Assembly: GCA_035656635.1 (NCBI GenBank)
Contig: DASRSD010000043.1
Span: forward strand, 1 to 60,633
Source of the DNA: Pirellulales bacterium
GTDB taxonomy: Bacteria > Planctomycetota > Planctomycetia > Pirellulales > JADZDJ01
DNA length: 60,633 nt
Reading direction: 5' to 3'
The position numbers and the translations under genes were made by a program. Below the pieces are notes generated by a model. The model did no database searches and had not been told where the DNA came from. It was given only the letters and a program-made list of their open reading frames with translations. Below, one piece after another: positions 1 through 60,633 of the stretch (its first letter is position 1; each line of letters opens with the position of its first letter).

Positions 1-482
1 GCCTCGCGGCGCTCGAATTCCTCGGCACTCCAGCCCCGTTTCAGCGCTCGGGCCAGCCGCTGCTCTCGGGGGCAATCGACAAATGCCAGGGCATCGCACA
101 GGGTATTCCACTGGGCCTTCAGCATGACCGGCGCATCGAGAATAACCAGCGGCAAGCCCTGCTTTGCCAGCTGCAGGGCCTCGGCTTTCAACCGCCGGCG
201 GATTTCCGGATGCGTGAGCCGCTCCAGCTCCGCCAATTCCAGCGGACCGGCCGGCGGCGGCGCGAAAACAATTCGAGCTAGCGCCTTGCGATCGACCTCG
301 CCATCCGGCCCAATCACTTCGGCCCCCCACCGCCCGCCGATGGCCGCCCGCACTGCCGGCTGCCGCAGCACTTCGTGCCCTGCCCGATCGGCATCGAGCA
401 CGGCGGCGCCGCGTTGCCGAAACAAATCGGCCACGGTGCTTTTGCCGCTGGCCACGCCGCCGAGAAGACCGAGAATTTTCAT
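1..482 (-). CDS. coaE: Dephospho-CoA kinase, C-terminus cut by window edge
   Basis: Phosphorylates dephospho-CoA at the ribose 3'-hydroxyl, the last step of coenzyme A synthesis in the cytoplasm. Reading the minus strand from an ATG at 482 gives MKILGLLGGVASGKSTVADL: a P-loop (GGVASGKST, residues 8-16) followed by the family's DADRAGHEV segment near residues 30-38 and LTHPEIRRRL near 92-101. About 160 codons are open up to the left edge, so the last part of the usual ~200 residues is missing. The P-loop has VAS where many homologues have IGS. The gene lies downstream of polA on the same strand, a common bacterial association, with a hydrolase gene between them. No frame break is seen. Confidence 0.93.
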   Translation of the reverse strand, partial: MKILGLLGGVASGKSTVADLFRQRGAAVLDADRAGHEVLRQPAVRAAIGGRWGAEVIGPDGEVDRKALARIVFAPPPAGPLELAELERLTHPEIRRRLKAEALQLAKQGLPLVILDAPVMLKAQWNTLCDALAFVDCPREQRLARALKRGWSAEEFERRE

Positions 483-702
483 GTCACGGTTCCAGAACAA
501 AATGGCTGGCTGCTACGAAAGGAATGCGTGGTTCAAAACCACACGGATCAAAATAGCATGTCCGCGCCGGGGATTTGGCGTCCACTCGATCTTACCAGAA
601 TCGCCAACTGACGAGAGCGGCCAGAACAGCTTTCTGCCATGCCGCCTTGCACTGCCGCCAAAACCTGGCGAACCGGCCCAGATCACCTTACTTGCGGTGC
701 GG

Positions 703-1893
703 TTACTTCTGTCGGCAGGATTCGTTTTTAGTGAGAGTCGCGGGCGGCTCGAGCGTGTCTAAGAATTTCTTCATCGCGGCGTCGGAAATAATGTGAGCGT
801 AATGTGTCTCGTCGACGAAAATGTCCCACTTCCCCGTGCCCAGCTCCGCGGTTCGGTTGCGGACGACGTCCGCATAGGCTCGCCAACCATCGCCGGCGAA
901 GCAGTCAGAATCATAACGGTTGACCACTTGACACTGCTGACGGCCACGCCCATAACCGCCGAGCACAAACAATTCCAAATAGTTTGCCGTGCGGTATAAC
1001 TTGCCGCTGGTCTGTTCCCAATCACCCCAATCGCTTTTCGTGACGCGCAGAAAAATCGGATAAGCCCCCGATACCGGAAAACTGATTTGAATTCGCGGTT
1101 CAATCGCTGCCGCCAACACCGTGGTCCAGCCTCCGCCTGAGAGTCCCAGCATCGAAATTTGGCGGTAATGGAAGGCTTCGGCGTAATTCAAAAAGCCGAT
1201 GACCGGTTCCACAAAATACTTCGTCGCGTGGCCGTTTTTCGGTTGCAACAATTTCATTTCATCGTGCCTGGTCAATTGCATGCGGCCGACATGCGGCAAA
1301 TCGACAACGGGTCGATTGTTCAGTCCCATCAGCGGCATGCAAAAAGCTGCCACGCTATATCCTCGTTGCAACAGCTCGCCGATTTGCGATTGCAGACTGA
1401 AAAAATCAACCTCATGCCCAGCGTGCACCAACACCAATGCGCCGTTGGGTTGTTTGGGAACAAAGTGGTATACATGCGAATTCAGTCCGTATTCCATTTC
1501 GAACAAGACGTCGTCGGTATGGTCGACCCATTCCCTAAATGCTTCGCACCGGCTGTCGGTCGCCGGACTCACCTGAATCGGCATAATTTTCGGAAGTTCG
1601 TTTGAATTCCAAAGCAGCTGGCATAGATGCTGTCGTAGGATGGCCGCGTCTTGCGGTCTACGAATGCTAATTTCTGTGGAAACATCTTGATTTAGCACCG
1701 GCCCATCATACTGGTCCAACATCAAATGCAGTTCGTGCGCCCAGTTATAGGGGAACCAGTGGAAACGATAAGAAAACAAGCCAAAAACGCACCCGATCGC
1801 CAACGTGAGCACCGCAAACAGCGGAACGGCAGCCTGACGTGCGCGGCCTGAAATTGGCAAGCGTGTGAACGACATTCCACTATGCTCTGACAC
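703..1893 (-). CDS. Membrane-anchored alpha/beta hydrolase-like protein
   Basis: A 396-residue protein with one hydrophobic segment near residues 23-42 (VPLFAVLTLAIGCVFGLF), so it is probably anchored in the cytoplasmic membrane with the rest outside. The body has alpha/beta-hydrolase features: LVLVHAGHEVDFF (strand and oxyanion loop, ~153-165), the nucleophile elbow GLSGGGW (~245-251), and a late His in DETHYAHI as candidate catalytic base. The substrate cannot be read from the sequence. ATG at 1875 (MSFTRLPISG) is an equally good start. It sits between polA and coaE, all on the minus strand, with 220-320 bp gaps, so co-transcription is uncertain. Confidence 0.75.
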   Translation of the reverse strand: MSEHSGMSFTRLPISGRARQAAVPLFAVLTLAIGCVFGLFSYRFHWFPYNWAHELHLMLDQYDGPVLNQDVSTEISIRRPQDAAILRQHLCQLLWNSNELPKIMPIQVSPATDSRCEAFREWVDHTDDVLFEMEYGLNSHVYHFVPKQPNGALVLVHAGHEVDFFSLQSQIGELLQRGYSVAAFCMPLMGLNNRPVVDLPHVGRMQLTRHDEMKLLQPKNGHATKYFVEPVIGFLNYAEAFHYRQISMLGLSGGGWTTVLAAAIEPRIQISFPVSGAYPIFLRVTKSDWGDWEQTSGKLYRTANYLELFVLGGYGRGRQQCQVVNRYDSDCFAGDGWRAYADVVRNRTAELGTGKWDIFVDETHYAHIISDAAMKKFLDTLEPPATLTKNESCRQK

Positions 1894-2217
1894 GAAACGC
1901 CGACAATCGCAGCGGCGGCTGCGTTGAGCGGCTGGCCCTCTGGATTCTGTTCGTTGAGGCCTGACTTCACGCCCGATGGCGCGATTGTTACGTGCTTCAC
2001 GCGGTTCGGGAAGCTAGCCCGGCGGGTAACTGGAAAGGCCTTGAATTCCGATTAACCTCAGCATAGTTGGCGCATCACGTGATTGCCAGCAGGCAATATG
2101 AATAATTGATGCCGCGCGGTCGTCATTTCCGGTTTGGATTGCGCCGGTTATCAGGCATGTGCAATCAAACGAATCCGTGCCAAATCACCCTACTGTGGGG
2201 ATCATGCTTCGTTGCAT
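1894..2217. other. Gap between polA and the hydrolase gene
   Basis: No convincing gene. Two adjacent short palindromes are visible: ATCACGTGAT at 2074-2083 and the 6-bp hairpin ATTGCC-AGCA-GGCAAT at 2082-2097. They could be a protein-binding site upstream of the hydrolase gene, but nothing assigns a regulator. No T-run follows the hairpin, so it is not a normal terminator. Confidence 0.4.
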
Positions 2218-5200
2218 TCAACACACGCCCCAGTTGCGGCCGGTTTTCAAATCGACTTTCAGCGGCACCTCCAAGGACATCACGCCCGACATCTCTTCGC
2301 GCACCAGTTGCTGCATTTCGTCCGTTTCGTCAGGCGGCACTTCAAAGATGAGTTCGTCATGAATTTGCAGCAGCATTTTGCTGCGCAGCGAACCCCTCAC
2401 CCTACCCTCTCCCACAAGGGGAGAGGGTTGACGCGCGGCTTCCACATCTCGCCTCGACGAGTCGCCTGCGGAGACCTGCCCCTCTCCCACAGGGAGAGGG
2501 TGAGAAGATTTTAGCCGGCGGTGAATGTTCAGCATGGCCAGCTTCATCAAGTCGGCCGCACTCCCTTGAATCACCGTGTTAATCGCCGTCCGTTCCGGCA
2601 GTGTGCGCTGCCGGGCTGCTGGATCGCCGGGTTTGGTCAGCGTGATGTCACGCACGCCTTGGATGGCGCGGCGCCGCCCTTGAATGGTCGTCACATAACC
2701 TTGCTTGCGGCATTGCACCAGAATCTCGCGCAAAAATAGTTCCACGCCCGGGTAACCGTTGAAATAGGCGTCAATGAACCGGGCCGCTTCTTCCTGCTCG
2801 ATCTCCAGCATCTTCGACAGGCCGAACGGGCTTTGCCCGTAAATAACGCCAAAATTTACCGCCTTGGCCACACGCCGCATTTCCGAAGTCACTTGATCCA
2901 GCGGCACATGATGCACCTGGCTGGCGACGCGGGCATGAATATCTTCGTCACGTTCAAAAGCCGCCAGCAGCGTTTCGTCGCTGGAAAAATGCGCCAGCAC
3001 GCGCAACTCTATCTGCGAATAATCGGCCGCCAAGAGCAACCAATCGGGCTGGCCGGGCAGGAATGCCGAACGGATTTCGCGTCCTTCCTCCGTGCGGATG
3101 GGAATGTTCTGCAAATTCGGATCGCTGGAACTCAAGCGCCCCGTCGCCGCCACAATTTGATTGAACGACGTGTGCACTCGGCCGGTTTGCGGATGCACCA
3201 TGCTGGGCAGGGCGTCGACGTACGTTCCCTTGAGCTTGGCGTATTGGCGATATTGAATAATTTTTGCCGGCAGCGGATGTTGCCGGGCCAATTCCTCCAG
3301 CACTTCGGCATCGGTGCTGGGTCCGGTTTTGGTTTTTTTGAGCACCGGCAGTTTCTGCTCGACAAACAGCACTTCCTGGAGTTGCTTGGGGCTGGCGATG
3401 TTGAATTCCCGATCGGCCAGCTTGAAAATTTCCGTTTCCAGCGAGGCCATGCGCTGCCCGTATTGAGCGCTCAATTCCGCCAGGCGCGCGGTGTCGACTT
3501 TAATGCCGTTGAATTCCAGTTCCACGAGCACTTCCACGAGTGGCACTTCCAGGTCGTGAAACAGCGGCTCCAAATTGGCTTCTTTCAGCCGCGCCGCCAG
3601 CAGCGGCATGAGCCGCAAGGCCACGTCGGCATCTTCGGCTGCATAGTGCGTGATTTCGGCGATCGGTACTTCATCCATCCGCTTTTGATTTTTGCCGCTG
3701 CCGATGAGCGCCTCGATTTTCGTCGTGACGTGGTTGAGATACCGCCCGGCGAGCTCATCGAGATTGTGATTTCGCTCGCCGGCATCGAGCAAATAGCTGG
3801 CCAGCATGGTGTCGAATTGCAGCCCGGCCAGCTCGACGCCGACGGAGCGAAGCACAATCATGTCGTACTTCAAATTCTGGCCGACTTTCCCAATCGCCGG
3901 GTTTTCCAGCACTGGCCGCAGCGCCTCTAAAGTAGATTTCGGATCCAAGCACGGCTCGCCGGCTGGCGCGCGAACCGGAACGTAATATGCCTGCCCCTCT
4001 TTCCAAGCGAATGAGTAACCGACGAGTTCCGCCCAGCGTGGATAAATGCTGGTTGTTTCCGTGTCGAGCGATATTTGCCCTTGCCGGCTCAGCTCCTCGA
4101 CCAGCCACTGCAATCGCTTCGGTGTGCCGATCGTTTCGTATTGGTGCGTGAACTTCGGTGCGTCGGCCTTGGCCAAGGACCGCATTTGATTGGTCAGCCC
4201 ATGAAAGCCAAACTCGGCGAAGAATTCCGCCGCGCCGGCCGGATCGTAATGACCGGCCTGGCCCTGCTGCCAATTCACAGCAATGTTCATTTCCGAATCG
4301 AGGCGCACCAACCGCCGCGTAATCGGAATTTGTTCGCGGCTGGCTAGCAAATTTTCTTTCCGCTTGCCTTTGGGCAACTCGTCGGCGCGGGCCAGGAGGT
4401 TGTCCAGCGTTTCGAATTTGGCCAGCCACTCGCCGGCCACTTTGGGACCGACCAGCGGCACGCCGGGAATGTTGTCGACCGAGTCTCCCACCAGCGTTTG
4501 AAAATCGACTACTTGATTGGGCCGAATGCCCCACTCGGCCTGGAGTGCCGCCGCATCAAATACCGAATCTTTGCGAATGTTGTAAACTGCCACCCGGTCG
4601 GAAATAAGCTGGCGACAATCTTTATCGCCGGTGACCAACAAACATTGCCCGCCCGCTTGCTCCACCTGCCGGGCCAAAGTCGCCAAAACATCGTCGGCTT
4701 CGTAACCGGGGCATTCCAAAATCGGAATTCCCAACGCGGCCAACATACGGCGAATGCTCACAATTTGCGGCCGCAGTGTGTCGGGCATTTCGGCCCGATG
4801 TTCCTTGTACCCTGTGAACAGATCGTGGCGGAACGTCAGGCCCGACATATCGAACGCCGCAAATAAATAGTCGGGCTTTTTCTGATCGAGCAAGTACATC
4901 ATGTCGCGGGCAAACCCGAACACCGCTCCGGTGGGCTCGCCGCGCGGGCTGGTCATTTCCGGCAGCGCGTGGAACACCTGAAAAATGAGCGAATGCGAAT
5001 CGACCACGTACACCGTTTTGCCCGTCAGATCGGGGGGCGTGGCTTTGGCTTCCACTGGCTCGGCCGGCTTTTCGATGCGATCGATTCCCATTTCGGCAGT
5101 CGATGGCGTGCCTGGAAATTCGCAATCCGGCGGCGAACGCGGATCGGGCTGCGCGGTGGCAGCAGCTTTATCAGGCGAAGCAGCGATTTTCTCGAGAGTA

Positions 5201-5271
5201 GCGGGAGCGTCGGCTTCCAGGCCGGGCAGTTCAATTTGCCGCTGAGGTTTTTGGCGCGAGCGCTGTTTCAT
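2218..5271 (-). CDS. polA: DNA polymerase I with in-frame repeat insertion
   Basis: Gap-filling and repair polymerase. The 1017 residues comprise a variable 80-residue N-terminal tail, the 5' nuclease domain from about residue 84 (VYVVDSHSLIFQ), a 3'-5' exonuclease domain with all three motifs (LDTET, NLKYD, YAAED), so proofreading should be intact, and the palm/fingers with motif A DYSQIELR, motif B KAVNFGVIYG and motif C HDELIFEVP. About 37 extra residues (~922-960) lie between helix NIHRRLKS and the strand leading to motif C. They are encoded by two GC-rich palindromes (2393-2505) and contain LPVGEG and SPLVGEGRVRG. In other Pol I enzymes this is a short loop. All catalytic motifs are intact, so the gene is probably functional. 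Confidence 0.96.
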   Translation of the reverse strand: MKQRSRQKPQRQIELPGLEADAPATLEKIAASPDKAAATAQPDPRSPPDCEFPGTPSTAEMGIDRIEKPAEPVEAKATPPDLTGKTVYVVDSHSLIFQVFHALPEMTSPRGEPTGAVFGFARDMMYLLDQKKPDYLFAAFDMSGLTFRHDLFTGYKEHRAEMPDTLRPQIVSIRRMLAALGIPILECPGYEADDVLATLARQVEQAGGQCLLVTGDKDCRQLISDRVAVYNIRKDSVFDAAALQAEWGIRPNQVVDFQTLVGDSVDNIPGVPLVGPKVAGEWLAKFETLDNLLARADELPKGKRKENLLASREQIPITRRLVRLDSEMNIAVNWQQGQAGHYDPAGAAEFFAEFGFHGLTNQMRSLAKADAPKFTHQYETIGTPKRLQWLVEELSRQGQISLDTETTSIYPRWAELVGYSFAWKEGQAYYVPVRAPAGEPCLDPKSTLEALRPVLENPAIGKVGQNLKYDMIVLRSVGVELAGLQFDTMLASYLLDAGERNHNLDELAGRYLNHVTTKIEALIGSGKNQKRMDEVPIAEITHYAAEDADVALRLMPLLAARLKEANLEPLFHDLEVPLVEVLVELEFNGIKVDTARLAELSAQYGQRMASLETEIFKLADREFNIASPKQLQEVLFVEQKLPVLKKTKTGPSTDAEVLEELARQHPLPAKIIQYRQYAKLKGTYVDALPSMVHPQTGRVHTSFNQIVAATGRLSSSDPNLQNIPIRTEEGREIRSAFLPGQPDWLLLAADYSQIELRVLAHFSSDETLLAAFERDEDIHARVASQVHHVPLDQVTSEMRRVAKAVNFGVIYGQSPFGLSKMLEIEQEEAARFIDAYFNGYPGVELFLREILVQCRKQGYVTTIQGRRRAIQGVRDITLTKPGDPAARQRTLPERTAINTVIQGSAADLMKLAMLNIHRRLKSSHPLPVGEGQVSAGDSSRRDVEAARQPSPLVGEGRVRGSLRSKMLLQIHDELIFEVPPDETDEMQQLVREEMSGVMSLEVPLKVDLKTGRNWGVC
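2393..2505. repeat. Paired palindromic repeat (family C) inside polA
   Basis: Two copies of a CCCTCTCCCACnnGGGAGAGGG hairpin, at about 2402-2428 and 2479-2500, flanked by inverted outer ends CCCCTCACC and GGTGAG. The whole element is about 113 bp and is read in frame through polA. A related copy lies in the NAD(P)HX epimerase gene at 17249-17290. Confidence 0.85.
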
Positions 5272-5357
5272 TATGGCAAAGTGTAACGGCTGAATCGGTT
5301 TTATCGAACCGGTGGACCCGCCGCCTGTAATCCTGCGGATTTCCGTAAAACGTACAA

Positions 5358-5396
5358 ATTATACGCACCACCGTGTGTTCGATCGTAGGTGGTGCG
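5358..5396 (-). promoter_or_regulatory. Possible polA promoter with inverted-repeat operator
   Basis: On the minus strand a perfect TATAAT (5358-5363) lies 86 bp before the polA start. Directly upstream of it is a perfect 9-bp inverted repeat, CGCACCACC (5364-5372) and GGTGGTGCG (5388-5396), which would overlap the -10/-35 spacer. No clear TTGACA is seen at the right distance. The rest of 5272-5557 holds nothing else recognisable. Confidence 0.35.
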
Positions 5397-5557
5397 GCAG
5401 CACAGCGTCAAGCGCGGCAGGGAACTGGTCAAGTGGCTGTCGCCCGTGTGCCGAGTAACGGACTAATGAGTTGTAGGGCGCGCAGCGTGCACGCCGATTG
5501 TGTTAAGGGGGTAGAGTTTAGTGGCGATCGCCGGCCACGCGAGTGGAGATTCACGCC

Positions 5558-7174
5558 ATGCTGAAGTTCTGGAAAAGCCGCCGCCAGTCACGGGCAAAAT
5601 TTGTTCGACAAGCAGCCGGTGGCCAGCGCCATTTGCGCTTCGAAATGCTCGAAACGCGAAAGTTGCTCTCCAGCACCGGCCTGTCCGGTGACTTCAACGG
5701 CGATGGCTTTGCCGACCTGGCCATTGGCGCTCCCGGCCGAACCATTGGCGCCGCCAAAGGCACTGGCGCGGTTACCGTGTTGTATGGCACCAGCACCAGC
5801 GGACTTTCCACCGCTGGCAACCAACTGTGGGATTTGGCCCGCAGCGGCATGGCTGGCAGCGCTCAAAGCAATGATCAATACGGCGCCGCCATTGCCGTGG
5901 GCGATTTCAATGGCGACGGCTACACCGATTTGGCCATTGGCGCGCCCGGCCGAACGGTGGCAGGCGCGGCCGGCGCCGGTGCCGTGAATATCATTTACGG
6001 ATCGGCCACGGGCCTGACGGTTGCCGGCAACCAATTGTGGACCGAAATTAACGCCATCCCGGGAACGCTGATTCAGGCGAACAGCGCTTTTGGAACCAAA
6101 CTCACGACAGGCGACTTCAACGGCGACGGGTACGTCGATCTGGCGATCAGCGCGCCCTTTTTGAAAGTTGGCACGGTGAAAAACGCCGGCGGCGTCTATG
6201 TTTTATATGGCTCGGCGGCCGGCCTTACGCACGGCAGCACGCAGTTTGTCAGCCAAGGCACGGGGGGCATTTTGGGCACGCCCATGGCCAACAGCGAGTT
6301 TGGAAAAGCACTGACCGCCGGAGATTTCAACGAGGACGGCATTGCCGACTTGGCCGTCGGCACGCCGAACTACGTGAAAGGCTCTGCGCAACAAGCCGGC
6401 GCAGTCAATGTCATTTACGGCACGTCGTCGGGCCTGAGTTCCGCCGGCAATCAACTTTGGACGCAATTCCCTGTGGTCAATACCGTTGGAACCTTCGTCC
6501 AGGGGAACCCCGGGGCCGGCGCGTTGTTTGGTTGGTCGTTGACGACAGGCGATTTCAACAACGACGGCGTTACCGATTTGGCCGTTGGCGCGCCGGGCGA
6601 AATTGTGGGCGTCGTCAAAGCGGGTTCGGTGAATATCATTTATGGCGCCACCGACGGATCGGGGCTCATCTCCAAAGGCAATCAATTGATTACGCGCAAG
6701 GCGTTGGGATCGACCTCGGCCAACGGCGATGAGTTCGGCTTTGCTCTGGCGGCCGGCAATTTTAACGGCCAGCCCGGCGACGATTTGGCCATCGGCGCGC
6801 CCTTGGCCGAGGTGGGCAGCGTACAAGATGCCGGGCTGGTGGCGGTTGTGAGCGGCTCGACCAAAGGCTTGGTGCTGACGGGCGTCACGTTCATCAGCCA
6901 GGGCACTGCCGGCTTCGGCGATGCTGCGAAGAAGGGAGATAACTTCGGCGCGACGTTGGCCGCCGGCGATTACAACGGCGACGGATACATCGATTTGGAT
7001 GTCGGCTCTCCGACGGAAAGCCTTGGCACTGCGATTGGCACGGGCGTAGTGCAAACCTTCTATGGCTCAACGCTCGGCCTCACGCCAAAGCAACAACAAC
7101 TGTGGCGCGAAGGATTGCCTGGGCTGCAACTGACATTGGCTGCCGGCGATGGCTTCGGCTTGGGCGTGGGATAG
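5558..7174 (+). CDS. FG-GAP repeat surface/secreted protein
   Basis: About 538 residues. The N-terminus is basic (MLKFWKSRRQSRAKFVRQ) and followed by LRFEMLETRKLLS, the planctomycete-type 'LExRxLLS' export motif found on large extracellular proteins. The rest is about seven FG-GAP (integrin-alpha-like) blades of about 65-70 residues. Each carries a calcium-loop GDFNGDGxxDLAIGAPG motif and ends in xxxYGSxxGL, which should form a beta-propeller outside the cell. The reading frame extends to a GTG at 5543, but ATG 5558 is preferred because GGAG stands about 9 nt before it. No enzymatic domain is seen. It ends at a strong inverted repeat shared with the convergent diadenylate cyclase gene. Confidence 0.9.
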   Translation: MLKFWKSRRQSRAKFVRQAAGGQRHLRFEMLETRKLLSSTGLSGDFNGDGFADLAIGAPGRTIGAAKGTGAVTVLYGTSTSGLSTAGNQLWDLARSGMAGSAQSNDQYGAAIAVGDFNGDGYTDLAIGAPGRTVAGAAGAGAVNIIYGSATGLTVAGNQLWTEINAIPGTLIQANSAFGTKLTTGDFNGDGYVDLAISAPFLKVGTVKNAGGVYVLYGSAAGLTHGSTQFVSQGTGGILGTPMANSEFGKALTAGDFNEDGIADLAVGTPNYVKGSAQQAGAVNVIYGTSSGLSSAGNQLWTQFPVVNTVGTFVQGNPGAGALFGWSLTTGDFNNDGVTDLAVGAPGEIVGVVKAGSVNIIYGATDGSGLISKGNQLITRKALGSTSANGDEFGFALAAGNFNGQPGDDLAIGAPLAEVGSVQDAGLVAVVSGSTKGLVLTGVTFISQGTAGFGDAAKKGDNFGATLAAGDYNGDGYIDLDVGSPTESLGTAIGTGVVQTFYGSTLGLTPKQQQLWREGLPGLQLTLAAGDGFGLGVG

Positions 7175-7217
7175 TTAGGGGCTAGGGACGGGTGGCTAGT
7201 GGAGTAGTGGCTGGTGA

Positions 7218-7283
7218 CTTGTGTCTGGTAGTCTGGTTCCACAAGGCCACCAGTGACCAGACTACCAGACTACCAGACACAAG
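7218..7283. terminator. Inverted repeat between convergent genes
   Basis: The 20-base arm 7218-7237 (CTTGTGTCTGGTAGTCTGGT) is matched perfectly by the end of the 28-base arm 7256-7283, which carries one extra TACCAGAC unit. The hairpin could terminate transcription from either side, though there is no T-run. The short TCTGGTAG units suggest a mobile or repeat origin. Confidence 0.5.
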
Positions 7284-7293
7284 ACCCCACTCC

Positions 7294-8292
7294 TCAATCG
7301 AGCGCCGGTGGTTCGTATTCAAAATCTTTCCACTTCATGGCGCGGCGGAATGGCTCGATCCGCAAGAAGACTTCGCCATCGGAAAAAATGCGGACCGTGC
7401 CGTTCGATTCGCTGACCACCACCGCCACCGATTTGGTTTTCTTGGTGATGGCCGCGCCCGCCCAGTGCCGGGCGCCCAAGCCTTTGGAAAGCGTGATGCT
7501 TTCGGCCGAAGCGTCAATGTAGCGCGAAGCGGCTTCCACGGTTCCGTCCAGCGCTACCACAAACGCGCCATCCATTTGGGCAATTTCTTTAATCCCCTCG
7601 CGCGTTTTCTGGTCGAACAAGCTCCGCTCCTTGCGGCTGTAGCCCTTGACCGGATCGAACACCAGTGCGTGGCTGCTGGCCAGCACTTTGCGCGTATCGC
7701 CGACAACAAACAGCGTGCCCACCGGCTTGCCTTCGCGCCCCTCGCGGCCAATTTCCACGGCCAACTCAACCACAGTTTTGAGCGTATCCAGCGGGACCTT
7801 CGATTCCAATTGTCGTAAATCGTGCGAAGTGAGCCGGCCCAAGTGCTCGTCCAGATGAATCACGCTGATGGAGTCGATGGTTTCGGCTTCAAAGCCGCTG
7901 TAAATGGCGATTACTTTCGCCCCGGCGGCCAGAATGTCGTCGGCCACGCTCTCCAACAGGGCTTGCGTTAGCTTTTCGTGCACGGGGCTTTCGGCCATGT
8001 TCAGCACGACCAGCGGAAACCCTGCCTCGGCGGCCCCGTCCAATTCCTGCATGTAGTCGGCCGCCAACACGACGCGCTGTCCGGTAGTCACTTCGCGCAG
8101 CTCCTGCCAGGCAATGGGCCCTTCGAGCAAAATCAACAGCGCATCGGCAGTCACCACGTCCGCCAATTGGGCGGCGAGATTGATGATGCTCTGAAATTGC
8201 TCGGTGAGTTTATGCACGATCCGACAGCTCGAGCTGAATGCGATGGGTGGTTTGAACTTTTGAGTTTTTGGATTTTCAGTGCTTCCAGCCAC
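7294..8292 (-). CDS. Diadenylate cyclase (DisA_N/DAC domain) with pyruvate-kinase-C-like N-terminus
   Basis: Predicted to condense two ATP into the second messenger c-di-AMP. The C-terminal ~130 residues form a DAC domain with the DGA motif (DGAFVVALDG, ~242-251), GTVEAASRYI and GARHWAG (~276-282), the counterpart of the RHR motif with Trp in the third position. Residues ~30-190 (ADALLILLEG, AAGAKVIAIYSGFEAETIDSISVIHL) resemble the pyruvate-kinase C-terminal fold, the layout of archaeal DacZ-type enzymes, rather than DisA or membrane-bound CdaA. There are no membrane helices, so it should be cytosolic. The frame opens with GTG at 8292 without a clear ribosome binding site, and GTG 8217 is a possible later start. 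No c-di-AMP phosphodiesterase is seen nearby. Confidence 0.8.
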   Translation of the reverse strand: MAGSTENPKTQKFKPPIAFSSSCRIVHKLTEQFQSIINLAAQLADVVTADALLILLEGPIAWQELREVTTGQRVVLAADYMQELDGAAEAGFPLVVLNMAESPVHEKLTQALLESVADDILAAGAKVIAIYSGFEAETIDSISVIHLDEHLGRLTSHDLRQLESKVPLDTLKTVVELAVEIGREGREGKPVGTLFVVGDTRKVLASSHALVFDPVKGYSRKERSLFDQKTREGIKEIAQMDGAFVVALDGTVEAASRYIDASAESITLSKGLGARHWAGAAITKKTKSVAVVVSESNGTVRIFSDGEVFLRIEPFRRAMKWKDFEYEPPALD

Positions 8293-8452
8293 TTGTGTCG
8301 CATACTACGGACTTTGCTCAGATCGGGCAAGCACAATGCCGGCGAATGTGCTGGCTAAAAGGTGTGGCCAGGGTTAGACTAAAATTGGATGGGCGGCGGC
8401 CTCCACGGCCCGCCAAATTTTTTTCGCACGCGGTTGAAGTGATCCAGCAGCT

Positions 8453-9370
8453 ATGTCCCTCGGCGGCACATCATCGAACTCGGCTGCCGCACTGAGCATG
8501 TCCGCCATTGCGGCCCCGGGCCCTCCCTTGCCGTTGGCAGCGCCGGCTTCCAAAACGCGGACCACGGCCGGTTACTGGTCCGGCAAAGTCGTCCTGATTA
8601 CCGGCGGCTCCAGTGGGTTGGGCCGAGCATTGGCCGAGGCTTTCGCCCGCCAGGGAGCGCAAGTGGTCGTCTCGGCCCGCACCGCCGATGCCTTGGAAGC
8701 AGTGGCCGGGGAGCTGCGATCGACAGGCGCCCAAGTGCTGGCCATTCCCGCCGATGTTACCCAGCAAGATCAGGTCGAAAAACTTGTGGAGCGAACCGTC
8801 CAGCATTTCGGCCGGCTCGACGTGTTGGTGAACAATGTGGGCCGCTCCACGCGGGGAACTTTGATGGAGACCACGCCGGAAGATTTCGCCAATTTAATGG
8901 AGATCAATTTTCTGAGTGTGGTCCGCTGCACTCGGGCGGCCCTGCCGCACTTAATCCGCAGCCAGGGGCAAGTGGTGAATATTGGCTCCCTTTCAGGGAA
9001 AACGGCGAGTCGGTACGTGGGCGCCTATGCCGCAACGAAGTTTGCCTTGGCCGCTTACACCCAACAATTGCGGTTAGAACTGCAACCGCAAGGCGTGCAC
9101 GTTTTGTTGGTTTCGCCGGGGCCCATTGTCCGGGACAATGCTGGCGACCGCTATGGCAATCAAATGGAAGGCCTGCCAGCCCGGGCCGCCAAGCCGGGCG
9201 CCGGAGTGCGCATTTCGCCGGTCCGGCCGGAAAAACTCTCGCAGGCCATTCTCAACGCCTGCCGCCGCCGCCAGCCGGAGCTAATTTACCCACCGCTTGC
9301 GCGCCTGTTCATCGCCGTCATTCAACTCTTCCCGCGCCTGGGCGACTGGTTAGTGCGGAAGATGACTTAG
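8453..9370 (+). CDS. Short-chain dehydrogenase/reductase
   Basis: NAD(P)-dependent oxidoreductase of the classical SDR family. After a ~45-residue Ala/Pro-rich leader come the cofactor motif TGGSSGLG (~50-57), DVTQQDQV, NNVG (~126-129), the catalytic Ser in NIGSLSGK and the YxxxK pair in YAATKFALAAY (~188-198), followed by the SPGPI loop. The C-terminus has a hydrophobic stretch (LARLFIAVIQLFPRLGDWL), as in membrane-associated 3-ketosphinganine reductase-like SDRs. The substrate is not determinable. ATG at 8501 is an alternative start that removes part of the odd leader. It is divergent from the diadenylate cyclase gene across 160 bp. Confidence 0.87.
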   Translation: MSLGGTSSNSAAALSMSAIAAPGPPLPLAAPASKTRTTAGYWSGKVVLITGGSSGLGRALAEAFARQGAQVVVSARTADALEAVAGELRSTGAQVLAIPADVTQQDQVEKLVERTVQHFGRLDVLVNNVGRSTRGTLMETTPEDFANLMEINFLSVVRCTRAALPHLIRSQGQVVNIGSLSGKTASRYVGAYAATKFALAAYTQQLRLELQPQGVHVLLVSPGPIVRDNAGDRYGNQMEGLPARAAKPGAGVRISPVRPEKLSQAILNACRRRQPELIYPPLARLFIAVIQLFPRLGDWLVRKMT

Positions 9371-9396
9371 AACTCTATTAAACTCTGCGGATTGAT

Positions 9397-9654
9397 TTAG
9401 AAAGGGGCAACCACTTCGTATTCTACTGTCGTTTGACCAATCGAAACTCCTTTCCGCAGCACAACGCGACGTGAATCTTTTTTGCCGTCCACAATTACCA
9501 ACAAATCACCTTCCGTTCCCGGAGGCAATTCACAAGACTCCGCCAAAACAAAAGTGCAACCATTCGATTTCGCAAGGCGAAATCGCAGTTCTTTTGTGAC
9601 GACAAAGAATCCTTCAACTTCGGCGGAGTAACCGTCTTTGTGGTAAATTCCCAT
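9397..9654 (-). CDS. Small conserved-looking protein, function unknown
   Basis: 85 residues, beginning MGIYHKDGYSAEVEGFF, with FRLAKSNGCTFVLAE and ELPPGTEGDLLVIVDGK. It is predicted mostly beta, has no signal peptide and belongs to no family I can name with confidence. The same frame is open to 9801, but the longer part lies antisense to the kinase-like gene and has biased composition, so ATG 9654 is preferred. That ATG shares the palindrome CATG (9652-9655) with the ATG of the divergent kinase-like gene, leaving no intergenic promoter. Base composition is lower in GC than its neighbours. Confidence 0.6.
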   Translation of the reverse strand: MGIYHKDGYSAEVEGFFVVTKELRFRLAKSNGCTFVLAESCELPPGTEGDLLVIVDGKKDSRRVVLRKGVSIGQTTVEYEVVAPF

Positions 9655-10159
9655 GATAACTGGCAAGGATTTGATAGAACGAGTACGCCAGTATCTTAAC
9701 TTAATCGGTCCTGACGTAAAGCTCAAAGAATTTCTTGGCGATGGAACGGACGGGGCAGTTTGGGCAACGAGTAATGACACGGCGATCAAGATTTTTGCCA
9801 AAGAAAACGGCTATTTTAACGAACGGGATGCCTATCTCCGGTTAGCCGAGTTCGGGGTAACAGAAAAAATTGATGGGTTCTGGATTCCAAGAATGATCCG
9901 TTACGACGACACGTTGCTTGTTATCGAAATGGATTTGATGCAACATCCCCCTTACATTATTGACTTTGCCAAAGTCAGGATTGATCGCCCGCCCGATTTT
10001 TCAGAACAAACAATTGAGTATGAAAATCAACAGGGCCTGGAACGGTTTGGGAAAAATTGGCCACGCGTCCAAAGGCTAATGCAAAGTTTGGAAAGTTTCC
10101 AAATCTATTATCTTGATCCGTCGCCAAGCAACATCGTATTCCCGTTATCGTCTGAATAG
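9653..10159 (+). CDS. Small protein-kinase-like protein
   Basis: 168 residues. The front half resembles a kinase N-lobe: a glycine-rich loop FLGDGTDGAVWAT (~28-40), a candidate ATP-binding Lys in AIKIF (~44-48) and an acidic residue in ERDAYLRLAE. The end, YYLDPSPSNIVF, looks like a shortened catalytic loop (DxxxxN). The usual HRD and DFG motifs are not complete, so it may be an atypical or degenerate kinase of the aminoglycoside/protein-kinase superfamily. The substrate is unknown. There is no good Shine-Dalgarno before ATG 9653. It is AT-rich relative to its surroundings and followed 36 bp later by a broken gene, suggesting an acquired islet. Confidence 0.65.
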   Translation: MITGKDLIERVRQYLNLIGPDVKLKEFLGDGTDGAVWATSNDTAIKIFAKENGYFNERDAYLRLAEFGVTEKIDGFWIPRMIRYDDTLLVIEMDLMQHPPYIIDFAKVRIDRPPDFSEQTIEYENQQGLERFGKNWPRVQRLMQSLESFQIYYLDPSPSNIVFPLSSE

Positions 10160-10195
10160 ATCCGTTATGGCCGCCTCTCTGCTATAATGCGCGGC

Positions 10196-10661
10196 ATGAG
10201 CGATGCACCACCAAAAACTCGCTGGCGATTGCTGGTAGCCCTTATTCTTGTCGTAACAGGAATCACAGCATTTGCATGGTGGCTACTTAGGCTTCCACAC
10301 ACTGCCGGTCCAGCGAGCAATTCAATCTTTGTAATCGCACCCTACTGGTACAACGGCACTTAGGTTTTCGACGATTCGGCTACGGGCCTTAAGCATGAAC
10401 CGTTTGTTGGAGGGACGCCAGGAATGATAAATGTACTTGTGAAAGACATTCCCGATGCCAAGAATGGTTTTCGATTGACGTTTTCAGCGCAGCCGTTTCC
10501 GGGCCATCAGTACAAGCTAACTTGGCTGCGGTGAATCAACTGGCAATTGGTACTGGATTGATAATCCACCAATGGAAGGCTGGATTTGCCCCGCGCTATT
10601 TCGATATTACAACGAAGCGCCAAAGTCTCTATACGTGAAAGCGGACGCAGCGCAGAACTAA
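10196..10661 (+). pseudogene. Broken DUF6717-like gene (nonsense plus frameshift)
   Basis: From ATG 10196 the frame gives a short N-terminal membrane segment (RLLVALILVVTGITAFAWWL), then FVIAPYWYNGT and a TAG at 10361-10363, where I would expect the Trp of a WVFDD motif. Reading on in the same frame gives VFDDSATGLKHEPFVGG and DIPDAKNGFRLTFSAQPFPG up to a TGA at 10532. A +1 shift near 10525-10530 restores GNWYWIDNPPMEGWICPALF and the end KSLYVKADAAQN with TAA 10659-10661. The order matches my recollection of DUF6717. Two separate lesions make sequencing error less likely, but it is not excluded. Confidence 0.75.
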
Positions 10662-10674
10662 ATGCAAAGCTCCT

Positions 10675-11115
10675 TCACGAATTCGCCGCCGCTTTGGCCA
10701 CTTGCTGGCGAATGTAATGTTGCACCGCCGCAAGACCACGCATGCGGACCATGCCTAGCGATTCCAACAGGCCCAGGCGCTTGAGCAAATCTTCCGGGGT
10801 AGACAACACCGCTTCGGGAGTTGAGCCGCTAAAGGCATCGACAAGAATTCCGACAAAGCCCTTCACCGTGGGTGCTTCGGGAGCCACGTAGGCATGAACT
10901 TGCACGCGGCCCTCAATTAGTTCGACCCAAATGAACGTGGGCGTTTGGCACTCGGCAATTCGGTGTAGCCCCTCGTTGCGCTCGGCTTCATATTTAGTCG
11001 GCAGCGGCGGCAGATTTTCCGCAAATTCCAGCAGCAGCTCCAGCCGTTCGCGCGGCTCCAAATCAGCAAACTCCGCGACAATGTCATCCAGCTTCACCCG
11101 TTCACCTTGATCCAT
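10675..11115 (-). CDS. sufE: SufE-like Fe-S cluster assembly protein
   Basis: Accepts persulfide sulfur from a cysteine desulfurase (SufS type) and passes it to the Fe-S scaffold. From ATG 11115 the protein is 146 residues. It shows the SufE core: FADLEPRERLELLLEFAENLPPLP, the sulfur-accepting Cys in ECQTPTF and VHAYVAPEAPTVKGFVGILVDAF. The frame opens earlier (11148, MMRCERDRLST), but the shorter start fits the family better. It lies 53 bp downstream of the sulfurtransferase on the same strand, so the two probably form a sulfur-handling operon. No sufBCDS genes are in the window. Confidence 0.88.
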   Translation of the reverse strand: MDQGERVKLDDIVAEFADLEPRERLELLLEFAENLPPLPTKYEAERNEGLHRIAECQTPTFIWVELIEGRVQVHAYVAPEAPTVKGFVGILVDAFSGSTPEAVLSTPEDLLKRLGLLESLGMVRMRGLAAVQHYIRQQVAKAAANS

Positions 11116-11168
11116 CGTCGAAAGCCTGTCCCGCTCACACCTCATCACCTGCTCACCCCATCACCCAC

Positions 11169-12074
11169 TCACCCGCTCACAGAAGCCGGCTCTGCATTTG
11201 CCACCGGTGCTACCCCACCCGGCTCAGTTCCCTTGGCAATCGGCACGCCCACCATGTTGCCCCATTCGGTCCAGGAGCCGTCGTAATTTTTCACGTTGCC
11301 AAAGCCGAGCAGATATTTCAGCACGAACCATGTATGGCTGCTCCGTTCGCCAATCCGGCAGTAAGCAATGGTTCGGCCGCGGCGGCTCAGGCCGTTTTCT
11401 TTGCAATACAGTTTTTCCAATTCCTTAGCGGGCTTGAACGTGCCGTCCTCCTGCACTGCCTTCGACCACGGAATGCTGAGTGCGCCAGGAATGTGCCCGC
11501 CACGCAAAGCGCCTTCCTGTGGATAGTCGGGCATGGCCAGCAGCTCGCCGGTATATTCGCCGGCGGAGCGGACATCGACCAGCGGCTTGCCGGCCCGGCT
11601 GTGTTTTTGCGTTTCTTCGCGGAAAGCGCGGATCGACAAATCGGGCTCCTTGGCCACATAGTGCGTGGCCGGGTAACTCGGTTCCTGATCGCGCGTGTAA
11701 GGGCGATTATCCAACTCCCAGCGTTTGCGGCCGCCGTCCATAATCAAGCACTTTTCGTGGCCGTACAACTTGAACACCCAGAACGCATAGCAGGCCCACC
11801 AGTTGTTTTTGTCGCCGTAAAACACAACGGTGGTGTCGTTGTCGATGCCCTTGGATTGGCACAATTCGGCGAAGCGCTGTGTGCCAATGTAATCGCGCAC
11901 AATGGCGTCTTGCAAATCGGTATGCCAGTCGATTTTGACCGCCCCAGGAATATGTCCCTGGGTATATAGCAATACGTCTTCGTCGGATTCAACAATCCGG
12001 ACGCTGCTGTCGTTCAAATGCTCGGCCACCCAGGCGGTGGAAACCAAAACCTCGGGGTGTGCGTAGGAAGTCAT
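11169..12074 (-). CDS. Thiosulfate/mercaptopyruvate sulfurtransferase (two rhodanese domains)
   Basis: Transfers sulfane sulfur from thiosulfate or 3-mercaptopyruvate to an acceptor. In 301 residues there are two rhodanese domains. The first (~8-135: [28 protein letters not shown]) has lost its catalytic Cys. The second (~165-285) has [12 protein letters not shown] and the active loop [12 protein letters not shown], where CRxGERS is typical of the thiosulfate-preferring class. It has no signal peptide, so it is cytosolic. ATG 12074 is preceded by AAAGGA at about 9 nt spacing. It lies directly upstream of sufE, which suggests a role in sulfur supply. Confidence 0.92.
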
Positions 12075-12453
12075 GGGATGGTCCTTTGTGTATTCAAATT
12101 TGCGTATTCGATTTAACCTGTCGCGACAATGCTGGCGGTGCTGTCAGGAAAGTAACCCCCGGCAATAACGACCCAGTAAACAGAATTTTGTGGGCTTTAT
12201 TGGCGGAGGCAATGTCCAAACAGCCCCCCGGGTAGGAACGGCCCTGCCCCTTCAAACCTAACCCTTTACCACCCTTCAGCATACAAAAGCAGTTTTTCCG
12301 CCGCAATTGGCCAGAAAATCCGCCCCAAACACGAAGAAAACCTTGATTGCCAACATCTGCCGATAAACACTAATATAAACCTACCACAACACACCTGCCG
12401 TTTTCTGTTCCACACACTCACCCTAAACGCCACCGCGCTAGCGGTCCACACAC
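12075..12453. other. Divergent gap before the DUF1549 gene
   Basis: No gene is supported. A perfect 10-bp palindrome TGTCGCGACA (12119-12128) lies about 45 bp upstream of the sulfurtransferase start. A small hairpin ACCGC-GCTA-GCGGT (12432-12445) lies just before the DUF1549 start and overlaps the place where a ribosome binding site would be expected. Both are candidate regulatory sites only. Confidence 0.35.
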
Positions 12454-14931
12454 ATGACGCCCAACCAGGGGCTGGTCGCCAAATGTGCGGCCCGGCAACG
12501 CAACGGATTTGCGGGCCAAATTGTTAGAGTATTGTTCATCCTCATAACGTGGTCACTTGCCGGATGGCCGTTTTGCGCCATCGCGGAAGACCATGTTAGT
12601 GCACCCTCTGCGCGCATTAGCCCGGCGGCAACCGCGAAGCCAACCGGGGCAGCGCCTGCCGCCGAGGGAATCAAATCGCTTTTGATTTCCAAGCCATCGG
12701 CCGATCGCAATAGTAAGTCGGCAAAAACCGGAGAGTTCAAAACCGGCGACTGGCCGTTCCGACCGCTTTCGCGACCCGACGTGCCGAAGCTGACGAAGCT
12801 TGGCAATTGGGTGCGCAATCCGGTCGATGGCTTCATCGGACAGAAATTGGAAGCGGCCGGCATTCAGCCCAACGCGCCGGCCGATAAGCTCACCCTCTTG
12901 CGGCGGGTCACTTTCGATTTAACCGGCCTGCCGCCGACATCGGAAGAACAAGCTGCTTTTTTGGCTGATTCCTCCCCCGATGCCTATGCCAAAGTGGTCG
13001 ATCGCTTGTTGGCATCGCCGCGCTATGGCGAACGCTGGGCACAGCATTGGCTCGATGTGGTTCGCTACAGCGAGACCGAGGGCTTCAAAAAAGACAGCCT
13101 GCGCCCCGATGCCCATCGTTACCGCGATTATGTCATCCGCGCCTTCAACACCGATTTGCCGTACGATCGCTTTGTCCGCGAGCAAATTGCCGGCGACGAG
13201 CTGGAGCCGAACAATCCCGAGGCGCTGATTGCCACCGGCTTCATTCGGCTCTATCCGGAAGACATCAACGCTTCCAACATGGTGCAGCAGCGGCAAGAAA
13301 TTCTCGACGACATTACCGAGAACACCGCTTTGGCGTTCATGGGATTAACCGTCGGCTGTGCCCGCTGCCACGACCACAAGTTCGATGACATCAAGCAGAC
13401 CGATTATTACCGCCTGCAAGCGTGTTTTGCCGCCATTTTGCCCGCCGACGGCGTTTCGATTGCCTCCAAAGACCAGGTCGAAAACTACGACAAGCGGATG
13501 GATAAATGGGAGCAGGAAACCAAGCCGATTCGCGATCAGATCGACCACGAGCTGGCCGACGAGCGCGAAGCCGCCCGGCAAGACGCCATTTCCGCGTACG
13601 ATCCGCAAACACTGGCCGCCATTAACATGCCGCCGGAAAAACGCTCCTGCTTCCAAAAGCAGCTGGTGGCCGAGGCGGAAGAGTGGATCGATTCCCGCAT
13701 TGCCCGCGCCTATCGGCGGTGCGATCCGGAAGAACGCAAGCTGTACGATCAGCAAATGGAAGAGCTCTCGAAGTTCGATTCCATTAAGCCCGAGCCGCTG
13801 CCCACGGCCATGTCGGTGACCGATGGAGACGGTGCGCCGCCGCCGACGTGCGTCCTCTCCGGCGGCAATTATTTGCGGCCAGGGCAAGAAGTGGCGCCCG
13901 GCTTTCCCGAATTTTTGGGCGCCAGCGAACCGGAAATTGCACCACCCGCCGGCACGTCGAATTCCACCGGCCGCCGCGGCGCACTTGCCGAATGGCTCAC
14001 TCGAGCCGATAACCCCATGACCGCTCGTGTGATGATCAACCGGTTGTGGGCGAATCATTTCGGCCAGGGGATTGTCGCCACGCCGAACGATTTTGGCGCA
14101 ATGGGAGGCAACCCGTCGCATCCGGAATTGCTCGATTGGCTGGCATACGAGTTCATTTCGGAGGGTTGGCATTTGAAGCCCATCCAACGGCTGATGGTGC
14201 TTTCGGCCACGTATTGCCAAGCGTCGAAAATCGATCCGTCCACTGCCGTGCATGCCGCGGCGCTGGCTGCCGATGCCGCCGACAACTTGCTGTGGCATAC
14301 CCGTCGCCAACGGCTCGAAGGCGAAGAGCTTCGCGACGCCGAGCTGCAAGTTTCCAGTCAATTGAATTTGCGAATGTATGGCGACAGTGCCCATCCGGAA
14401 TTGCCGCAAGTGTTGGAAGACACGAAGTACGGGTGGGATCCCGATCAAAAACCGGTCGACCGCAACCGTCGCTCCATTTACGTGCTGGCGCAGCGAAATA
14501 TGCGATTGCCGCTCTTGGAAACATACGACCAGCCCGACATGCAAAACAGTTGTCCGCGGCGCACTTGCACCATTACTGCGCCGCAGGCGCTGGAAATGCT
14601 CAATGGCGAAGGAACCGAGGAAGCGGCCCGGCAGTGGAGCGCCAAATTACTGGCCGAGTGCGATCACGGGGACGGTCAGCTCGACGAAGCTAAGCTCGTC
14701 CGTACCGCGTACACTCAAGCGTTTGGGCGCCTGCCGCGAAAAAGCGAAATCAAAAATGCTGAAAAATTTGTCGAGGAGCAGGCGGCCACCATCGCCGAAG
14801 AATCAACCCCGCCGCTCGAAAAGCAACTTCCCACCCCACTGCCGGCTAAGTTCAACCGCGCCAAAGCGGCAGCCTTGGTCGATTTTTGCCACGCCTTAAT
14901 GTGCAGCAACGAGTTTTTGTACGTCGATTGA
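12454..14931 (+). CDS. DUF1549/DUF1553 protein with c-type haem motif
   Basis: Planctomycete-typical exported protein of 825 residues. Residues ~24-46 form a signal sequence (VLFILITWSLAGWPFCAIAED). DUF1549 covers ~128-330 (FDLTGLPPTSEEQ, PRYGERWAQHWLDVVRYSET) and ends with VGCARCHDHKF, a CxxCH haem-attachment motif. DUF1553 covers ~510-790 (ALAEWLTRADNPMTARVMINRLWANHFG). The extra N-terminal cytochrome domain often found in this family is absent. It is presumed periplasmic and is thought to act with its DUF1501 partner, probably in polymer degradation or an associated redox step; the reaction is unknown. The DUF1501 gene follows after ~110 bp filled by a repeat pair. Confidence 0.92.
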   Translation: MTPNQGLVAKCAARQRNGFAGQIVRVLFILITWSLAGWPFCAIAEDHVSAPSARISPAATAKPTGAAPAAEGIKSLLISKPSADRNSKSAKTGEFKTGDWPFRPLSRPDVPKLTKLGNWVRNPVDGFIGQKLEAAGIQPNAPADKLTLLRRVTFDLTGLPPTSEEQAAFLADSSPDAYAKVVDRLLASPRYGERWAQHWLDVVRYSETEGFKKDSLRPDAHRYRDYVIRAFNTDLPYDRFVREQIAGDELEPNNPEALIATGFIRLYPEDINASNMVQQRQEILDDITENTALAFMGLTVGCARCHDHKFDDIKQTDYYRLQACFAAILPADGVSIASKDQVENYDKRMDKWEQETKPIRDQIDHELADEREAARQDAISAYDPQTLAAINMPPEKRSCFQKQLVAEAEEWIDSRIARAYRRCDPEERKLYDQQMEELSKFDSIKPEPLPTAMSVTDGDGAPPPTCVLSGGNYLRPGQEVAPGFPEFLGASEPEIAPPAGTSNSTGRRGALAEWLTRADNPMTARVMINRLWANHFGQGIVATPNDFGAMGGNPSHPELLDWLAYEFISEGWHLKPIQRLMVLSATYCQASKIDPSTAVHAAALAADAADNLLWHTRRQRLEGEELRDAELQVSSQLNLRMYGDSAHPELPQVLEDTKYGWDPDQKPVDRNRRSIYVLAQRNMRLPLLETYDQPDMQNSCPRRTCTITAPQALEMLNGEGTEEAARQWSAKLLAECDHGDGQLDEAKLVRTAYTQAFGRLPRKSEIKNAEKFVEEQAATIAEESTPPLEKQLPTPLPAKFNRAKAAALVDFCHALMCSNEFLYVD

Positions 14932-14940
14932 CAGCATCCG

Positions 14941-15025
14941 TATAAAGCCGCGACCGTTGGTCGCGCTGGACTAGAGATGCGTCATCAACTCCGCTTCATG
15001 CGCGACCAACGGTCGCGGTTTTATA
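14941..15025. repeat. Inverted pair of family A palindromes
   Basis: TATAAAGCCGCGACCGTTGGTCGCGC (from 14941) is followed 33 bp later by its reverse complement (15000-15025, ending GGTCGCGGTTTTATA). Each copy is itself a hairpin (GCGACC-GTT-GGTCGC). Together they could form a long stem between the DUF1549 and DUF1501 genes, which may attenuate transcription or protect the mRNA. Confidence 0.85.
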
Positions 15026-15042
15026 AGATCGAATCAAAACCC

Positions 15043-16548
15043 ATGCCCACCATTCCCCATTCCCCACTCCCCATTCCGCACTACGAATCCGCTCAATCGC
15101 GCCGCGATTTCCTGTTTCGCGCCGGCGGCGGCTTCGGCGCGCTAGCCCTGTGGTCGCTATTGAGCCGCGATGCCATTTCCATCGCCCGCGCCGGAACCGA
15201 TTCTGCACTGGCTTCCGATGCCGCCGCGGCTGCCAACGCCGCGCTCAATCCGCTGGCGCCCAAGTCGCCCATGTTTGCGGCCAAGGCGAAATCGGTCATT
15301 TGGTGCTTCATGGATGGCGGACCCAGCCATCTCGATTTGTTCGATCCTAAGCCCACACTTTCCAAACTGGCCGGCCAACCGCTGCCGGCGAGTTTTCCCC
15401 GACCGGAAACTGCCATGGGCAAAACGGCCAACACGCCGCTGATGGCCAGCCAGCGAAAATTCAAGCAATACGGCCAGTCGGGCATTTGGGTCAGCGATTG
15501 GCTCCCCGAAATTGCCACGTGCGTCGATGACATGGCCGTCATCCGTTCCTGCTGGGCCGATGGTCTTACCCATGTGGGCAGCGTGTGCGAAATGAACACC
15601 GGCAGCATTCTCATGGGCCGTCCCTGCGTGGGCGCATGGGTTTTGTACGGCCTGGGAACTGTGTGCGACAACTTGCCCGGCTACGTGGTGCTCACCGATT
15701 ATCCGCAAGAGCCTCCCGGCGGCGCCCGACAATGGAGCACAGGCTTCATGCCCGCCACGTATCAGGGAACAAAATTTCGCGACGGCAAAACGCCGATTCT
15801 GCACGTCACTCCACCGGCCGGCATCACCGCTGCCCGCGAGCGCGGTCAGCTCGATTTCATTCAGCAGCTCAATCGTCAACATTTAGCGGCCGGCCGCAGC
15901 GACGATAAAGATTTGGAAGCCCGCATCGCTTCCTACGAACTGGCCTATCGCATGCAGGTGGCCGCTCCCGAAGCGACCGATATTTCCGGCGAAACGGCCG
16001 AAACGCTGGCACTGTACGGCGTCGATAAGCCCGAAACCGCCGCCAACGGCCGCAATTGCTTGTTCGCCCGCCGGCTGGTGGAGCGCGGCGTGCGCTTTGT
16101 GCAACTGTACATGGGCTCGGGCAGCAAGTGGGATGCCCATACCGACGTGGAAGGCAATCACGCTCAGTATTGCAAAGAAACCGATCGCCCCATTGCTGGG
16201 CTGCTCAAAGACCTGAAGCGCCGCGGCATGTTAGAAAACACGCTGGTCATTTGGGGCGGCGAATTTGGCCGCACGCCGATGAGCGAAAGCGGCACCGGCC
16301 GCGACCACAATCCGTACGGCTTTACCATGTGGATGGCCGGCGGCGGCATCAAGCCGGGCACCGTGTACGGCGCGACCGATGATGTAGGCCTGTACGCGGT
16401 GGAAAACAAAGCCCACGTCCACGATATTCACGCCACGGTATTGTCGCTGCTGGGTTTAAATCACGAGCAGCTCACGTTCCAACACCTGGGCCGCGACGAA
16501 CGGCTAACCATCACCAGCGGCACGGTCATCAAAGACATCATCGCGTGA
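15043..16548 (+). CDS. DUF1501 protein with Tat signal
   Basis: About 501 residues of the sulfatase-like DUF1501 family, which in planctomycetes is nearly always the neighbour of DUF1549/1553 proteins. The twin-arginine signal SRRDFLFRAGGGFGALALW lies ~20-38 residues in, predicting folded export. Visible family motifs are FMDGGPSHLDLFDPKP, GWVLYGLGT-like and IWGGEFGRTPMSE, the last with conserved His/Asp neighbours (GRDHNPYGF) that resemble alkaline-phosphatase-superfamily metal ligands. The substrate is unknown. The frame is open to 14977, but that part is encoded by the family A repeat, so ATG 15043 is chosen. Its first residues (MPTIPHSPLPIPHY) are themselves translated ATTCCCC repeats. 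Confidence 0.9.
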   Translation: MPTIPHSPLPIPHYESAQSRRDFLFRAGGGFGALALWSLLSRDAISIARAGTDSALASDAAAAANAALNPLAPKSPMFAAKAKSVIWCFMDGGPSHLDLFDPKPTLSKLAGQPLPASFPRPETAMGKTANTPLMASQRKFKQYGQSGIWVSDWLPEIATCVDDMAVIRSCWADGLTHVGSVCEMNTGSILMGRPCVGAWVLYGLGTVCDNLPGYVVLTDYPQEPPGGARQWSTGFMPATYQGTKFRDGKTPILHVTPPAGITAARERGQLDFIQQLNRQHLAAGRSDDKDLEARIASYELAYRMQVAAPEATDISGETAETLALYGVDKPETAANGRNCLFARRLVERGVRFVQLYMGSGSKWDAHTDVEGNHAQYCKETDRPIAGLLKDLKRRGMLENTLVIWGGEFGRTPMSESGTGRDHNPYGFTMWMAGGGIKPGTVYGATDDVGLYAVENKAHVHDIHATVLSLLGLNHEQLTFQHLGRDERLTITSGTVIKDIIA

Positions 16549-16574
16549 ATGGGAAATAGCGAATAGCAAATAAC

Positions 16575-16635
16575 GAATGGGGAATGGGGAATGGGGAATG
16601 GGGAATTCATAAAGCCGCGACCGTTGGTCGCGCTG
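16575..16635. repeat. GGGGAAT tandem repeats plus family A palindrome
   Basis: Four GGGGAAT-type 7-mers (about 16578-16606) are followed at once by a family A copy, ATAAAGCCGCGACCGTTGGTCGCGCT (16609-16634). The same two elements occur in inverted orientation before and inside the 5' end of the DUF1501 gene (15000-15075), so that gene is bracketed by them. Confidence 0.8.
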
Positions 16636-16702
16636 AACAACCCACAAGCCATCCACATCCGCTGGCGGTTTAGCCGCGAGGCACCGCCGAGCGCGCTGCG
16701 GC

Positions 16703-17443
16703 CTATCGCGCAATTTCCTCAATCAATCTGCGCGGGGCGCCAATATCGCAGACGTGAATCTGGCCGACGTATTGTTCCGCGCCGCTGACAAAGAATCCTG
16801 GCTTGGCCGCCACGAACGTGCATGTGTGGGCGGCGCGAATGGTGTGCTTTCCTGCCGCGCCGGTGTCACAATCTAGTCCGCTGGGCAAATCGACGGCCAA
16901 GATCGGAATGCCGCTGGCGTTCATCTGGTCGATCGCTTCCGCATAGGGCGATTTCGGCTCCCCCGTTGCGCCGGTGCCCAAAATGGCATCCACTAAAAAA
17001 TTGGCGCCGCGTAGAACCGCATCGAATCGCGCCTGATCGAATTCGCTTTCCGCCTGGCCGGCAAACACTTCAATCGCCAAACCCGTCTTTTGGATAATCG
17101 CAAAATTCGCCGCGGCATCGCCGCGCAGTTCGCTCGGATTACACAGCAGCAAGACTTTCACGCCGATGCGGCGCAAATCTAAATGCCGGGCAATTACGAA
17201 ACCATCGACGCCGTTGTTTCCCTTGCCGCAAACAATGGCGACGGAATTCTCACCCCTCACCCTGCCCTCTCCCACAAGAGGAGAGGGTTCGCTGGATTGT
17301 CCTGACGATTTGGCCAGCAGCCCACACAACACATCGGCTGCGCCGCGCCCGGCGTTTTCCATCAGGACCAATCCGCTTAGGCCGTAATCGGCAATTGCGC
17401 GATGGTCTACTTCCCGAACTTGTGCCCGATTGAGCGTGAGCAT
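16703..17443 (-). CDS. nnrE: NAD(P)H-hydrate epimerase (YjeF_N) with in-frame repeat
   Basis: Interconverts R- and S-NAD(P)HX so that the hydrated cofactor can be repaired by the matching dehydratase. Of 246 residues, the N-terminal YjeF domain shows LTLNRAQVREVDHRAI, LMENAGRGAADVL (~29-41), the phosphate loop VCGKGNNGVDGFVIARHL (~69-86), VDAILGTGATGE and VDLPSGLDCDTG. The usual dehydratase (carbohydrate-kinase) half is absent, so that enzyme must be elsewhere. Residues ~52-65 (EPSPLVGEGRVRGE) are encoded by a palindromic repeat lying exactly between the MENAGRG helix and the strand leading to the phosphate loop. Confidence 0.92.
   Translation of the reverse strand: MLTLNRAQVREVDHRAIADYGLSGLVLMENAGRGAADVLCGLLAKSSGQSSEPSPLVGEGRVRGENSVAIVCGKGNNGVDGFVIARHLDLRRIGVKVLLLCNPSELRGDAAANFAIIQKTGLAIEVFAGQAESEFDQARFDAVLRGANFLVDAILGTGATGEPKSPYAEAIDQMNASGIPILAVDLPSGLDCDTGAAGKHTIRAAHTCTFVAAKPGFFVSGAEQYVGQIHVCDIGAPRRLIEEIAR
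17249..17290. repeat. Family C palindrome inside nnrE
   Basis: CACCCTGCCCTCTCCCACAA and then GAGGAGAGGGTTCG form a hairpin of CCCTCTCC with GGAGAGGG. It is read in frame as SPLVGEGRVRG, the same peptide as one half of the polA insertion. Confidence 0.85.
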
Positions 17444-17544
17444 GTAAATTGTTCGCTAGCTTGGACGAAATATGATTTGACGTGGCTGGCGGCTAATTCC
17501 ATATAATAATGGGTATTACCGATGTAGATAACCTGGAGCCTGTC

Positions 17545-17778
17545 ATGCCCATTTACGAATACAACTGCCCCGCCTGCGAGAGCCAGTTCGAGCTCTTGGT
17601 CCGCAGCAGCGAGAAACCCGCCTGCCCGCAGTGCGGATCGAAAAAGCTCGAAAAGCAACTCAGCGTGCCGGCCGCCCATACCGCAGCCTCCAAATCGGCA
17701 TTGCCCGTTTGCGAATCTCCTGCCGGCGGTTGCGGCCTGCCCCAATGCGGCGGCGGTAGTTGTGGATTCGGCAATTGA
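17545..17778 (+). CDS. FmdB-type zinc-ribbon protein
   Basis: 77 residues starting MPIYEYNCPACESQFELL. Two CxxC pairs (CPAC, residues 8-11; CPQC, ~28-31) form the FmdB/CxxC_CxxC_SSSS zinc ribbon, a putative regulatory or RNA/DNA-associated module. The tail is rich in Cys and Gly (GGCGLPQCGGGSCGFGN), typical of this family in planctomycetes. ATG 17545 is chosen because GGAG precedes it by 7 nt. It is divergent from the epimerase gene. Confidence 0.9.
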   Translation: MPIYEYNCPACESQFELLVRSSEKPACPQCGSKKLEKQLSVPAAHTAASKSALPVCESPAGGCGLPQCGGGSCGFGN

Positions 17779-17820
17779 TTTCCCTCACTCGGCGCGCAAA
17801 ATAAACTTTGCGCGCGGCGC

Positions 17821-17849
17821 AATAAAAAACCCCGGCCAAGCGGCCGGGG
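17821..17849 (-). terminator. Intrinsic terminator for the minus-strand gene at 17922
   Basis: On the minus strand CCCCGGCC-GCTT-GGCCGGGG (17849 to 17830) is followed by TTTTTTATT. The perfect 8-bp GC stem, tetraloop and T-run mark a classic rho-independent terminator about 75 bp after the stop of the upstream gene. Confidence 0.88.
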
Positions 17850-17921
17850 CTAAGCATTGCGGTGGAAGTATTCGAAGCCCTTGTCGGCGAAACGGATTCG
17901 CGTGCGATCAATTCACCGTCA

Positions 17922-19376
17922 TCACGGGAACAGCGCCGCCACGCCGCTGTAACCAACCGCGCCGGTGCATAAACCGCGGCAGCTAAGCGGGAACGGATCG
18001 CAAATCCAGGGGGCACAATCGCCCGGCCGGTACACGCCCAAATCGTAAATACATTCGTTGGGGGTATACACGCCCACCATGTAAGGCAGGAGTACCAGGT
18101 TTCCGAAAAAGTGCCCCACCGATTTGGCATATTCCAGACCCCATGGTCCGCAGGAGTGGCCGTAGCGTTCCAAGGCTTCTTCCTCAAAATACAGTGGCTT
18201 GTGGCACAGTGCCGAGGCCTTCCACGTGTACGTGGTGCCGGGCCAGCAGCGCGGTGCAAATGGATCGGTCGAAAGCGAGCATTCAAACGGCACCTGGTCC
18301 CCCTTGGCGCTATTGCCCGGCGGAACAATGTCGACGTTCAGCTTGTTCAGGGTCATCGCTTTGATCTGATCGTAATCCTCTTTGCAGGCCAACGCCGGAT
18401 TGCTATGCGTTTGCCGCGAAAATTGCGGCTCGCCGCCAGGCAGCAAATCGGGCGTGCCTCCCGGCGTCGGCGGTCCAGGAAGTTGGGTTTGATAGGTGTG
18501 CGTCGGCAGGCCGCTGCGCATAGGCTCGGGCGCGGATAACTCGGCCGGATCTTGCTGCGCCGGTTCAATCCGCATGCTGCTTGGGCCGCTTTGAGCCGCG
18601 GGTGGCGGGAGCGAATCGATTTCGTCCGGCGGCGTCATCGCAATGCGGTGCGACGTTTTCACCGAGGGCAAATTGTCGCCAAACGGATCGGTCAGCGCCA
18701 AATTTCCCGAGTTGTTGCCGCTGGAATTTCCGGCGGTCAGCCGAACTTTGGTTTTTACTTTCGGCTGCTCGGCTGAAATCGAGTTTTCTATGGCCGGGTC
18801 GTCGAATTCGGCAGTGACCACCGCATGCTTTTGAACTGCATTCTTGCTGCTGCTTTGCGATTTGTTGGCTGTCGCAGTGTCCTTGTCGGTAGAACTGCTT
18901 GAGGAGGAACCACTGGCTGCGCTGTCGCTGGCCTTATCATCACTGCGCTGTGGCCGCACGGGGTGCCATACCAAGCGCGTTCCCGGCGCTGCAGTAGTGT
19001 TGGACGGAACGGCATCGTCTGCGCAGGCTGGCCGCTGGCCGACTGCCATCGCCAAGCCCGCAAATAGAGCCACGGAATACAGCGCTACCGGCCCGGATCG
19101 GTATTTTTTGAAGTGCGAAATTCGCAACTCCGCCGTGCGCGCTTCGTGGGCCACTCGAGATTCCAGCACGAGAACTTCATGGGCCGTTCGTGCTTGGTCA
19201 TGGGTGCTTGATGCGGCGTCCACGCCGAGCTGCGCGGTTGACGAATCATTCGTCTCCCGAATATTCTGCGCTGTAGTTTGGTGCTTCCTGCGTAATGGCG
19301 ATGTCATGTGGATGACTCTCCCGCACACTGGCGTGTGAAACTTGTATGAATTGTGCTTCCTTGCGCAACTCTTCAA
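17922..19376 (-). CDS. Planctomycete secreted protein, function unknown
   Basis: The conserved part is a signal-anchor ([22 protein letters not shown], ending near residue 117), a Ser/Thr/Asn-rich low-complexity linker, and a C-terminal ~150 residues with many Cys and aromatics: [49 protein letters not shown] and [19 protein letters not shown] recognise the last part only as a recurrent planctomycete exported domain. The start is uncertain. The open frame begins at 19376 inside the 3' end of guaB, ATG 19307 still overlaps guaB by 62 bp, and residues ~58-90 look repeat-derived, so a GTG or TTG nearer the signal (about 19110-19170) is possible. It probably shares the guaB transcript and ends at the terminator at 17821. 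Confidence 0.7.
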
Positions 19377-20790
19377 TGTCGCGCGCGCCCAAATAACCCA
19401 TTCCCGCTTTCAATCCGCCCACCAACTGATACACAAACGTGCTCAGCGGCCCTTTGAACGGCACGCGTCCTTCAACACCTTCCGGCACTAACTTGCTGGC
19501 GCTGCGAGCTTCCTCTCCGCGCGCCACCGCTTGTCGATACCGCTCGCTCGAGCCTTTTACCATGGCGCCCAGGGAACCCATGCCCCGGTACACCTTGAAC
19601 GTTCGGCCTTGATACAAAATTTGCTGGCCCGGGCTTTCCGCAGTGCCGGCAAACAATCCGCCGATCATGACCAAACTGGCCCCGGCTGCAATCGCTTTCG
19701 TTATATCTCCGCTGTAGCGAATGCCGCCGTCGGCAATGATGGGCACGCCCGCCGCTTCCGCTGCGCTGGACGCATCCATAATGGCCGTAATTTGCGGCAC
19801 GCCTACTCCGGAAATGACCCGCGTGGTGCAAATGGAACCGGGCCCGATGCCCACTTTCACCGCATCAGCTCCGGCGGCAATTAAATCTGCCGCGCCTTGC
19901 CTGGTCGCCACGTTCCCGGCGACCACATCGATTTTCTCCCATCGTTTTTTGATGTTCTTTACTGTCTCGATCACATTGGCCGAATGGCCATGGGCACTGT
20001 CGACCACCAACACATCCACCGCTTTGCCGATCAGGCTTTCGGCCCGTTCGTAATCGTGGACGCCAATCGCGGCTCCCACGCGCAGGCGGCCCAGCTTGTC
20101 TTTGCAAGCATTCGGGAACCGCTTCTGCATGTCGATGTCTTTGATGGTAATCAGGCCCGTCAGCGTATAATCTTCGTCAACCAGCAAAAGTTTCTCGACC
20201 TTATTTGCCATCAAAATCTTCTCAGCTTCCGCAAGCGTTACAGTCCCCTGTGCTGTCACCAGGTTCTGACGGGTCATAATCTCGCTGATGGGCGTGTCGC
20301 TGCTCTCCAAAAACCGCAAATCCCGCCGCGTGATAATGCCAATGAGCTTTTTGCTGCCAGGGCCAGAGGCCGATGAAGACTCGGGCTTCCTGGCCCCCAG
20401 AGACCCTGTGCTAGCAACAATTGGCACGCCGGAGATGTTGGCCTGATTCATCACCTCCCGCGCCTTCGCTACCGTTGCTGTCGGCGGCAGCGTTACCGGA
20501 TCGAAAATAATGCCATTGGCGGAGCGCTTCACCTTGTCGACCTCTTCCGTCTGCTGGCCGACCGACATGTTCTTGTGAATCACCCCCAGGCCGCCCTCTT
20601 GCGCCAGGGCAATCGCCATGTCGCTTTCCGTGACCGTATCCATGGGCGAGCTGACCAGCGGAATGTTCAGCCGAATGTTGCGCGTCAGCCGCGTGCCAAC
20701 ACTCACCTCCGCCGGCACCACCTCGCTATAGCGCGGCAGCAACAACACATCGTCAAACGTGATGGCTTGGGCAACGAGTTTTTGGGGCAT
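19246..20790 (-). CDS. guaB: IMP dehydrogenase, with extra residues in the CBS module
   Basis: Oxidises IMP to XMP with NAD, the committed step of GMP synthesis. In 514 residues one sees [43 protein letters not shown], two CBS domains (~95-215), the catalytic loop [15 protein letters not shown] (Cys ~323), [13 protein letters not shown] and the flap region GMGSLGAM with YFQG-type loop variants. Between SGVPIVAS and [11 protein letters not shown] of the first CBS domain are ~20 extra residues ([20 protein letters not shown]) where other IMPDHs have a short turn. They are encoded by an imperfectly palindromic stretch (20348-20420). Catalytic residues are untouched. Confidence 0.96.
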
Positions 20791-20929
20791 TGAAGATTAA
20801 TCCGAACGCTGGGATGTAATCCGTCATTATTGCGGTCATCACGAATATTGACAACCGGGCGGGCGTTGCTCTCTGCGCATGAAGCGGCCTGAGGAAATTT
20901 TCGCCGCACTGCGGAGAATTTAACGCAAG

Positions 20930-20959
20930 TTGCCACTTCTGCAATCCGCAGGGTAGAAT
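20930..20959 (+). promoter_or_regulatory. Likely promoter of the antitoxin-toxin operon
   Basis: TTGCCA (20930-20935) and TAGAAT (20954-20959), 18 bp apart, resemble a sigma-70 promoter. Transcription would start near 20966, leaving a leader of about 38 nt before the antitoxin ATG. Confidence 0.4.
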
Positions 20960-21003
20960 TAACGGGTCGTTTGAATTGGAATTCTTGCCAACACATTCAA
21001 GCC

Positions 21004-21231
21004 ATGTCCACCGTTTCCATCGAAGAAGCACAGGCAAAATTGCCGGAATTGATTGCGCACTTGTCGCCCGGCGAAGAAGTTGTCATTACGCGCAACGAGC
21101 GCCCCGTGGCAACGTTGGTGGGGCCGCACAGCGAAACGTCGCAGCCTGTTTTTGGTCGAGGCCGCGGCAAAATTGAAATCGTTTCCGACGATAACGAACA
21201 CCTTGAGCACTTCAAGGATTATCTGCCGTGA
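21004..21231 (+). CDS. Phd/YefM-type antitoxin
   Basis: 75 residues. MSTVSIEEAQAKLPELIAHL is the typical Phd/YefM DNA-binding start, followed by GEEVVITRNERPVATLVG. The C-terminal tail (DNEHLEHFKDYLP) would wrap the toxin. It is expected to bind its own promoter and neutralise the PIN toxin. Its stop codon overlaps the toxin's GTG start (GTGA at 21228-21231), so translation is coupled. Confidence 0.92.
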   Translation: MSTVSIEEAQAKLPELIAHLSPGEEVVITRNERPVATLVGPHSETSQPVFGRGRGKIEIVSDDNEHLEHFKDYLP

Positions 21232-21620
21232 GGCTGCTGCTCGACACGCATGCCTGGCTGTGGTTTTATCTGGGCGACACACAATTGAGCGACCAGGCTC
21301 GGTCGCAGATCGTTGACCCAGCCAATACTAAACTGATCAGCCCTGCCAGTTATTGGGAACTGGCGATCAAAATCAGCTTGGGAAAATACGTGCTGCACGA
21401 GCCGTTTGATCAATTCGTTCAGCACGCTTTGATCGACAACGGATTTCTTATCCTTCCAATTGAGCCGCAACATGCGGCCCACGTGGCCACCTTGCCGTTC
21501 GTGCCACGCCACAACGATCCTTTTGATCGGCTGTTAGTTGCTCAGGCAATTGTCGAGCAAATACCTATGATCAGCAATGATGCCGCTTTCGATGCCTATG
21601 GCATTACTCGTATCTGGTGA
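21228..21620 (+). CDS. vapC: PIN-domain (VapC-like) toxin ribonuclease
   Basis: 130 residues. It carries the acidic PIN residues: Asp in LLLDTHAWLW (residue 6), Glu in SPASYWELAIK (~43) and the Asp cluster HNDPFDRLLVAQA (~97-109), completed by MISNDAAFDAYG. This subfamily (COG3744-like) is paired with Phd/YefM antitoxins. It is predicted to cleave RNA when the antitoxin is lost. The start is GTG, overlapping the antitoxin stop. Confidence 0.93.
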   Translation: MRLLLDTHAWLWFYLGDTQLSDQARSQIVDPANTKLISPASYWELAIKISLGKYVLHEPFDQFVQHALIDNGFLILPIEPQHAAHVATLPFVPRHNDPFDRLLVAQAIVEQIPMISNDAAFDAYGITRIW

Positions 21621-21829
21621 CGGCGAATATAGAATGATACGCCGGACAATTGATGACACGATTACCAGGAGAATTCCCCATGCAAACCCTGTTTCACCGT
21701 TCTATGACCGGCAAACAGGCTGCAGAAATATTTTCAGCCGTGCGCTGGCGCGAGCCTGGGCTATGTTGTCCCACGCCTTCGGCGTGAATCGCAACAGACT
21801 TCAACGGGCAAAGCCGAGCCGGAAACCCG

Positions 21830-22438
21830 TTATTTCACTACGCCGCAATCGTCAACGACAATTTTGGCGGTTGGCTTGCCGTCCGGGGGCGGGCCGCCGA
21901 ACTTTTCCATCTTTTTCACCACGTCCATGCCGTCGACCACTTTGCCGAACACCACGTGCTTGCCGTCGAGAAAATCGTTTTTCACCGTCGAGATGAAAAA
22001 CTGCGAGCCGTTGGTGTTGGGTCCGGCATTGGCCATGCTGACATCGCCCGGGCCGGTGTGCTTGAGCGTGAAGTTTTCGTCGGCGAACTCCTTGCCGTAA
22101 ATCGATTTGCCGCCGTAACCATCGCCGCTGGTGATATCGCCACCTTGGCACATGAAGCTGGCGATAATGCGATGGAATGGGCTGCCTTTATAACCGTAAC
22201 CTTTTTCGCCGGTGCACAGCACGCGGAAATTCTCGGCGGTTTTGGGAACCACATCGGGCCGCAGCTCGATGACAATGCGGCCCAGCTTTTTACCGTCGGC
22301 GGAAATGTCCATGTAGCAGCGGGGCAGCTTCGACTTGGCTCCTTGCTCGGTGCCTTTATTGTCGTCAGCCGCCAGCAGCAGCGAGGCGCTGCATGCCAGC
22401 GCGAATACTGAGGCCAAAATTGTTGTCCGCGAAATCAT
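21830..22438 (-). CDS. Exported cyclophilin-type peptidyl-prolyl isomerase
   Basis: Catalyses cis-trans isomerisation of Xaa-Pro bonds, assisting folding outside the cytoplasm. From ATG 22438 there are 202 residues: a signal peptide ([23 protein letters not shown]), then a complete cyclophilin domain with [21 protein letters not shown] (the FHRxxxxFMxQGGD active-site block), [17 protein letters not shown] and GKHVVFGKV. It is closer to eukaryote-like cyclophilin A than to E. coli PpiA. The frame is open to 22486, but the signal peptide fixes the start. Confidence 0.93.
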
Positions 22439-22565
22439 AATCTTCTCCGTAAGGTAAGTGGGCGTGAGGCAAGAGTTCCGCGGCAAAGTGCCGCCGCTTT
22501 ATTTCGATCAACGTGGAAGCATTTTAGCCGATGCGGTGCGGCGGGAAAAGCGCGGTTGCGGAAGA

Positions 22566-22640
22566 AGCACCAATGACCAAGTTCCAATGACCAATGGATA
22601 AAGCCGCTGAGTGTCATTGGTGCTTGGTCATTGGTCATTC
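22566..22640. repeat. Inverted ATTGGTCATTGG-type repeat
   Basis: GCACCAATGACCAAGTTCCAATGACCAATG on the left and GTGTCATTGGTGCTTGGTCATTGGTCATTC on the right are modular inverted copies of a short CCAATGACCAA unit. They lie upstream of the cyclophilin gene and downstream of pilT. They may fold as a hairpin; no coding capacity is seen. Confidence 0.7.
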
Positions 22641-22719
22641 GCCAGAAATTCCGGGGGCTCGGCGGCCTCGACCCCGGCCACCCTTGCGCCCGGCCACCCT
22701 CGCGGTGGAACCGCCGCGG

Positions 22720-23835
22720 CTAGCTATGGAATTTGGAAATCAGATTATCTGCCTTGACTTCGATGCCGTGCAAACGGGAACGCAGCGCGCCCGGATGCGG
22801 AGCAAATTGCTCGGCGATGTGCGGATCGATCCATTCTTCGTGCACCAGCCGGTACAGGCTGCTGTTGAAATCGTGCATGCCGTCCTGCTCGGAGCCGGTG
22901 ATGACGGCGGGAAGCTCTTCGTCTCGCCCTTCGCGAATGCGCTCCGCCACCGTGCTGTTATTCAGCAGCACCTCCGTGGCCGGCACGCGATGCACGTCAG
23001 GCTTGATGGTTGGCACCAAGCGCTGGGCCGCCACTGCGCGCAGGCTGGACGCCAAGCTGGTGCGAATGAAGTGGTGATCTTTGGCGTCGAAAAATTCCAA
23101 CATCCGGGCAAACGCCTGCATGGTGTCGGCGCTGTGCAGCGTGACGAACACCAGGTGGCCGGTTTCGGCCGCCTGAATGCCGGCCAGAATGGTTTCGCGG
23201 TCGCGCAATTCGCCAATCATCATCACGTCGGGATCTTGCCGCACGGCGCTGCGCAAGGCGGTGGGAAAATCGGGCACGTCGATGCCGATTTCGCGCTGGC
23301 TGAAATACGATTGCTTGGAGTGGAACGCATATTCCACCGGGTCTTCAATCGTCAGAATGTTGCATTGCCGGTGCACATTAATGTGCTCCAGCATGGCGGC
23401 CAACGTCGACGATTTGCCGCTGCCGGTGACGCCGCAAATGATGATCAACCCATCGTGGGCATCGCTGGTGAATTGCTCGTACACTTTGGGCAAGTGCAAG
23501 TCTTCAAAGCTGGGCACTTGCGGATTCACGCGGCGAATGGCCGCATGCAGGGCGCCGCCGGAGCGGAACACGCTGCAACGATAGCGCTCTCCGGCCGCCG
23601 GCTGATGGGAAAAATCGACGCCCCCTTCGGCATCGATGCGGCTGCGCAAGCTTTCCGGCACCAGCGGCCAGAGCAATTGATGCGTGTCTTCGGCCGTCAG
23701 CTCGCCGACATCGACATGCAGCAGCTTCGAGGCAATGCGATAGATGGGCGCAGAGCCCACCTTAATGTGCAGGTCGGAAGCCTGCGTTTCCTTCATTTTC
23801 AACAGGAGCCGCTCGATGGTCAAAGCCGTGGCCAT
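22720..23835 (-). CDS. pilT: PilT-family twitching motility ATPase
   Basis: Hexameric ATPase that retracts type IV pili or drives a related secretion filament at the inner membrane. It has 371 residues: an N-terminal PilT/PAS-like domain (LLLKMKETQASDLHIKVGSAPIYRI), Walker A GVTGSGKSST (~134-143), the Asp box ILTIEDPVEY, Walker B DVMMIGELRDRET and the His box LVFVTLHSADT. The AIRRVNPQVPSFEDL and GMHDFNSSL elements agree with PilT. No other pilus genes are nearby, so its partner machine lies elsewhere. Confidence 0.95.
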   Translation of the reverse strand: MATALTIERLLLKMKETQASDLHIKVGSAPIYRIASKLLHVDVGELTAEDTHQLLWPLVPESLRSRIDAEGGVDFSHQPAAGERYRCSVFRSGGALHAAIRRVNPQVPSFEDLHLPKVYEQFTSDAHDGLIIICGVTGSGKSSTLAAMLEHINVHRQCNILTIEDPVEYAFHSKQSYFSQREIGIDVPDFPTALRSAVRQDPDVMMIGELRDRETILAGIQAAETGHLVFVTLHSADTMQAFARMLEFFDAKDHHFIRTSLASSLRAVAAQRLVPTIKPDVHRVPATEVLLNNSTVAERIREGRDEELPAVITGSEQDGMHDFNSSLYRLVHEEWIDPHIAEQFAPHPGALRSRLHGIEVKADNLISKFHS

Positions 23836-23874
23836 GCGTTTCCGCCTGAATGGGCGCCAGAAAATGCGAAAACG

Positions 23875-25701
23875 CTATTGTACCTGGGCCAGCGGCAGTT
23901 CGTAACAGGCCATTTCTTCCGCGTTGCGAACAAACAGCTTCCCCTCGGCAATGACGGGATGATTCCAAGTTTTTCCCTCAACGGCCTGGAAGCGGCCCAG
24001 TTCTTCTAATTTTTCGCGGTTGGGAGCGACCAAAATTGCCTCGCCCGTTTCCGAGGTCACCACCAACAGCGGCTGATCGGGCAGCAACAGCACCTGGCCC
24101 GATCCATAACGGCCCCCTTTCCAGCGGCGCTTGCCTGTTTCCAGATCGAGGCAGCAAAACACGTTGTCGTCGAAGCCGTAAACGCAGCCATCGTAGACAA
24201 CATAATCGTTGAGCGTGAGTTTCAGCGCCTTGGAATCCCACCGCTGCGCCGGCGACCAGCGATCGCCGTCTGACGTGAGCTTAATCAACTGCACTCCATT
24301 TTCCGATTGCGTCAGCAACTGTTCGCCCCCCACGGCTTGCGGTTGCGTAATGGGCAGAAACATGGGGTTGGCGCTGGGACGCTGCCACAGCATTTTGCCG
24401 GTGCTGGGATCCAGCGCCACTAATCCGCCGGTGCTGTGCATCAGCAGTTGCGATTGTCCGCCCAGCGAAATCAATTGCGGCGAGCTGTAGCCATCTTTGC
24501 CGGCCGCATAGGTCCAGGCCGGCTTGCCGGTGTCGGCGCGGTACGCAAGCAAACTTTTATCGCGCTGGCCGCCGGCAAAGACGATGACCAATCCGTTGAC
24601 GACCAGCGGGGAATTGGAGTATCCCCATTGCCGCGCGGTAAAGGGCGCTGGCGCCGCTTCGGCCTGGGCATCGGCCACAATATCGTGCGACCAAATTGGC
24701 TTGCCGCTGGCGGCATCCAAGCAATTCAATTTGCCCGTGGCCCCCAGCGAATAAATCCGCCCGTCGGCAAAGGTAGGCGTGCCCCGCGGACCGGCGCCGG
24801 AAAGCGATTCAAAAAATCGCGTATCCACCGTGTGCGCCCAGCGTTCTTTTCCCGTGGCTACGTCATAGCAGACCGTGGCTTCCTGATCGCCGCGCTGCTC
24901 CAGCGTGAAGAGCAGGCCATCGACCACAATCATGCTCGACCAGGCCGGTCCCACGCGCTGGCGCCACAATTGCTTGGGGGGCTGCTGCTGCCAGTCGGTC
25001 GCCAATTTCAGACCGTGAACTTGATTGTTGCGCTCCGGTCCGCGAAACTCGGGCCAATCGTCCGGACGCAAGTGAAGCGCAAGACCGGGTTCCGCCGAGC
25101 CCGACGTGGCGGAAGCATGCTGGACCAGGAATTTTTGTTCCGAGGTCGGCTGCCAGCGCCAGGCAAACGCAGAATGCTGCCCGCCATCCAGCCCTTCCCA
25201 GCGCACCAGGTCAAAATAGCCCCAGCCAAGCAAAATGCCTGCGCACAATCCAATGCGCTGTGCGCGCGGCGAAAGTTTGATCCACCGGGTGGCCATCAGC
25301 AGCCAAATCGCCCACACGGTTAGCACGACGGGAAAGCCGGCCATGAAAAATCCCGGCAGCGCCATTCCGGCGGTGGTCGATCGGTCGGCAAACAACCCGG
25401 CAATGATCGATCCGCCAATGAACACGGCCAGTCCCAAAAATCGATCGGACCAGCGCGCCCGGCTAAAAAACATCCACCACACGATAAAGCACAACAGCAC
25501 GACGGCGTACATGCCCCACCGCGAAGCAAAGCGAATGAACATCGACATTTCGACATAGTCGGCGCCGACGTACGATGCCCACAACACCGCTACCAGCACA
25601 ACCGCCGGCCACAGCCGCAACTTGCGCACCGCGGTGTTGTCGGCGGCGCTGGTCGAGGGGGGAACAAAGCCCTGTCCGGTCGATGCGGAAATAGAACTCA
25701 T
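23875..25701 (-). CDS. Membrane-anchored PQQ-like beta-propeller protein
   Basis: 608 residues. The first ~190 contain four or five hydrophobic segments (LWPAVVLVAVLWASYVGADYV, YAVVLLCFIVWWMFF, FLGLAVFIGGSIIAGLF, FPVVLTVWAIWLLMA, IGLCAGILLGWGYF). The remaining ~400 form BamB/PQQ-type blades with recurring AxxGKxxW motifs (DVATGKERWAH, DAASGKPIWSH, DPSTGKMLWQR, DLETGKRRWKG), and WPEFRGPERNNQVHG is a planctomycete propeller signature. No dehydrogenase catalytic residues are evident, so it may be a scaffold or binding protein rather than a quinoprotein enzyme. Its 3' neighbour pilT is 39 bp away. Confidence 0.9.
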   Translation of the reverse strand: MSSISASTGQGFVPPSTSAADNTAVRKLRLWPAVVLVAVLWASYVGADYVEMSMFIRFASRWGMYAVVLLCFIVWWMFFSRARWSDRFLGLAVFIGGSIIAGLFADRSTTAGMALPGFFMAGFPVVLTVWAIWLLMATRWIKLSPRAQRIGLCAGILLGWGYFDLVRWEGLDGGQHSAFAWRWQPTSEQKFLVQHASATSGSAEPGLALHLRPDDWPEFRGPERNNQVHGLKLATDWQQQPPKQLWRQRVGPAWSSMIVVDGLLFTLEQRGDQEATVCYDVATGKERWAHTVDTRFFESLSGAGPRGTPTFADGRIYSLGATGKLNCLDAASGKPIWSHDIVADAQAEAAPAPFTARQWGYSNSPLVVNGLVIVFAGGQRDKSLLAYRADTGKPAWTYAAGKDGYSSPQLISLGGQSQLLMHSTGGLVALDPSTGKMLWQRPSANPMFLPITQPQAVGGEQLLTQSENGVQLIKLTSDGDRWSPAQRWDSKALKLTLNDYVVYDGCVYGFDDNVFCCLDLETGKRRWKGGRYGSGQVLLLPDQPLLVVTSETGEAILVAPNREKLEELGRFQAVEGKTWNHPVIAEGKLFVRNAEEMACYELPLAQVQ

Positions 25702-25781
25702 GGCATACCGTCCTTGAATAAATTCACAATGTTTTGCGCCCCGAAAAATGCGTTGCGCCGGGTAAATTGCCGCCGGTCCCG

Positions 25782-27113
25782 TCAGGGAACTGCTTCAATC
25801 GTTGGCGCGCTGGCGCCGGCGGCCGGCTTAATTCCCAACAGCTTGGCCACTGTAGGATGCAAACGCAACGTGCTCACTTCGCCCAAATCTTTGCCGGGCA
25901 GTTCGGAACCCCAACAGCTCAACACGGCAAAGCCCAGCATCTTCCGGTCCTCGGCCGGATCGTAACCGTGCATGCCTTTCATTGCGCGGGCGTCTGATTC
26001 GGCCGGGGCGGTTATTCCATCGATGTGCGTGCTAAAGTCGTAGCCCGCCTGCATGTTGATCACAATATCGCCCGTGCGACTGTTGTTTGCGTACGCAAAT
26101 TTTTCGGGCAAATCTTCCCGCAGCCAGAATTTTACAAAGGGGGCATCCTTCAGCCGGGCAATAATTGCCTGCTTGACCGCGTCGCGCTGCGGGCCGGGAA
26201 CATCGTTCAAGTACACGTTCGCCAGGCTGCCGCTGGTATCGACGACGACTGAATCAGGCACGTCGGCGCCGCCGATCAACTTCCGCGCGTTGACCAGCGT
26301 TTTTACCGTGTCCATGCCGTGATCGGCGGTAATGAGCACGTACAGCTTATCTCCCGGCTGCGCATGTTTCTGAAAAATATCTGCCACTTCCTCGACGATT
26401 TTCTGCAAAACCTGGTCGGCTTCATGAACGGCCTTGGTGGTGGCTTCCGCTTCCGGCCCGGCGACGTGCCCGGCATGGTCGATCGCAAAGCAATAACCCA
26501 TCAACAGCCGCAGCGGTTCCTGATGATTGGGAACGTCAAAATCTTTGCGATACACGTCGACCAGGTTCTCCAGCCGCTGGGTGTCTGTTTCATTCTGGTC
26601 GAATTTATCGCTGGGATTGAAAATGGTGGCATGTGGCGAGCCGGCAGGCAACTTGTCTTCTTTTTGAGAAAGCGGCCAATCCCACACTGCCGACCGCACT
26701 CCTTGCCGCGCCGCGGTAATCCAAATAGGTTCCGCTTGCAGCAAGTTAGGATCGCTGGGCATGTTGTATTCCTGACCCAGGCTGGTGTCTTTGAACTTGT
26801 TGGAAACAATGCCGTGCAATCCTGCGCCTACGCCGGTCGCTTCCGAAACGTGGCTGGGAAAGGTGAGCGAGGGGAAAATGGGAACCAATTGCTTGGTGTA
26901 CGCGCCGTGCTCCATCAAGCTTTTCAAAAACGGCGATTGCCCACGATCCACATAATCGCCCCGGTTGCCGTCCACGCTGATCCACAGCACCGTGTTTTTG
27001 CCGGCAGCCGGCGCCTCGGCCGCTGTTGCAACCCGCGGGCCGCAAAGGGTCGAACAAGCCAAACACGCCAGCAAACATCGAACAGGCACAATTGCGCGTC
27101 TCATGGTGAACAC
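25782..27113 (-). CDS. Exported type I phosphodiesterase/nucleotide pyrophosphatase
   Basis: Alkaline-phosphatase-superfamily hydrolase of the nucleotide pyrophosphatase/phosphodiesterase type. After a signal peptide (CLLACLACSTLCGPRVATAAEA) come WISVDGNRGDYV (first metal Asp), the nucleophile Thr in FPSLTFPSHVSEATG (~81-95), the second metal set AIDHAGHVAG and TADHGMDTV, and a late HGYDP His. All expected zinc ligands seem present, so it should be active outside the cytoplasm on phosphodiesters or pyrophosphates. The exact substrate is unknown. It lies 80 bp upstream of the propeller gene on the same strand. Confidence 0.92.
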   Translation of the reverse strand: MFTMRRAIVPVRCLLACLACSTLCGPRVATAAEAPAAGKNTVLWISVDGNRGDYVDRGQSPFLKSLMEHGAYTKQLVPIFPSLTFPSHVSEATGVGAGLHGIVSNKFKDTSLGQEYNMPSDPNLLQAEPIWITAARQGVRSAVWDWPLSQKEDKLPAGSPHATIFNPSDKFDQNETDTQRLENLVDVYRKDFDVPNHQEPLRLLMGYCFAIDHAGHVAGPEAEATTKAVHEADQVLQKIVEEVADIFQKHAQPGDKLYVLITADHGMDTVKTLVNARKLIGGADVPDSVVVDTSGSLANVYLNDVPGPQRDAVKQAIIARLKDAPFVKFWLREDLPEKFAYANNSRTGDIVINMQAGYDFSTHIDGITAPAESDARAMKGMHGYDPAEDRKMLGFAVLSCWGSELPGKDLGEVSTLRLHPTVAKLLGIKPAAGASAPTIEAVP

Positions 27114-27208
27114 TCTTCAGAAAGATTGCCACAAAACCAATCTAAAAACTTAACCCGCTCGCTTGGGCATTGTCAACGGCAGGACCGGGTCGATAGGGGG
27201 CATTTGTA

Positions 27209-27232
27209 CATAGCCCGACTGTGTCAATCGGG
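27209..27232. repeat. Family B palindrome
   Basis: CATAGCCCGACTGTGTCAATCGGGC: CCCGACTG pairs imperfectly with CAATCGGG. It lies in the gap between the phosphodiesterase and methyltransferase genes. Related copies lie at 28220-28272 and 35053-35105. Confidence 0.75.
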
Positions 27233-27322
27233 CGACTCCGGCGAGCGAAGAATCCCCGGCGGCTCGCTGCGCTCGATCCAGGCCACCCTCCGTTCATGTT
27301 GACCAGCAAGCTGCCTGCGTTT

Positions 27323-28213
27323 TCAACTCCGCTGCATCAAGCAAATGCCCGACCAGGGCCGCGCACCTTGATACGGCCGACGCGATTCGGGAATGAGCGC
27401 CACCAAGCGCAGCTTGAACGGTAATCGCTTCAACCGCGCCGCGGTCTTCAACAGCGATTGCACATCTTTCGCGCGCCAACCCGCGCGCTGGAAAAACTCC
27501 GGCCCTTCCTCAGGACCGAATTTCAGCGGCACGCCGGCGGCATCCAATTTCTGACCCATTCCCGCTTGCAGCAACTTCAACAACCCGGGCGAAGCCAAGT
27601 CCAACACCCAACTGCGAAAGCTCGCCGGCTGCGCCAAATCTTTCGCCAGGCTACTGACTTCCTCGGGCGATAAATAAATCAGCAGCCCCTCGGTCAGCAC
27701 CAGCACCTTTTTCGCCTGGCTGCCTAAATCGGCAAACAATTTGCGCCGCTGGTCCACATCGGCCAGATCCAACCGTATGCGCTCCAATTGGCACACCGGC
27801 CGGTCGTGCTGCAAAATTTCTTCCTTGTAATCGAGCAACTCCGGCAAGTCGACTTCCACCCACCGCAATTGCGCCGGCAGCGACATCCGGTACGGCCGAG
27901 AATCCAGCCCCGCCGCCAAATTCACCACCATGTCGACTCCCTGCTGAACTTCCTGCGAAATAAACCGATCGATCAAAAATGTCCGGGCCACGAACGACCA
28001 GGCGTGCGTTTCGCTCAACGAAAAGCCGGCCGCAATTTGCTTCCCTTGCTCGCCGGCCAATCGGGCCGCAAACGGATCGCGAAACACGGCATCGGCCCGC
28101 TCCGTTTCCCGGGCCCGATACACCGCCACCCAACGGGCCGTATCAGAAATGTTGCGCAGCGAAGGTTCGTGTTGTGCGGTGGATTCAATCGGCATATTCA
28201 CGGATTGGGACAT
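27323..28213 (-). CDS. SAM-dependent methyltransferase (LCM/PpmA-like family)
   Basis: 296 residues of the leucine-carboxyl-methyltransferase-like family (TIGR00027 type). DTARWVAVYRARETERADAVFRD is the characteristic N-terminal helix pair, VVNLAAGLDSRPYRM (~86-100) the SAM-binding motif I, VEVDLPELLDYKEEIL motif II and VLTEGLLIYLSPEEV (~160-174) the post-motif. The acceptor is unknown; related enzymes often modify small molecules or polyketides. ATG 28195 is an alternative start. A family B palindrome begins 7 bp upstream of 28213 and occupies the expected promoter and ribosome-binding region. Confidence 0.9.
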   Translation of the reverse strand: MSQSVNMPIESTAQHEPSLRNISDTARWVAVYRARETERADAVFRDPFAARLAGEQGKQIAAGFSLSETHAWSFVARTFLIDRFISQEVQQGVDMVVNLAAGLDSRPYRMSLPAQLRWVEVDLPELLDYKEEILQHDRPVCQLERIRLDLADVDQRRKLFADLGSQAKKVLVLTEGLLIYLSPEEVSSLAKDLAQPASFRSWVLDLASPGLLKLLQAGMGQKLDAAGVPLKFGPEEGPEFFQRAGWRAKDVQSLLKTAARLKRLPFKLRLVALIPESRRPYQGARPWSGICLMQRS

Positions 28214-28219
28214 ATTATA

Positions 28220-28272
28220 TAGCCCGACTGTGTCAGTCGGGACGGGCCGCTTATGTCAGTCGGGACGGGCCG
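28220..28272. repeat. Family B palindromes with duplicated half
   Basis: TAGCCCGACTGTGTCAGTCGGGACGGGCCGC is followed by a second TATGTCAGTCGGGACGGGCCGC half, a partial tandem duplication. CCCGACTG pairs with CAGTCGGG. Confidence 0.8.
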
Positions 28273-28472
28273 CTGGCGCCGGTCGGGCGAAACCAGCACT
28301 GCAACCCAAATTATCCACGATCGGCATCGAAAGAAAAAGCGGCGAACCTTTCGCGGCTAATTCTGTCTTGCCGGCGTTGCCTCGGCTGCAACCAATGCCT
28401 TAAATCCACGATTGCGAGCAACCACATCGCAATTGGACTTGATTTCGTTCGTAGACGAGGGAAAATTTGAGT

Positions 28473-28709
28473 ATGGTCATCCAAGGTCGCGTACATCATG
28501 GCGTCGTCGTTCTGGAGGGCAACCAGTCGTTGCCCGAGGGAGCGGCGGTAACTATCGTGTATCAAGATAAACCTGCGGCAACCACGGAACGCAAAATGAA
28601 GCGCGTTCAATTTCCGCTCGTATCCAGTGATCGTCCGGGAGCGCTTCATTTGACCAGCGAGCGGATCGCTGAAATCATGGACGAGGAAGATGCTGCTTCC
28701 GGACATTAA
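28473..28709 (+). CDS. Putative antitoxin of a PIN-type toxin pair
   Basis: 78 residues from ATG 28473, or 80 from a TTG at 28467 that sits 5 nt after GAGGG. It begins VIQGRVHHGVVVLEGNQSLPEGAAVTIVY, a beta-hairpin-rich start like DUF104/AF2212-type antitoxins. An acidic tail (SERIAEIMDEEDAASGH) could bind the toxin. Function is inferred from position: it overlaps the PIN toxin gene by 20 bp in another frame. Confidence 0.75.
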   Translation: MVIQGRVHHGVVVLEGNQSLPEGAAVTIVYQDKPAATTERKMKRVQFPLVSSDRPGALHLTSERIAEIMDEEDAASGH

Positions 28710-29115
28710 CGTTTGGCTCGCGCTCACATTTGCGTCTCACGAGCATCATCGTGCTGCCAAGCAGTGGTACGATAGTCTTGTCGGTGAGATTTGCTTTTTC
28801 TCTCGAATCAGCCAACAAGGGTTTTTGCGCTTGGCGACTAATACAACCGTGTTTGGTAGTGAAGCTCTCACGCCAGCGGCGGCCTGGAACAAGTATGATC
28901 TAATGCTCTCTGATCCATCTATCGAGTATCGGGATGAACTAGCAGGCATTGAGGTCACCTGGAGAGAAATCACACAACAAGCGGCATTTTCAGTGAGCAA
29001 ATGGACCGACGCTTATCTGGCCGCCTTTGCAAAAGTCGCTGGTCTTGAAATTGTGACATTCGATAAGGGATTTGCTCGCTTCCAAGATTTGAAATGCACA
29101 ATTCTTTCGGTTTAA
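28690..29115 (+). CDS. vapC: PIN-domain toxin ribonuclease (Mtu PIN family)
   Basis: 141 residues. It begins MLLPDINVWLALTFASHEHHRAAKQW with the first catalytic Asp. The second acidic site is unclear. The third is KWTDAYLAAFAKVAGLEIVTFDKGF with Asp ~111 and Asp ~131, matching the mycobacterial-type VapC family. It is predicted to cut RNA and be held inactive by the preceding protein. This pair is less GC-rich than the flanking genes, as expected for a mobile module. An aminotransferase starts 3 bp after its stop. Confidence 0.9.
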   Translation: MLLPDINVWLALTFASHEHHRAAKQWYDSLVGEICFFSRISQQGFLRLATNTTVFGSEALTPAAAWNKYDLMLSDPSIEYRDELAGIEVTWREITQQAAFSVSKWTDAYLAAFAKVAGLEIVTFDKGFARFQDLKCTILSV

Positions 29116-29118
29116 ACC

Positions 29119-30267
29119 ATGCACTCCTGGCTCTCCTCTCGCTCTGTAGCGTTCGATAGCTCCGGCATCCGCAAGGTGTTTGACCTGGCGGCGAAGATGA
29201 AAGACCCCATCAATCTTTCCATCGGCCAGCCAGATTTCGACGTGCCGGAGCCGGCCCGTCGGGCCATGGTGGAGGCCGTCGAGAACCGCAAAAACGGTTA
29301 CTCTCAAACGCAAGGCATTGCGCCGCTGCTTGAAAAGCTGCAAACGCAACTGGCGACGCAGTACAAGCACGCCGATCGAAAAGTGTTCGTCACCAGCGGC
29401 ACTAGCGGCGGTTTGCTGCTGGTGATGATGGCGCTGGTGAACCCCGGCGACGAAGTGATTTTGTTCGATCCGTACTTTGTCACCTACGAGCCGTTGGTGA
29501 AATTGATGGGGGGCCGTGCGGTGTTGATCGACACGTATCCCCATTTCACGCTCGATTTGGATCAGGTCCGCGCCGCCATTACGCCCCGCACCAAGGCGAT
29601 TTTATTCGACAGCCCCGCCAACCCGACGGGCGTGGTGGCCACGCCGGCCGAAGTGGAAGGACTGGCCAAGTTGGCCGCCGAGCGCAATATCGCGCTCATC
29701 AGCGATGAAATTTACAGCACGTTTTGCTATCTGCCGTCTTCCACTGGGAGCGGGTCGGGTGAGGGCGCCGGATTCGTCTCGCCGGCCAAGTTCAACCCAC
29801 AAACGATTGTGGTCGAGGGATTTTCCAAAACATTCGCCATGACCGGTTGGCGAGTGGGTTTTGCACACGGTCCGGCCGCCGTCATTGACGAAATGATGAA
29901 GCTGCAGCAATACACCTTTGTGTGTGCCCCGCAGCCGGCGCAATGGGCCTGCGTGACCGCACTGGGCTTGGATATGCAAGTGCACATCGACGCCTACCGT
30001 TACAAGCGCGACATGCTGATCGAGGGTTTGCGCGGCGTGTACGAAATCGCCCAGCCCGAGGGAGCATTTTACATCTTCCCCAAAGTGCCCGAAAGCAGCG
30101 GCGCCAAATCTGCCAGCGAATTCGTGGAACGGGCAATTGAAAATCAACTGCTGATCATTCCCGGGAAGATTTTTTCCAGCCGCGACACGCATTTCCGCAT
30201 TTCCTACGCGGCGGAAAATCGGACCATTGAACGCGGCATTGAAGTACTGCTCAAGCTGGCCAAGTAA
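29119..30267 (+). CDS. PLP-dependent aminotransferase class I/II
   Basis: 382 residues of fold-type I. Visible are INLSIGQPDFDVPEP, the substrate/PLP segment FVTSGTSGGLLLVMMALVNPGD, FDSPANPTGVV (~169-179), SDEIYSTF and the PLP-binding Lys in GFSKTFAMTGWRVGFAHG (Lys ~237), then RISYAAENRTIERGIEVL. It resembles aspartate/aromatic aminotransferases of the AspC/PatA group; the amino donor cannot be told. Residues ~206-219 (SSTGSGSGEGAGF), before the PLP lysine strand, are encoded by DNA that looks like a decayed family C palindrome (29736-29770). Confidence 0.93.
   Translation: MHSWLSSRSVAFDSSGIRKVFDLAAKMKDPINLSIGQPDFDVPEPARRAMVEAVENRKNGYSQTQGIAPLLEKLQTQLATQYKHADRKVFVTSGTSGGLLLVMMALVNPGDEVILFDPYFVTYEPLVKLMGGRAVLIDTYPHFTLDLDQVRAAITPRTKAILFDSPANPTGVVATPAEVEGLAKLAAERNIALISDEIYSTFCYLPSSTGSGSGEGAGFVSPAKFNPQTIVVEGFSKTFAMTGWRVGFAHGPAAVIDEMMKLQQYTFVCAPQPAQWACVTALGLDMQVHIDAYRYKRDMLIEGLRGVYEIAQPEGAFYIFPKVPESSGAKSASEFVERAIENQLLIIPGKIFSSRDTHFRISYAAENRTIERGIEVLLKLAK
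29736..29770. repeat. Decayed family C palindrome inside the aminotransferase
   Basis: TCTTCCACTGGGAGCGGGTCGGGTGAGGGCGCCG resembles the common form CTCTCCCxxTGGGAGAGGGTCGGGGTGAGGG with several changes. The hairpin is largely lost but the frame is kept. Confidence 0.45.
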
Positions 30268-30320
30268 AAGTCGGATTTTCGCCGGAACTTTGTGCCCAGA
30301 ATAGTGTTCTTCGTGATAGC

Positions 30321-30362
30321 GGCCAGTTGCACATTCGGCCAGTTGCACATTCGGCCAGTGCA
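30321..30362. repeat. 16-bp tandem repeat
   Basis: GGCCAGTTGCACATTC occurs twice in direct tandem (30321-30336, 30337-30352) followed by a partial third unit (GGCCAGTGCA). It lies in the gap before the dioxygenase gene. Confidence 0.85.
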
Positions 30363-30455
30363 AGCTTTGGCCGGCTGCGGCAACAGTAAGGTAATGCCCG
30401 GGCTTGCGTAGGACTGCCCCGGTGAATCATGGGGCGAACAGTCAAGGAAGTTTTT

Positions 30456-31343
30456 ATGAAATCGTTGCATGGACCCCATTCGCGGCGGCAATTTTTGGGA
30501 GGCGTTGCTGCCGGAGCGTCGGCGTTTTCGACCTGCGGGCTTTCAACCTTTTCGGCGCGGGGAGCTTTTGCCGAGGCTTTGCAAATTACGCCGCGGCTGA
30601 CCGAAGGACCGTTCTATCCCGACAAGCTGCCGCTGGATACCGATAACGATTTAATCATTGTCAACGATTCGCTCACCCCTGCCATCGGCGAAATTACGCA
30701 CCTGGCCGGCCGCATTCTCAGTGCCGCCGGCGAGCCCATCCGCAATGCTTACGTGGAAATTTGGCAGGTCGACAATAGTGGCATTTACTTGAACTCGCAC
30801 GACCGCAACGAGGACAAGCGCGACAAAAACTTCCAAGGTTATGGGCGGTTCCTGACCGCAGCGGATGGCAGCTATTATTTCCGCACCATCAAGCCGGTGC
30901 ATTATACCGGCCGCACGGCACACATTCACTTCGGCATCAGCAAAAACGGCCAGCGCATTTACACCACGCAGTTGTTCATCAAGGGAAATCCGGAGAACGA
31001 GCGCGACGGCGTCTTCAACGGCATGCGCGATCCAAAGGCGAAGGATAGCGTGCTGGTCGATTTCAAGCCGCTGCCCGATTCTAAAATTGGCGAGCTATCG
31101 GCCAAGTTCGACATTGTGATGGGCCTGACGCCGGAGGATGTGAAAAAAGACGACGGCGACAAAATTAAAGGGGGCGTGGGAAAATCGGAAATGCAGCAAG
31201 GCGGCGGCCGCGGCTTCGGCGGTCCCGGCCCCGGTGGCGGTCCTGGTCCCGGCGGTGGCCCGCAGGGACGTTTGGGCGGTGGACCGCCAGGCGGTTTCGG
31301 CGGACCACCGGGTGGTCGTGGTTTCGGTCCGCCACCAGATTGA
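30456..31343 (+). CDS. Tat-exported intradiol ring-cleavage dioxygenase-like protein
   Basis: 295 residues from ATG 30456, which has AAGGAAG 5 nt upstream. The twin-arginine signal SRRQFLGGVAAGASAF predicts folded export. The catechol-dioxygenase-like beta sandwich includes TEGPFYPDKLPLDTD, GRILSAAGEPIRNAYVEIWQVDNSGIY, GSYYFRTIKPVHYTGRTAHIHFG and YTTQLFIKG. The candidate iron(III) ligands, Tyr in NSGIY and HY...AHIH, are in place, so oxygen-dependent cleavage of an aromatic diol in the periplasm is plausible. The last ~60 residues are a Gly/Pro-rich tail of GGGPGPGG-type repeats with no known role. Confidence 0.9.
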   Translation: MKSLHGPHSRRQFLGGVAAGASAFSTCGLSTFSARGAFAEALQITPRLTEGPFYPDKLPLDTDNDLIIVNDSLTPAIGEITHLAGRILSAAGEPIRNAYVEIWQVDNSGIYLNSHDRNEDKRDKNFQGYGRFLTAADGSYYFRTIKPVHYTGRTAHIHFGISKNGQRIYTTQLFIKGNPENERDGVFNGMRDPKAKDSVLVDFKPLPDSKIGELSAKFDIVMGLTPEDVKKDDGDKIKGGVGKSEMQQGGGRGFGGPGPGGGPGPGGGPQGRLGGGPPGGFGGPPGGRGFGPPPD

Positions 31344-31379
31344 AATCGGTAGAGCAAGTATGACAAAAGTGTATCGGCG

Positions 31380-31431
31380 ATAGCCGGATGCTCACAGCAT
31401 CCGGTCCGGAAGGTGTGGCCTTCCGGCTATC
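31380..31431. terminator. Double hairpin between convergent genes
   Basis: CCGGATGCT/AGCATCCGG and CCGGAAGG/CCTTCCGG stem-loops stand side by side, and ATAGCCGG/CCGGCTAT could close an outer stem. It lies between the ends of the dioxygenase (+) and the methyltransferase (-), so a bidirectional terminator is plausible, though T-runs are lacking. Confidence 0.5.
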
Positions 31432-31455
31432 CGCAGCGCTAAAATTCCCTCTGCG

Positions 31456-32016
31456 CTAAACAACAAACGGCACGAGCATGCGCACTTCGCGTTTGAATTG
31501 CAAATAAGCGTCGCCAAATTCGTCGGTGAGTACTCGTTCTTCTCGCCGAATTTTCAGCGCGCACGTGATGGCAATCAGCGCCGCGCCGACAAATGCATCC
31601 ACGGTTCCCATCGTAATCGCGCTGCCGATCGCCCCGGTCACAAAGCCCGTATAAATTGGATGCCGCACCAGCCGATACGGCCCGCCTCGAATCAACCGGT
31701 GCCCTTCCTTTAGCGTAATCGTTCCGCTCCAATACTTCCCCAAAAACACGCGGGCCCAAACCGCAAACAATAAACCGATTGCGGTTACCACCGATCCTAC
31801 AGCGGCCCAGGGCATACGTTCATAGAGCGTATGGTACAGAAACGGCGCGTGATGATCATGAAAAATCAAAAACATACCCAGCGTTAAAGGCAAAACATGC
31901 TGGGCGCGCTCAAAATAGCTTTCCGTCTTCTTCGTTGCCGATGTGAACCGGGCCGCCACAAACCAATAGATGCACCAGGCAATCCACAGCCCCGTATTGG
32001 CCCCATACCAATTCAT
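31456..32016 (-). CDS. ICMT/PEMT-like integral membrane methyltransferase
   Basis: 186 residues with about five hydrophobic segments (LWIAWCIYWFVAARF, HVLPLTLGMFLIF, AVGSVVTAIGLLFAVWARV, FVGAALIAITCAL). The signature GPYRLVRHPIYTGFV (~122-136) followed by EERVLTDEFGDAYLQFKREVRMLVPF is that of the isoprenylcysteine carboxyl methyltransferase/phospholipid methyltransferase family, in which SAM binds near the RHPxY motif. Bacterial members modify lipids or unknown substrates. It is 80 bp downstream of clpX. Confidence 0.92.
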   Translation of the reverse strand: MNWYGANTGLWIAWCIYWFVAARFTSATKKTESYFERAQHVLPLTLGMFLIFHDHHAPFLYHTLYERMPWAAVGSVVTAIGLLFAVWARVFLGKYWSGTITLKEGHRLIRGGPYRLVRHPIYTGFVTGAIGSAITMGTVDAFVGAALIAITCALKIRREERVLTDEFGDAYLQFKREVRMLVPFVV

Positions 32017-32096
32017 GGCAGTTCCGAAATAAAGTGGCGGATGTTTCCTGCCATTTTATTCGTCGGCCGGCGCCGGTTATTAGAAAACGCGCTGCC

Positions 32097-33410
32097 TCAC
32101 GCGCTGTTTTTCTTCTCTTCCACCAGCGGGAAAATCCGCTCGCGGCCGGTCACGTTCTGCTCGGTCACCACATAGCGGGCGCCTTGATTTTCGGGCAGGT
32201 CGTACATCACGTCGAGCATCACTTCTTCAATGATGGAGCGTAGTCCGCGGGCGCCGGTGTCTTTTTCCAGCGCGCGATGCGCGATGGCCCGTAGCGCCGG
32301 CTCGGTAAAGCTGAGGTCGGCGTTTTCCATGGAGAACAGCTTTTGATATTGGCGGATCAGTGCGTTCTTCGGCTCGGTGAGCACGCGGATTAGCGCGGGT
32401 TCGTCGAGCGGCTTGAGCGACGAGATCACCGGCAAGCGGCCCACCAGTTCTGGAATCATGCCGAATTCCAAAATATCGTCGCTGCACACGCTGGTCAGCA
32501 GCTCGCCCAATTCTTTATCTTCGCGCACACCGGTGGGCTGGCCGAAGCCAATGGTTCGCTTGCCCAGCCGCTTGGCGATAATTTCATCCAGCCCCACGAA
32601 CGTGCCGCCGCAGATGAACAAAATGTTGGTGGTGTCCATCTGAATGTATTGCTGCTCCGGATGCTTGCGGCCACCTTGCGGCGGAACGTTGGCCACGGTG
32701 CCTTCCAGCATTTTGAGCAGCGCCTGCTGCACGCCTTCGCCGCTGACATCGCGCGTAATGGAAACGTTGTGGCTCGTTTTGCCGATTTTGTCGATTTCGT
32801 CGATGTACAAAATGCCGCGCTGCGCCGATTCAATGTCGAAATCAGCGGCGTGCAGCAATTTGAGCAGCAAGTTTTCCACATCTTCGCCCACATAGCCGGC
32901 TTCGGTCAGCGTGGTGGCGTCGCCAATGGCGAAAGGCACATGCAAAATTTTGGCCAGCGTGCGGGCCAGCAGCGTCTTGCCGGAACCGGTCGGGCCCAAG
33001 AGCATGATGTTCGATTTATCGACTTCCACGTCGCTGGGCTCGGCGCCCAGCGTCAATCGCTTGTAATGGCTGTGCACCGCAACGGCCAGAACTTTTTTGG
33101 CGTGTTCCTGGCCGATGACGTATTCGTCCAACTGCTGGACAATTTCGCGCGGGCTGGGAATGCGCGCGAACAGTTGCTTGGTGGCGCCGCGGCGACGGCG
33201 TTCCTGATCCAAAATCGATTGGCACAGCTCGATGCACTCTCCGCAGATGTACACGTCGCCGGGGCCTTCCACCAGTGGCCCCACGTCGCGGTAACTTTTG
33301 CGACAGAAGGAACAAAATGCGTTTTTCTTCGTGGTGCCGCCGCCACTGCCGCCGGTCGAAGTCGGACCACCACTGCGCCGGCCAATGTTAATATCGCGCC
33401 CGTTAGGCAT
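32097..33410 (-). CDS. clpX: ATP-dependent protease unfoldase subunit ClpX
   Basis: AAA+ ring that unfolds tagged proteins and feeds them to ClpP. It has 437 residues: a Gly/Thr-rich lead, the zinc-binding domain (CSFCRKS ... ICGECIELC, ~33-65), Walker A GPTGSGKT (~137-144), pore loop GYVGED, Walker [12 protein letters not shown] and the C-terminal small domain with [27 protein letters not shown]. The IGF loop for ClpP docking is present (RTIGFGQ). A usable AAAGGATGAGG lies before the ATG. No clpP is adjacent. Confidence 0.97.
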
Positions 33411-33673
33411 GCCTCATCCTTTCGAGTTCTCTCCCACCGTTCCGTCTGCGGAGCGGAGAAGATTGAATCATCGGAGTCGCTCGAGTGGCTTGAACTGGAA
33501 AGTTCGCAGTCGCGCCGGGGGCATCCTTGTCCACGCTCGAATTATATTGCTATGTTTCCTTTACCTGTCACAAATAGTCCGGTACCACACTCACCGTCGG
33601 CAATTCTCCGCCGAACGGCAACACTTGCTTGCGCGCTTTGACCGCGCTTGTTGGTGAACTAGTGTAATTCGGT

Positions 33674-33937
33674 CTAACCCTGTTCGCTGTTATCCTTTAC
33701 CTGCTGTTGGATCTTTTCCGCCAAGAGTGTTTTAATGTTTCGGAATTCCTGGTCGCTAAGCTTACCTTGCCGATGCAGTTCCCGAAAATTGCTGAGCAGT
33801 TCGCTGAGCACCGGCCCTTCGTCAACCTTACGATTGCGAAACCTTGACACTACCCAAGCACCCAAGGCGGTAACCGCCGCCATGGCCGCAAATAACAAAC
33901 CCGCCGTGATAAGTTTTTGGGTAGTTGGGTCTCCCAT
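33674..33937 (-). CDS. Small single-pass membrane protein with SHOCT-like tail
   Basis: 87 residues: one membrane helix (ITAGLLFAAMAAVTALGAWVV, ~10-30), a basic stop (SRFRNRK), then LLSNFRELHRQGKLSDQEFRNIKTLLAEKIQQQ, which resembles the short helical pair (LxxLxxxGxISxxEF) of SHOCT domains, thought to mediate oligomerisation. Function is unknown. It lies upstream of clpX on the same strand with a 263-bp gap. Confidence 0.8.
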   Translation of the reverse strand: MGDPTTQKLITAGLLFAAMAAVTALGAWVVSRFRNRKVDEGPVLSELLSNFRELHRQGKLSDQEFRNIKTLLAEKIQQQVKDNSEQG

Positions 33938-34337
33938 CGAAAACCTGCTGGCAGCCGATCCCAGCGTGCTGTTTGGCTATGACGACACCATTTATTATGG
34001 ATACTCTTGCCAAATCAGTCCAGAATGAAAAATCGGCAAGATTTCGCCAGACCGCACGCTGGGTTATGCTGGAGAAGATTCCGACCACCCTCCGCACTGC
34101 CGCCCGAATGGCTGGCCCAAGTTCAATGGTTGACATGCGTAGAGGCTCCCCTAACTTTGCGGCATCATGATAAATTGCCGATTGACCCATCGTCCGCATC
34201 GGACAAAACCACCCTATCACCGGCTCACCCCATCATTTCGCCGCCCAATCGCTCCGCTAGCGCGTCGCGGCTAAACATCGTTCGTCGTTTATCGATCCGT
34301 ATTCCCCTCGCCCCTCGCCGCTAACCCCTCGTCGCCC
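33938..34337. other. Gap with a family D repeat
   Basis: No supported gene. At 34247-34274 is AATCGCTCCGCTAGCGCGTCGCGGCTAA, nearly identical to 41319-41346. The rest shows no clear promoter or RNA. Confidence 0.5.
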
Positions 34338-34988
34338 ATGCCCACACCCAACAACTTAGATCGAATTCTACGCTGCGGCGTGGTGGCAGTGTTGCGCGCC
34401 CCCAGTGGCGAACTGCTGGCCGACGTCGCCGAGGCACTTTTGGCCGGCGGCGTCGAGGCCATTGAAGTCACTTTTACCGTCCCCCGGGCTCACGAGGTCA
34501 TAGAGCAAGTGGCGGACCGTTTAGGCGACAAACTGCTGTTGGGGGCGGGCACAGTCCTCGATCCGGAAACGGCCCGCACCGCCATTTTGGCCGGGGCGCA
34601 GTTTATCGTCTCTCCCACGCTGAATTTGCAGGTCATTGAGCTTTGCCGGCGGTACAGCAAGTTGGTGATGCCCGGCGCACTAACGCCCACCGAAATTCTT
34701 ACCGCCTGGCAAGCTGGCGCTGATATCGTGAAAGTTTTTCCATCCGATGTTACAGGCCCCGGCTATTTGAAAGCAGTTCTAGCACCGCTGCCGCAAGTGC
34801 GACTCATGCCCACGGGCGGCGTCAATTTGCAAACCGCCGCCGATTTTCTCAAAGCCGGCGCGTGTGCCCTGGGCATTGGCGGATCGCTGGTCAATCCGCA
34901 AGTCATTGCCCGGCGCGAGTTCGGAAAAATTACCGATTTGGCCCGCCAGTACGTCGAAATTGTGCGCAACACCCGCAGCACAACCTAA
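34338..34988 (+). CDS. eda: KDPG/KHG aldolase
   Basis: Class I aldolase that splits 2-keto-3-deoxy-6-phosphogluconate (or 4-hydroxy-2-oxoglutarate) into pyruvate and an aldehyde. In 216 residues: GVVAVLRAPSGE, the catalytic Glu in AIEVTFTVPRA (~44), GAGTVLDPETA, the Schiff-base Lys in DIVKVFPSDVTGPGYLKAV (Lys ~134) and MPTGGVNLQTAADFLKAGACALGIGGSL. Length and motifs are complete. It stands alone, with no edd or kinase neighbour, so an Entner-Doudoroff role cannot be confirmed here. Confidence 0.95.
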   Translation: MPTPNNLDRILRCGVVAVLRAPSGELLADVAEALLAGGVEAIEVTFTVPRAHEVIEQVADRLGDKLLLGAGTVLDPETARTAILAGAQFIVSPTLNLQVIELCRRYSKLVMPGALTPTEILTAWQAGADIVKVFPSDVTGPGYLKAVLAPLPQVRLMPTGGVNLQTAADFLKAGACALGIGGSLVNPQVIARREFGKITDLARQYVEIVRNTRSTT

Positions 34989-35000
34989 TCCCGCACCACG

Positions 35001-35105
35001 ATAAAGCCGCGACCGGTGGTCGCGCTCCGTGGTCCGATCGTGGCCACGCTTGCATAGCCCGACTGTGTCTGTCGGACACTTAAACATCGACTGTGTCAGT
35101 CGGGC
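35001..35105. repeat. Family A copy followed by two family B copies
   Basis: ATAAAGCCGCGACCGGTGGTCGCGCT (35001-35026) is a family A copy with a GGT loop. CATAGCCCGACTGTGTCTGTCGG (from 35053) and CATCGACTGTGTCAGTCGGGC (to 35105) are family B copies. They fill most of the space between eda and the next gene and may act as terminator or spacer. Confidence 0.8.
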
Positions 35106-35227
35106 TTGCTCTGCTAGCACCGCCTCCCAGCTTTCCAACTTTCTGTTGTGCGCATCTTTCGCACGGTCGTTTCAAGCCGTTTGCTCGGCAAGGTCGATAC
35201 CAAACAGATAGACCCCGGAGTATCGTT

Positions 35228-37216
35228 ATGCGCGCACGGCATCGCCCACGAGCTTGGAAACTGGCGGCGTGCGTGCTTGCGCTGTCAGCCTGGTTCTGTG
35301 CGACGGTTGCCTCGGCAGCAGACGGCTTGCCCGAGCCCCTGTGCTGGCGGCAGCAAGCGTTTTCGATTCCCTTCAAAATAGCGCAGGAAGATTCGCCCGA
35401 GCAGCGCGCCGCCGAAGTGCGGTTGTATGTTTCTTCCAACTCTGGGGCCAAGTGGGACGTGGCCCAAACCGTTTCGCCGCGCGAGACAAGCTTCACGTTC
35501 CGCGCTCCTCACGACGGCGAATACTGGTTCCAAATTCGCACGGCCGATCGGCAAGGCAATGTTTCGCCTGCTGTCGGCGGCACGCCGGAGCTGCGCGTCA
35601 TGGTCGATACCTTGGCCCCGCGGCTCGATCTCACCGCCACGCGCGGCGAGGCGGGCGAAGTCAAAGCCGGTTGGCAAGCGGTCGATCCGCTGCTCGATCC
35701 GGACAGTTTGAAAATCGAATATCAAACTTCCGCCGGCACGTGGCGCGCCGTCGCCGTAGAACACACCGCTCCCGGCGCCAACCGCAGCACCACCACCGGC
35801 ACGCTCACCTGGTTCCCCACCGATGCCGCCGCCGGCAGTGTTGAAGTGCGGGCGGAAATTAGCGATCGGGCCGGCAACGTCACCGTTTCGCAAGCCCAGG
35901 CCGTGCCACCGGGCATGTCCGCACGACACGAATTGACAGCCAGCAATGCCGCGCCAAAAACATCCCAAACCGCACAAAACTGGATGTCGACTCCCAATCC
36001 CGATTGGGCCACCGTTCCTGGGCCTCGCGCCAACCCGCCGCGGGCTACTGCCGGTTCTGGTGTTGCTAACTCCGCCGTGGTCAATGGCGGCGGCACGAGT
36101 TGGCCGGCCGATCGAGCCAGCGATTTGCCGCTGGGCCGCAATCCTATTCCAGACGATTCCACGTCGCGCCCGCCCTTTGCTTCCAATCAAACTTACGCCG
36201 CCAATCCCCACTTCAATTCCAATCCGTCGTTCAATTCCGGTCCATCGTACTCCGCCAGCGGGCAATCCAGTGGCGATGTCGCCAGCCGCGCGGTCGAAAA
36301 CGTAAATCCTCCCATCCGCAATCAAGGCTGGCCGAGCAACGAATCATTCCGCAACAGCCCATCGCATGGCGACAGCCAGCCGTATGCCGGCGCATCGGGC
36401 AACGCTTCGCCGGCGAGCCCTTCGCTTTCCATTCCCTCCGCGCCGCCGGCCAGCGCGTGGCCCAACGACCACGACGCTTCCGCCAAAAATTTGCTTCCTC
36501 CTGGCGAGCGCCCGCGAATGGTGAATTCGCGCACGTTCGATTTGGATTACGAAGTCGATGGCATTGGCCCCTCCGGCATTGCCAGAGTCGAACTGTGGGG
36601 AACCCGCGACGGCGGCCGCACCTGGAACAGTTACGGCGTCGATAACGACAACCGCAGCCCCATTCGCGCCACGGTAGAAGGCGAAGGACTGTACGGCTTT
36701 CGTGTGGTGGTGCAAAGCGGCAACGGCCTGGGCGGCCTGCCTCCGCACAGTGGCGACGCGCCCGATTTATGGGTCATGGTCGATCTCACGAAGCCGAACG
36801 TGCGTTTGATCGATGCCACGGCCGGCGACGGCATTCACAGCGGCGAATTGCTCCTCCGCTGGGAAGCCAGCGACGCCACTTTGGCCGTGCGCCCCATCAC
36901 GCTGCTATTCAGCGATCGGCCTGGCGGAAAATGGTCGATCATTGCCGCCGGCCTGGAGAACACCGGCCAATACGCCTGGCGGCCCGATAGCCGCGCGCCC
37001 GACCACATTTATTTGCGGATTGAAGCCCGCGATGAAGCCGGCAACGTGGGCGTGTTTGAAGCGGCCCAGCCGGTCACGCTGGATCGCATTCGTCCCGAAG
37101 GGCGCATCCGGGGCGTGCGTCCCTCGTCCGACACCGCCAGCGGCCCTGCTCCGGGCAACGCCTCTTCCACCGGGCCCACCGCCGCCACACCGCAAATGTA
37201 CAACTTCTCGCGCTAA
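35228..37216 (+). CDS. Large secreted protein with Ig-like modules
   Basis: 662 residues from ATG 35228, chosen because a clean signal peptide follows (RAWKLAACVLALSAWFCATVASAAD). The frame upstream to 35093 runs through repeats. Two Ig-like/'Y_Y_Y'-like modules occur at each end: EVRLYVSSNSGAKWDVAQTVSP with GEYWFQIRTADRQGNVSP near the start, and ARVELWGTRDGGRTWNSYGVDND with GLYGFRVVVQSGNG and GGKWSIIAAGLENTGQYAWRP near the end. They are joined by a ~200-residue linker rich in Ser, Asn and Pro. It is likely periplasmic or on the surface. No enzyme motif is seen. Confidence 0.85.
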   Translation: MRARHRPRAWKLAACVLALSAWFCATVASAADGLPEPLCWRQQAFSIPFKIAQEDSPEQRAAEVRLYVSSNSGAKWDVAQTVSPRETSFTFRAPHDGEYWFQIRTADRQGNVSPAVGGTPELRVMVDTLAPRLDLTATRGEAGEVKAGWQAVDPLLDPDSLKIEYQTSAGTWRAVAVEHTAPGANRSTTTGTLTWFPTDAAAGSVEVRAEISDRAGNVTVSQAQAVPPGMSARHELTASNAAPKTSQTAQNWMSTPNPDWATVPGPRANPPRATAGSGVANSAVVNGGGTSWPADRASDLPLGRNPIPDDSTSRPPFASNQTYAANPHFNSNPSFNSGPSYSASGQSSGDVASRAVENVNPPIRNQGWPSNESFRNSPSHGDSQPYAGASGNASPASPSLSIPSAPPASAWPNDHDASAKNLLPPGERPRMVNSRTFDLDYEVDGIGPSGIARVELWGTRDGGRTWNSYGVDNDNRSPIRATVEGEGLYGFRVVVQSGNGLGGLPPHSGDAPDLWVMVDLTKPNVRLIDATAGDGIHSGELLLRWEASDATLAVRPITLLFSDRPGGKWSIIAAGLENTGQYAWRPDSRAPDHIYLRIEARDEAGNVGVFEAAQPVTLDRIRPEGRIRGVRPSSDTASGPAPGNASSTGPTAATPQMYNFSR

Positions 37217-37315
37217 ATTGGCCCGTCCGATCATCGCGCCCGGGCCTTTCCTGATTGCTTTGCTCAATTTCCAGCGCTACACTTAATGGGTAGAGTTGAT
37301 TGCTCGGAGATTGCC

Positions 37316-37678
37316 ATGAGCCAAGCCATTACGCCACAAACAAGTGTCGAACTCGAGCGAATGCACACGCTTTATCGCCTCGGAGGAGCCCAACGCGCCA
37401 TGGCGCCACACGTCATTTATGTTGATGCTTCTTGCCCTCATCCCGATTGCACGCAGCATTTGCAGGCGATCGATTTTCGCTTAGAGGCCTTTGGCCGGGC
37501 GGTGCACGACACCTTAGTGAAAGCCTGGTGGGACGACACCGGCTTTGCCGGCCGTTGTCCGACATGCAACCGCTGGATTCACTTCACCAGTCGCGCCAAG
37601 CATCCCATCACCGACGCCCAAGCTCAAGCACTTCCGCAACTTCCCGGCAACTGGGCCAGCGAAGCAGTGATTCTGTAA
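37316..37678 (+). CDS. Small protein with two Cys pairs, function unknown
   Basis: 120 residues from ATG 37316 (MSQAITPQTSVELERMHTLY). CPHPDC (~40-45) and CPTC (~83-86) with nearby His residues could bind zinc, and FRLEAFGRAVHDTLVKAWWDDTGFAGRCPTCNRWIHF is the best conserved-looking part. No signal peptide is seen. I do not recognise the family. Confidence 0.75.
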   Translation: MSQAITPQTSVELERMHTLYRLGGAQRAMAPHVIYVDASCPHPDCTQHLQAIDFRLEAFGRAVHDTLVKAWWDDTGFAGRCPTCNRWIHFTSRAKHPITDAQAQALPQLPGNWASEAVIL

Positions 37679-37685
37679 GGGGTTC

Positions 37686-37712
37686 TATAAAGCCGCGACC
37701 GTTGGTCGTGCT
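37686..37712. repeat. Family A palindrome
   Basis: TATAAAGCCGCGACCGTTGGTCGTGCT, 8 bp after the stop of the Cys-pair protein. One stem base pair has become G-T. Confidence 0.8.
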
Positions 37713-37764
37713 TCAGTGCCACGCCGCGATTCCCTTGGGCGGCGATCCACTTTTGACCGCGCCG

Positions 37765-37990
37765 GTAAATAAAAAACCCGCCGCACGGCCAAGCCAAGGT
37801 GACAAAACAAATGTAGCCGCGCGACGGGCAAGTGCGCTCAAAAACAAAGCTGTTGTCACCGAATCGAAACACTACCACTATCTTAAAGTGCCGGGCCGCC
37901 AGTTCGATTCGCCCTAAGGGGCAACTAAGGACAAACCGGCGCCTGGCCGCCGGCCCGGCAGGTTTCTTTAGGGAGCGAATGGCGCGCCGA
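37765..37990 (-). ncRNA. Candidate unannotated RNA ending at an orphan terminator
   Basis: On the minus strand CCCGTCGCGCGGC (37827 to 37815) can pair with GCCGTGCGGCGGG (37788 to 37776) over 13 bp with two G-U pairs, and TTTTTTATTT follows: a good rho-independent terminator. No minus-strand protein gene ends here; the next one on that strand stops at 39263. Upstream (37830-37990) is a GC-rich, hairpin-prone stretch (GCCGGGCCGGCGGCCAGGCGCCGG). The 5' end is guessed, and no known RNA family was recognised. The 37679-38077 gap holds no convincing protein gene. Confidence 0.35.
37767..37827 (-). terminator. Rho-independent terminator on the minus strand
   Basis: Thirteen-pair stem (with two G-U wobbles), a ~26-nt loop, then TTTTTTATTT. 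The strand is set by the T-run, which lies on the low-coordinate side. Confidence 0.7.
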
Positions 37991-38077
37991 TAAACGTCTC
38001 TAGTCAAGAATTGTTTGACTCACTTAAGAGGGCGGTGGTACGTTGACGGCTACCGCAGGAAAGAAACTTAAAAACGA

Positions 38078-39013
38078 ATGAACGCGCCCCTGGCAAAATT
38101 CATTGATTGGTCCGCTCTTCAGATGGCATACGTCGTTGCTCCCCTGAGACACGCGCCCAAGCCAAAATGGAAATTGGCCGAAGCGCTCGAATTTCTGAAT
38201 GGGCCGGACTTTTTTCCCGCTGCAAGCAATTCGGCGCGGATTGAATTTGATGGGCGGCGGCATTTCAGATTTCCCACGCCGCGCCCGAGCGAAGTCAAGG
38301 AGAACAACATCGTTTACGGCCGGCTCTATCGGTGTGCCCAGCGCTGGCAGGAAAGGCCGGTGATCATTCTGTTGGATGGCAGTCCTGCCCTCGGTTATCA
38401 CACCGTGCTTCCTTGGATTGCCTGCCGGTTTAATCGGGCAGGATTCAATGCGGCCCTACTCGTCGCTCCCTACCAGCTTCAACGCCGCCCGCGCCGGCCC
38501 ATTGAGGAGAATTGTTTGGAGTTCGCGCGGGCCATGGCACAGAACGTCGACGAGATTCGCGCGCTGACTGGCTGGCTGCTTGATGAAGGTTGCCCATCCG
38601 TCGGGCTTCTGGGTGTTTCGTTTGGGGGATGGACTGCGGGATTGACCGCGTGCGGCGATGCTCGCATCGCCTGTGCCGTTCTGACTGTGCCCGCCGTGCG
38701 CTTGAGTCGGTCTTCTCCTGTCATCTGGCCGCGGGTTCGGAAAGCGCTCCAGGCTCTAAGGCCGGCACAGGAAGCGATGGATACGACCCGGTTAAATCTG
38801 ATATTATCGAAGCCAGTCATCCCGAAAGAAAATATATTATTGATTGAAGGAATCCACGATTTGCTCGCGGAGCCGCAACCGATCGAGGAGCTTTGGCAAA
38901 AGTGGCAGCAGCCGGAAATCTGGCGGTTGCCTCATGGTCACGTTAGTATGGGGTTCGTGCCGGGCTTGACGGGCCGCGTTCTGCATTGGCTGAAGCCGCG
39001 AATGGAGAAATAA
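38078..39013 (+). CDS. Alpha/beta hydrolase family protein
   Basis: 311 residues, no signal peptide. RPVIILLDGSPALGYHTVLPWIA suggests the first strand and oxyanion region. LLGVSFGGWTAGLTA (~194-208) is the nucleophile elbow (GVSFGG), IEGIHDLLAEP (~275) the likely acid site, and PHGHVSMGF (~294-302) the catalytic His. It shares the GxSxGGW pattern with the hydrolase at 703-1893 but not its membrane anchor. The substrate is unknown. ATG 38078 has GCAGGAAAG about 16 nt upstream, which is distant. Confidence 0.82.
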   Translation: MNAPLAKFIDWSALQMAYVVAPLRHAPKPKWKLAEALEFLNGPDFFPAASNSARIEFDGRRHFRFPTPRPSEVKENNIVYGRLYRCAQRWQERPVIILLDGSPALGYHTVLPWIACRFNRAGFNAALLVAPYQLQRRPRRPIEENCLEFARAMAQNVDEIRALTGWLLDEGCPSVGLLGVSFGGWTAGLTACGDARIACAVLTVPAVRLSRSSPVIWPRVRKALQALRPAQEAMDTTRLNLILSKPVIPKENILLIEGIHDLLAEPQPIEELWQKWQQPEIWRLPHGHVSMGFVPGLTGRVLHWLKPRMEK

Positions 39014-39262
39014 GCACTGAAACATTTCCTATGGACACCGAAAAAATATTTAACGCAATTGCCAATGTTGATAACCTATTTCTCCTCCTGACACCTTTTT
39101 CTCCTCCGATGTCATCACCCAGCTAGTCGATCAGGGCCGTGATGCGCAGCCTACGAAAGAATTCCTCATACAGCTGCTACCGGATATCTGGCTTCGCACT
39201 CATCCTGAATCTTATCGTCGCTGCTCACGATAGCAGCTCGGTTCGAAGAGCAGTTACCAAAC
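39014..39262. other. Gap with a possible IS-end fragment
   Basis: No gene. On the minus strand GGAGAAAAAGGTGTCAGGAGGAG (about 39083-39105) resembles the outer part of the inverted repeats of the IS4 remnant at 40843-41191 (GAAAAAGGTTCCAGGA), so a solitary IS end is possible but weakly supported. Confidence 0.25.
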
Positions 39263-40567
39263 TTACGGCATTTCTTTCAGCTTGTCCTCCAGCATCACTT
39301 TGTCGCCCCATTTCACCAGATGACCCTCAGGATCGATCAACAGCATAGTGGGAAAGCTACCGATGCCATAGACGGCGCGAGTTTTCCCTTCGCCATCAAT
39401 CAGCGTTGGAAACGGCAACGGCTTTCCATGCCATTCGCTCCCCACGAACGGCTTTTCGGTCGTTTCAAATTCCGCCACGGTTTTAATGTTTTCCTCATTA
39501 GTCACGCAAATCGAAAGAATTTCAAACCGCTCACGATCGGCCGTGTGTTTCTCATAGAATTCCGTCAGCTCGGGTAAACTTCGGTGCAGACACGGTCCAC
39601 ACGTCAGCGACCAAAAATCCAAGAGCACCCACTTGCCGCGCAAATCGGTCAGTTTAACGTCTTTTGAAATCCCGCGCGCATCGGTGATTTTTAGTGCGGG
39701 CGGTTCCTTTCCGTAAAAACTGGAATAATCGCCGCGGCCATCAGGAAGCACCACATTCAGCACGCCCAAATCGACGGTCGGCTTATCTCGCGGCACTTCA
39801 AGGCGGATGCCGCCAATATAGGATGGCATGTCAGCAGGGGCGTTATGCTTCGTTCGCTCGCTTGGCCGAGGCATACGCGCATCGGGTGAACTGCTGTAGA
39901 CATCCAGATCGTAGCCGCCCGGCGGCAGCAATAGCGAAAACACGCCCTTGAGCGATCCGCATTGCTCGAAGTGCAAATAATTTTCTTTGTCACCTGGCGG
40001 ATGGACCATGGCCATCGTCCAGTCGGGCGTTCTTTCCGCTTGTGGGCAATAGATCGTCCCGATTACTCGCACCAGCGGCAATAGGCTAATCTTTATGGGC
40101 TTGTCGCAGTCGGTCTTTTCCACCGACACATATCCGCCGTGCCTCTGCTCGTTGTCAGTTACAAATACCGATACCCGTGGCCGATCCTCGACCGTCACAA
40201 TAAATTCACCATGATCGAGCTGTTTCGCCCTAGACCGAGGGAAAGCCTCCAGTACTCCTTCCTCTTTCCAAAGCGTATCGCGATCTTTCTGCCCGTTCAA
40301 CTTAATTCGGTCGCCGTGCTCGTTCCATTGCTTTCCATTCGACGACCAGTAAGTGGCCGCGATGAAATCTTCGACGGGCTTTCCGTTGGCGTCGACAACC
40401 CGACCATGAATTTGCCAGCTATCACTAGATTTTTCGGGTTCCTCGCCGACGGCAGTTGTTGGTGTAAACAACAACACCGTCATTGCCAGCTGCGCCAACA
40501 TCAATCCAATCCATCGTGCGTTTAGATGCTGGGCTCTCGTAGAATCAGCGAATGCTTGAAGCGACAT
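39263..40567 (-). CDS. Exported TlpA-like thioredoxin-fold protein with carboxypeptidase-regulatory-like domain
   Basis: 434 residues. A signal peptide (GLMLAQLAMTVLLFTPTTAVGEE) is followed by an Ig-like regulatory domain (WQIHGRVVDANGKPVEDFIAATYW, ~50-110), a second beta-rich region with PPGGYDLDVYSSSPD, and a C-terminal TlpA/redoxin domain: DLRGKWVLLDFWSLTCGPCLHRSLPEL with the redox pair CGPC (~323-326), SFPTMLLIDPEGHLV and the cis-Pro in SFPT. It is expected to reduce or isomerise disulfides in the periplasm. Many planctomycetes have expanded this family. Confidence 0.92.
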   Translation of the reverse strand: MSLQAFADSTRAQHLNARWIGLMLAQLAMTVLLFTPTTAVGEEPEKSSDSWQIHGRVVDANGKPVEDFIAATYWSSNGKQWNEHGDRIKLNGQKDRDTLWKEEGVLEAFPRSRAKQLDHGEFIVTVEDRPRVSVFVTDNEQRHGGYVSVEKTDCDKPIKISLLPLVRVIGTIYCPQAERTPDWTMAMVHPPGDKENYLHFEQCGSLKGVFSLLLPPGGYDLDVYSSSPDARMPRPSERTKHNAPADMPSYIGGIRLEVPRDKPTVDLGVLNVVLPDGRGDYSSFYGKEPPALKITDARGISKDVKLTDLRGKWVLLDFWSLTCGPCLHRSLPELTEFYEKHTADRERFEILSICVTNEENIKTVAEFETTEKPFVGSEWHGKPLPFPTLIDGEGKTRAVYGIGSFPTMLLIDPEGHLVKWGDKVMLEDKLKEMP

Positions 40568-40842
40568 ATGAGACTCCCGTGGCTGCGCTTCACTATATCA
40601 AAAAATCCCGCTCCCGTTGCCCCATTGCCGGGAAGTTGGGCGTAGCGCCTTACGCCAAAACCGTTCCCGCTTCGGATCCCGCTCGTGACCCGCCATGGTT
40701 CATGCTCCCAAGGATTTCAATTCGGCGAAATCCTAAGTTTAGCCCGCGCGTCAAGATGCGGTTGGTGGCGCGCTTACCTTATTTGATTGGGTCCATGTAT
40801 CTGTCGTCGATCATCGTTGATTTATTGGCATATTGTATAAGG

Positions 40843-41191
40843 AAAGAAAAAGGTTCCAGGAACGAATGGCACTTGAATAAGCTCAACCAGCGTTGAGCAA
40901 ACGGTTTCGAGCTGCGGCGCGGGGGAGAGTGAGGAAGTGCTGGGAGCGCCGCCGTTTGACGGCGCGCGGTTCGATGCGATCGGGTCGGTCGCCGACTTGG
41001 TGTGCGGCGATGGCGGCCAGCAGCGTGGCGTGTTGAGCTGATCTTCTGCTGGACATCGGCGGCCTCCTTGCCTGGAACGTGAAAGATTTGTCAACATTCC
41101 TTCACATCCTCAAGAAGGCCGTCCGTGTCCAGATCAGTTCGGCACAACAACTTACGCCTTATTCAAGTGCCATTCGTTCCACGAACCTTTT
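40843..41191. mobile_element. Internally deleted IS4-family element (MITE-like)
   Basis: Near-perfect terminal inverted repeats of about 34 bp: AAAAGGTTCCAGGAACGAATGGCACTTGAATAAG on the left (to 40881) and its complement with two central changes on the right (41158-41191). Between them lies the last part of an IS4-type transposase gene on the minus strand. The full element would be ~1.3-1.6 kb, so most of the coding region has been lost. Direct target duplications are not obvious. Confidence 0.75.
40883..41056 (-). pseudogene. IS4-family transposase C-terminal remnant (57 codons)
   Basis: Reading the minus strand from ATG 41056 gives MSSRRSAQHATLLAAIAAHQ, then VGDRPDRIEPRAVKRRRSQHF and LTLPRAAARNRLL, ending in TGA at 40883-40885. 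The block VGDRPxRxEPRAxKRR is the usual tail of IS4-group transposases; the DDE catalytic residues are absent. A strong AAGGAGG (41063-41069) stands 6 nt before the ATG, so the fragment could still be translated. Confidence 0.75.
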
Positions 41192-41268
41192 CCCCTCCCA
41201 ATCTCCGTCCAACGCCCCGCAGCCGGCAAAGCCCAAATAGCGGTGCGATCTTGATGCGCGCCTGAAGT

Positions 41269-41499
41269 CTCCTCTGTGTCCTCGGCGTCCTCTGCGGTTA
41301 AAAAAACCGCTTTCGTCCACTCGCTCCGCTGGCGCGTCGCGGCTAACGTTATCATCACCTCCTCACCGCAATCACCTCTTCACCCTCATCTTCTCTGTGT
41401 CTCTGTGCCTTCGTGGTGAAATCCCGCTTCCTGACGGTCGCTGCTCTATGAGTTGCTTCCGTCCTGCGTCCTTTGCATCCTTCGCGGTTAAAAAATCCG
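41269..41499. repeat. Three CTCTGTG...GCGGTTAAA-type repeats and a family D copy
   Basis: Diverged copies of a ~35-bp unit: CTCTGTGTCCTCGGCGTCCTCTGCGGTTAAAAA (41269-41309), TTCTCTGTGTCTCTGTGCCTTCGTGGTGAAA (41391-41423) and CTGCGTCCTTTGCATCCTTCGCGGTTAAAAA (41462-41499). Between them lies family D, ACTCGCTCCGCTGGCGCGTCGCGGCTAAC (41319-41346). The rest of the 40568-41866 gap shows no gene, so it seems to be a landing area for repeats. Confidence 0.7.
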
Positions 41500-41866
41500 C
41501 TGGCCCAATTTGCCGCTTGCATGCAGGACCGGCGTGTAGTATACATACGATCACGTTAGCGTACTTGCGAGTGTTCATGCCGAAATCACAGAAATCGGCT
41601 GACGTGCTGCGCAGGCGGAGCGCGAACATGGATTTCGGGCGGAAAAACATCAACAGCAAAACATAGTCAACAATTCATCAACCATGTATACCATAGGACT
41701 TAAACTCGACGTTTTGTGTCATACGCCGAAGCGAAGCAGCGCGCGAAATGCCGTGGCCTGGCGGGTTGGCGATGCGACGAAATTCGCGGGTTCTGTCCGG
41801 GAAATAAAAAAACAGGACAAAACCGACATGATTCCCGGCGCGGCACAAGGCCGGTATATTGACGCC

Positions 41867-43021
41867 ATGCCCGATGCCTTATCCGCTTTCGAATTTCTAA
41901 GCCGCGAAAAAATGCCCGCCGTGCCCGGGGTGTGCGTATTGTTTGGCGATGAGCCGCTTTTGCAGCGCGAATCGCTGGGTCGGTTGAAGGCGGCGGTGTT
42001 GACCGGCGAAGACGGCGAAATTTCGTTCACGGCGCTGGACGGAAATCAAGCGGAATTGCGCACCGTGCTGGACGAATTGGCGACCGTTTCGATGTTTGGC
42101 GGCGGGCGGCGGTTGGTTGTGGTCCGCGAGGCCGACAAGTTCGTGAGCAAACATCGGGAAGCGCTGGAAGATTACTGCCAAAAGCCGCGGCCTGCTTCGG
42201 TGCTAGTTTTGGAAGTGGAATCGTGGCCGGCCAACACCCGTCTCTACAAAAAGGTGGCCGAAATTGGCCTGCAAATAAACTGCAATTTGCCCGCCAACCG
42301 CTTTGGAGATGCGGATGAAGACGCCGTATTGAAATGGTTGGCGGCCCGGACGGAAAAGAAATATGGCGCGGCTTTGGCCAGCGGGGCTGGCGAGTTGCTC
42401 TTGGAAATTGTCGGCCCGCAATTGGGAAGGCTCGATCAGGAGTTGGCCAAATTGGCGCTGCTGGCCGGCGCCGGTGGTCAGCCGTCAGGGGTCAGTGATC
42501 AGAAAGTCGAGCAAAAAGCCGCGACTGTTGGTCGCGCCGGGACAAAAATTACCCGAGAGTTGGTGGAACAGGCCGTGGGCGGTTGGCGGGCGAAAACCGC
42601 CTGGACCATGATTGAAGCCGCCCTGGAGGGGCAAGCGGCGGTGGCGCTGGTGGAGCTGGATCGGTTGCTTTTGGCGGGCGAAGAGCCAATCGCCCTATTG
42701 GCGATGATGAGTGGCTCGCTGCGGCGCATGGCCGCCGCCACCAGGATTATCGAACAAGCGGAATCGCAGCGCCGGCGGATCACGCTGGCCGATGCACTTC
42801 GCGAAGCCGGGATGACGCCGAAGAAATTTGTGCTCGACAAGGCCGAGCGGCAACTGCGGCAGATTGGCCGGCAACGGGCACAGAACCTTTACGGCTGGTT
42901 GTTGGAAGCCGACTTGGCGTTAAAAGGAACGAGTTCCTCCGGCGAAAGAGCGCGGCTGGTGTTGGAACAACTGATTGTGCGGCTCTCGCGGAATATGGCG
43001 ACGACTGCCGCCGCTCGCTAG
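41867..43021 (+). CDS. holA: DNA polymerase III delta subunit with in-frame repeat
   Basis: Clamp-loader subunit that opens the sliding clamp. From ATG 41867 there are 384 residues: MPAVPGVCVLFGDEPLLQRESL (~14-36), RRLVVVREADKFVSKHREALEDY, LEVESWPANTRLYKK, LLEIVGPQLGRLDQELAKLALLAG (~187-210), ITRELVEQAVGGW and the C-terminal helical collar. ATG 41828 is an alternative start with AGGA 10 nt upstream. Residues ~211-228 (GGQPSGVSDQKVEQKAATVGRAG) extend the LAKLALLAG-to-ITRELVEQ linker. Their second half is a family A palindrome read in frame, as AATVGRAG. Confidence 0.9.
   Translation: MPDALSAFEFLSREKMPAVPGVCVLFGDEPLLQRESLGRLKAAVLTGEDGEISFTALDGNQAELRTVLDELATVSMFGGGRRLVVVREADKFVSKHREALEDYCQKPRPASVLVLEVESWPANTRLYKKVAEIGLQINCNLPANRFGDADEDAVLKWLAARTEKKYGAALASGAGELLLEIVGPQLGRLDQELAKLALLAGAGGQPSGVSDQKVEQKAATVGRAGTKITRELVEQAVGGWRAKTAWTMIEAALEGQAAVALVELDRLLLAGEEPIALLAMMSGSLRRMAAATRIIEQAESQRRRITLADALREAGMTPKKFVLDKAERQLRQIGRQRAQNLYGWLLEADLALKGTSSSGERARLVLEQLIVRLSRNMATTAAAR
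42514..42538. repeat. Family A palindrome inside holA
   Basis: AAAAAGCCGCGACTGTTGGTCGCGC keeps most of the GCGACC-GTT-GGTCGC hairpin with one change (GCGACT). It is in the same orientation as the intergenic copies at 14941, 16609, 35001 and 37686. Confidence 0.85.
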
Positions 43022-43378
43022 GGGGCTGCCGACGGCTGCCGGCATTTAAGCGCACTCATGGAATATCAAGCATGACTGGAAGCAGAGGAAGTGAACTTTC
43101 GCTAAAGTTTGTCACTGCGGCGCGAAGATCTGCGGTCCATTTTGATTGGCCCGCACTTAGGCGTTGTGGCGATTTTTCCCGGCGTGTTGTCGGCCGGCGA
43201 AACTTCAAAGGCTCCCCGCCAGGAGCGTCGATTTCCCCAGACACACGGAAGGTTATGTGGGATGGATCCCCGTACATTTGGACGACAGTCTGCCGCCTGG
43301 CGGCCTGTTCGGCCCAAGCCGCGATGTCACGGTGGCGCGCGGAAGAGTTTTTTCAGGAAATCGTGAGGGATCGAAACC
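43022..43378. other. Long leader region before the BBP7 gene
   Basis: No convincing gene. AACTTT-CGCT-AAAGTT is a small hairpin at about 43094-43109. It overlaps TAAAGTTT (43103-43110), which equals the sigma-28 -35 consensus, but 11 nt later is GCGAAGAT, a poor match to GCCGATAA. An open frame of biased composition runs through but has no family features. A long 5' UTR is likely. Confidence 0.3.
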
Positions 43379-44728
43379 ATGACTGCCTATCGTGCTTGGA
43401 CTTCGTTGGTGGGCGTGCTGTGCTTGACGGGCACGGCAATGGCCCAAACCAACTACTTGGAAGCGAACGACCCGTATGGGGTGCGCTTAACCAAGCTGGA
43501 TTACTCCAGCCAGCCTTCTCCGGCTTACAGCTACAACGCCGGCGCACCGAGCCAACCAACAGTTGCCAATGCCAGCGTTCGGGCTCCGGATTCGGCGGCC
43601 GCTCCGCAATCGGCGCCTGCGACTGCGTCCAACAACGCTTACGACAATGCCTTGAACAACAGCGGCTGGGGCGGAGATTGCAATGAATGCAATATTCCTT
43701 TCTGCTGCTGCAACGATACACACTGGTTTGCCTATGCGGGCGGCTTGGTAATGGGTCGCTCCACGGCGAACCATTTTTATACGACGTTCGATCAAACCAA
43801 TCCGGCCAATCAAGTGCAGTATTTCCCCGGCGCCGATTGGGGCGGCGGAGTGGATACACGCATTGGTTACTGGTTCGGCTGCGGTAGCTGCGGAAATCCG
43901 TCCAGCTGCTGCAATTCTTGCGGACCATCCGGACGCTTTGGCGTAGAAGCCGACTACTGGGGCGTATGGGGCATGAACAACAGCGCCTCCATTACTGATG
44001 CCTCAGTCGGGCTCAACCAATTGGGCACCGTGCAGAATGATGGGTTTGTCGGATTCCTTGCTCCGGACGACGCCAGCGCATGGTTCGATAATGCCCATGC
44101 CGTGGTGTTGCGCCGTAGCGACGACGTGAACAACGTGGAAGTGAACTTCCTGTACATGCCGTGCTGCGATACGTGCAATCGCTTCCAGATGACCGCTTTG
44201 GCCGGCATCCGCTACTTCCGCTTCACTGACAACTTGGAATGGGATCAGTTTGCCGGCACCGGGCTTCCCGCTGGCGAACCCAATGAAGCGATTGTGAACG
44301 ATAATATCACGAACAACTTGATTGGCTTCCAGATTGGTGCGTACTTGAACTACCAGATTTGCAACCGGGTTGGCGTGTTCGCGATTCCTAAGATTGGCAT
44401 CTTTGGCAATCACATTACGGGTTTCAACTCGATGGCGCTTTCAGATGGCACGCAAGCCACGTTCGACAACAACGGCGATGCTTTGAACTTCCACAATTCG
44501 GCGAATGTGTTTTCAATGTTGGGTTCCATCGACGTTGGCGTGAACTGGGCTTTCAGCAACAATTGGAGCTTCATCGGCGGTTACCGGGTCGTGATGGTCA
44601 GCGGCGTGGCTTTGGCCGACAACCAGATTCCGCAGTTCTTTGCTGACGAAGCCGGCTGGAAAACCATCAAGTCCAACGGCGACCTGATTATGGATGGTGC
44701 GTTTGCAGGTATCCAGGCGCGGTTCTAG
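43379..44728 (+). CDS. BBP7-family outer-membrane beta-barrel protein
   Basis: 449 residues. A signal peptide (YRAWTSLVGVLCLTGTAMAQ) is followed by a Pro/Ala/Ser linker, a Cys-rich insert (CNECNIPFCCCN; CGSCGNPSSCCNSCGPSG) and alternating hydrophobic strands typical of BBP7 barrels: WFAYAGGLVMGRS, VDTRIGYWFG, RFGVEADYWGVWGM, NVEVNFLYMPCC, QMTALAGIRYFRFTDNLEW, SIDVGVNWAFSNNWSFIGGYRVVMVSGVALADNQ and a terminal Phe (IQARF). It would sit in the outer membrane, a family expanded in planctomycetes. The ATG lies 9-10 nt after GAGGGA. A strong terminator follows. Confidence 0.92.
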   Translation: MTAYRAWTSLVGVLCLTGTAMAQTNYLEANDPYGVRLTKLDYSSQPSPAYSYNAGAPSQPTVANASVRAPDSAAAPQSAPATASNNAYDNALNNSGWGGDCNECNIPFCCCNDTHWFAYAGGLVMGRSTANHFYTTFDQTNPANQVQYFPGADWGGGVDTRIGYWFGCGSCGNPSSCCNSCGPSGRFGVEADYWGVWGMNNSASITDASVGLNQLGTVQNDGFVGFLAPDDASAWFDNAHAVVLRRSDDVNNVEVNFLYMPCCDTCNRFQMTALAGIRYFRFTDNLEWDQFAGTGLPAGEPNEAIVNDNITNNLIGFQIGAYLNYQICNRVGVFAIPKIGIFGNHITGFNSMALSDGTQATFDNNGDALNFHNSANVFSMLGSIDVGVNWAFSNNWSFIGGYRVVMVSGVALADNQIPQFFADEAGWKTIKSNGDLIMDGAFAGIQARF

Positions 44729-44794
44729 TGGTAGGTTAAAACGTAGTCGGTAGGTGCTTGAGCGACAGCTTCGAGTAGATTTTGGATTGCCTTA

Positions 44795-44830
44795 CCTCGG
44801 CCGGAGATTGTTCCGGCCGAGGTTTTTTTT
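44795..44830 (+). terminator. Strong intrinsic terminator after BBP7
   Basis: CCTCGGCCGGA-GATTG-TTCCGGCCGAGG forms an 11-12 bp stem followed by TTTTTTTT. It lies about 65 bp downstream of the BBP7 stop on the plus strand. Confidence 0.95.
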
Positions 44831-44975
44831 ATGCGCTGAGAGGTAATGCTGATTCTACTTTATCCATTTTCACCAATTGCTTGACGTCCCGAATTACCCC
44901 GGTTAGAGTAACGGCACTGCTATTCGCTATTCCTCGCAATTTACGCACTTTAAATTGTTACTTCGAGGTTATGCC

Positions 44976-45755
44976 ATGAAGATCGCGCATTGGATTGTGT
45001 GTTTGACCTTCTCCGCGTTACTTACTGTTGGTTCTGCCGAGGCATATCAATTGCCGCCGCAGGGCCCGTCAAACCCGCCTGGAATGGGAAACTCGATGTC
45101 GGCCCCTACGGCAAGGCAGCCTTTAGCGGCTTCCGCTTCGCCAGCTGAAGCGTCGCCACAGACTACGGCATCGCCGGATTCGTGCTGTCCCGGCCCGCGC
45201 ATGGTGGAACGCACCATTTGCGTACCAACATTCGCGTATGAAAAACGAATGATACCGTGCGTCGAATATACCACAGAGCAGCGCCAACAGACGGTGACGG
45301 TGATGCGCCCTGTCCCGGAAACAAAGACGATCACTCGCCAGTATGTTGTGATGGTGCCGGAAACTCGCACACGAACCGAAACATATACGGTGTGCAAGCC
45401 GGTGCCGTGCGACAGTTGCAGCGGATGTGGATGCGGCGGTGGTAAGTACGTTCGAGAGACCAAACAGCGCGAAGTGGAATATACGGTGTGTGTGCCGCAG
45501 ACGAAGCAGTGCAGTTACAACGTCACCGTGTGCCATTATGCTCCTGAGCAGCGTAGTGTGACTGTTGATGTTTGTGTGCCGCATCCCGTGCAAAAGGAAG
45601 TGGAGGTTTGCGTGTGTCACATGGTAACCAAGAAAGTATTGGTTCCCGTGCCGACGTGCTGCTGTATGGCGTGTTGCGGTGGCCCTCCATGCGGTAGCGG
45701 AATGCCCTATTGCGGCTACGGTCCATCGTGGGGCAGCTGGAATTGTGGCTGGTAA
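44976..45755 (+). CDS. Cys-rich YTV-repeat secreted protein
   Basis: 259 residues from ATG 44976. A signal peptide (IAHWIVCLTFSALLTVGSAEAY) is followed by a short Pro/Ala-rich spacer. Then come repeated beta motifs with 'YTV/VTV' cores: QTVTVMRPVPETKTITRQYVV, TRTRTETYTVCKPVPC, REVEYTVCVPQTKQCSYNVTV, QRSVTVDVCVPHPVQKEVEV and VTKKVLVPVPTC. The end is very rich in Cys and Gly (CCCMACCGGPPCG). This matches the planctomycete YTV repeat family, whose high Cys content suggests disulfide-linked envelope proteins. It converges on flhB with only 21 bp between the stops. Confidence 0.9.
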   Translation: MKIAHWIVCLTFSALLTVGSAEAYQLPPQGPSNPPGMGNSMSAPTARQPLAASASPAEASPQTTASPDSCCPGPRMVERTICVPTFAYEKRMIPCVEYTTEQRQQTVTVMRPVPETKTITRQYVVMVPETRTRTETYTVCKPVPCDSCSGCGCGGGKYVRETKQREVEYTVCVPQTKQCSYNVTVCHYAPEQRSVTVDVCVPHPVQKEVEVCVCHMVTKKVLVPVPTCCCMACCGGPPCGSGMPYCGYGPSWGSWNCGW

Positions 45756-45776
45756 CCGGGGATGTTAGTAGGAACC

Positions 45777-46856
45777 TTACTTTGCACGGCCCGGCAGCGG
45801 CTTATTCTTTAGTTGGTACACATACGCCAGCAACTCGGCAACCGCAGCATACATTTTGTCGGGAATAGGGCGATTGATGTCGACTTCTTTGTAAAGCGAT
45901 TGAGCTAGCGGCTTACGCTCCAGCACCGGAATATCGTGTTCTAAAGCAAGGCGGCGGATCCTAGCGGCCACTACGCCGGCACCCTTCGCCAATACAATGG
46001 GCGCGTTCATCGTTGCAGCATCGTATTGAATGGCCACGGCTAACTCGGTCGGGTTTGTGATGACTACATCTGCTTTCGGAACCACCGCGGAAATCCGATG
46101 CAGCGCCAGCTGCCGCTGAACCTGCTTTCGACGAGCCACCACGTGCGGGTCGCCTTGCAGATTTTTCATTTCCTCTCGCAATTCCTGAGGGGTCATTCGC
46201 AAATCTTGCTCATATTTCCAGCGCTGATAGCCATAGTCGAGAATGGCCAATATGAGCAATGCCATTGCAATTTTCATGCTTGTCCAAATTACTATGTCGA
46301 AGACTAATGCCGCAATTTGCGGTATGTCTAGTGCAGCCACGCTTAGGATTTCGTCTCGCCGATGATACAGGCTCCAAAATGCCACGAGTGACACAACTGC
46401 CACTTTGAATAAGCCCATCGCCAGACGCACGGCGCTTGATAAAGAAAATAAGCGTTGAATGCCCGATAGCGGATTAATGCGCTCAAGATCAGGTGCAATT
46501 CGGTCAGGAGCCCATAACAAACCTGTTTGCAAAACATGAACTAACACTCCCGCCACGAACATCAACCCAAGCATAGGAGATAAGACTTGGATTAGCTCCA
46601 GTAGCACTGCATTGGCATGATTCAAGATGAAGCTGGAATCAACTTCAATCCAGCTTTCGCCTCCTAACTGATGTTGAGCCAGCCGGACAAAAAACTGTGC
46701 CAACCGCCCCCCCATGACCAGTACAATCCCCAGACCTGCAATTAGCAGCGCAGCAGAAGCCAAGTCGGGACTTTGAGCCACCTGCCCTTCCTCACGAGCT
46801 TGCTGCCGCCGATGCGGCGTGGCTTCTTGTGATTTATCGAACGCAGAGTCGGCCAT
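45777..46856 (-). CDS. flhB: Flagellar export switch protein FlhB
   Basis: Gate component of the flagellar type III export apparatus, which switches from hook to filament substrates after self-cleavage. It has 359 residues: the N-terminal KSQEATPHRRQQAREEGQVAQS, four membrane helices (for example LIAGLGIVLVMGG, LGLMFVAGVLVHVL, KVAVVSLVAFWSLY, IAMALLILAILDYGYQ), the linker KYEQDLRMTPQELREEMKNLQGDP and the cleavage site NPTE (~268-271), where most homologues have NPTH. Then come LAVAIQYD, ARRIRRLALEHDIPVLERKPLAQSLYKEV. It is the last gene of the operon, 96 bp after fliR. Confidence 0.95.
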   Translation of the reverse strand: MADSAFDKSQEATPHRRQQAREEGQVAQSPDLASAALLIAGLGIVLVMGGRLAQFFVRLAQHQLGGESWIEVDSSFILNHANAVLLELIQVLSPMLGLMFVAGVLVHVLQTGLLWAPDRIAPDLERINPLSGIQRLFSLSSAVRLAMGLFKVAVVSLVAFWSLYHRRDEILSVAALDIPQIAALVFDIVIWTSMKIAMALLILAILDYGYQRWKYEQDLRMTPQELREEMKNLQGDPHVVARRKQVQRQLALHRISAVVPKADVVITNPTELAVAIQYDAATMNAPIVLAKGAGVVAARIRRLALEHDIPVLERKPLAQSLYKEVDINRPIPDKMYAAVAELLAYVYQLKNKPLPGRAK

Positions 46857-46952
46857 CAGGAGAGCTCAAGGTTCGAGTTTGAGAGTGCGAGCTGCACGCA
46901 CGGCAGAAGTACAAACTGATGGAAGCCACAAAAATTGGAATATAACGAGAGA

Positions 46953-47735
46953 TCAAGCGACGGAGTGCAGTGATTCGACGATGGCTTGCACCGCAGGTTC
47001 AAGTTGTTCTTGGAATAACCAAGCGATCGCACCGATCGAAAGTACCAGCGTCGCAAAACTAACCACGGCATTTAGCCCAAAACCAATCGCTAGAATATTT
47101 AATTGGGGAAGAGTTCGGCTGATAAGTCCAAGCACAATCGTGGCCAACATTAGTGCCACAATGGCTGGGGCCGCACACCGCGTCGCCAACGAAAAGCTTT
47201 CTGCAAACAGTGTAACAATTAACGAACCCAGTGATGGCTGAAGGTTAGCATGTCCTAACGGCAGAAATGAGTAGGTATCTAATAATGCGCCCAGCAGGAG
47301 CCGATGTCCGCCAATGAGAACAAAGACCGCTATGGTCACCAGATTTAACATCGTCGCCATGACCGGTACTTCTGCGTCGATACCCGGATCGAAAACATCG
47401 GCCAGCGACATGCCGCTCATCTGGCTCATAATCTGTCCTGCCACCTGCACTCCGCTCATTAAAATCATCACGCCTATTCCCAACACCATTCCAATCAGCA
47501 ATTCTCCGCCGAGGGATAAGGTATAAGTAACCAAATTAGCCGGCATCGCCAACCGTGCTGTTATTTGCACCGGAGTAATGATCAGCGCCAAAGCAAATGC
47601 CAGAAAGGCGCGAACCTGTGTCGGGACAGTGTCCGAACCAAAAATCGGAGCCGTCATCACCAGTCCACTAACGCGTGCCAACACAAACGTGAAGATAACA
47701 AACGGCGTAGTGTAAAAATTAGATAGGGCATTCAT
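46953..47735 (-). CDS. fliR: Flagellar export gate protein FliR
   Basis: 260 residues from ATG 47735, which overlaps the fliQ stop by 4 bp (ATGA). There are about six membrane helices (FVIFTFVLARVSGLVMTAPIFG, VRAFLAFALALIITPV, LLIGMVLGIGVMILMSGVQVAGQIM, FDPGIDAEVPVMATMLNLVTIAVFVLIGG, PAIVALMLATIVLGLISRTLPQLNILAIGFGL, VVSFATLVLSIGAIAWLF). QMSGMSLADVFDP and RTLPQLNI are typical. A longer open frame extends to 47945 inside fliQ but is out of family. FliR completes the FliP5Q4R1 channel. Confidence 0.95.
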   Translation of the reverse strand: MNALSNFYTTPFVIFTFVLARVSGLVMTAPIFGSDTVPTQVRAFLAFALALIITPVQITARLAMPANLVTYTLSLGGELLIGMVLGIGVMILMSGVQVAGQIMSQMSGMSLADVFDPGIDAEVPVMATMLNLVTIAVFVLIGGHRLLLGALLDTYSFLPLGHANLQPSLGSLIVTLFAESFSLATRCAAPAIVALMLATIVLGLISRTLPQLNILAIGFGLNAVVSFATLVLSIGAIAWLFQEQLEPAVQAIVESLHSVA

Positions 47736-47998
47736 AGTGCGTGTGGAATGTTTTCGATTAGCTCCCGCGTATAATCGACCACCTGCATCATGAGCCACGG
47801 CAGGGTAACGCTGAGCACAAGAATCATCGCAAACAGCTTTGGAACAAAGGCCACCGTTTGTTCCTGAACTTGTGTCAGAGCTTGTACCAGTCCAATCAAC
47901 AAACCAACGACCATGCCTACAATCAGCACTGGCGCGCTGATCCACAGTGTTAACATCACTGCTTCACGGGCTAAATTAATTGCGTCTTGTGGGTCCAT
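47732..47998 (-). CDS. fliQ: Flagellar export gate protein FliQ
   Basis: 88 residues with two membrane hairpins (AVMLTLWISAPVLIVGMVVGLLIGLVQALTQVQEQTVAFVPK and FAMILVLSVTLPWLMMQVVDYTRELIENIP). The LTQVQEQT motif between them is the family signature. Length is normal. Its stop overlaps the fliR start. Confidence 0.96.
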   Translation of the reverse strand: MDPQDAINLAREAVMLTLWISAPVLIVGMVVGLLIGLVQALTQVQEQTVAFVPKLFAMILVLSVTLPWLMMQVVDYTRELIENIPHAL

Positions 47999-48042
47999 GC
48001 ACGTTCACTTCAGTTTACGATTGGCAAGTAATCTCACTAATT

Positions 48043-48870
48043 TTACGATTGAAAACTCTGCAGTAACATTCCGGCTGTCAAATGCCAACCATCGACAAGC
48101 ACGAATAGCAATAATTTGAACGGCGCCGAAATCAAAACCGGCGGTAACATTAACATACCCATTCCGATCGTCACACTTGCAATGACCAAGTCGAGAATCA
48201 CAAACGGTAGATAGATTTGAAAACCGATCAGAAAAGCAGTCTTCAACTCGCTGATCATGAAGGCCGGCAATAAAGCTGCCAAAGGCACATCATCAAAACT
48301 CTTTGGTTCTGGCGTGTTCGTGGGCAAATATTTGTAAAATAACCAGATGTCAGCGCTGTTGCCGCACCGCATAATCTGTCGGCTCATGAAATCACGGATC
48401 GGCTGCACGCCGCGCTGCCAGGCATCTTCCATGCCTAGCTCGTGTTTGGTGTATGGCAACACGCCTTGATCGTAAGTTTGTTTCCACACAGGCCACATGA
48501 TGATAAGCGTGAGAAACAGTGATGCGGCAGTCATTACTTGAGACGGCGGCAATTGCTGTGTGCCCAACGCTTGCCGCAACAGTCCCAGCACTACCAAAAT
48601 TCGCACAAAGCTGGTGGTCATTAACATGATGGCTGGCGCCAAGCTCAGCACAGTCATCAGCAACATCACCTGCAGCGTAGACGAGAGCCCCTCTGGGCTA
48701 GCCCACTTTTCTGGACCGCCGGAAAGTGGGGAAGGCAGGTCGATTTTGGCCGCGGAATTCGATTGATCAACGTTTTTGACAAAGCTCGGTTGTTCTTGGG
48801 CTATAGCAAATTGCGTACTGCAAACTGCACAGAAAATTCCAAGCAGCATTAGCGTGAGTTTTCTATACAT
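48043..48870 (-). CDS. fliP: Flagellar export gate protein FliP
   Basis: 275 residues with a cleavable-looking signal peptide ([21 protein letters not shown]), the first core helices [45 protein letters not shown], the periplasmic segment, [63 protein letters not shown] and the end. All FliP hallmarks are present, including the signal that is unusual for a membrane pore. Its first 8 bp overlap fliO. Confidence 0.96.
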
Positions 48871-49681
48871 CCGTCACCTCTCCGACGATTGCCGATGCAC
48901 GTCGACTTGGCTGCCCGGAAAATTCGCGGTTACTGCTGGAAAGTGCTGATTGCGGTTTTTCGCGCCCAAGCTGGGCAAAAATTTGCTTGAACGCTACCGT
49001 AGCGCTGGATGTTTCCGTTTGTGCGCACAGACCGGCCAGTCGATCAATTTCTATAGGGTCAGTGATTTCGGCCAATGAGTCGACACCCGTGGGCGAAACA
49101 CATACAAGCAGCATTTTATTGCCGAAGCGCACTAAGTGCATTTGTTGCCGACCGGCAAGCGGAGTGCGGCCTAGAATTTCAACCGCGTCAGACGGCAATC
49201 TTCGGGTCGATGTTGGCAAGCTGCGGCGCATCAACCAAGCAAATCCTAAGAACAATCCTAGAACGACCGCCAAGCAGCCCACCACACTGACAATTGCTCC
49301 TAATGGACGTTGTCCCTTAACCGATCCTTCGCTCTTATCGCGCGGTGGAGTGGGCAATGGAATCGGTTTATCTTTGTCGGGAGCGGAAAAAGGAGCCGGT
49401 TCTATCTCAAGATGTGTCGCCGGATGAACCATTCCTGATGGCGGCGAAACTGCTTCGGTTGGAGGCAAAACGCCAATAGAATGCGTTGAATTCAATGGGC
49501 TCTTGAAATTAGCCGGATTCGGTGCGCCCGGATACTCATCAGCATATGCGGCGGAAGTTGCAAATCGGTTGATTAGCACTGTCACCAACAGCAGTGCGGC
49601 ACAACGTAGTGCAATGCGGGCCTTACAAGTCAACTTGTATCGCGAACGACGAGAAGATTCGATCCGACGAATGCAGCACAT
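48863..49681 (-). CDS. fliO: Flagellar biosynthesis protein FliO
   Basis: 272 residues. An N-terminal hydrophobic segment ([24 protein letters not shown]) is followed by a Pro/Ser-rich periplasmic region, a membrane helix ([30 protein letters not shown], ~126-155) and the cytoplasmic FliO domain ([45 protein letters not shown]). FliO assists FliP assembly. It is longer than E. coli FliO because of the N-terminal part. Confidence 0.88.
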
Positions 49682-49763
49682 CCGTGTGCAACCTCAGCAA
49701 AAGATTCCAATAGCTACTTTTGAAATTTCAAATGCACGTCGCCGAATTATTCTAGGATTGCGC

Positions 49764-50366
49764 TCACGCCACGTGTGGCGCTGCTTCGGGAGCCATTAAC
49801 TCGGCAACACGGACACAAAAATTCTCGTTCAGAATCAACACCTCAGCACGTGCAATCAGACGACCATTAACAAAAATATCTACCGGGTCGCCTGCCAATT
49901 TATCCAATGTCACGACGGAGCCTTTGGCCAACTTGAGCACATCTTCCAAGTGCATATGAGTGCGGCCCAACTCGATGCGTAAGTCGAGCTCTACATCACG
50001 AATTAAATCGAGCGTAGCGGCATTGCCGGTATTCGCTCCAGCAGCAAAATCGGGCAATTTGAACGGCTTGACACCGGCGAGTGATTCGTTCGAGGCAGGC
50101 GGTGTATTAATAGAGGCAAGGGCTTGCTCGGCTTGGTTGAGCAAATAGTCAATATCACCCTGCGCAATGCCTGAACTCTTGGCAGTTGAAGGAGACGCCA
50201 CCCCGCCGCCCGAGCTGGCGGCCAGCGACGGAACTGCAGCATTAGAATCGTTCGGAGCCACGGAAGCTCCCGGAGACGACGGAGAGGCTTCGTCGCTTGC
50301 GCCCTGCGCTTGCTTCAAAAGCTGGTCGATTTCTTTTTGGCCGATTGGGGCCGTTTCATCAGCCAT
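49764..50366 (-). CDS. fliN: Flagellar switch protein FliN
   Basis: C-ring protein. Of 200 residues, the last ~80 are a SpoA domain: VELDLRIELGRTHMHLEDVLKLAKGSVVTLDKLAGDPVDIFVNGRLIARAEVLILNENFCVRVAELM. The first ~110 are a Ser/Ala/Pro-rich extension containing GQKEIDQLLKQAQ and QGDIDYLLNQAEQAL, two copies of an EIDQLLxQA-type helix similar to the one at the start of FliM (and FliN-Y proteins), which binds CheY-P. Together with the absence of fliM here, this suggests that FliN may carry a FliM-like signal-binding motif. Confidence 0.92.
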   Translation of the reverse strand: MADETAPIGQKEIDQLLKQAQGASDEASPSSPGASVAPNDSNAAVPSLAASSGGGVASPSTAKSSGIAQGDIDYLLNQAEQALASINTPPASNESLAGVKPFKLPDFAAGANTGNAATLDLIRDVELDLRIELGRTHMHLEDVLKLAKGSVVTLDKLAGDPVDIFVNGRLIARAEVLILNENFCVRVAELMAPEAAPHVA

Positions 50367-50460
50367 AGGAGTCCGTTCCTAGCGTGGCTTCTGAGTGGAG
50401 CGCAAGGCTACAAATTACCGGAATGAAAGAACAACACCGCAACCACAGGCCTAAATGCCA

Positions 50461-51066
50461 TCATTGTTCGACAATAACAAAGTCGCTGAAGATAACTTCC
50501 TTCAACAGGGGTTCGCCTAATAGGGCGTTGGTTTTCGCTAAAATCTGCCGTTTAAGCAACCCCAAACCAGGGTCGGCTAAATCGGTAATTTGAGCATTCC
50601 GCAGCGTGGTAATTACTTGGTCACGGAAGCGATGTTTATGTCCCTTCAGCAGCTTCTCCAACTTCGCTGCATCATCCTCTTCAATATCTTCTTTTTTTTC
50701 TGAAGCGGACTCGTTACTTGGGCCCATGACTGTGCCATAAAGGTGGAAATCGACCAGCAAATTGTTATTGGAGTTCGGATTAAAGACAGTCAGACTGAAT
50801 GCGCCGAGATCGATCTCAGTTTGTTCCCGCTCTGCCGAGGCGTGGTGCGCTGATTCAGGTGGAGTCGGCTCGGGTTTGGAGCTAGCACTGGCAGCACTTT
50901 CCCCCGAAGGCAGGTACATATAAACCACGAAGCATTGGACCAAAACGATCGCCAATAGAGCCCCGGCAATTTTCATCTTTTTCAGCCAAATGCCGCGGGG
51001 CTTCGGCGATGTTTCTTCAGAATCAGAAGATGGCGATGGCAATGACTCAGCTTGGACCATGGGCAA
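50461..51066 (-). CDS. fliL: Flagellar basal-body protein FliL
   Basis: 201 residues: a cytoplasmic lead, one membrane helix (KIAGALLAIVLVQCFVVYMYL, ~32-52), a Ser/Glu-rich spacer and the periplasmic FliL domain (EIDLGAFSLTVFNPNSNNNLLVDFHLYGTV, HRFRDQVITTLRNAQITDLADPGLGLLKRQILAKTNALLGEPLLKEVIFSDFVIVEQ). It supports stator function near the motor. A strongly acidic loop (KKEDIEEDDAAK) interrupts the domain. The 200-bp gap to flgE shows no gene and no clear promoter. Confidence 0.92.
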   Translation of the reverse strand: MPMVQAESLPSPSSDSEETSPKPRGIWLKKMKIAGALLAIVLVQCFVVYMYLPSGESAASASSKPEPTPPESAHHASAEREQTEIDLGAFSLTVFNPNSNNNLLVDFHLYGTVMGPSNESASEKKEDIEEDDAAKLEKLLKGHKHRFRDQVITTLRNAQITDLADPGLGLLKRQILAKTNALLGEPLLKEVIFSDFVIVEQ

Positions 51067-51269
51067 ACGCTTTCTAAACCACTGATCAACTCAGCATTGG
51101 GCGCGCGGAGGGAAACGAATCCGTCCACGATTATGGGAATAATCCCGTAGGAAACGTAGCTTTTAGCCAATCAATAGGCAAATTGGCGCAGCGCAGACGA
51201 TAAGAATCCTTCCGGTCGCAACGATTGTGACAAGTCGAAAGGCAAACTGCGACCAGCCGATGGCGAGCC

Positions 51270-53705
51270 TTACCGGTTTAGCGTGAGGAGTTGCTGGAGC
51301 ATATCATTCACAGTAGTGATAACTTGGGCATTTCCACGGTAATCCGTAGAGGCCAAGATCAAATTGATTAGGCTCTGGCCAATGTCGGTGTTGGACAATT
51401 CTACGGCACCGGCAGTAATTGAGCCGGCGCCACCGGTGCCCGGCTTATTGATGACCGGCAATCCAGAATTCACCCCGGTTGCGTAATCGTTGTCACCCTT
51501 AGCTTGCAATCCTTCAGGATTGGCAAAACTGGCTAGCACAATTTGCCCCAGGGTCCGTGTGACACCGTTGCTGAACACACCGTTAATAGTACCGTCTCCG
51601 CTAATATTGTAACTGGTTAGGGTTCCCGCCCCGGAACCATCCTGCCGTGCGGCAGCCAATGAGCTACTGGACGATGCCAACCCGGAAACTTCGCTGAAAT
51701 CGAGATTAAACTGCAACGGCGAAACGCTGGCCACGTGCTGGCGTTCAATTGAAACTGTTGAATTCGAAACTGAAACGACATTTCCCTCGCCATCGAAATT
51801 AATCAAACCGGTGCCGACAACCGTACTAGAACCTGAGGTAGGATCGTTGTCGGGCGAATTTGCAAACCAACGGTACGTGGTTCCGGTGCTGTCGCTGCTT
51901 TGGAGAACCGAAGTCAGGTTCACGGTGAGCGGAATTCCGAGCGAGTCGAAAACCTGAAAACTAGTCGATGCGGACTGTCCGGCGGCTGACTGGACCGAGC
52001 TGAAACCCATGAGAGGTGTACTCGCGTTAGTGCTGCCAGTGGGGGTCAGCTTGAATGCCGACAAAGGAATGCTGATACTGTTATCGGCCCCGTTATTGCC
52101 CACCAATTGAATGCGGCCGTCCGTGAGTACGCTGCCGCCGGGAGGTTGGCCAGTGACGTCATTTGGTATGGGGTTAGCCGAATCATCGCCCGGAGTTTGA
52201 ATGCCGAGCGCATCAGTCATAAAACTGATTAAATCCTGCACGGTTGTAGTGTTGGTAATTTGCAATGTCTTCGGCGACAAATTGCTGCCATTTTGCTCGC
52301 CGGTAAAGCTCAATTCTCCCGGCTGAAACAGATTGGCGTAGGTGTTGCCGTTACGGTTGAGCACATTCACCAACACAGTATTGCCAGTTATTTTGGGACC
52401 GTCCAAATCGAGTGTGGCGTAGATTGGATTACTGACTAAATTGTTGTTAGTTATTGTGGAATCGGCGATATTGTCCAAGTAGCTAAGTTGCGGATCGGTT
52501 GACGGATCGACTTCCGCTACCCGATAAAATGTATCTGGCTGGCCAGTTACATTTCGATAGACATTTATCTTTGCCCCTGCCACGTTGTACACACCAGTCG
52601 GCCCAGGCAAATCCGACAGCAACACGTTTCCGTCGGCAATATTCACTGGCCCTAACGGTCCGGAGGGACGACTTTCTGGCACGCCAGGCGCACTCCAGGT
52701 CACATAGTACGTGTAATTGCCATTGATGGTTTGAGGATTGTAGGCCGCAAGAGATGAAAGGGACGAATCAGCGGTGGTATCAGTGAATGTCGTAGTAGTA
52801 TTATCGTTGATTGTACCCACGAGATTAAACGTAGTGTTTTCTCCGGCGGCACTCCGGTAAATATTCCGGGCCACATAATTTCCGTTGGAGTCGGTCGGGA
52901 GGTTAGATAAGTCAATCTCGCTGGCATTGTTGGCCGTTACCGTTAATGTGGAAGCCGGACCTTCATTTCCGTCGGCATCGACATACACAATTTTGTAGGT
53001 GTAATCGCCGTTGATAGTTCCGGCTCCACTGCCGGAGGCTGTCGCACCTGTGAGATCTGGTGGCAACGCGGCGTGGACTTGAGTGGTGGCAGTGGGTGCT
53101 GCAAATTGGCCGTCGCCTAACACGGCACTTTGCAAAATTTCTGCAGTGTTGGCGATTGTTCCTGTCGGTGTTAGTGTTCCCTGCAAAAATACGTTCTGTG
53201 TCGCTTGAGCCACTGCCGTGGAACCAAGCGGAATACTCAGCGGCGACAGGGAGTTTGTTTGCAATTGAAAGTTGTTGTCCACGCCGTAGCCTAGCAACTT
53301 GTTGCCGGTACTGGTGACCAACTGATTCTGCGAGTTTGTTTGAAATGCGCCGTCCCGCGTATATAGCTGTTCGCCCGTTGCCGCCTGAGCAATGAAGAAT
53401 CCGTTGCCCTGAATGGCTAAATCCGATGGGCTACTACTAAGCTGAATAGTGCCCTGTGAGAAATCGGGCGTAATGGAAGCGACTTGCGTGCCCAAGCCGA
53501 TTTGCGTCGGATCGGTGCCGCCACTGAGCCCTTGTGGCCCCGAACCCAGATTTTCCGTTTGCAAGAACTGCGTTGCGAATAGTGCCGTGGATGCCTTGAA
53601 GCCATCGGTCGACGAGTTGGCCAGGTTATTGCCCACCACGCTAATCGTAGTTTCAGCAGAATTTAGGCCGGTCAAGGCGGTACTCAGGGCGGATGCCAAA
53701 CTCAT
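51270..53705 (-). CDS. flgE: Flagellar hook protein FlgE, enlarged
   Basis: Hook subunit of 811 residues, roughly twice the E. coli protein. Both ends are typical: MSLASALSTALTGLNSAETTISVVGNNLANSSTDGFKAS and ELSNTDIGQSLINLILASTDYRGNAQVITTVNDMLQQLLTLNR. The core includes AIQGNGFFIAQ and TSFQVFDSLGIPLTVNLTSVLQ. Residues ~215-430 hold two repeated fibronectin-like modules (GDYTYKIVYVDADGNEGPAS; GNYTYYVTWSAPGVPESRPSGPLGPV) that should lie on the outer face of the hook. GAGAGGAG precedes the ATG. It follows flgD on the same strand. Confidence 0.93.
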   Translation of the reverse strand: MSLASALSTALTGLNSAETTISVVGNNLANSSTDGFKASTALFATQFLQTENLGSGPQGLSGGTDPTQIGLGTQVASITPDFSQGTIQLSSSPSDLAIQGNGFFIAQAATGEQLYTRDGAFQTNSQNQLVTSTGNKLLGYGVDNNFQLQTNSLSPLSIPLGSTAVAQATQNVFLQGTLTPTGTIANTAEILQSAVLGDGQFAAPTATTQVHAALPPDLTGATASGSGAGTINGDYTYKIVYVDADGNEGPASTLTVTANNASEIDLSNLPTDSNGNYVARNIYRSAAGENTTFNLVGTINDNTTTTFTDTTADSSLSSLAAYNPQTINGNYTYYVTWSAPGVPESRPSGPLGPVNIADGNVLLSDLPGPTGVYNVAGAKINVYRNVTGQPDTFYRVAEVDPSTDPQLSYLDNIADSTITNNNLVSNPIYATLDLDGPKITGNTVLVNVLNRNGNTYANLFQPGELSFTGEQNGSNLSPKTLQITNTTTVQDLISFMTDALGIQTPGDDSANPIPNDVTGQPPGGSVLTDGRIQLVGNNGADNSISIPLSAFKLTPTGSTNASTPLMGFSSVQSAAGQSASTSFQVFDSLGIPLTVNLTSVLQSSDSTGTTYRWFANSPDNDPTSGSSTVVGTGLINFDGEGNVVSVSNSTVSIERQHVASVSPLQFNLDFSEVSGLASSSSSLAAARQDGSGAGTLTSYNISGDGTINGVFSNGVTRTLGQIVLASFANPEGLQAKGDNDYATGVNSGLPVINKPGTGGAGSITAGAVELSNTDIGQSLINLILASTDYRGNAQVITTVNDMLQQLLTLNR

Positions 53706-53811
53706 AACAAGACTCCTCTCGGAAAATTAAATTTTTGGATTTAGGCCGCTGGGGGGCTGGGGTGGACGGCAAGCGTCGATTTCTAACTGACTGTTGGCTT
53801 TTCAAACGAGA

Positions 53812-54333
53812 TTAACTAGCAACCGTCGGGCTAGTAGTTGCGCTTGATTGTTGTAGCTGCTGTAAAAGTTGTTGCAATGCTTGGTCGGAATTGGCAGTCG
53901 TCGATGCGGAGCTGCTGTCGGGCAAAATGGCTTTTACATTCGTGAGCTGAACAGTTTCGACACCGACGTTTAATACTGGACTCCCATTGGCCACAGTGAC
54001 TTTGTCGACGACACCGGTAATTTCAGTGCCGTCGTCCGCAAGACCGTCAATGGTTTTTCCAATTAGCCCTGTAGCATTGTTCAAACCTTGTCCGAGCAAC
54101 AATGAATTGAGTGTTGTGTTCAGATTTTGAGTGGCGCCGACCTGCGTGATCTGACCAATTTGCGTGAGCATCGTCGTACTATCCATTGGGCTTAACGGAT
54201 CCTGATTCTGGAGTTCGGTCAACAGCATGTTCAAAAAATCATTCAGATTCAGCGAGCCGAGTGCGCTGTTGGCCAGTGCCGACGACGTCGCCGAATTTTG
54301 CGTCGAATAACCGCTGACGGGTGTCGTGGCCAT
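53812..54333 (-). CDS. flgD: Hook assembly scaffold protein FlgD
   Basis: 173 residues. LNLNDFLNMLLTELQNQDPLSPMDSTTMLTQIGQITQV (~28-65) is the FlgD N-terminal signature. A short beta domain follows (LIGKTIDGLADDGTEITGVVDKVTVANG) with the usual C-terminal Fn3/tudor part missing or reduced, then a Gln/Ser-rich tail. It caps the growing hook. AGGAG precedes the ATG. It sits between fliK and flgE, the normal hook-gene order. Confidence 0.9.
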   Translation of the reverse strand: MATTPVSGYSTQNSATSSALANSALGSLNLNDFLNMLLTELQNQDPLSPMDSTTMLTQIGQITQVGATQNLNTTLNSLLLGQGLNNATGLIGKTIDGLADDGTEITGVVDKVTVANGSPVLNVGVETVQLTNVKAILPDSSSASTTANSDQALQQLLQQLQQSSATTSPTVAS

Positions 54334-54428
54334 ATCAATTACTCCTCATGTCCATTGAGCGTGCGAACAGATTAAATACGTTTTCTGTATAACTTAACTG
54401 TGCTATTTATGCGGACACTCTAATATCA

Positions 54429-56270
54429 CTACACAATGATGTTGATGGTTCCGGTATCTACAGTGCTAACCTGATTATCATTCGATGTTTGGGCACCTTG
54501 TGAGTTACCACTGGTCACGAACCTGCGATTGGCATTCATAAAACGCGGCTGATTCTGTCGTGAACCCGCAAAATCCGGAGATGAATTGGGCGATCCCTGG
54601 TTTCTGGCGTCTTGGCGTAAATCAACGTCGAACCATTCCACTTTTATGTTTTGTGCTGCCAAGCGTTCCCGTAGCGCCGGCAGATTGTCCAAGAGCAATG
54701 ATCGAGCGGTATTGGTCTCTGTTTCCAGACGCGCTGTTAATATACCGTTGCGAACAGCTACCTCTACCTTCAATGAGCCCAATTCTGGCGGACTGAGACG
54801 TAGTCGGATTTCTCCACCTTGGTCATCAATGTTGCGAAATGCGGTGGCGACTCGCTCGACAAATCGTGCCTGATCGATTGCGTTGGCTGGGTTTCGCTGC
54901 GTCGCTGTCGCCGCGGTTCCGCCTTGAGATTCACCCGTCGACAATTGCGCGGGCAAATTTGCGCCAACAATTCGAATGGAATTCGTTATCGGAGCTGCTG
55001 GCAAGGATGCCGGCTTATTCGCAGCCACCTCGCGCGATGTATTTAGCTTTTCCGTAGTTTCCTGGATATCATTGGTGCTGTCTTGCGTGAAAACTCCGGG
55101 CTTAGGCGGTGGCGATACCGATGCCGCCAAGTTTGCGATTGCGATATCCACCTCATTCAATGAAGTTGAATTCAATTCCTCGCTGACGGTTTGGGCCGTG
55201 GCCGTATCATTACTCTGTAGCAGTTGGGTTTTTGACGATCTTGGCGTAGTTTCTTGAAACAGCCCTACCACCGAAAGTTCAGGCAATGCAACATCGCTTG
55301 TTTGTGAATTCTCCGCATCGCCTTCTACTTCAACATTCGGTTGTGCGGCCGATTCGGCGCCAGTTGGTTGCAGTGGAGCCGGTTGGCTCGCGGCTGCATG
55401 AGTACTGTTGGGAACCGCCGGATTGACACTGTTGATAGCTAAATTGGATTGCGCCTTAGGCACGACTTGGATATTTGATATTGCATCGAGCGCGGAAGCC
55501 GTGGGTTGAACAGACACGCCGTTCGATGCCAAAATCCCGGATGATGTGCCAGCCCCCTGTGACGCGCCGGTTGCTGCATTGGTCACAGCTACAATTCCTG
55601 AGAGTGATTGCTGCGAACCTACTATCGGTTGGATCATTGTTGTTGAAATAACATCTCCGTCCTCGATAGCATTTGAGGGCCGGGCTGGTGTAACAGCATT
55701 TGCAGTTGAACTGTCTGCGCTTTTCGATATTCCGCTGTTCGTTGATTGAACTGGGGTAGGTCCCGCCGGAGAATTGGGCACGACTGAGGTGTCCGATGTC
55801 TTTGCTTTGCTAACTTGATCCTTCTCGGTTTTACGGCTAGGTCCGGCACTATCATGCGTCTCTCTGGCCGATTGGTGTTCAGAATTCGATTGTCCTTGGT
55901 GATCAATCGACAAATCACGATTATTCGACAAACCTCGTGAATCACCAGACGCCTCGCGCCAGCTTGCGATATCAGTATGCCTATCGTCGATCGAGGGAAT
56001 GGTCGACGAATCATTCGTGGAAAAAGTTGCCGTCGGATATGGATCGCTTGACTCGGAGCAACTGCAGGGTATCGGACTAATTCTGTCGTTCGTGTTCACC
56101 TCGCCCTTGGAAACATCATCGGTTGTAACGGAGGTGGTGGTGGGTTGCCCGGCGCGCCATAGCGCATCGTCGAAATTTCGGCTCTCGACCGTTATTGGTG
56201 GAAATGCAGTGTTGGCCGGCAGTAGCGGAGGAGGCGCGAGAAACAAATTATTGAGCGACGCGTTGGACAT
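54429..56270 (-). CDS. fliK: Hook-length control protein FliK
   Basis: 613 residues. The first ~470 are a low-complexity Ser/Asn/Thr/Pro/Ala-rich ruler region. The globular C-terminal domain (~475-570) has ARFVERVATAFRNIDDQGGEIRLRLSPPELGSLKVEVAVRNGILTARLETETNTARSLLLDNLPALRERLAAQNIKVEWFDVDL, matching the Flg_hook/FliK core that contacts FlhB. It is longer than many FliKs, which fits a large hook subunit if the ruler scales with hook length. It begins 1 bp after the stop of the MotE-like gene. Confidence 0.92.
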   Translation of the reverse strand: MSNASLNNLFLAPPPLLPANTAFPPITVESRNFDDALWRAGQPTTTSVTTDDVSKGEVNTNDRISPIPCSCSESSDPYPTATFSTNDSSTIPSIDDRHTDIASWREASGDSRGLSNNRDLSIDHQGQSNSEHQSARETHDSAGPSRKTEKDQVSKAKTSDTSVVPNSPAGPTPVQSTNSGISKSADSSTANAVTPARPSNAIEDGDVISTTMIQPIVGSQQSLSGIVAVTNAATGASQGAGTSSGILASNGVSVQPTASALDAISNIQVVPKAQSNLAINSVNPAVPNSTHAAASQPAPLQPTGAESAAQPNVEVEGDAENSQTSDVALPELSVVGLFQETTPRSSKTQLLQSNDTATAQTVSEELNSTSLNEVDIAIANLAASVSPPPKPGVFTQDSTNDIQETTEKLNTSREVAANKPASLPAAPITNSIRIVGANLPAQLSTGESQGGTAATATQRNPANAIDQARFVERVATAFRNIDDQGGEIRLRLSPPELGSLKVEVAVRNGILTARLETETNTARSLLLDNLPALRERLAAQNIKVEWFDVDLRQDARNQGSPNSSPDFAGSRQNQPRFMNANRRFVTSGNSQGAQTSNDNQVSTVDTGTINIIV

Positions 56271-56271
56271 G

Positions 56272-56988
56272 TTACCCTGTGGGCTGGGCGATTCGGTTCA
56301 ATTGCTGCTGCGTATTGTTAATTACTTTTTCATCAGGCATTCCGCGGCGGATGAGGTCCAAAATCTCGTCGAGCTTTTTGTTATCGTCGTCGGTTTTGAA
56401 TTCACCAATAATTTTGGCCCGTTTAGTAATGGGCATGGCATTCAGGATGGCTACCACATCATCTTGCTGTTGTGTGTCGATCATCTGCACGATTTGATCT
56501 TTTGCTTGCTTAGGACGAATGTTTTCCCAAATTTGCCGAATATTATCGCGGCCCGAGGCCACTGCCCCTTCGTGCAATTGGGCCAGTTGCTTTTCAAAGG
56601 CGCTTTTCTGACGCTGGTACGATTGTTTTTCATCGTCGATTTGACTCTGCAAGGAATGCAATTCCTGTAAGTGGTTGTCGAGAGCTTGTTCCCGCAATTC
56701 CAAATGCCGAAATTGCAAGGCACGGCGGGCTTCAATGTCCTCCAGCGACGGTTGTTCCGGCGTATCTGGTTGCTTGACTACTTCGGAAGCGGAGGCGGCA
56801 TTTGCGTTGGCAGGGTTCGGCGTTGCTGGCATTTCTAATCCCTGCGCCACTGCGGCCATCTTGGCCACCTTGTCCTTGTCTAAGTAGCCTTTCGTCGACG
56901 CATAGCCCAATAGCAAGCACAATGTGATCATTGTTCCAACGCTCAAATATGCGATTACGCTTGCTAAAATTCCCAAAAGGCGGCCCAT
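56272..56988 (-). CDS. MotE-like flagellar membrane coiled-coil protein
   Basis: 238 residues. It has a membrane helix (ILASVIAYLSVGTMITLCLLLGYA), a linker, a coiled coil (~85-150, LRFRHLELREQALDNHLQELHSLQSQIDDEKQSYQRQKSAFEKQ) and a C-terminal MgtE-N-like bundle (DIVQMIDTQQQDDVVAILNAMPITKRAKIIGEF). This is the architecture of MotE/FliJ-neighbour proteins that stabilise the stator or periplasmic motor parts. Its ATG overlaps the fliJ stop (ATGA, 56986-56990), so translation is coupled. Confidence 0.8.
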   Translation of the reverse strand: MGRLLGILASVIAYLSVGTMITLCLLLGYASTKGYLDKDKVAKMAAVAQGLEMPATPNPANANAASASEVVKQPDTPEQPSLEDIEARRALQFRHLELREQALDNHLQELHSLQSQIDDEKQSYQRQKSAFEKQLAQLHEGAVASGRDNIRQIWENIRPKQAKDQIVQMIDTQQQDDVVAILNAMPITKRAKIIGEFKTDDDNKKLDEILDLIRRGMPDEKVINNTQQQLNRIAQPTG

Positions 56989-57440
56989 CAGTTTTCCTCC
57001 TTGGCAAAGGTCTGCTGAATGGCGCTCGCATCAAGCTGTTTTACCTCCTGGCGATTTTCTTTTTGGCGATGCCGCGTGATTTGCTGATCACGAAGTTTTT
57101 CTATTGTCTTCACTTCGCGGTCAGCTTCGACCAAGGATTGTCGACGCCGCTCCACCTCTGATTGCACTACCTGCCATTGTTCATCGACGGCTTGGCGCTG
57201 TGCCTTGAGCATGATTTCGTATCGGCCTGCATCAAGCAAACGGTCCACATTGACGGATCCCGGTTGGCTTGCGACGCGAGATTGTTTGCGCAACTCCGTC
57301 AAATGGTCGTTCAACTCCGCGATGCGGTTCACAAGAATCTCCTCTGCCTTTTGAGCTGCAGATAACTGTTGACGACATTCGTCACGCAAGTTTTCGCGCA
57401 ACCGGAGCAGAGTCGATAATCGGAAACGGAATGCGGCCAT
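56988..57440 (-). CDS. fliJ: Flagellar export chaperone FliJ
   Basis: 150 residues, nearly all alpha-helical coiled coil, beginning MAAFRFRLSTLLRLRENLRDECRQQLSAAQKAEEILVNRI, the usual FliJ start. It forms the stalk of the FliI ATPase and links it to the gate protein FlhA. It is 61 bp after fliI and overlaps the MotE-like gene by 1-3 bp. Confidence 0.92.
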   Translation of the reverse strand: MAAFRFRLSTLLRLRENLRDECRQQLSAAQKAEEILVNRIAELNDHLTELRKQSRVASQPGSVNVDRLLDAGRYEIMLKAQRQAVDEQWQVVQSEVERRRQSLVEADREVKTIEKLRDQQITRHRQKENRQEVKQLDASAIQQTFAKEEN

Positions 57441-57501
57441 TGTTCAATTTACCAAAGTTTAATCAGCAATCAGCAAACAAGCGACCAATGAAGAATGTTG
57501 C

Positions 57502-58854
57502 TTATGAACTTTTGACCGCTGAATCTTGATTCTTGATTGTAGAGCCAAAATGTCGGACCCGTTGACACAAATCGACTAGTCCTTGCTGAGCCGATTCCAC
57601 CGTTGCTGGCTCGTCAATTCTTTGCCGTAAGTATTTATTGATTTCTTCCAGCAGGTCGATCGCTAAATCAACCTGTCGGTTTGCTCCTTTGCGGTAAGCG
57701 CCGATCGAAATAAGATCTTCATGATCGCGATACACCGCCATCAATTCGCGAACCGTTTGGGCAGCATCCAAATGTGCGCGTGAAGCAACATCGGGCATCA
57801 AGCGACTGATGCTTTCTAATACATCAATCGCCGGCCAATGGGCCCGCGAGGCCAACTTGCGCGAGAGCCAAGTATGGCCGTCGAGGAGGCCGCGGACTGC
57901 ATCGCTAATTGGTTCTTGTGGATCGTCCCCTTCCACAAGCACGCTGTAAAAGCCGGTGATGCTGCCCTTCGCCGCCTGTCCTGCCCTCTCCAACAATCGT
58001 GGCAACAGCATGAAAACGCTGGGGGGATAACCGCGTGTCGTGGGTGGCTCTCCCGCTGCCAGGCCAATTTCGCGTTGAGCCATCGCAAATCGCGTGAGTG
58101 AGTCCATCAGCAGTAGCACGTTGTGGCCTAAATCACGAAAATATTCGGCAATGGCCGTCGCGGCCTGGGCGGCCTGTACGCGCCTTAGCGCCGGCTCATC
58201 ACTGGTGGCGACCACGACAACGCTGCGCAGCAGTCCCTGTTGACCTAAATCTCGTTCTAAAAATTCATTCACTTCGCGGCCCCGCTCGCCAATCAAAGCA
58301 ATCACATTCACATCAGCGGACGTATAACGAGCCATCATCCCCAGCAACACGCTTTTACCCACTCCAGAGCCGGCGAAAATGCCCATACGCTGTCCGCGGC
58401 CACAGGTAAGCAAGCCATCCAAAGCACGAATGCCAGTCGAAAGTGGCTCTCGAATACGCGGCCGCTCCACGGCAGCAGGTGGTCGGCGATTCAAACCGGT
58501 GCGGCCAATCAAAGCAGGTTGTGGACGCCCATCGATTACTTGTCCTTGAGCATCAACCACCCGACCCAAAAGTTCGGGCCCCACGCGCAGCCAACGAAAT
58601 GTATGTAATAGCCGAACTCGATTTCCGCGTCGCACACCCTGCAAGTCTTCGTGCGGGTACAACAATGTTAATTCTTCGCGAAATCCGATCACTTCTGCTC
58701 GCGCAGGTTTGCCAGTTTCACGCTCAATTTCCACAATGGCGCCAATCGGCGCGGGAAAATCGGCCACTGCGGCGGTCGTGCCGACAATTCGCATTACACT
58801 TCCCACGAGAGAAGTAGTCATGATCGAATCGAGCTGTTCAGTTAATTCGAGCAT
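57502..58854 (-). CDS. fliI: Flagellum-specific ATPase FliI
   Basis: 450 residues of the F1-beta-like export ATPase. It has the N-terminal beta barrel, GIRALDGLLTCGRGQRMGIFAGSGVGKSVLL with Walker A GSGVGKS (~170-176), IALIGERGREVNEFLERD, Walker B VLLLMDSLTRFAMAQREIGLAAGEPPTTRGYPPSVFMLLPRLLERAG and the C-terminal helical domain with RKLASRAHWPAIDVLESISRLM. It energises substrate docking for the type III apparatus. It is followed by fliJ. Confidence 0.97.
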   Translation of the reverse strand: MLELTEQLDSIMTTSLVGSVMRIVGTTAAVADFPAPIGAIVEIERETGKPARAEVIGFREELTLLYPHEDLQGVRRGNRVRLLHTFRWLRVGPELLGRVVDAQGQVIDGRPQPALIGRTGLNRRPPAAVERPRIREPLSTGIRALDGLLTCGRGQRMGIFAGSGVGKSVLLGMMARYTSADVNVIALIGERGREVNEFLERDLGQQGLLRSVVVVATSDEPALRRVQAAQAATAIAEYFRDLGHNVLLLMDSLTRFAMAQREIGLAAGEPPTTRGYPPSVFMLLPRLLERAGQAAKGSITGFYSVLVEGDDPQEPISDAVRGLLDGHTWLSRKLASRAHWPAIDVLESISRLMPDVASRAHLDAAQTVRELMAVYRDHEDLISIGAYRKGANRQVDLAIDLLEEINKYLRQRIDEPATVESAQQGLVDLCQRVRHFGSTIKNQDSAVKSS

Positions 58855-58938
58855 TTGTATTCAGTGCTTGGTAAGCCCATTTGCGCCGTCTCAATTGCAC
58901 CACGCTGTGCTGTCAATTCAGATGGAGCGTGCACGAAG

Positions 58939-59604
58939 TTAATCGTGCGTGCCGGTTAACTCCGCAATAATGCGCTTTAGTTGATTTTCGATCTGCATAT
59001 CAATTTGGCCCTGGCGGGTTTCCACACGGCAACCGCCAGGTGATACAGTCTGATCGGGAACTATTTCTGCCTCGGCAGCTCGGGCAACTTCCTTCGTGAG
59101 ACGGTCGATTTGACCACTCAGAGTCTCGAAATCGTCCGGATGCAGCGCGATTTTGATATGCGATGAGCCGGCGACCAGAGCCAATGCTTCGCGGACTAAA
59201 GCAACCGTAATCTGTGGTGATTGCGAAAGTTCCCGGCGAATTACTCTTTCTGCGATTTTAGCTGCTAAGCGCACAGCTGATTCCTCCCAGTGGCGCAACC
59301 AGGCTTGTCGAGCATCGACTAATTCATTTACAACTTTTTGCAGAGCGGGTAGCAATGAATCCATTCTTTGCTCGACTTTTTCATCGAATACCTGCTCTAC
59401 CGCCTGCAAAGCAGCTTGCCGACCTTGCTCCTCCGCACGACGAGTGACTGCTTCAGCTTGCCTGCGTGCCTCGGCAATAATCGCAGCCGCTCGCGACTGC
59501 ACATCGTCTACATAGCGATTCGCCTGCTGTGTGACTTCTTCAAAATTGAAGACGATCGGGGCAGCCTGGCGGGTACCGAGATTTGATTTGATAACACTGG
59601 CCAT
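58939..59604 (-). CDS. fliH: Flagellar ATPase regulator FliH
   Basis: 221 residues: a charged coiled coil (~30-95, NRYVDDVQSRAAAIIAEARRQAEAVTRRAEEQGRQAALQ) and a C-terminal FliH/V-ATPase-E-like domain (LAAKIAERVIRRELSQSPQITVALVREALALVAGSSHIKIALHPDDFETL). It binds FliI and the C ring and regulates ATPase activity. It lies between fliG and fliI. Confidence 0.93.
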   Translation of the reverse strand: MASVIKSNLGTRQAAPIVFNFEEVTQQANRYVDDVQSRAAAIIAEARRQAEAVTRRAEEQGRQAALQAVEQVFDEKVEQRMDSLLPALQKVVNELVDARQAWLRHWEESAVRLAAKIAERVIRRELSQSPQITVALVREALALVAGSSHIKIALHPDDFETLSGQIDRLTKEVARAAEAEIVPDQTVSPGGCRVETRQGQIDMQIENQLKRIIAELTGTHD

Positions 59605-59666
59605 GTAGTTGAATCTTCTAACAGAAAGGAAGAGTGGCTTGCTTTGCGACGCGGGATACGACCAGA

Positions 59667-60633
59667 TTAAGCCATTGCAGTTAAGTGTGTGTCATCCAAG
59701 CCTGACAAATGGCCGTGGGCGTACAATTGGCCTGCGAGTTCGGCAATTGCCATCTGGGCGCGATCGAAATCAATCAACCGCAACGGACCAAGCTGTTCTA
59801 GATCTTGCGAAATCCATTCGGCTTCCTCGTACCGGAGTTTGTGCATGAGTGAATCGGCAATGTCCGCTGGTGCGCCGGCTACGGCTAAGATTACAGAACG
59901 GCGTTCGGCCGCTCTTAGTACTTTTTTGAAAGCTTCCATAGGAAAATCGCACACTTCGGCAAAACTAAACTGTCGTGCTGGAGACGAAGGTGGCGTCAGT
60001 TTGTGCGCTAAAGGACGATCGTGGGTCGCCAAATTGTTTAGGATTTGTCGGCGTGCGCTCCCTTGCGAGGCATTTAAAATTGCGGAAACAGCAGCCATGC
60101 CGGCCATACGCCGTCGAGTTGGCTGTCGACGTCTCACCCATGTCTCGACCGCCCGTTCGACATCAAGCAGCACATGCGGATCGGTTTCCTCCAAATCGAC
60201 CAGGCGGTGAATGACGTCGGTTTGTATGGTTGCCGGCAATCGCGCCAAAACATGGCCGGCGTGTTCGTGAGGCAAATGCGCCAGCACCAATGCGATAGCT
60301 TGCGGATGTTCCCGTTCCAACAAAGGAATCAACACGTCCGTATCGACATCTTGCAGAAAATCGAACGGCTGTTGGCGGGTGTGATGGGCTGTTAGGTCCG
60401 AGGTTGACTGCTGAGACAACAAAGACACGGCAGGATCAGCCGTCAGGTTCGCTTCTGGCAAGCATTCGTATCTTGATTGCGAAAATCGTTCAACCAACAG
60501 ATTGTCGGGGTCAGTCTCAAGTGCATTCTGCTGGGCAGACTTTGGTCCAAAGAGAAGGAATTCATCGATTACAGCCTGCTGTTCTCGTGAATCAAGTGCG
60601 TCCAGTCGCAGCAATTCGCCCCGGAGCGCAATT
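59667..60633 (-). CDS. fliG: Flagellar motor switch protein FliG, N-terminus cut by window edge
   Basis: Rotor protein that contacts the stator. The open frame continues to the right edge (IALRGELLRLDALDSREQQAVIDEFL), so only the first few residues are missing; a TTG at 60614 is not the true start. The middle domain has the EHPQ motif (LLEREHPQAIALVLAHLP) and LVDLEETDPHVLLDVERAVE. The C-terminal torque domain has FSFAEVCDFPMEAFKKVLRAAERRSVILAVAGAPADIADSLMHKL and LGPLRLIDFDRAQMAIAELAG. About 320 residues are visible, close to full length. Confidence 0.95.
   Translation of the reverse strand, partial: IALRGELLRLDALDSREQQAVIDEFLLFGPKSAQQNALETDPDNLLVERFSQSRYECLPEANLTADPAVSLLSQQSTSDLTAHHTRQQPFDFLQDVDTDVLIPLLEREHPQAIALVLAHLPHEHAGHVLARLPATIQTDVIHRLVDLEETDPHVLLDVERAVETWVRRRQPTRRRMAGMAAVSAILNASQGSARRQILNNLATHDRPLAHKLTPPSSPARQFSFAEVCDFPMEAFKKVLRAAERRSVILAVAGAPADIADSLMHKLRYEEAEWISQDLEQLGPLRLIDFDRAQMAIAELAGQLYAHGHLSGLDDTHLTAMA

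Follow-up and report, generated by a model that had tools for sequence, protein, structure and literature searches.

The window, by which we mean the whole analysed stretch of 60,633 nucleotides from a Pirellulales bacterium, carries a polA gene whose reading frame passes, free of stop codons in translation across positions 2393-2505, through an inverted pair of short triplex-type repeats (Table 1). The host is identified as DNA polymerase I by its sequence as well as by matches of its fold to solved Pol I structures. Its identity with the PolA of relatives ranges from 41 to 88% (58-66% being typical within the order), and the named exonuclease and polymerase motifs are present in the translation, as had been claimed in an earlier note made from the sequence alone. 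That note had also described a palindromic element at this place, and we do find there paired GC-rich hairpins with inverted outer ends (CTCACCCT/AGGGTGAG, at 2396-2403 and 2497-2504).

Table 1. Features of the polA insertion and of the other copies of the repeat in the window
Feature	Positions	Strand	Basis
polA, DNA polymerase I, 1017 aa, host of the insertion	2218..5271	-	open frame; homology; Pol I structures
Inverted pair of triplex-type repeats, residues ~923-960 (+37 codons)	2393..2505	-	absent from all other PolA; pLDDT <50 at 924-959
Complete unit 1, minus-strand reading CCCTCTCCC-CTTGT-GGGAGAGGG-TA-GGGTGAGGG	2394..2428	-	best covariance-model score in the genome; triplex pattern with 2-nt second loop
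Spacer between units 1 and 2	2429..2479	.	partly common to the copy inside pckA
Unit 2, minus-strand stem-loop CCCTCTCCCTGTGGGAGAGGG, third strand collapsed into the stem end (AGGGTGAG)	2480..2504	+	stem-loop identical to E. coli TM no. 1
Another in-frame copy, within an NAD(P)HX-epimerase-like gene (CDS 16706-17443, minus)	17252..17289	-	Pfam YjeF_N E 2e-41 across the insert
Decayed half-copy in a class I aminotransferase-like gene (CDS 29119-30267, plus)	29746..29765	-	pattern match, 1 mismatch

The pair contains two perfect hairpins, at 2404-2428 (10-bp stem) and at 2480-2500 (9-bp stem), and the first of them makes up unit 1 together with a third strand at 2394-2402. The window contains the hairpin pattern two times, against an expectation of 0. 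The folding of the DNA strand beats 200 of 200 shuffles (z -3.2) and that of the mRNA strand beats all shuffles as well (z -3.6). Altogether the pair adds 111 nt to polA. The copy found inside pckA (G000:C184:56974, G000 being the source genome, assembled in 190 contigs) shares the spacer in part, with 80% identity over query positions 52-125, and the spacer peptide G-V-S-GDS recurs in this pckA copy and in G001:C153. Since the spacer between the units recurs, a longer composite element may exist.

The distance from QGSAADL to IHDEL is 73 residues in the PolA of the window against 36 in nearly all relatives, that is 37 additional codons, the number that the earlier note had estimated. When about 55 PolA from Pirellulales and other loci were aligned, as that note had proposed, the segment was present in the PolA of the window only and missing from all the others, close and distant. 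The PolA of G002, a genome of the same family, is 37 residues shorter in this loop; that of G001, which belongs to the same genus, is 88-89% identical and has no palindromes. Solved Pol I structures are also without the segment: in the displayed alignment their matches end at residues 921-926 and restart at 961. One candidate for an independent insertion of the repeat, an anomaly near residue 880 of the PolA of G018, was rejected, as it consists of about 45 low-complexity residues which lie in another loop and are not the repeat. We must also mention that G001 has 7 unrelated extra residues in the very same loop as the insert of the window; these could have remained from an insert since lost, or have been gained independently.

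We modelled PolA with AlphaFold2 from a 53-sequence alignment and obtained a confident Pol I fold (mean pLDDT 86), for which Foldseek returned matches to the Pol I of Taq and M. smegmatis and to the Klenow fragment. The pLDDT falls below 50 in just two segments, residues 1-75 and residues 924-959, the latter being the insert. In the model the insert comes after the helix 891-922 and before the strands 965-970 and 973-978 of motif C. Because of this low pLDDT within an otherwise confident fold, the insert is best seen as a predicted flexible loop.

Copies in the source genome and in its relatives

A covariance model of the unit (R1) gave 67 matches at E <= 1 in the source genome, and the bare hairpin pattern occurs 26 times there against 0 for the reversed control pattern; in total the genome holds about 60 copies. 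The earlier note had asked whether the element of 113 bp is repeated elsewhere: its unit of 34-42 nt is, mostly within genes, while the whole 113 bp is not. We read 66 copies together with their surroundings and tabulated them by location and phase, as had also been suggested. According to the largest open frame, 45 copies lie in frames of at least 240 aa (about 44 as a round figure), 43 of them with an assigned phase, and 20 are non-genic. Without exception the copies found within genes are in frame, and the element lies in each case inside the frame or near one end of it. None of the 20 non-genic copies, which look intergenic, sits in a gene broken out of frame.

These hosts are conserved genes: a Pfam domain was found in 39 of the 40 frames scanned. 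They include genes for NnrE-like and ClpC-like proteins, PrmC, MoeA, purH, valS (with two inserts), UvrD, UvrA, PEP carboxykinase, gltX, glycine decarboxylase, a chorismate-binding/TrpE protein, a NuoG-like protein, 3-dehydroquinate synthase, XdhC, uracil-DNA glycosylase and others. The two inserts of valS (L123:981-4508, in G000:C168) are separate copies, both in frame. In the window itself, about 14 codons corresponding to the copy at 17252-17289 are missing from the G001 orthologue, and the half-copy at 29746-29765 is read in frame as SGSGEGAG, in a host whose family name is a reading of the sequence only.

The size of the insert agrees from one gene to the other. In 10 comparisons covering 7 genes, made with relatives devoid of sequence resembling the TM-ECO repeat described below, the commonest difference in length is 14 codons (42 nt). 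The borders show conservation of GCA before a 35-nt core and of AG followed by A-rich letters after it, which suggests a unit of about 42 nt. Insert lengths at intergenic sites were queried for 14 of the 20, where the flanks in G001 are too diverged; two copies turned out to be shared and one site was ambiguous. A single unit has a TGA in one of the three reverse frames, and its other five frames are open. As a single unit is some 42 nt long and is closed in only one frame, and the pair has 111 nt, insertion keeps the reading frame.

The frames are not used evenly. We counted 41 independent genic copies. The Gly/Glu-rich reverse frames account for 21 of them, whereas the two frames that encode LPLPLRERAGVRG or LTPALSQGERE account for only 4. 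Usage deviates moderately from uniformity (chi-square p about 0.02 under conservative expectations), and for this reason selection probably acts to some extent on the added peptide, although this is not certain.

To follow the history of the copies, we used the flanking peptides as queries against G001 and G002 and compared the orthologous DNA. The inserts of polA, MOFRL, moeA, gltX, xdhC, the M20 peptidase gene and clpC, and both inserts of valS, are absent from G001 or from G001 and G002. Other copies are older: those of gcvPB, trpE, nuoG, queE and a glmU-like gene are found in G001 and are absent or different in G002, and they are more decayed, still in frame. At the site of the second valS insert, G002 holds another copy which is read in another frame. 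In an M56 peptidase gene (G000:C119:553, and its counterpart in G001) the unit occupies nearly the same codon position in both species but differs in frame or orientation, which suggests independent insertions or an inversion. Judging from these sequences, the same tolerant loop would thus have been used repeatedly in valS and in the M56 peptidase gene.

Within the order the distribution of the repeat is patchy, with 1 to 124 copies in 18 of the 40 genomes. In a sample of the best copies, and following a simple rule based on open frames and codon position, about half are genic in G001, against 3 of 27 in G018 and 11 of 36 in G031. This means that the heavy genic load is a trait of the source genus and not of the repeat everywhere.

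Relationship to known repeats

By its sequence, the polA unit is to be classed as a variant of the intrastrand-triplex repeat TM-ECO, earlier called PIT (work by Hoyne and Maher, as cited in PMC4666352), whose pattern is CCCTCNCCCN3-6GGGNGAGGGN3GGGNGAGGG (Holder et al. 2015, PMC4666352). The three blocks CCCTCNCCC / GGGNGAGGG / GGGNGAGGG are found in both the E. coli and the polA repeat, and the stem-loop of unit 2 is identical, letter for letter, to E. coli TM no. 1 (PMC4666352, Table 1). Inverted pairs of similar length exist in both cases (85-101 nt in E. coli, 112 here), as does a patchy presence among close species. The polA copy itself does not fit the strict pattern with up to one mismatch, because its second loop has 2 nt and not 3; it differs further by its collapsed partner. 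The source-genome loci examined contain 23 matches to the strict pattern, and 31 when a second loop of 2-3 nt is allowed. Hence, we consider the polA copy as a loop variant in a family that otherwise fits. Unit 1 also obeys the general rule for intrastrand triplexes (ITxF: stems of 6-15 nt, loops of 1-6 nt), with stems of 9 nt and loops of 5 and 2 nt. TM-ECO has been listed for 262 proteobacterial genomes, and its in vitro folding into a triplex was shown for E. coli sequences only (PMC4666352). In E. coli MG1655 the copies are intergenic without exception and comprise five inverted pairs (PMC4666352), whereas here, in a planctomycete, most copies are read within genes, 44 of them in frames of at least 240 aa.

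Palindromes inside genes have precedents. Di Nocera et al. (2013, PMC3733652) described in-frame intragenic REPs of the GTAG and CGTC superfamilies, in genes which include those of DNA polymerase I, UvrA, UvrD and tRNA synthetases. These too are short palindromes, often paired and in frame inside many genes; they differ by their sequence and tag, and most of their copies are intergenic, whereas the recognisable copies of the present repeat are mostly genic, with 14 codons as the most frequent insert length. An unpaired GTAG tag at the end of the palindrome is not a feature of our aligned copies, whose linkers are CCG, CGA, CAA, TG, TA and others; the polA copy alone shows GTAG, by virtue of its TA linker, and none of the aligned copies has a CGTC tag. 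CGTC REPs resemble the present repeat in being likewise without a linked transposase (PMC3733652). REPINs and their RAYT transposases (Bertels and Rainey 2011, PMC3116915) offer another parallel, that of non-autonomous inverted hairpin pairs possibly served in trans by a Y1 transposase, also with no target duplication seen for the polA-type repeat; the difference is that the present repeat is mostly genic, not extragenic, and that we found no Y1_Tnp gene flanked by it.

Rickettsia palindromic elements, as far as they are portrayed in the citing source (Ogata et al. 2000, 2002, cited in PMC10969869), are likewise palindromes lying in frame within unrelated metabolic genes whose proteins tolerate them. 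They are described there as about 150 bp long, in Rickettsia and with other sequences, so that unit length and host set them apart, and we claim no relation. The earlier note had drawn this parallel while stressing that the sequence is different. Neither of the two outcomes that the note had named as refuting it was obtained, and the parallel holds with two amendments: the repeat is of a known type, and its mobility is something that we infer from presence and absence among relatives.

As for the databases, nothing in Rfam came close to the gathering score for the element and the phage collection gave no match to the repeat; in the plasmid collection only the unit was matched; these matches are in Rhizobium, Azospirillum and enterobacteria, and most of them overlap no gene. 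Our literature search found no report linking the TM/PIT repeat with coding insertion. In-frame intragenic palindromes being already known (REPs, including those in DNA polymerase I, and Rickettsia palindromic elements), what looks new is the scale, together with the family of the repeat and its 42-nt unit.

Origin of the insertion and competing explanations

The reading which we favour, with a probability of roughly 0.8, is that an inverted TM-ECO/PIT-type pair was inserted into polA, kept the frame and came to lie in a tolerated loop, harmful copies being purged. The pair would be a non-autonomous dispersed palindrome, similar to REPs and REPINs. It would have entered polA after the source species split from its nearest relative and, keeping the frame, would add a flexible unstructured loop that separates the last palm helix from motif C. 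Copies falling in tolerant surface loops would survive and be translated, probably at little cost, while selection would remove the harmful ones. The repeat may still be actively mobile.

The mobilising enzyme could be a Y1 (HUH) transposase acting in trans. The source genome has 13 Y1_Tnp matches, three of them with E < 1e-18. We looked for a link between RAYT/Y1 transposases and the repeat through flanking copies and rejected it: none was flanked among 10 loci of the source genome and 30 from seven relatives. At one source-genome locus a weak repeat match lies about 1 kb away, and this is the copy inside the neighbouring gltX. No consistent direct repeat was seen at the borders of the aligned copies, as a target-site duplication would leave; therefore the insertion is not proven as a transposition. 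There is a bolder version, which we hold to be doubtful: in this genus the repeat, with an inserted length fixed at 42 nt (14 codons) and all but one of its six frames open, would be, through chance or adaptation, a frame-neutral mobile unit, which an enzyme spreads and which seeds flexible Gly/Glu/Pro-rich loops in conserved enzymes across the genome.

The insert could instead be functional and kept for altering Pol I, for instance its processivity or fidelity. The hosts polA, uvrA, uvrD and uracil-DNA glycosylase echo the list of repair genes in PMC3733652, for which Di Nocera et al. proposed, as a speculation, a mutator hypothesis of REP-tagged repair genes. We regard this as improbable, since the repeat is found in genes of all sorts (for tRNA synthetases, purine and tryptophan synthesis, and NADH dehydrogenase), the loop is predicted to be disordered and outside the conserved core, and the polA copy is unique to the source species; for this last reason its long-term conservation cannot be shown. 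It is more improbable still that the insert is missing from the mature product through ribosomal bypassing or splicing. The strong mRNA hairpins would suit such a process, which does not need frame-keeping lengths; yet all gene-borne copies are in frame and no gene is split, and the moderate frame bias by peptide content suggests that the peptide is made.

A misjoining of contigs at the repeat might be feared in an assembly of 190 contigs, but it can hardly be believed, as the sequences to the left and right of each insert form a continuous alignment with a single gene in relatives, several insertions recur at the same codon in the independent genome G001, and the frame is kept every time. Equally hard to believe is an ordinary lineage-specific growth of the PolA loop, by slippage or point-wise indels, with coincidental palindromes: PolA loops do vary, as G001 and G018 illustrate, but the inserted DNA consists of two copies of a repeat present about 60 times in the genome, and the genome-wide counts contradict this explanation.

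A repeat which is reported to be always intergenic in E. coli MG1655 sits within about forty conserved genes of a planctomycete, and the idea of selfish DNA in proteins, formed on REPs and Rickettsia palindromic elements, is extended to a triplex-type repeat that Proteobacteria have too. The empty, filled and decayed sites in sister genomes make up a natural experiment on the tolerance of loops and on the retention of random inserts; the same sites bear on the question of frame neutrality in short mobile repeats.

Finally, an observation from E. coli MG1655 concerns the size of the mobile unit. In the region 3045700-3046400, an inverted TM pair lies within a stretch of about 165 bp which recurs elsewhere in E. 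coli at 87% identity, so that the mobile unit may there exceed the triplex pair.
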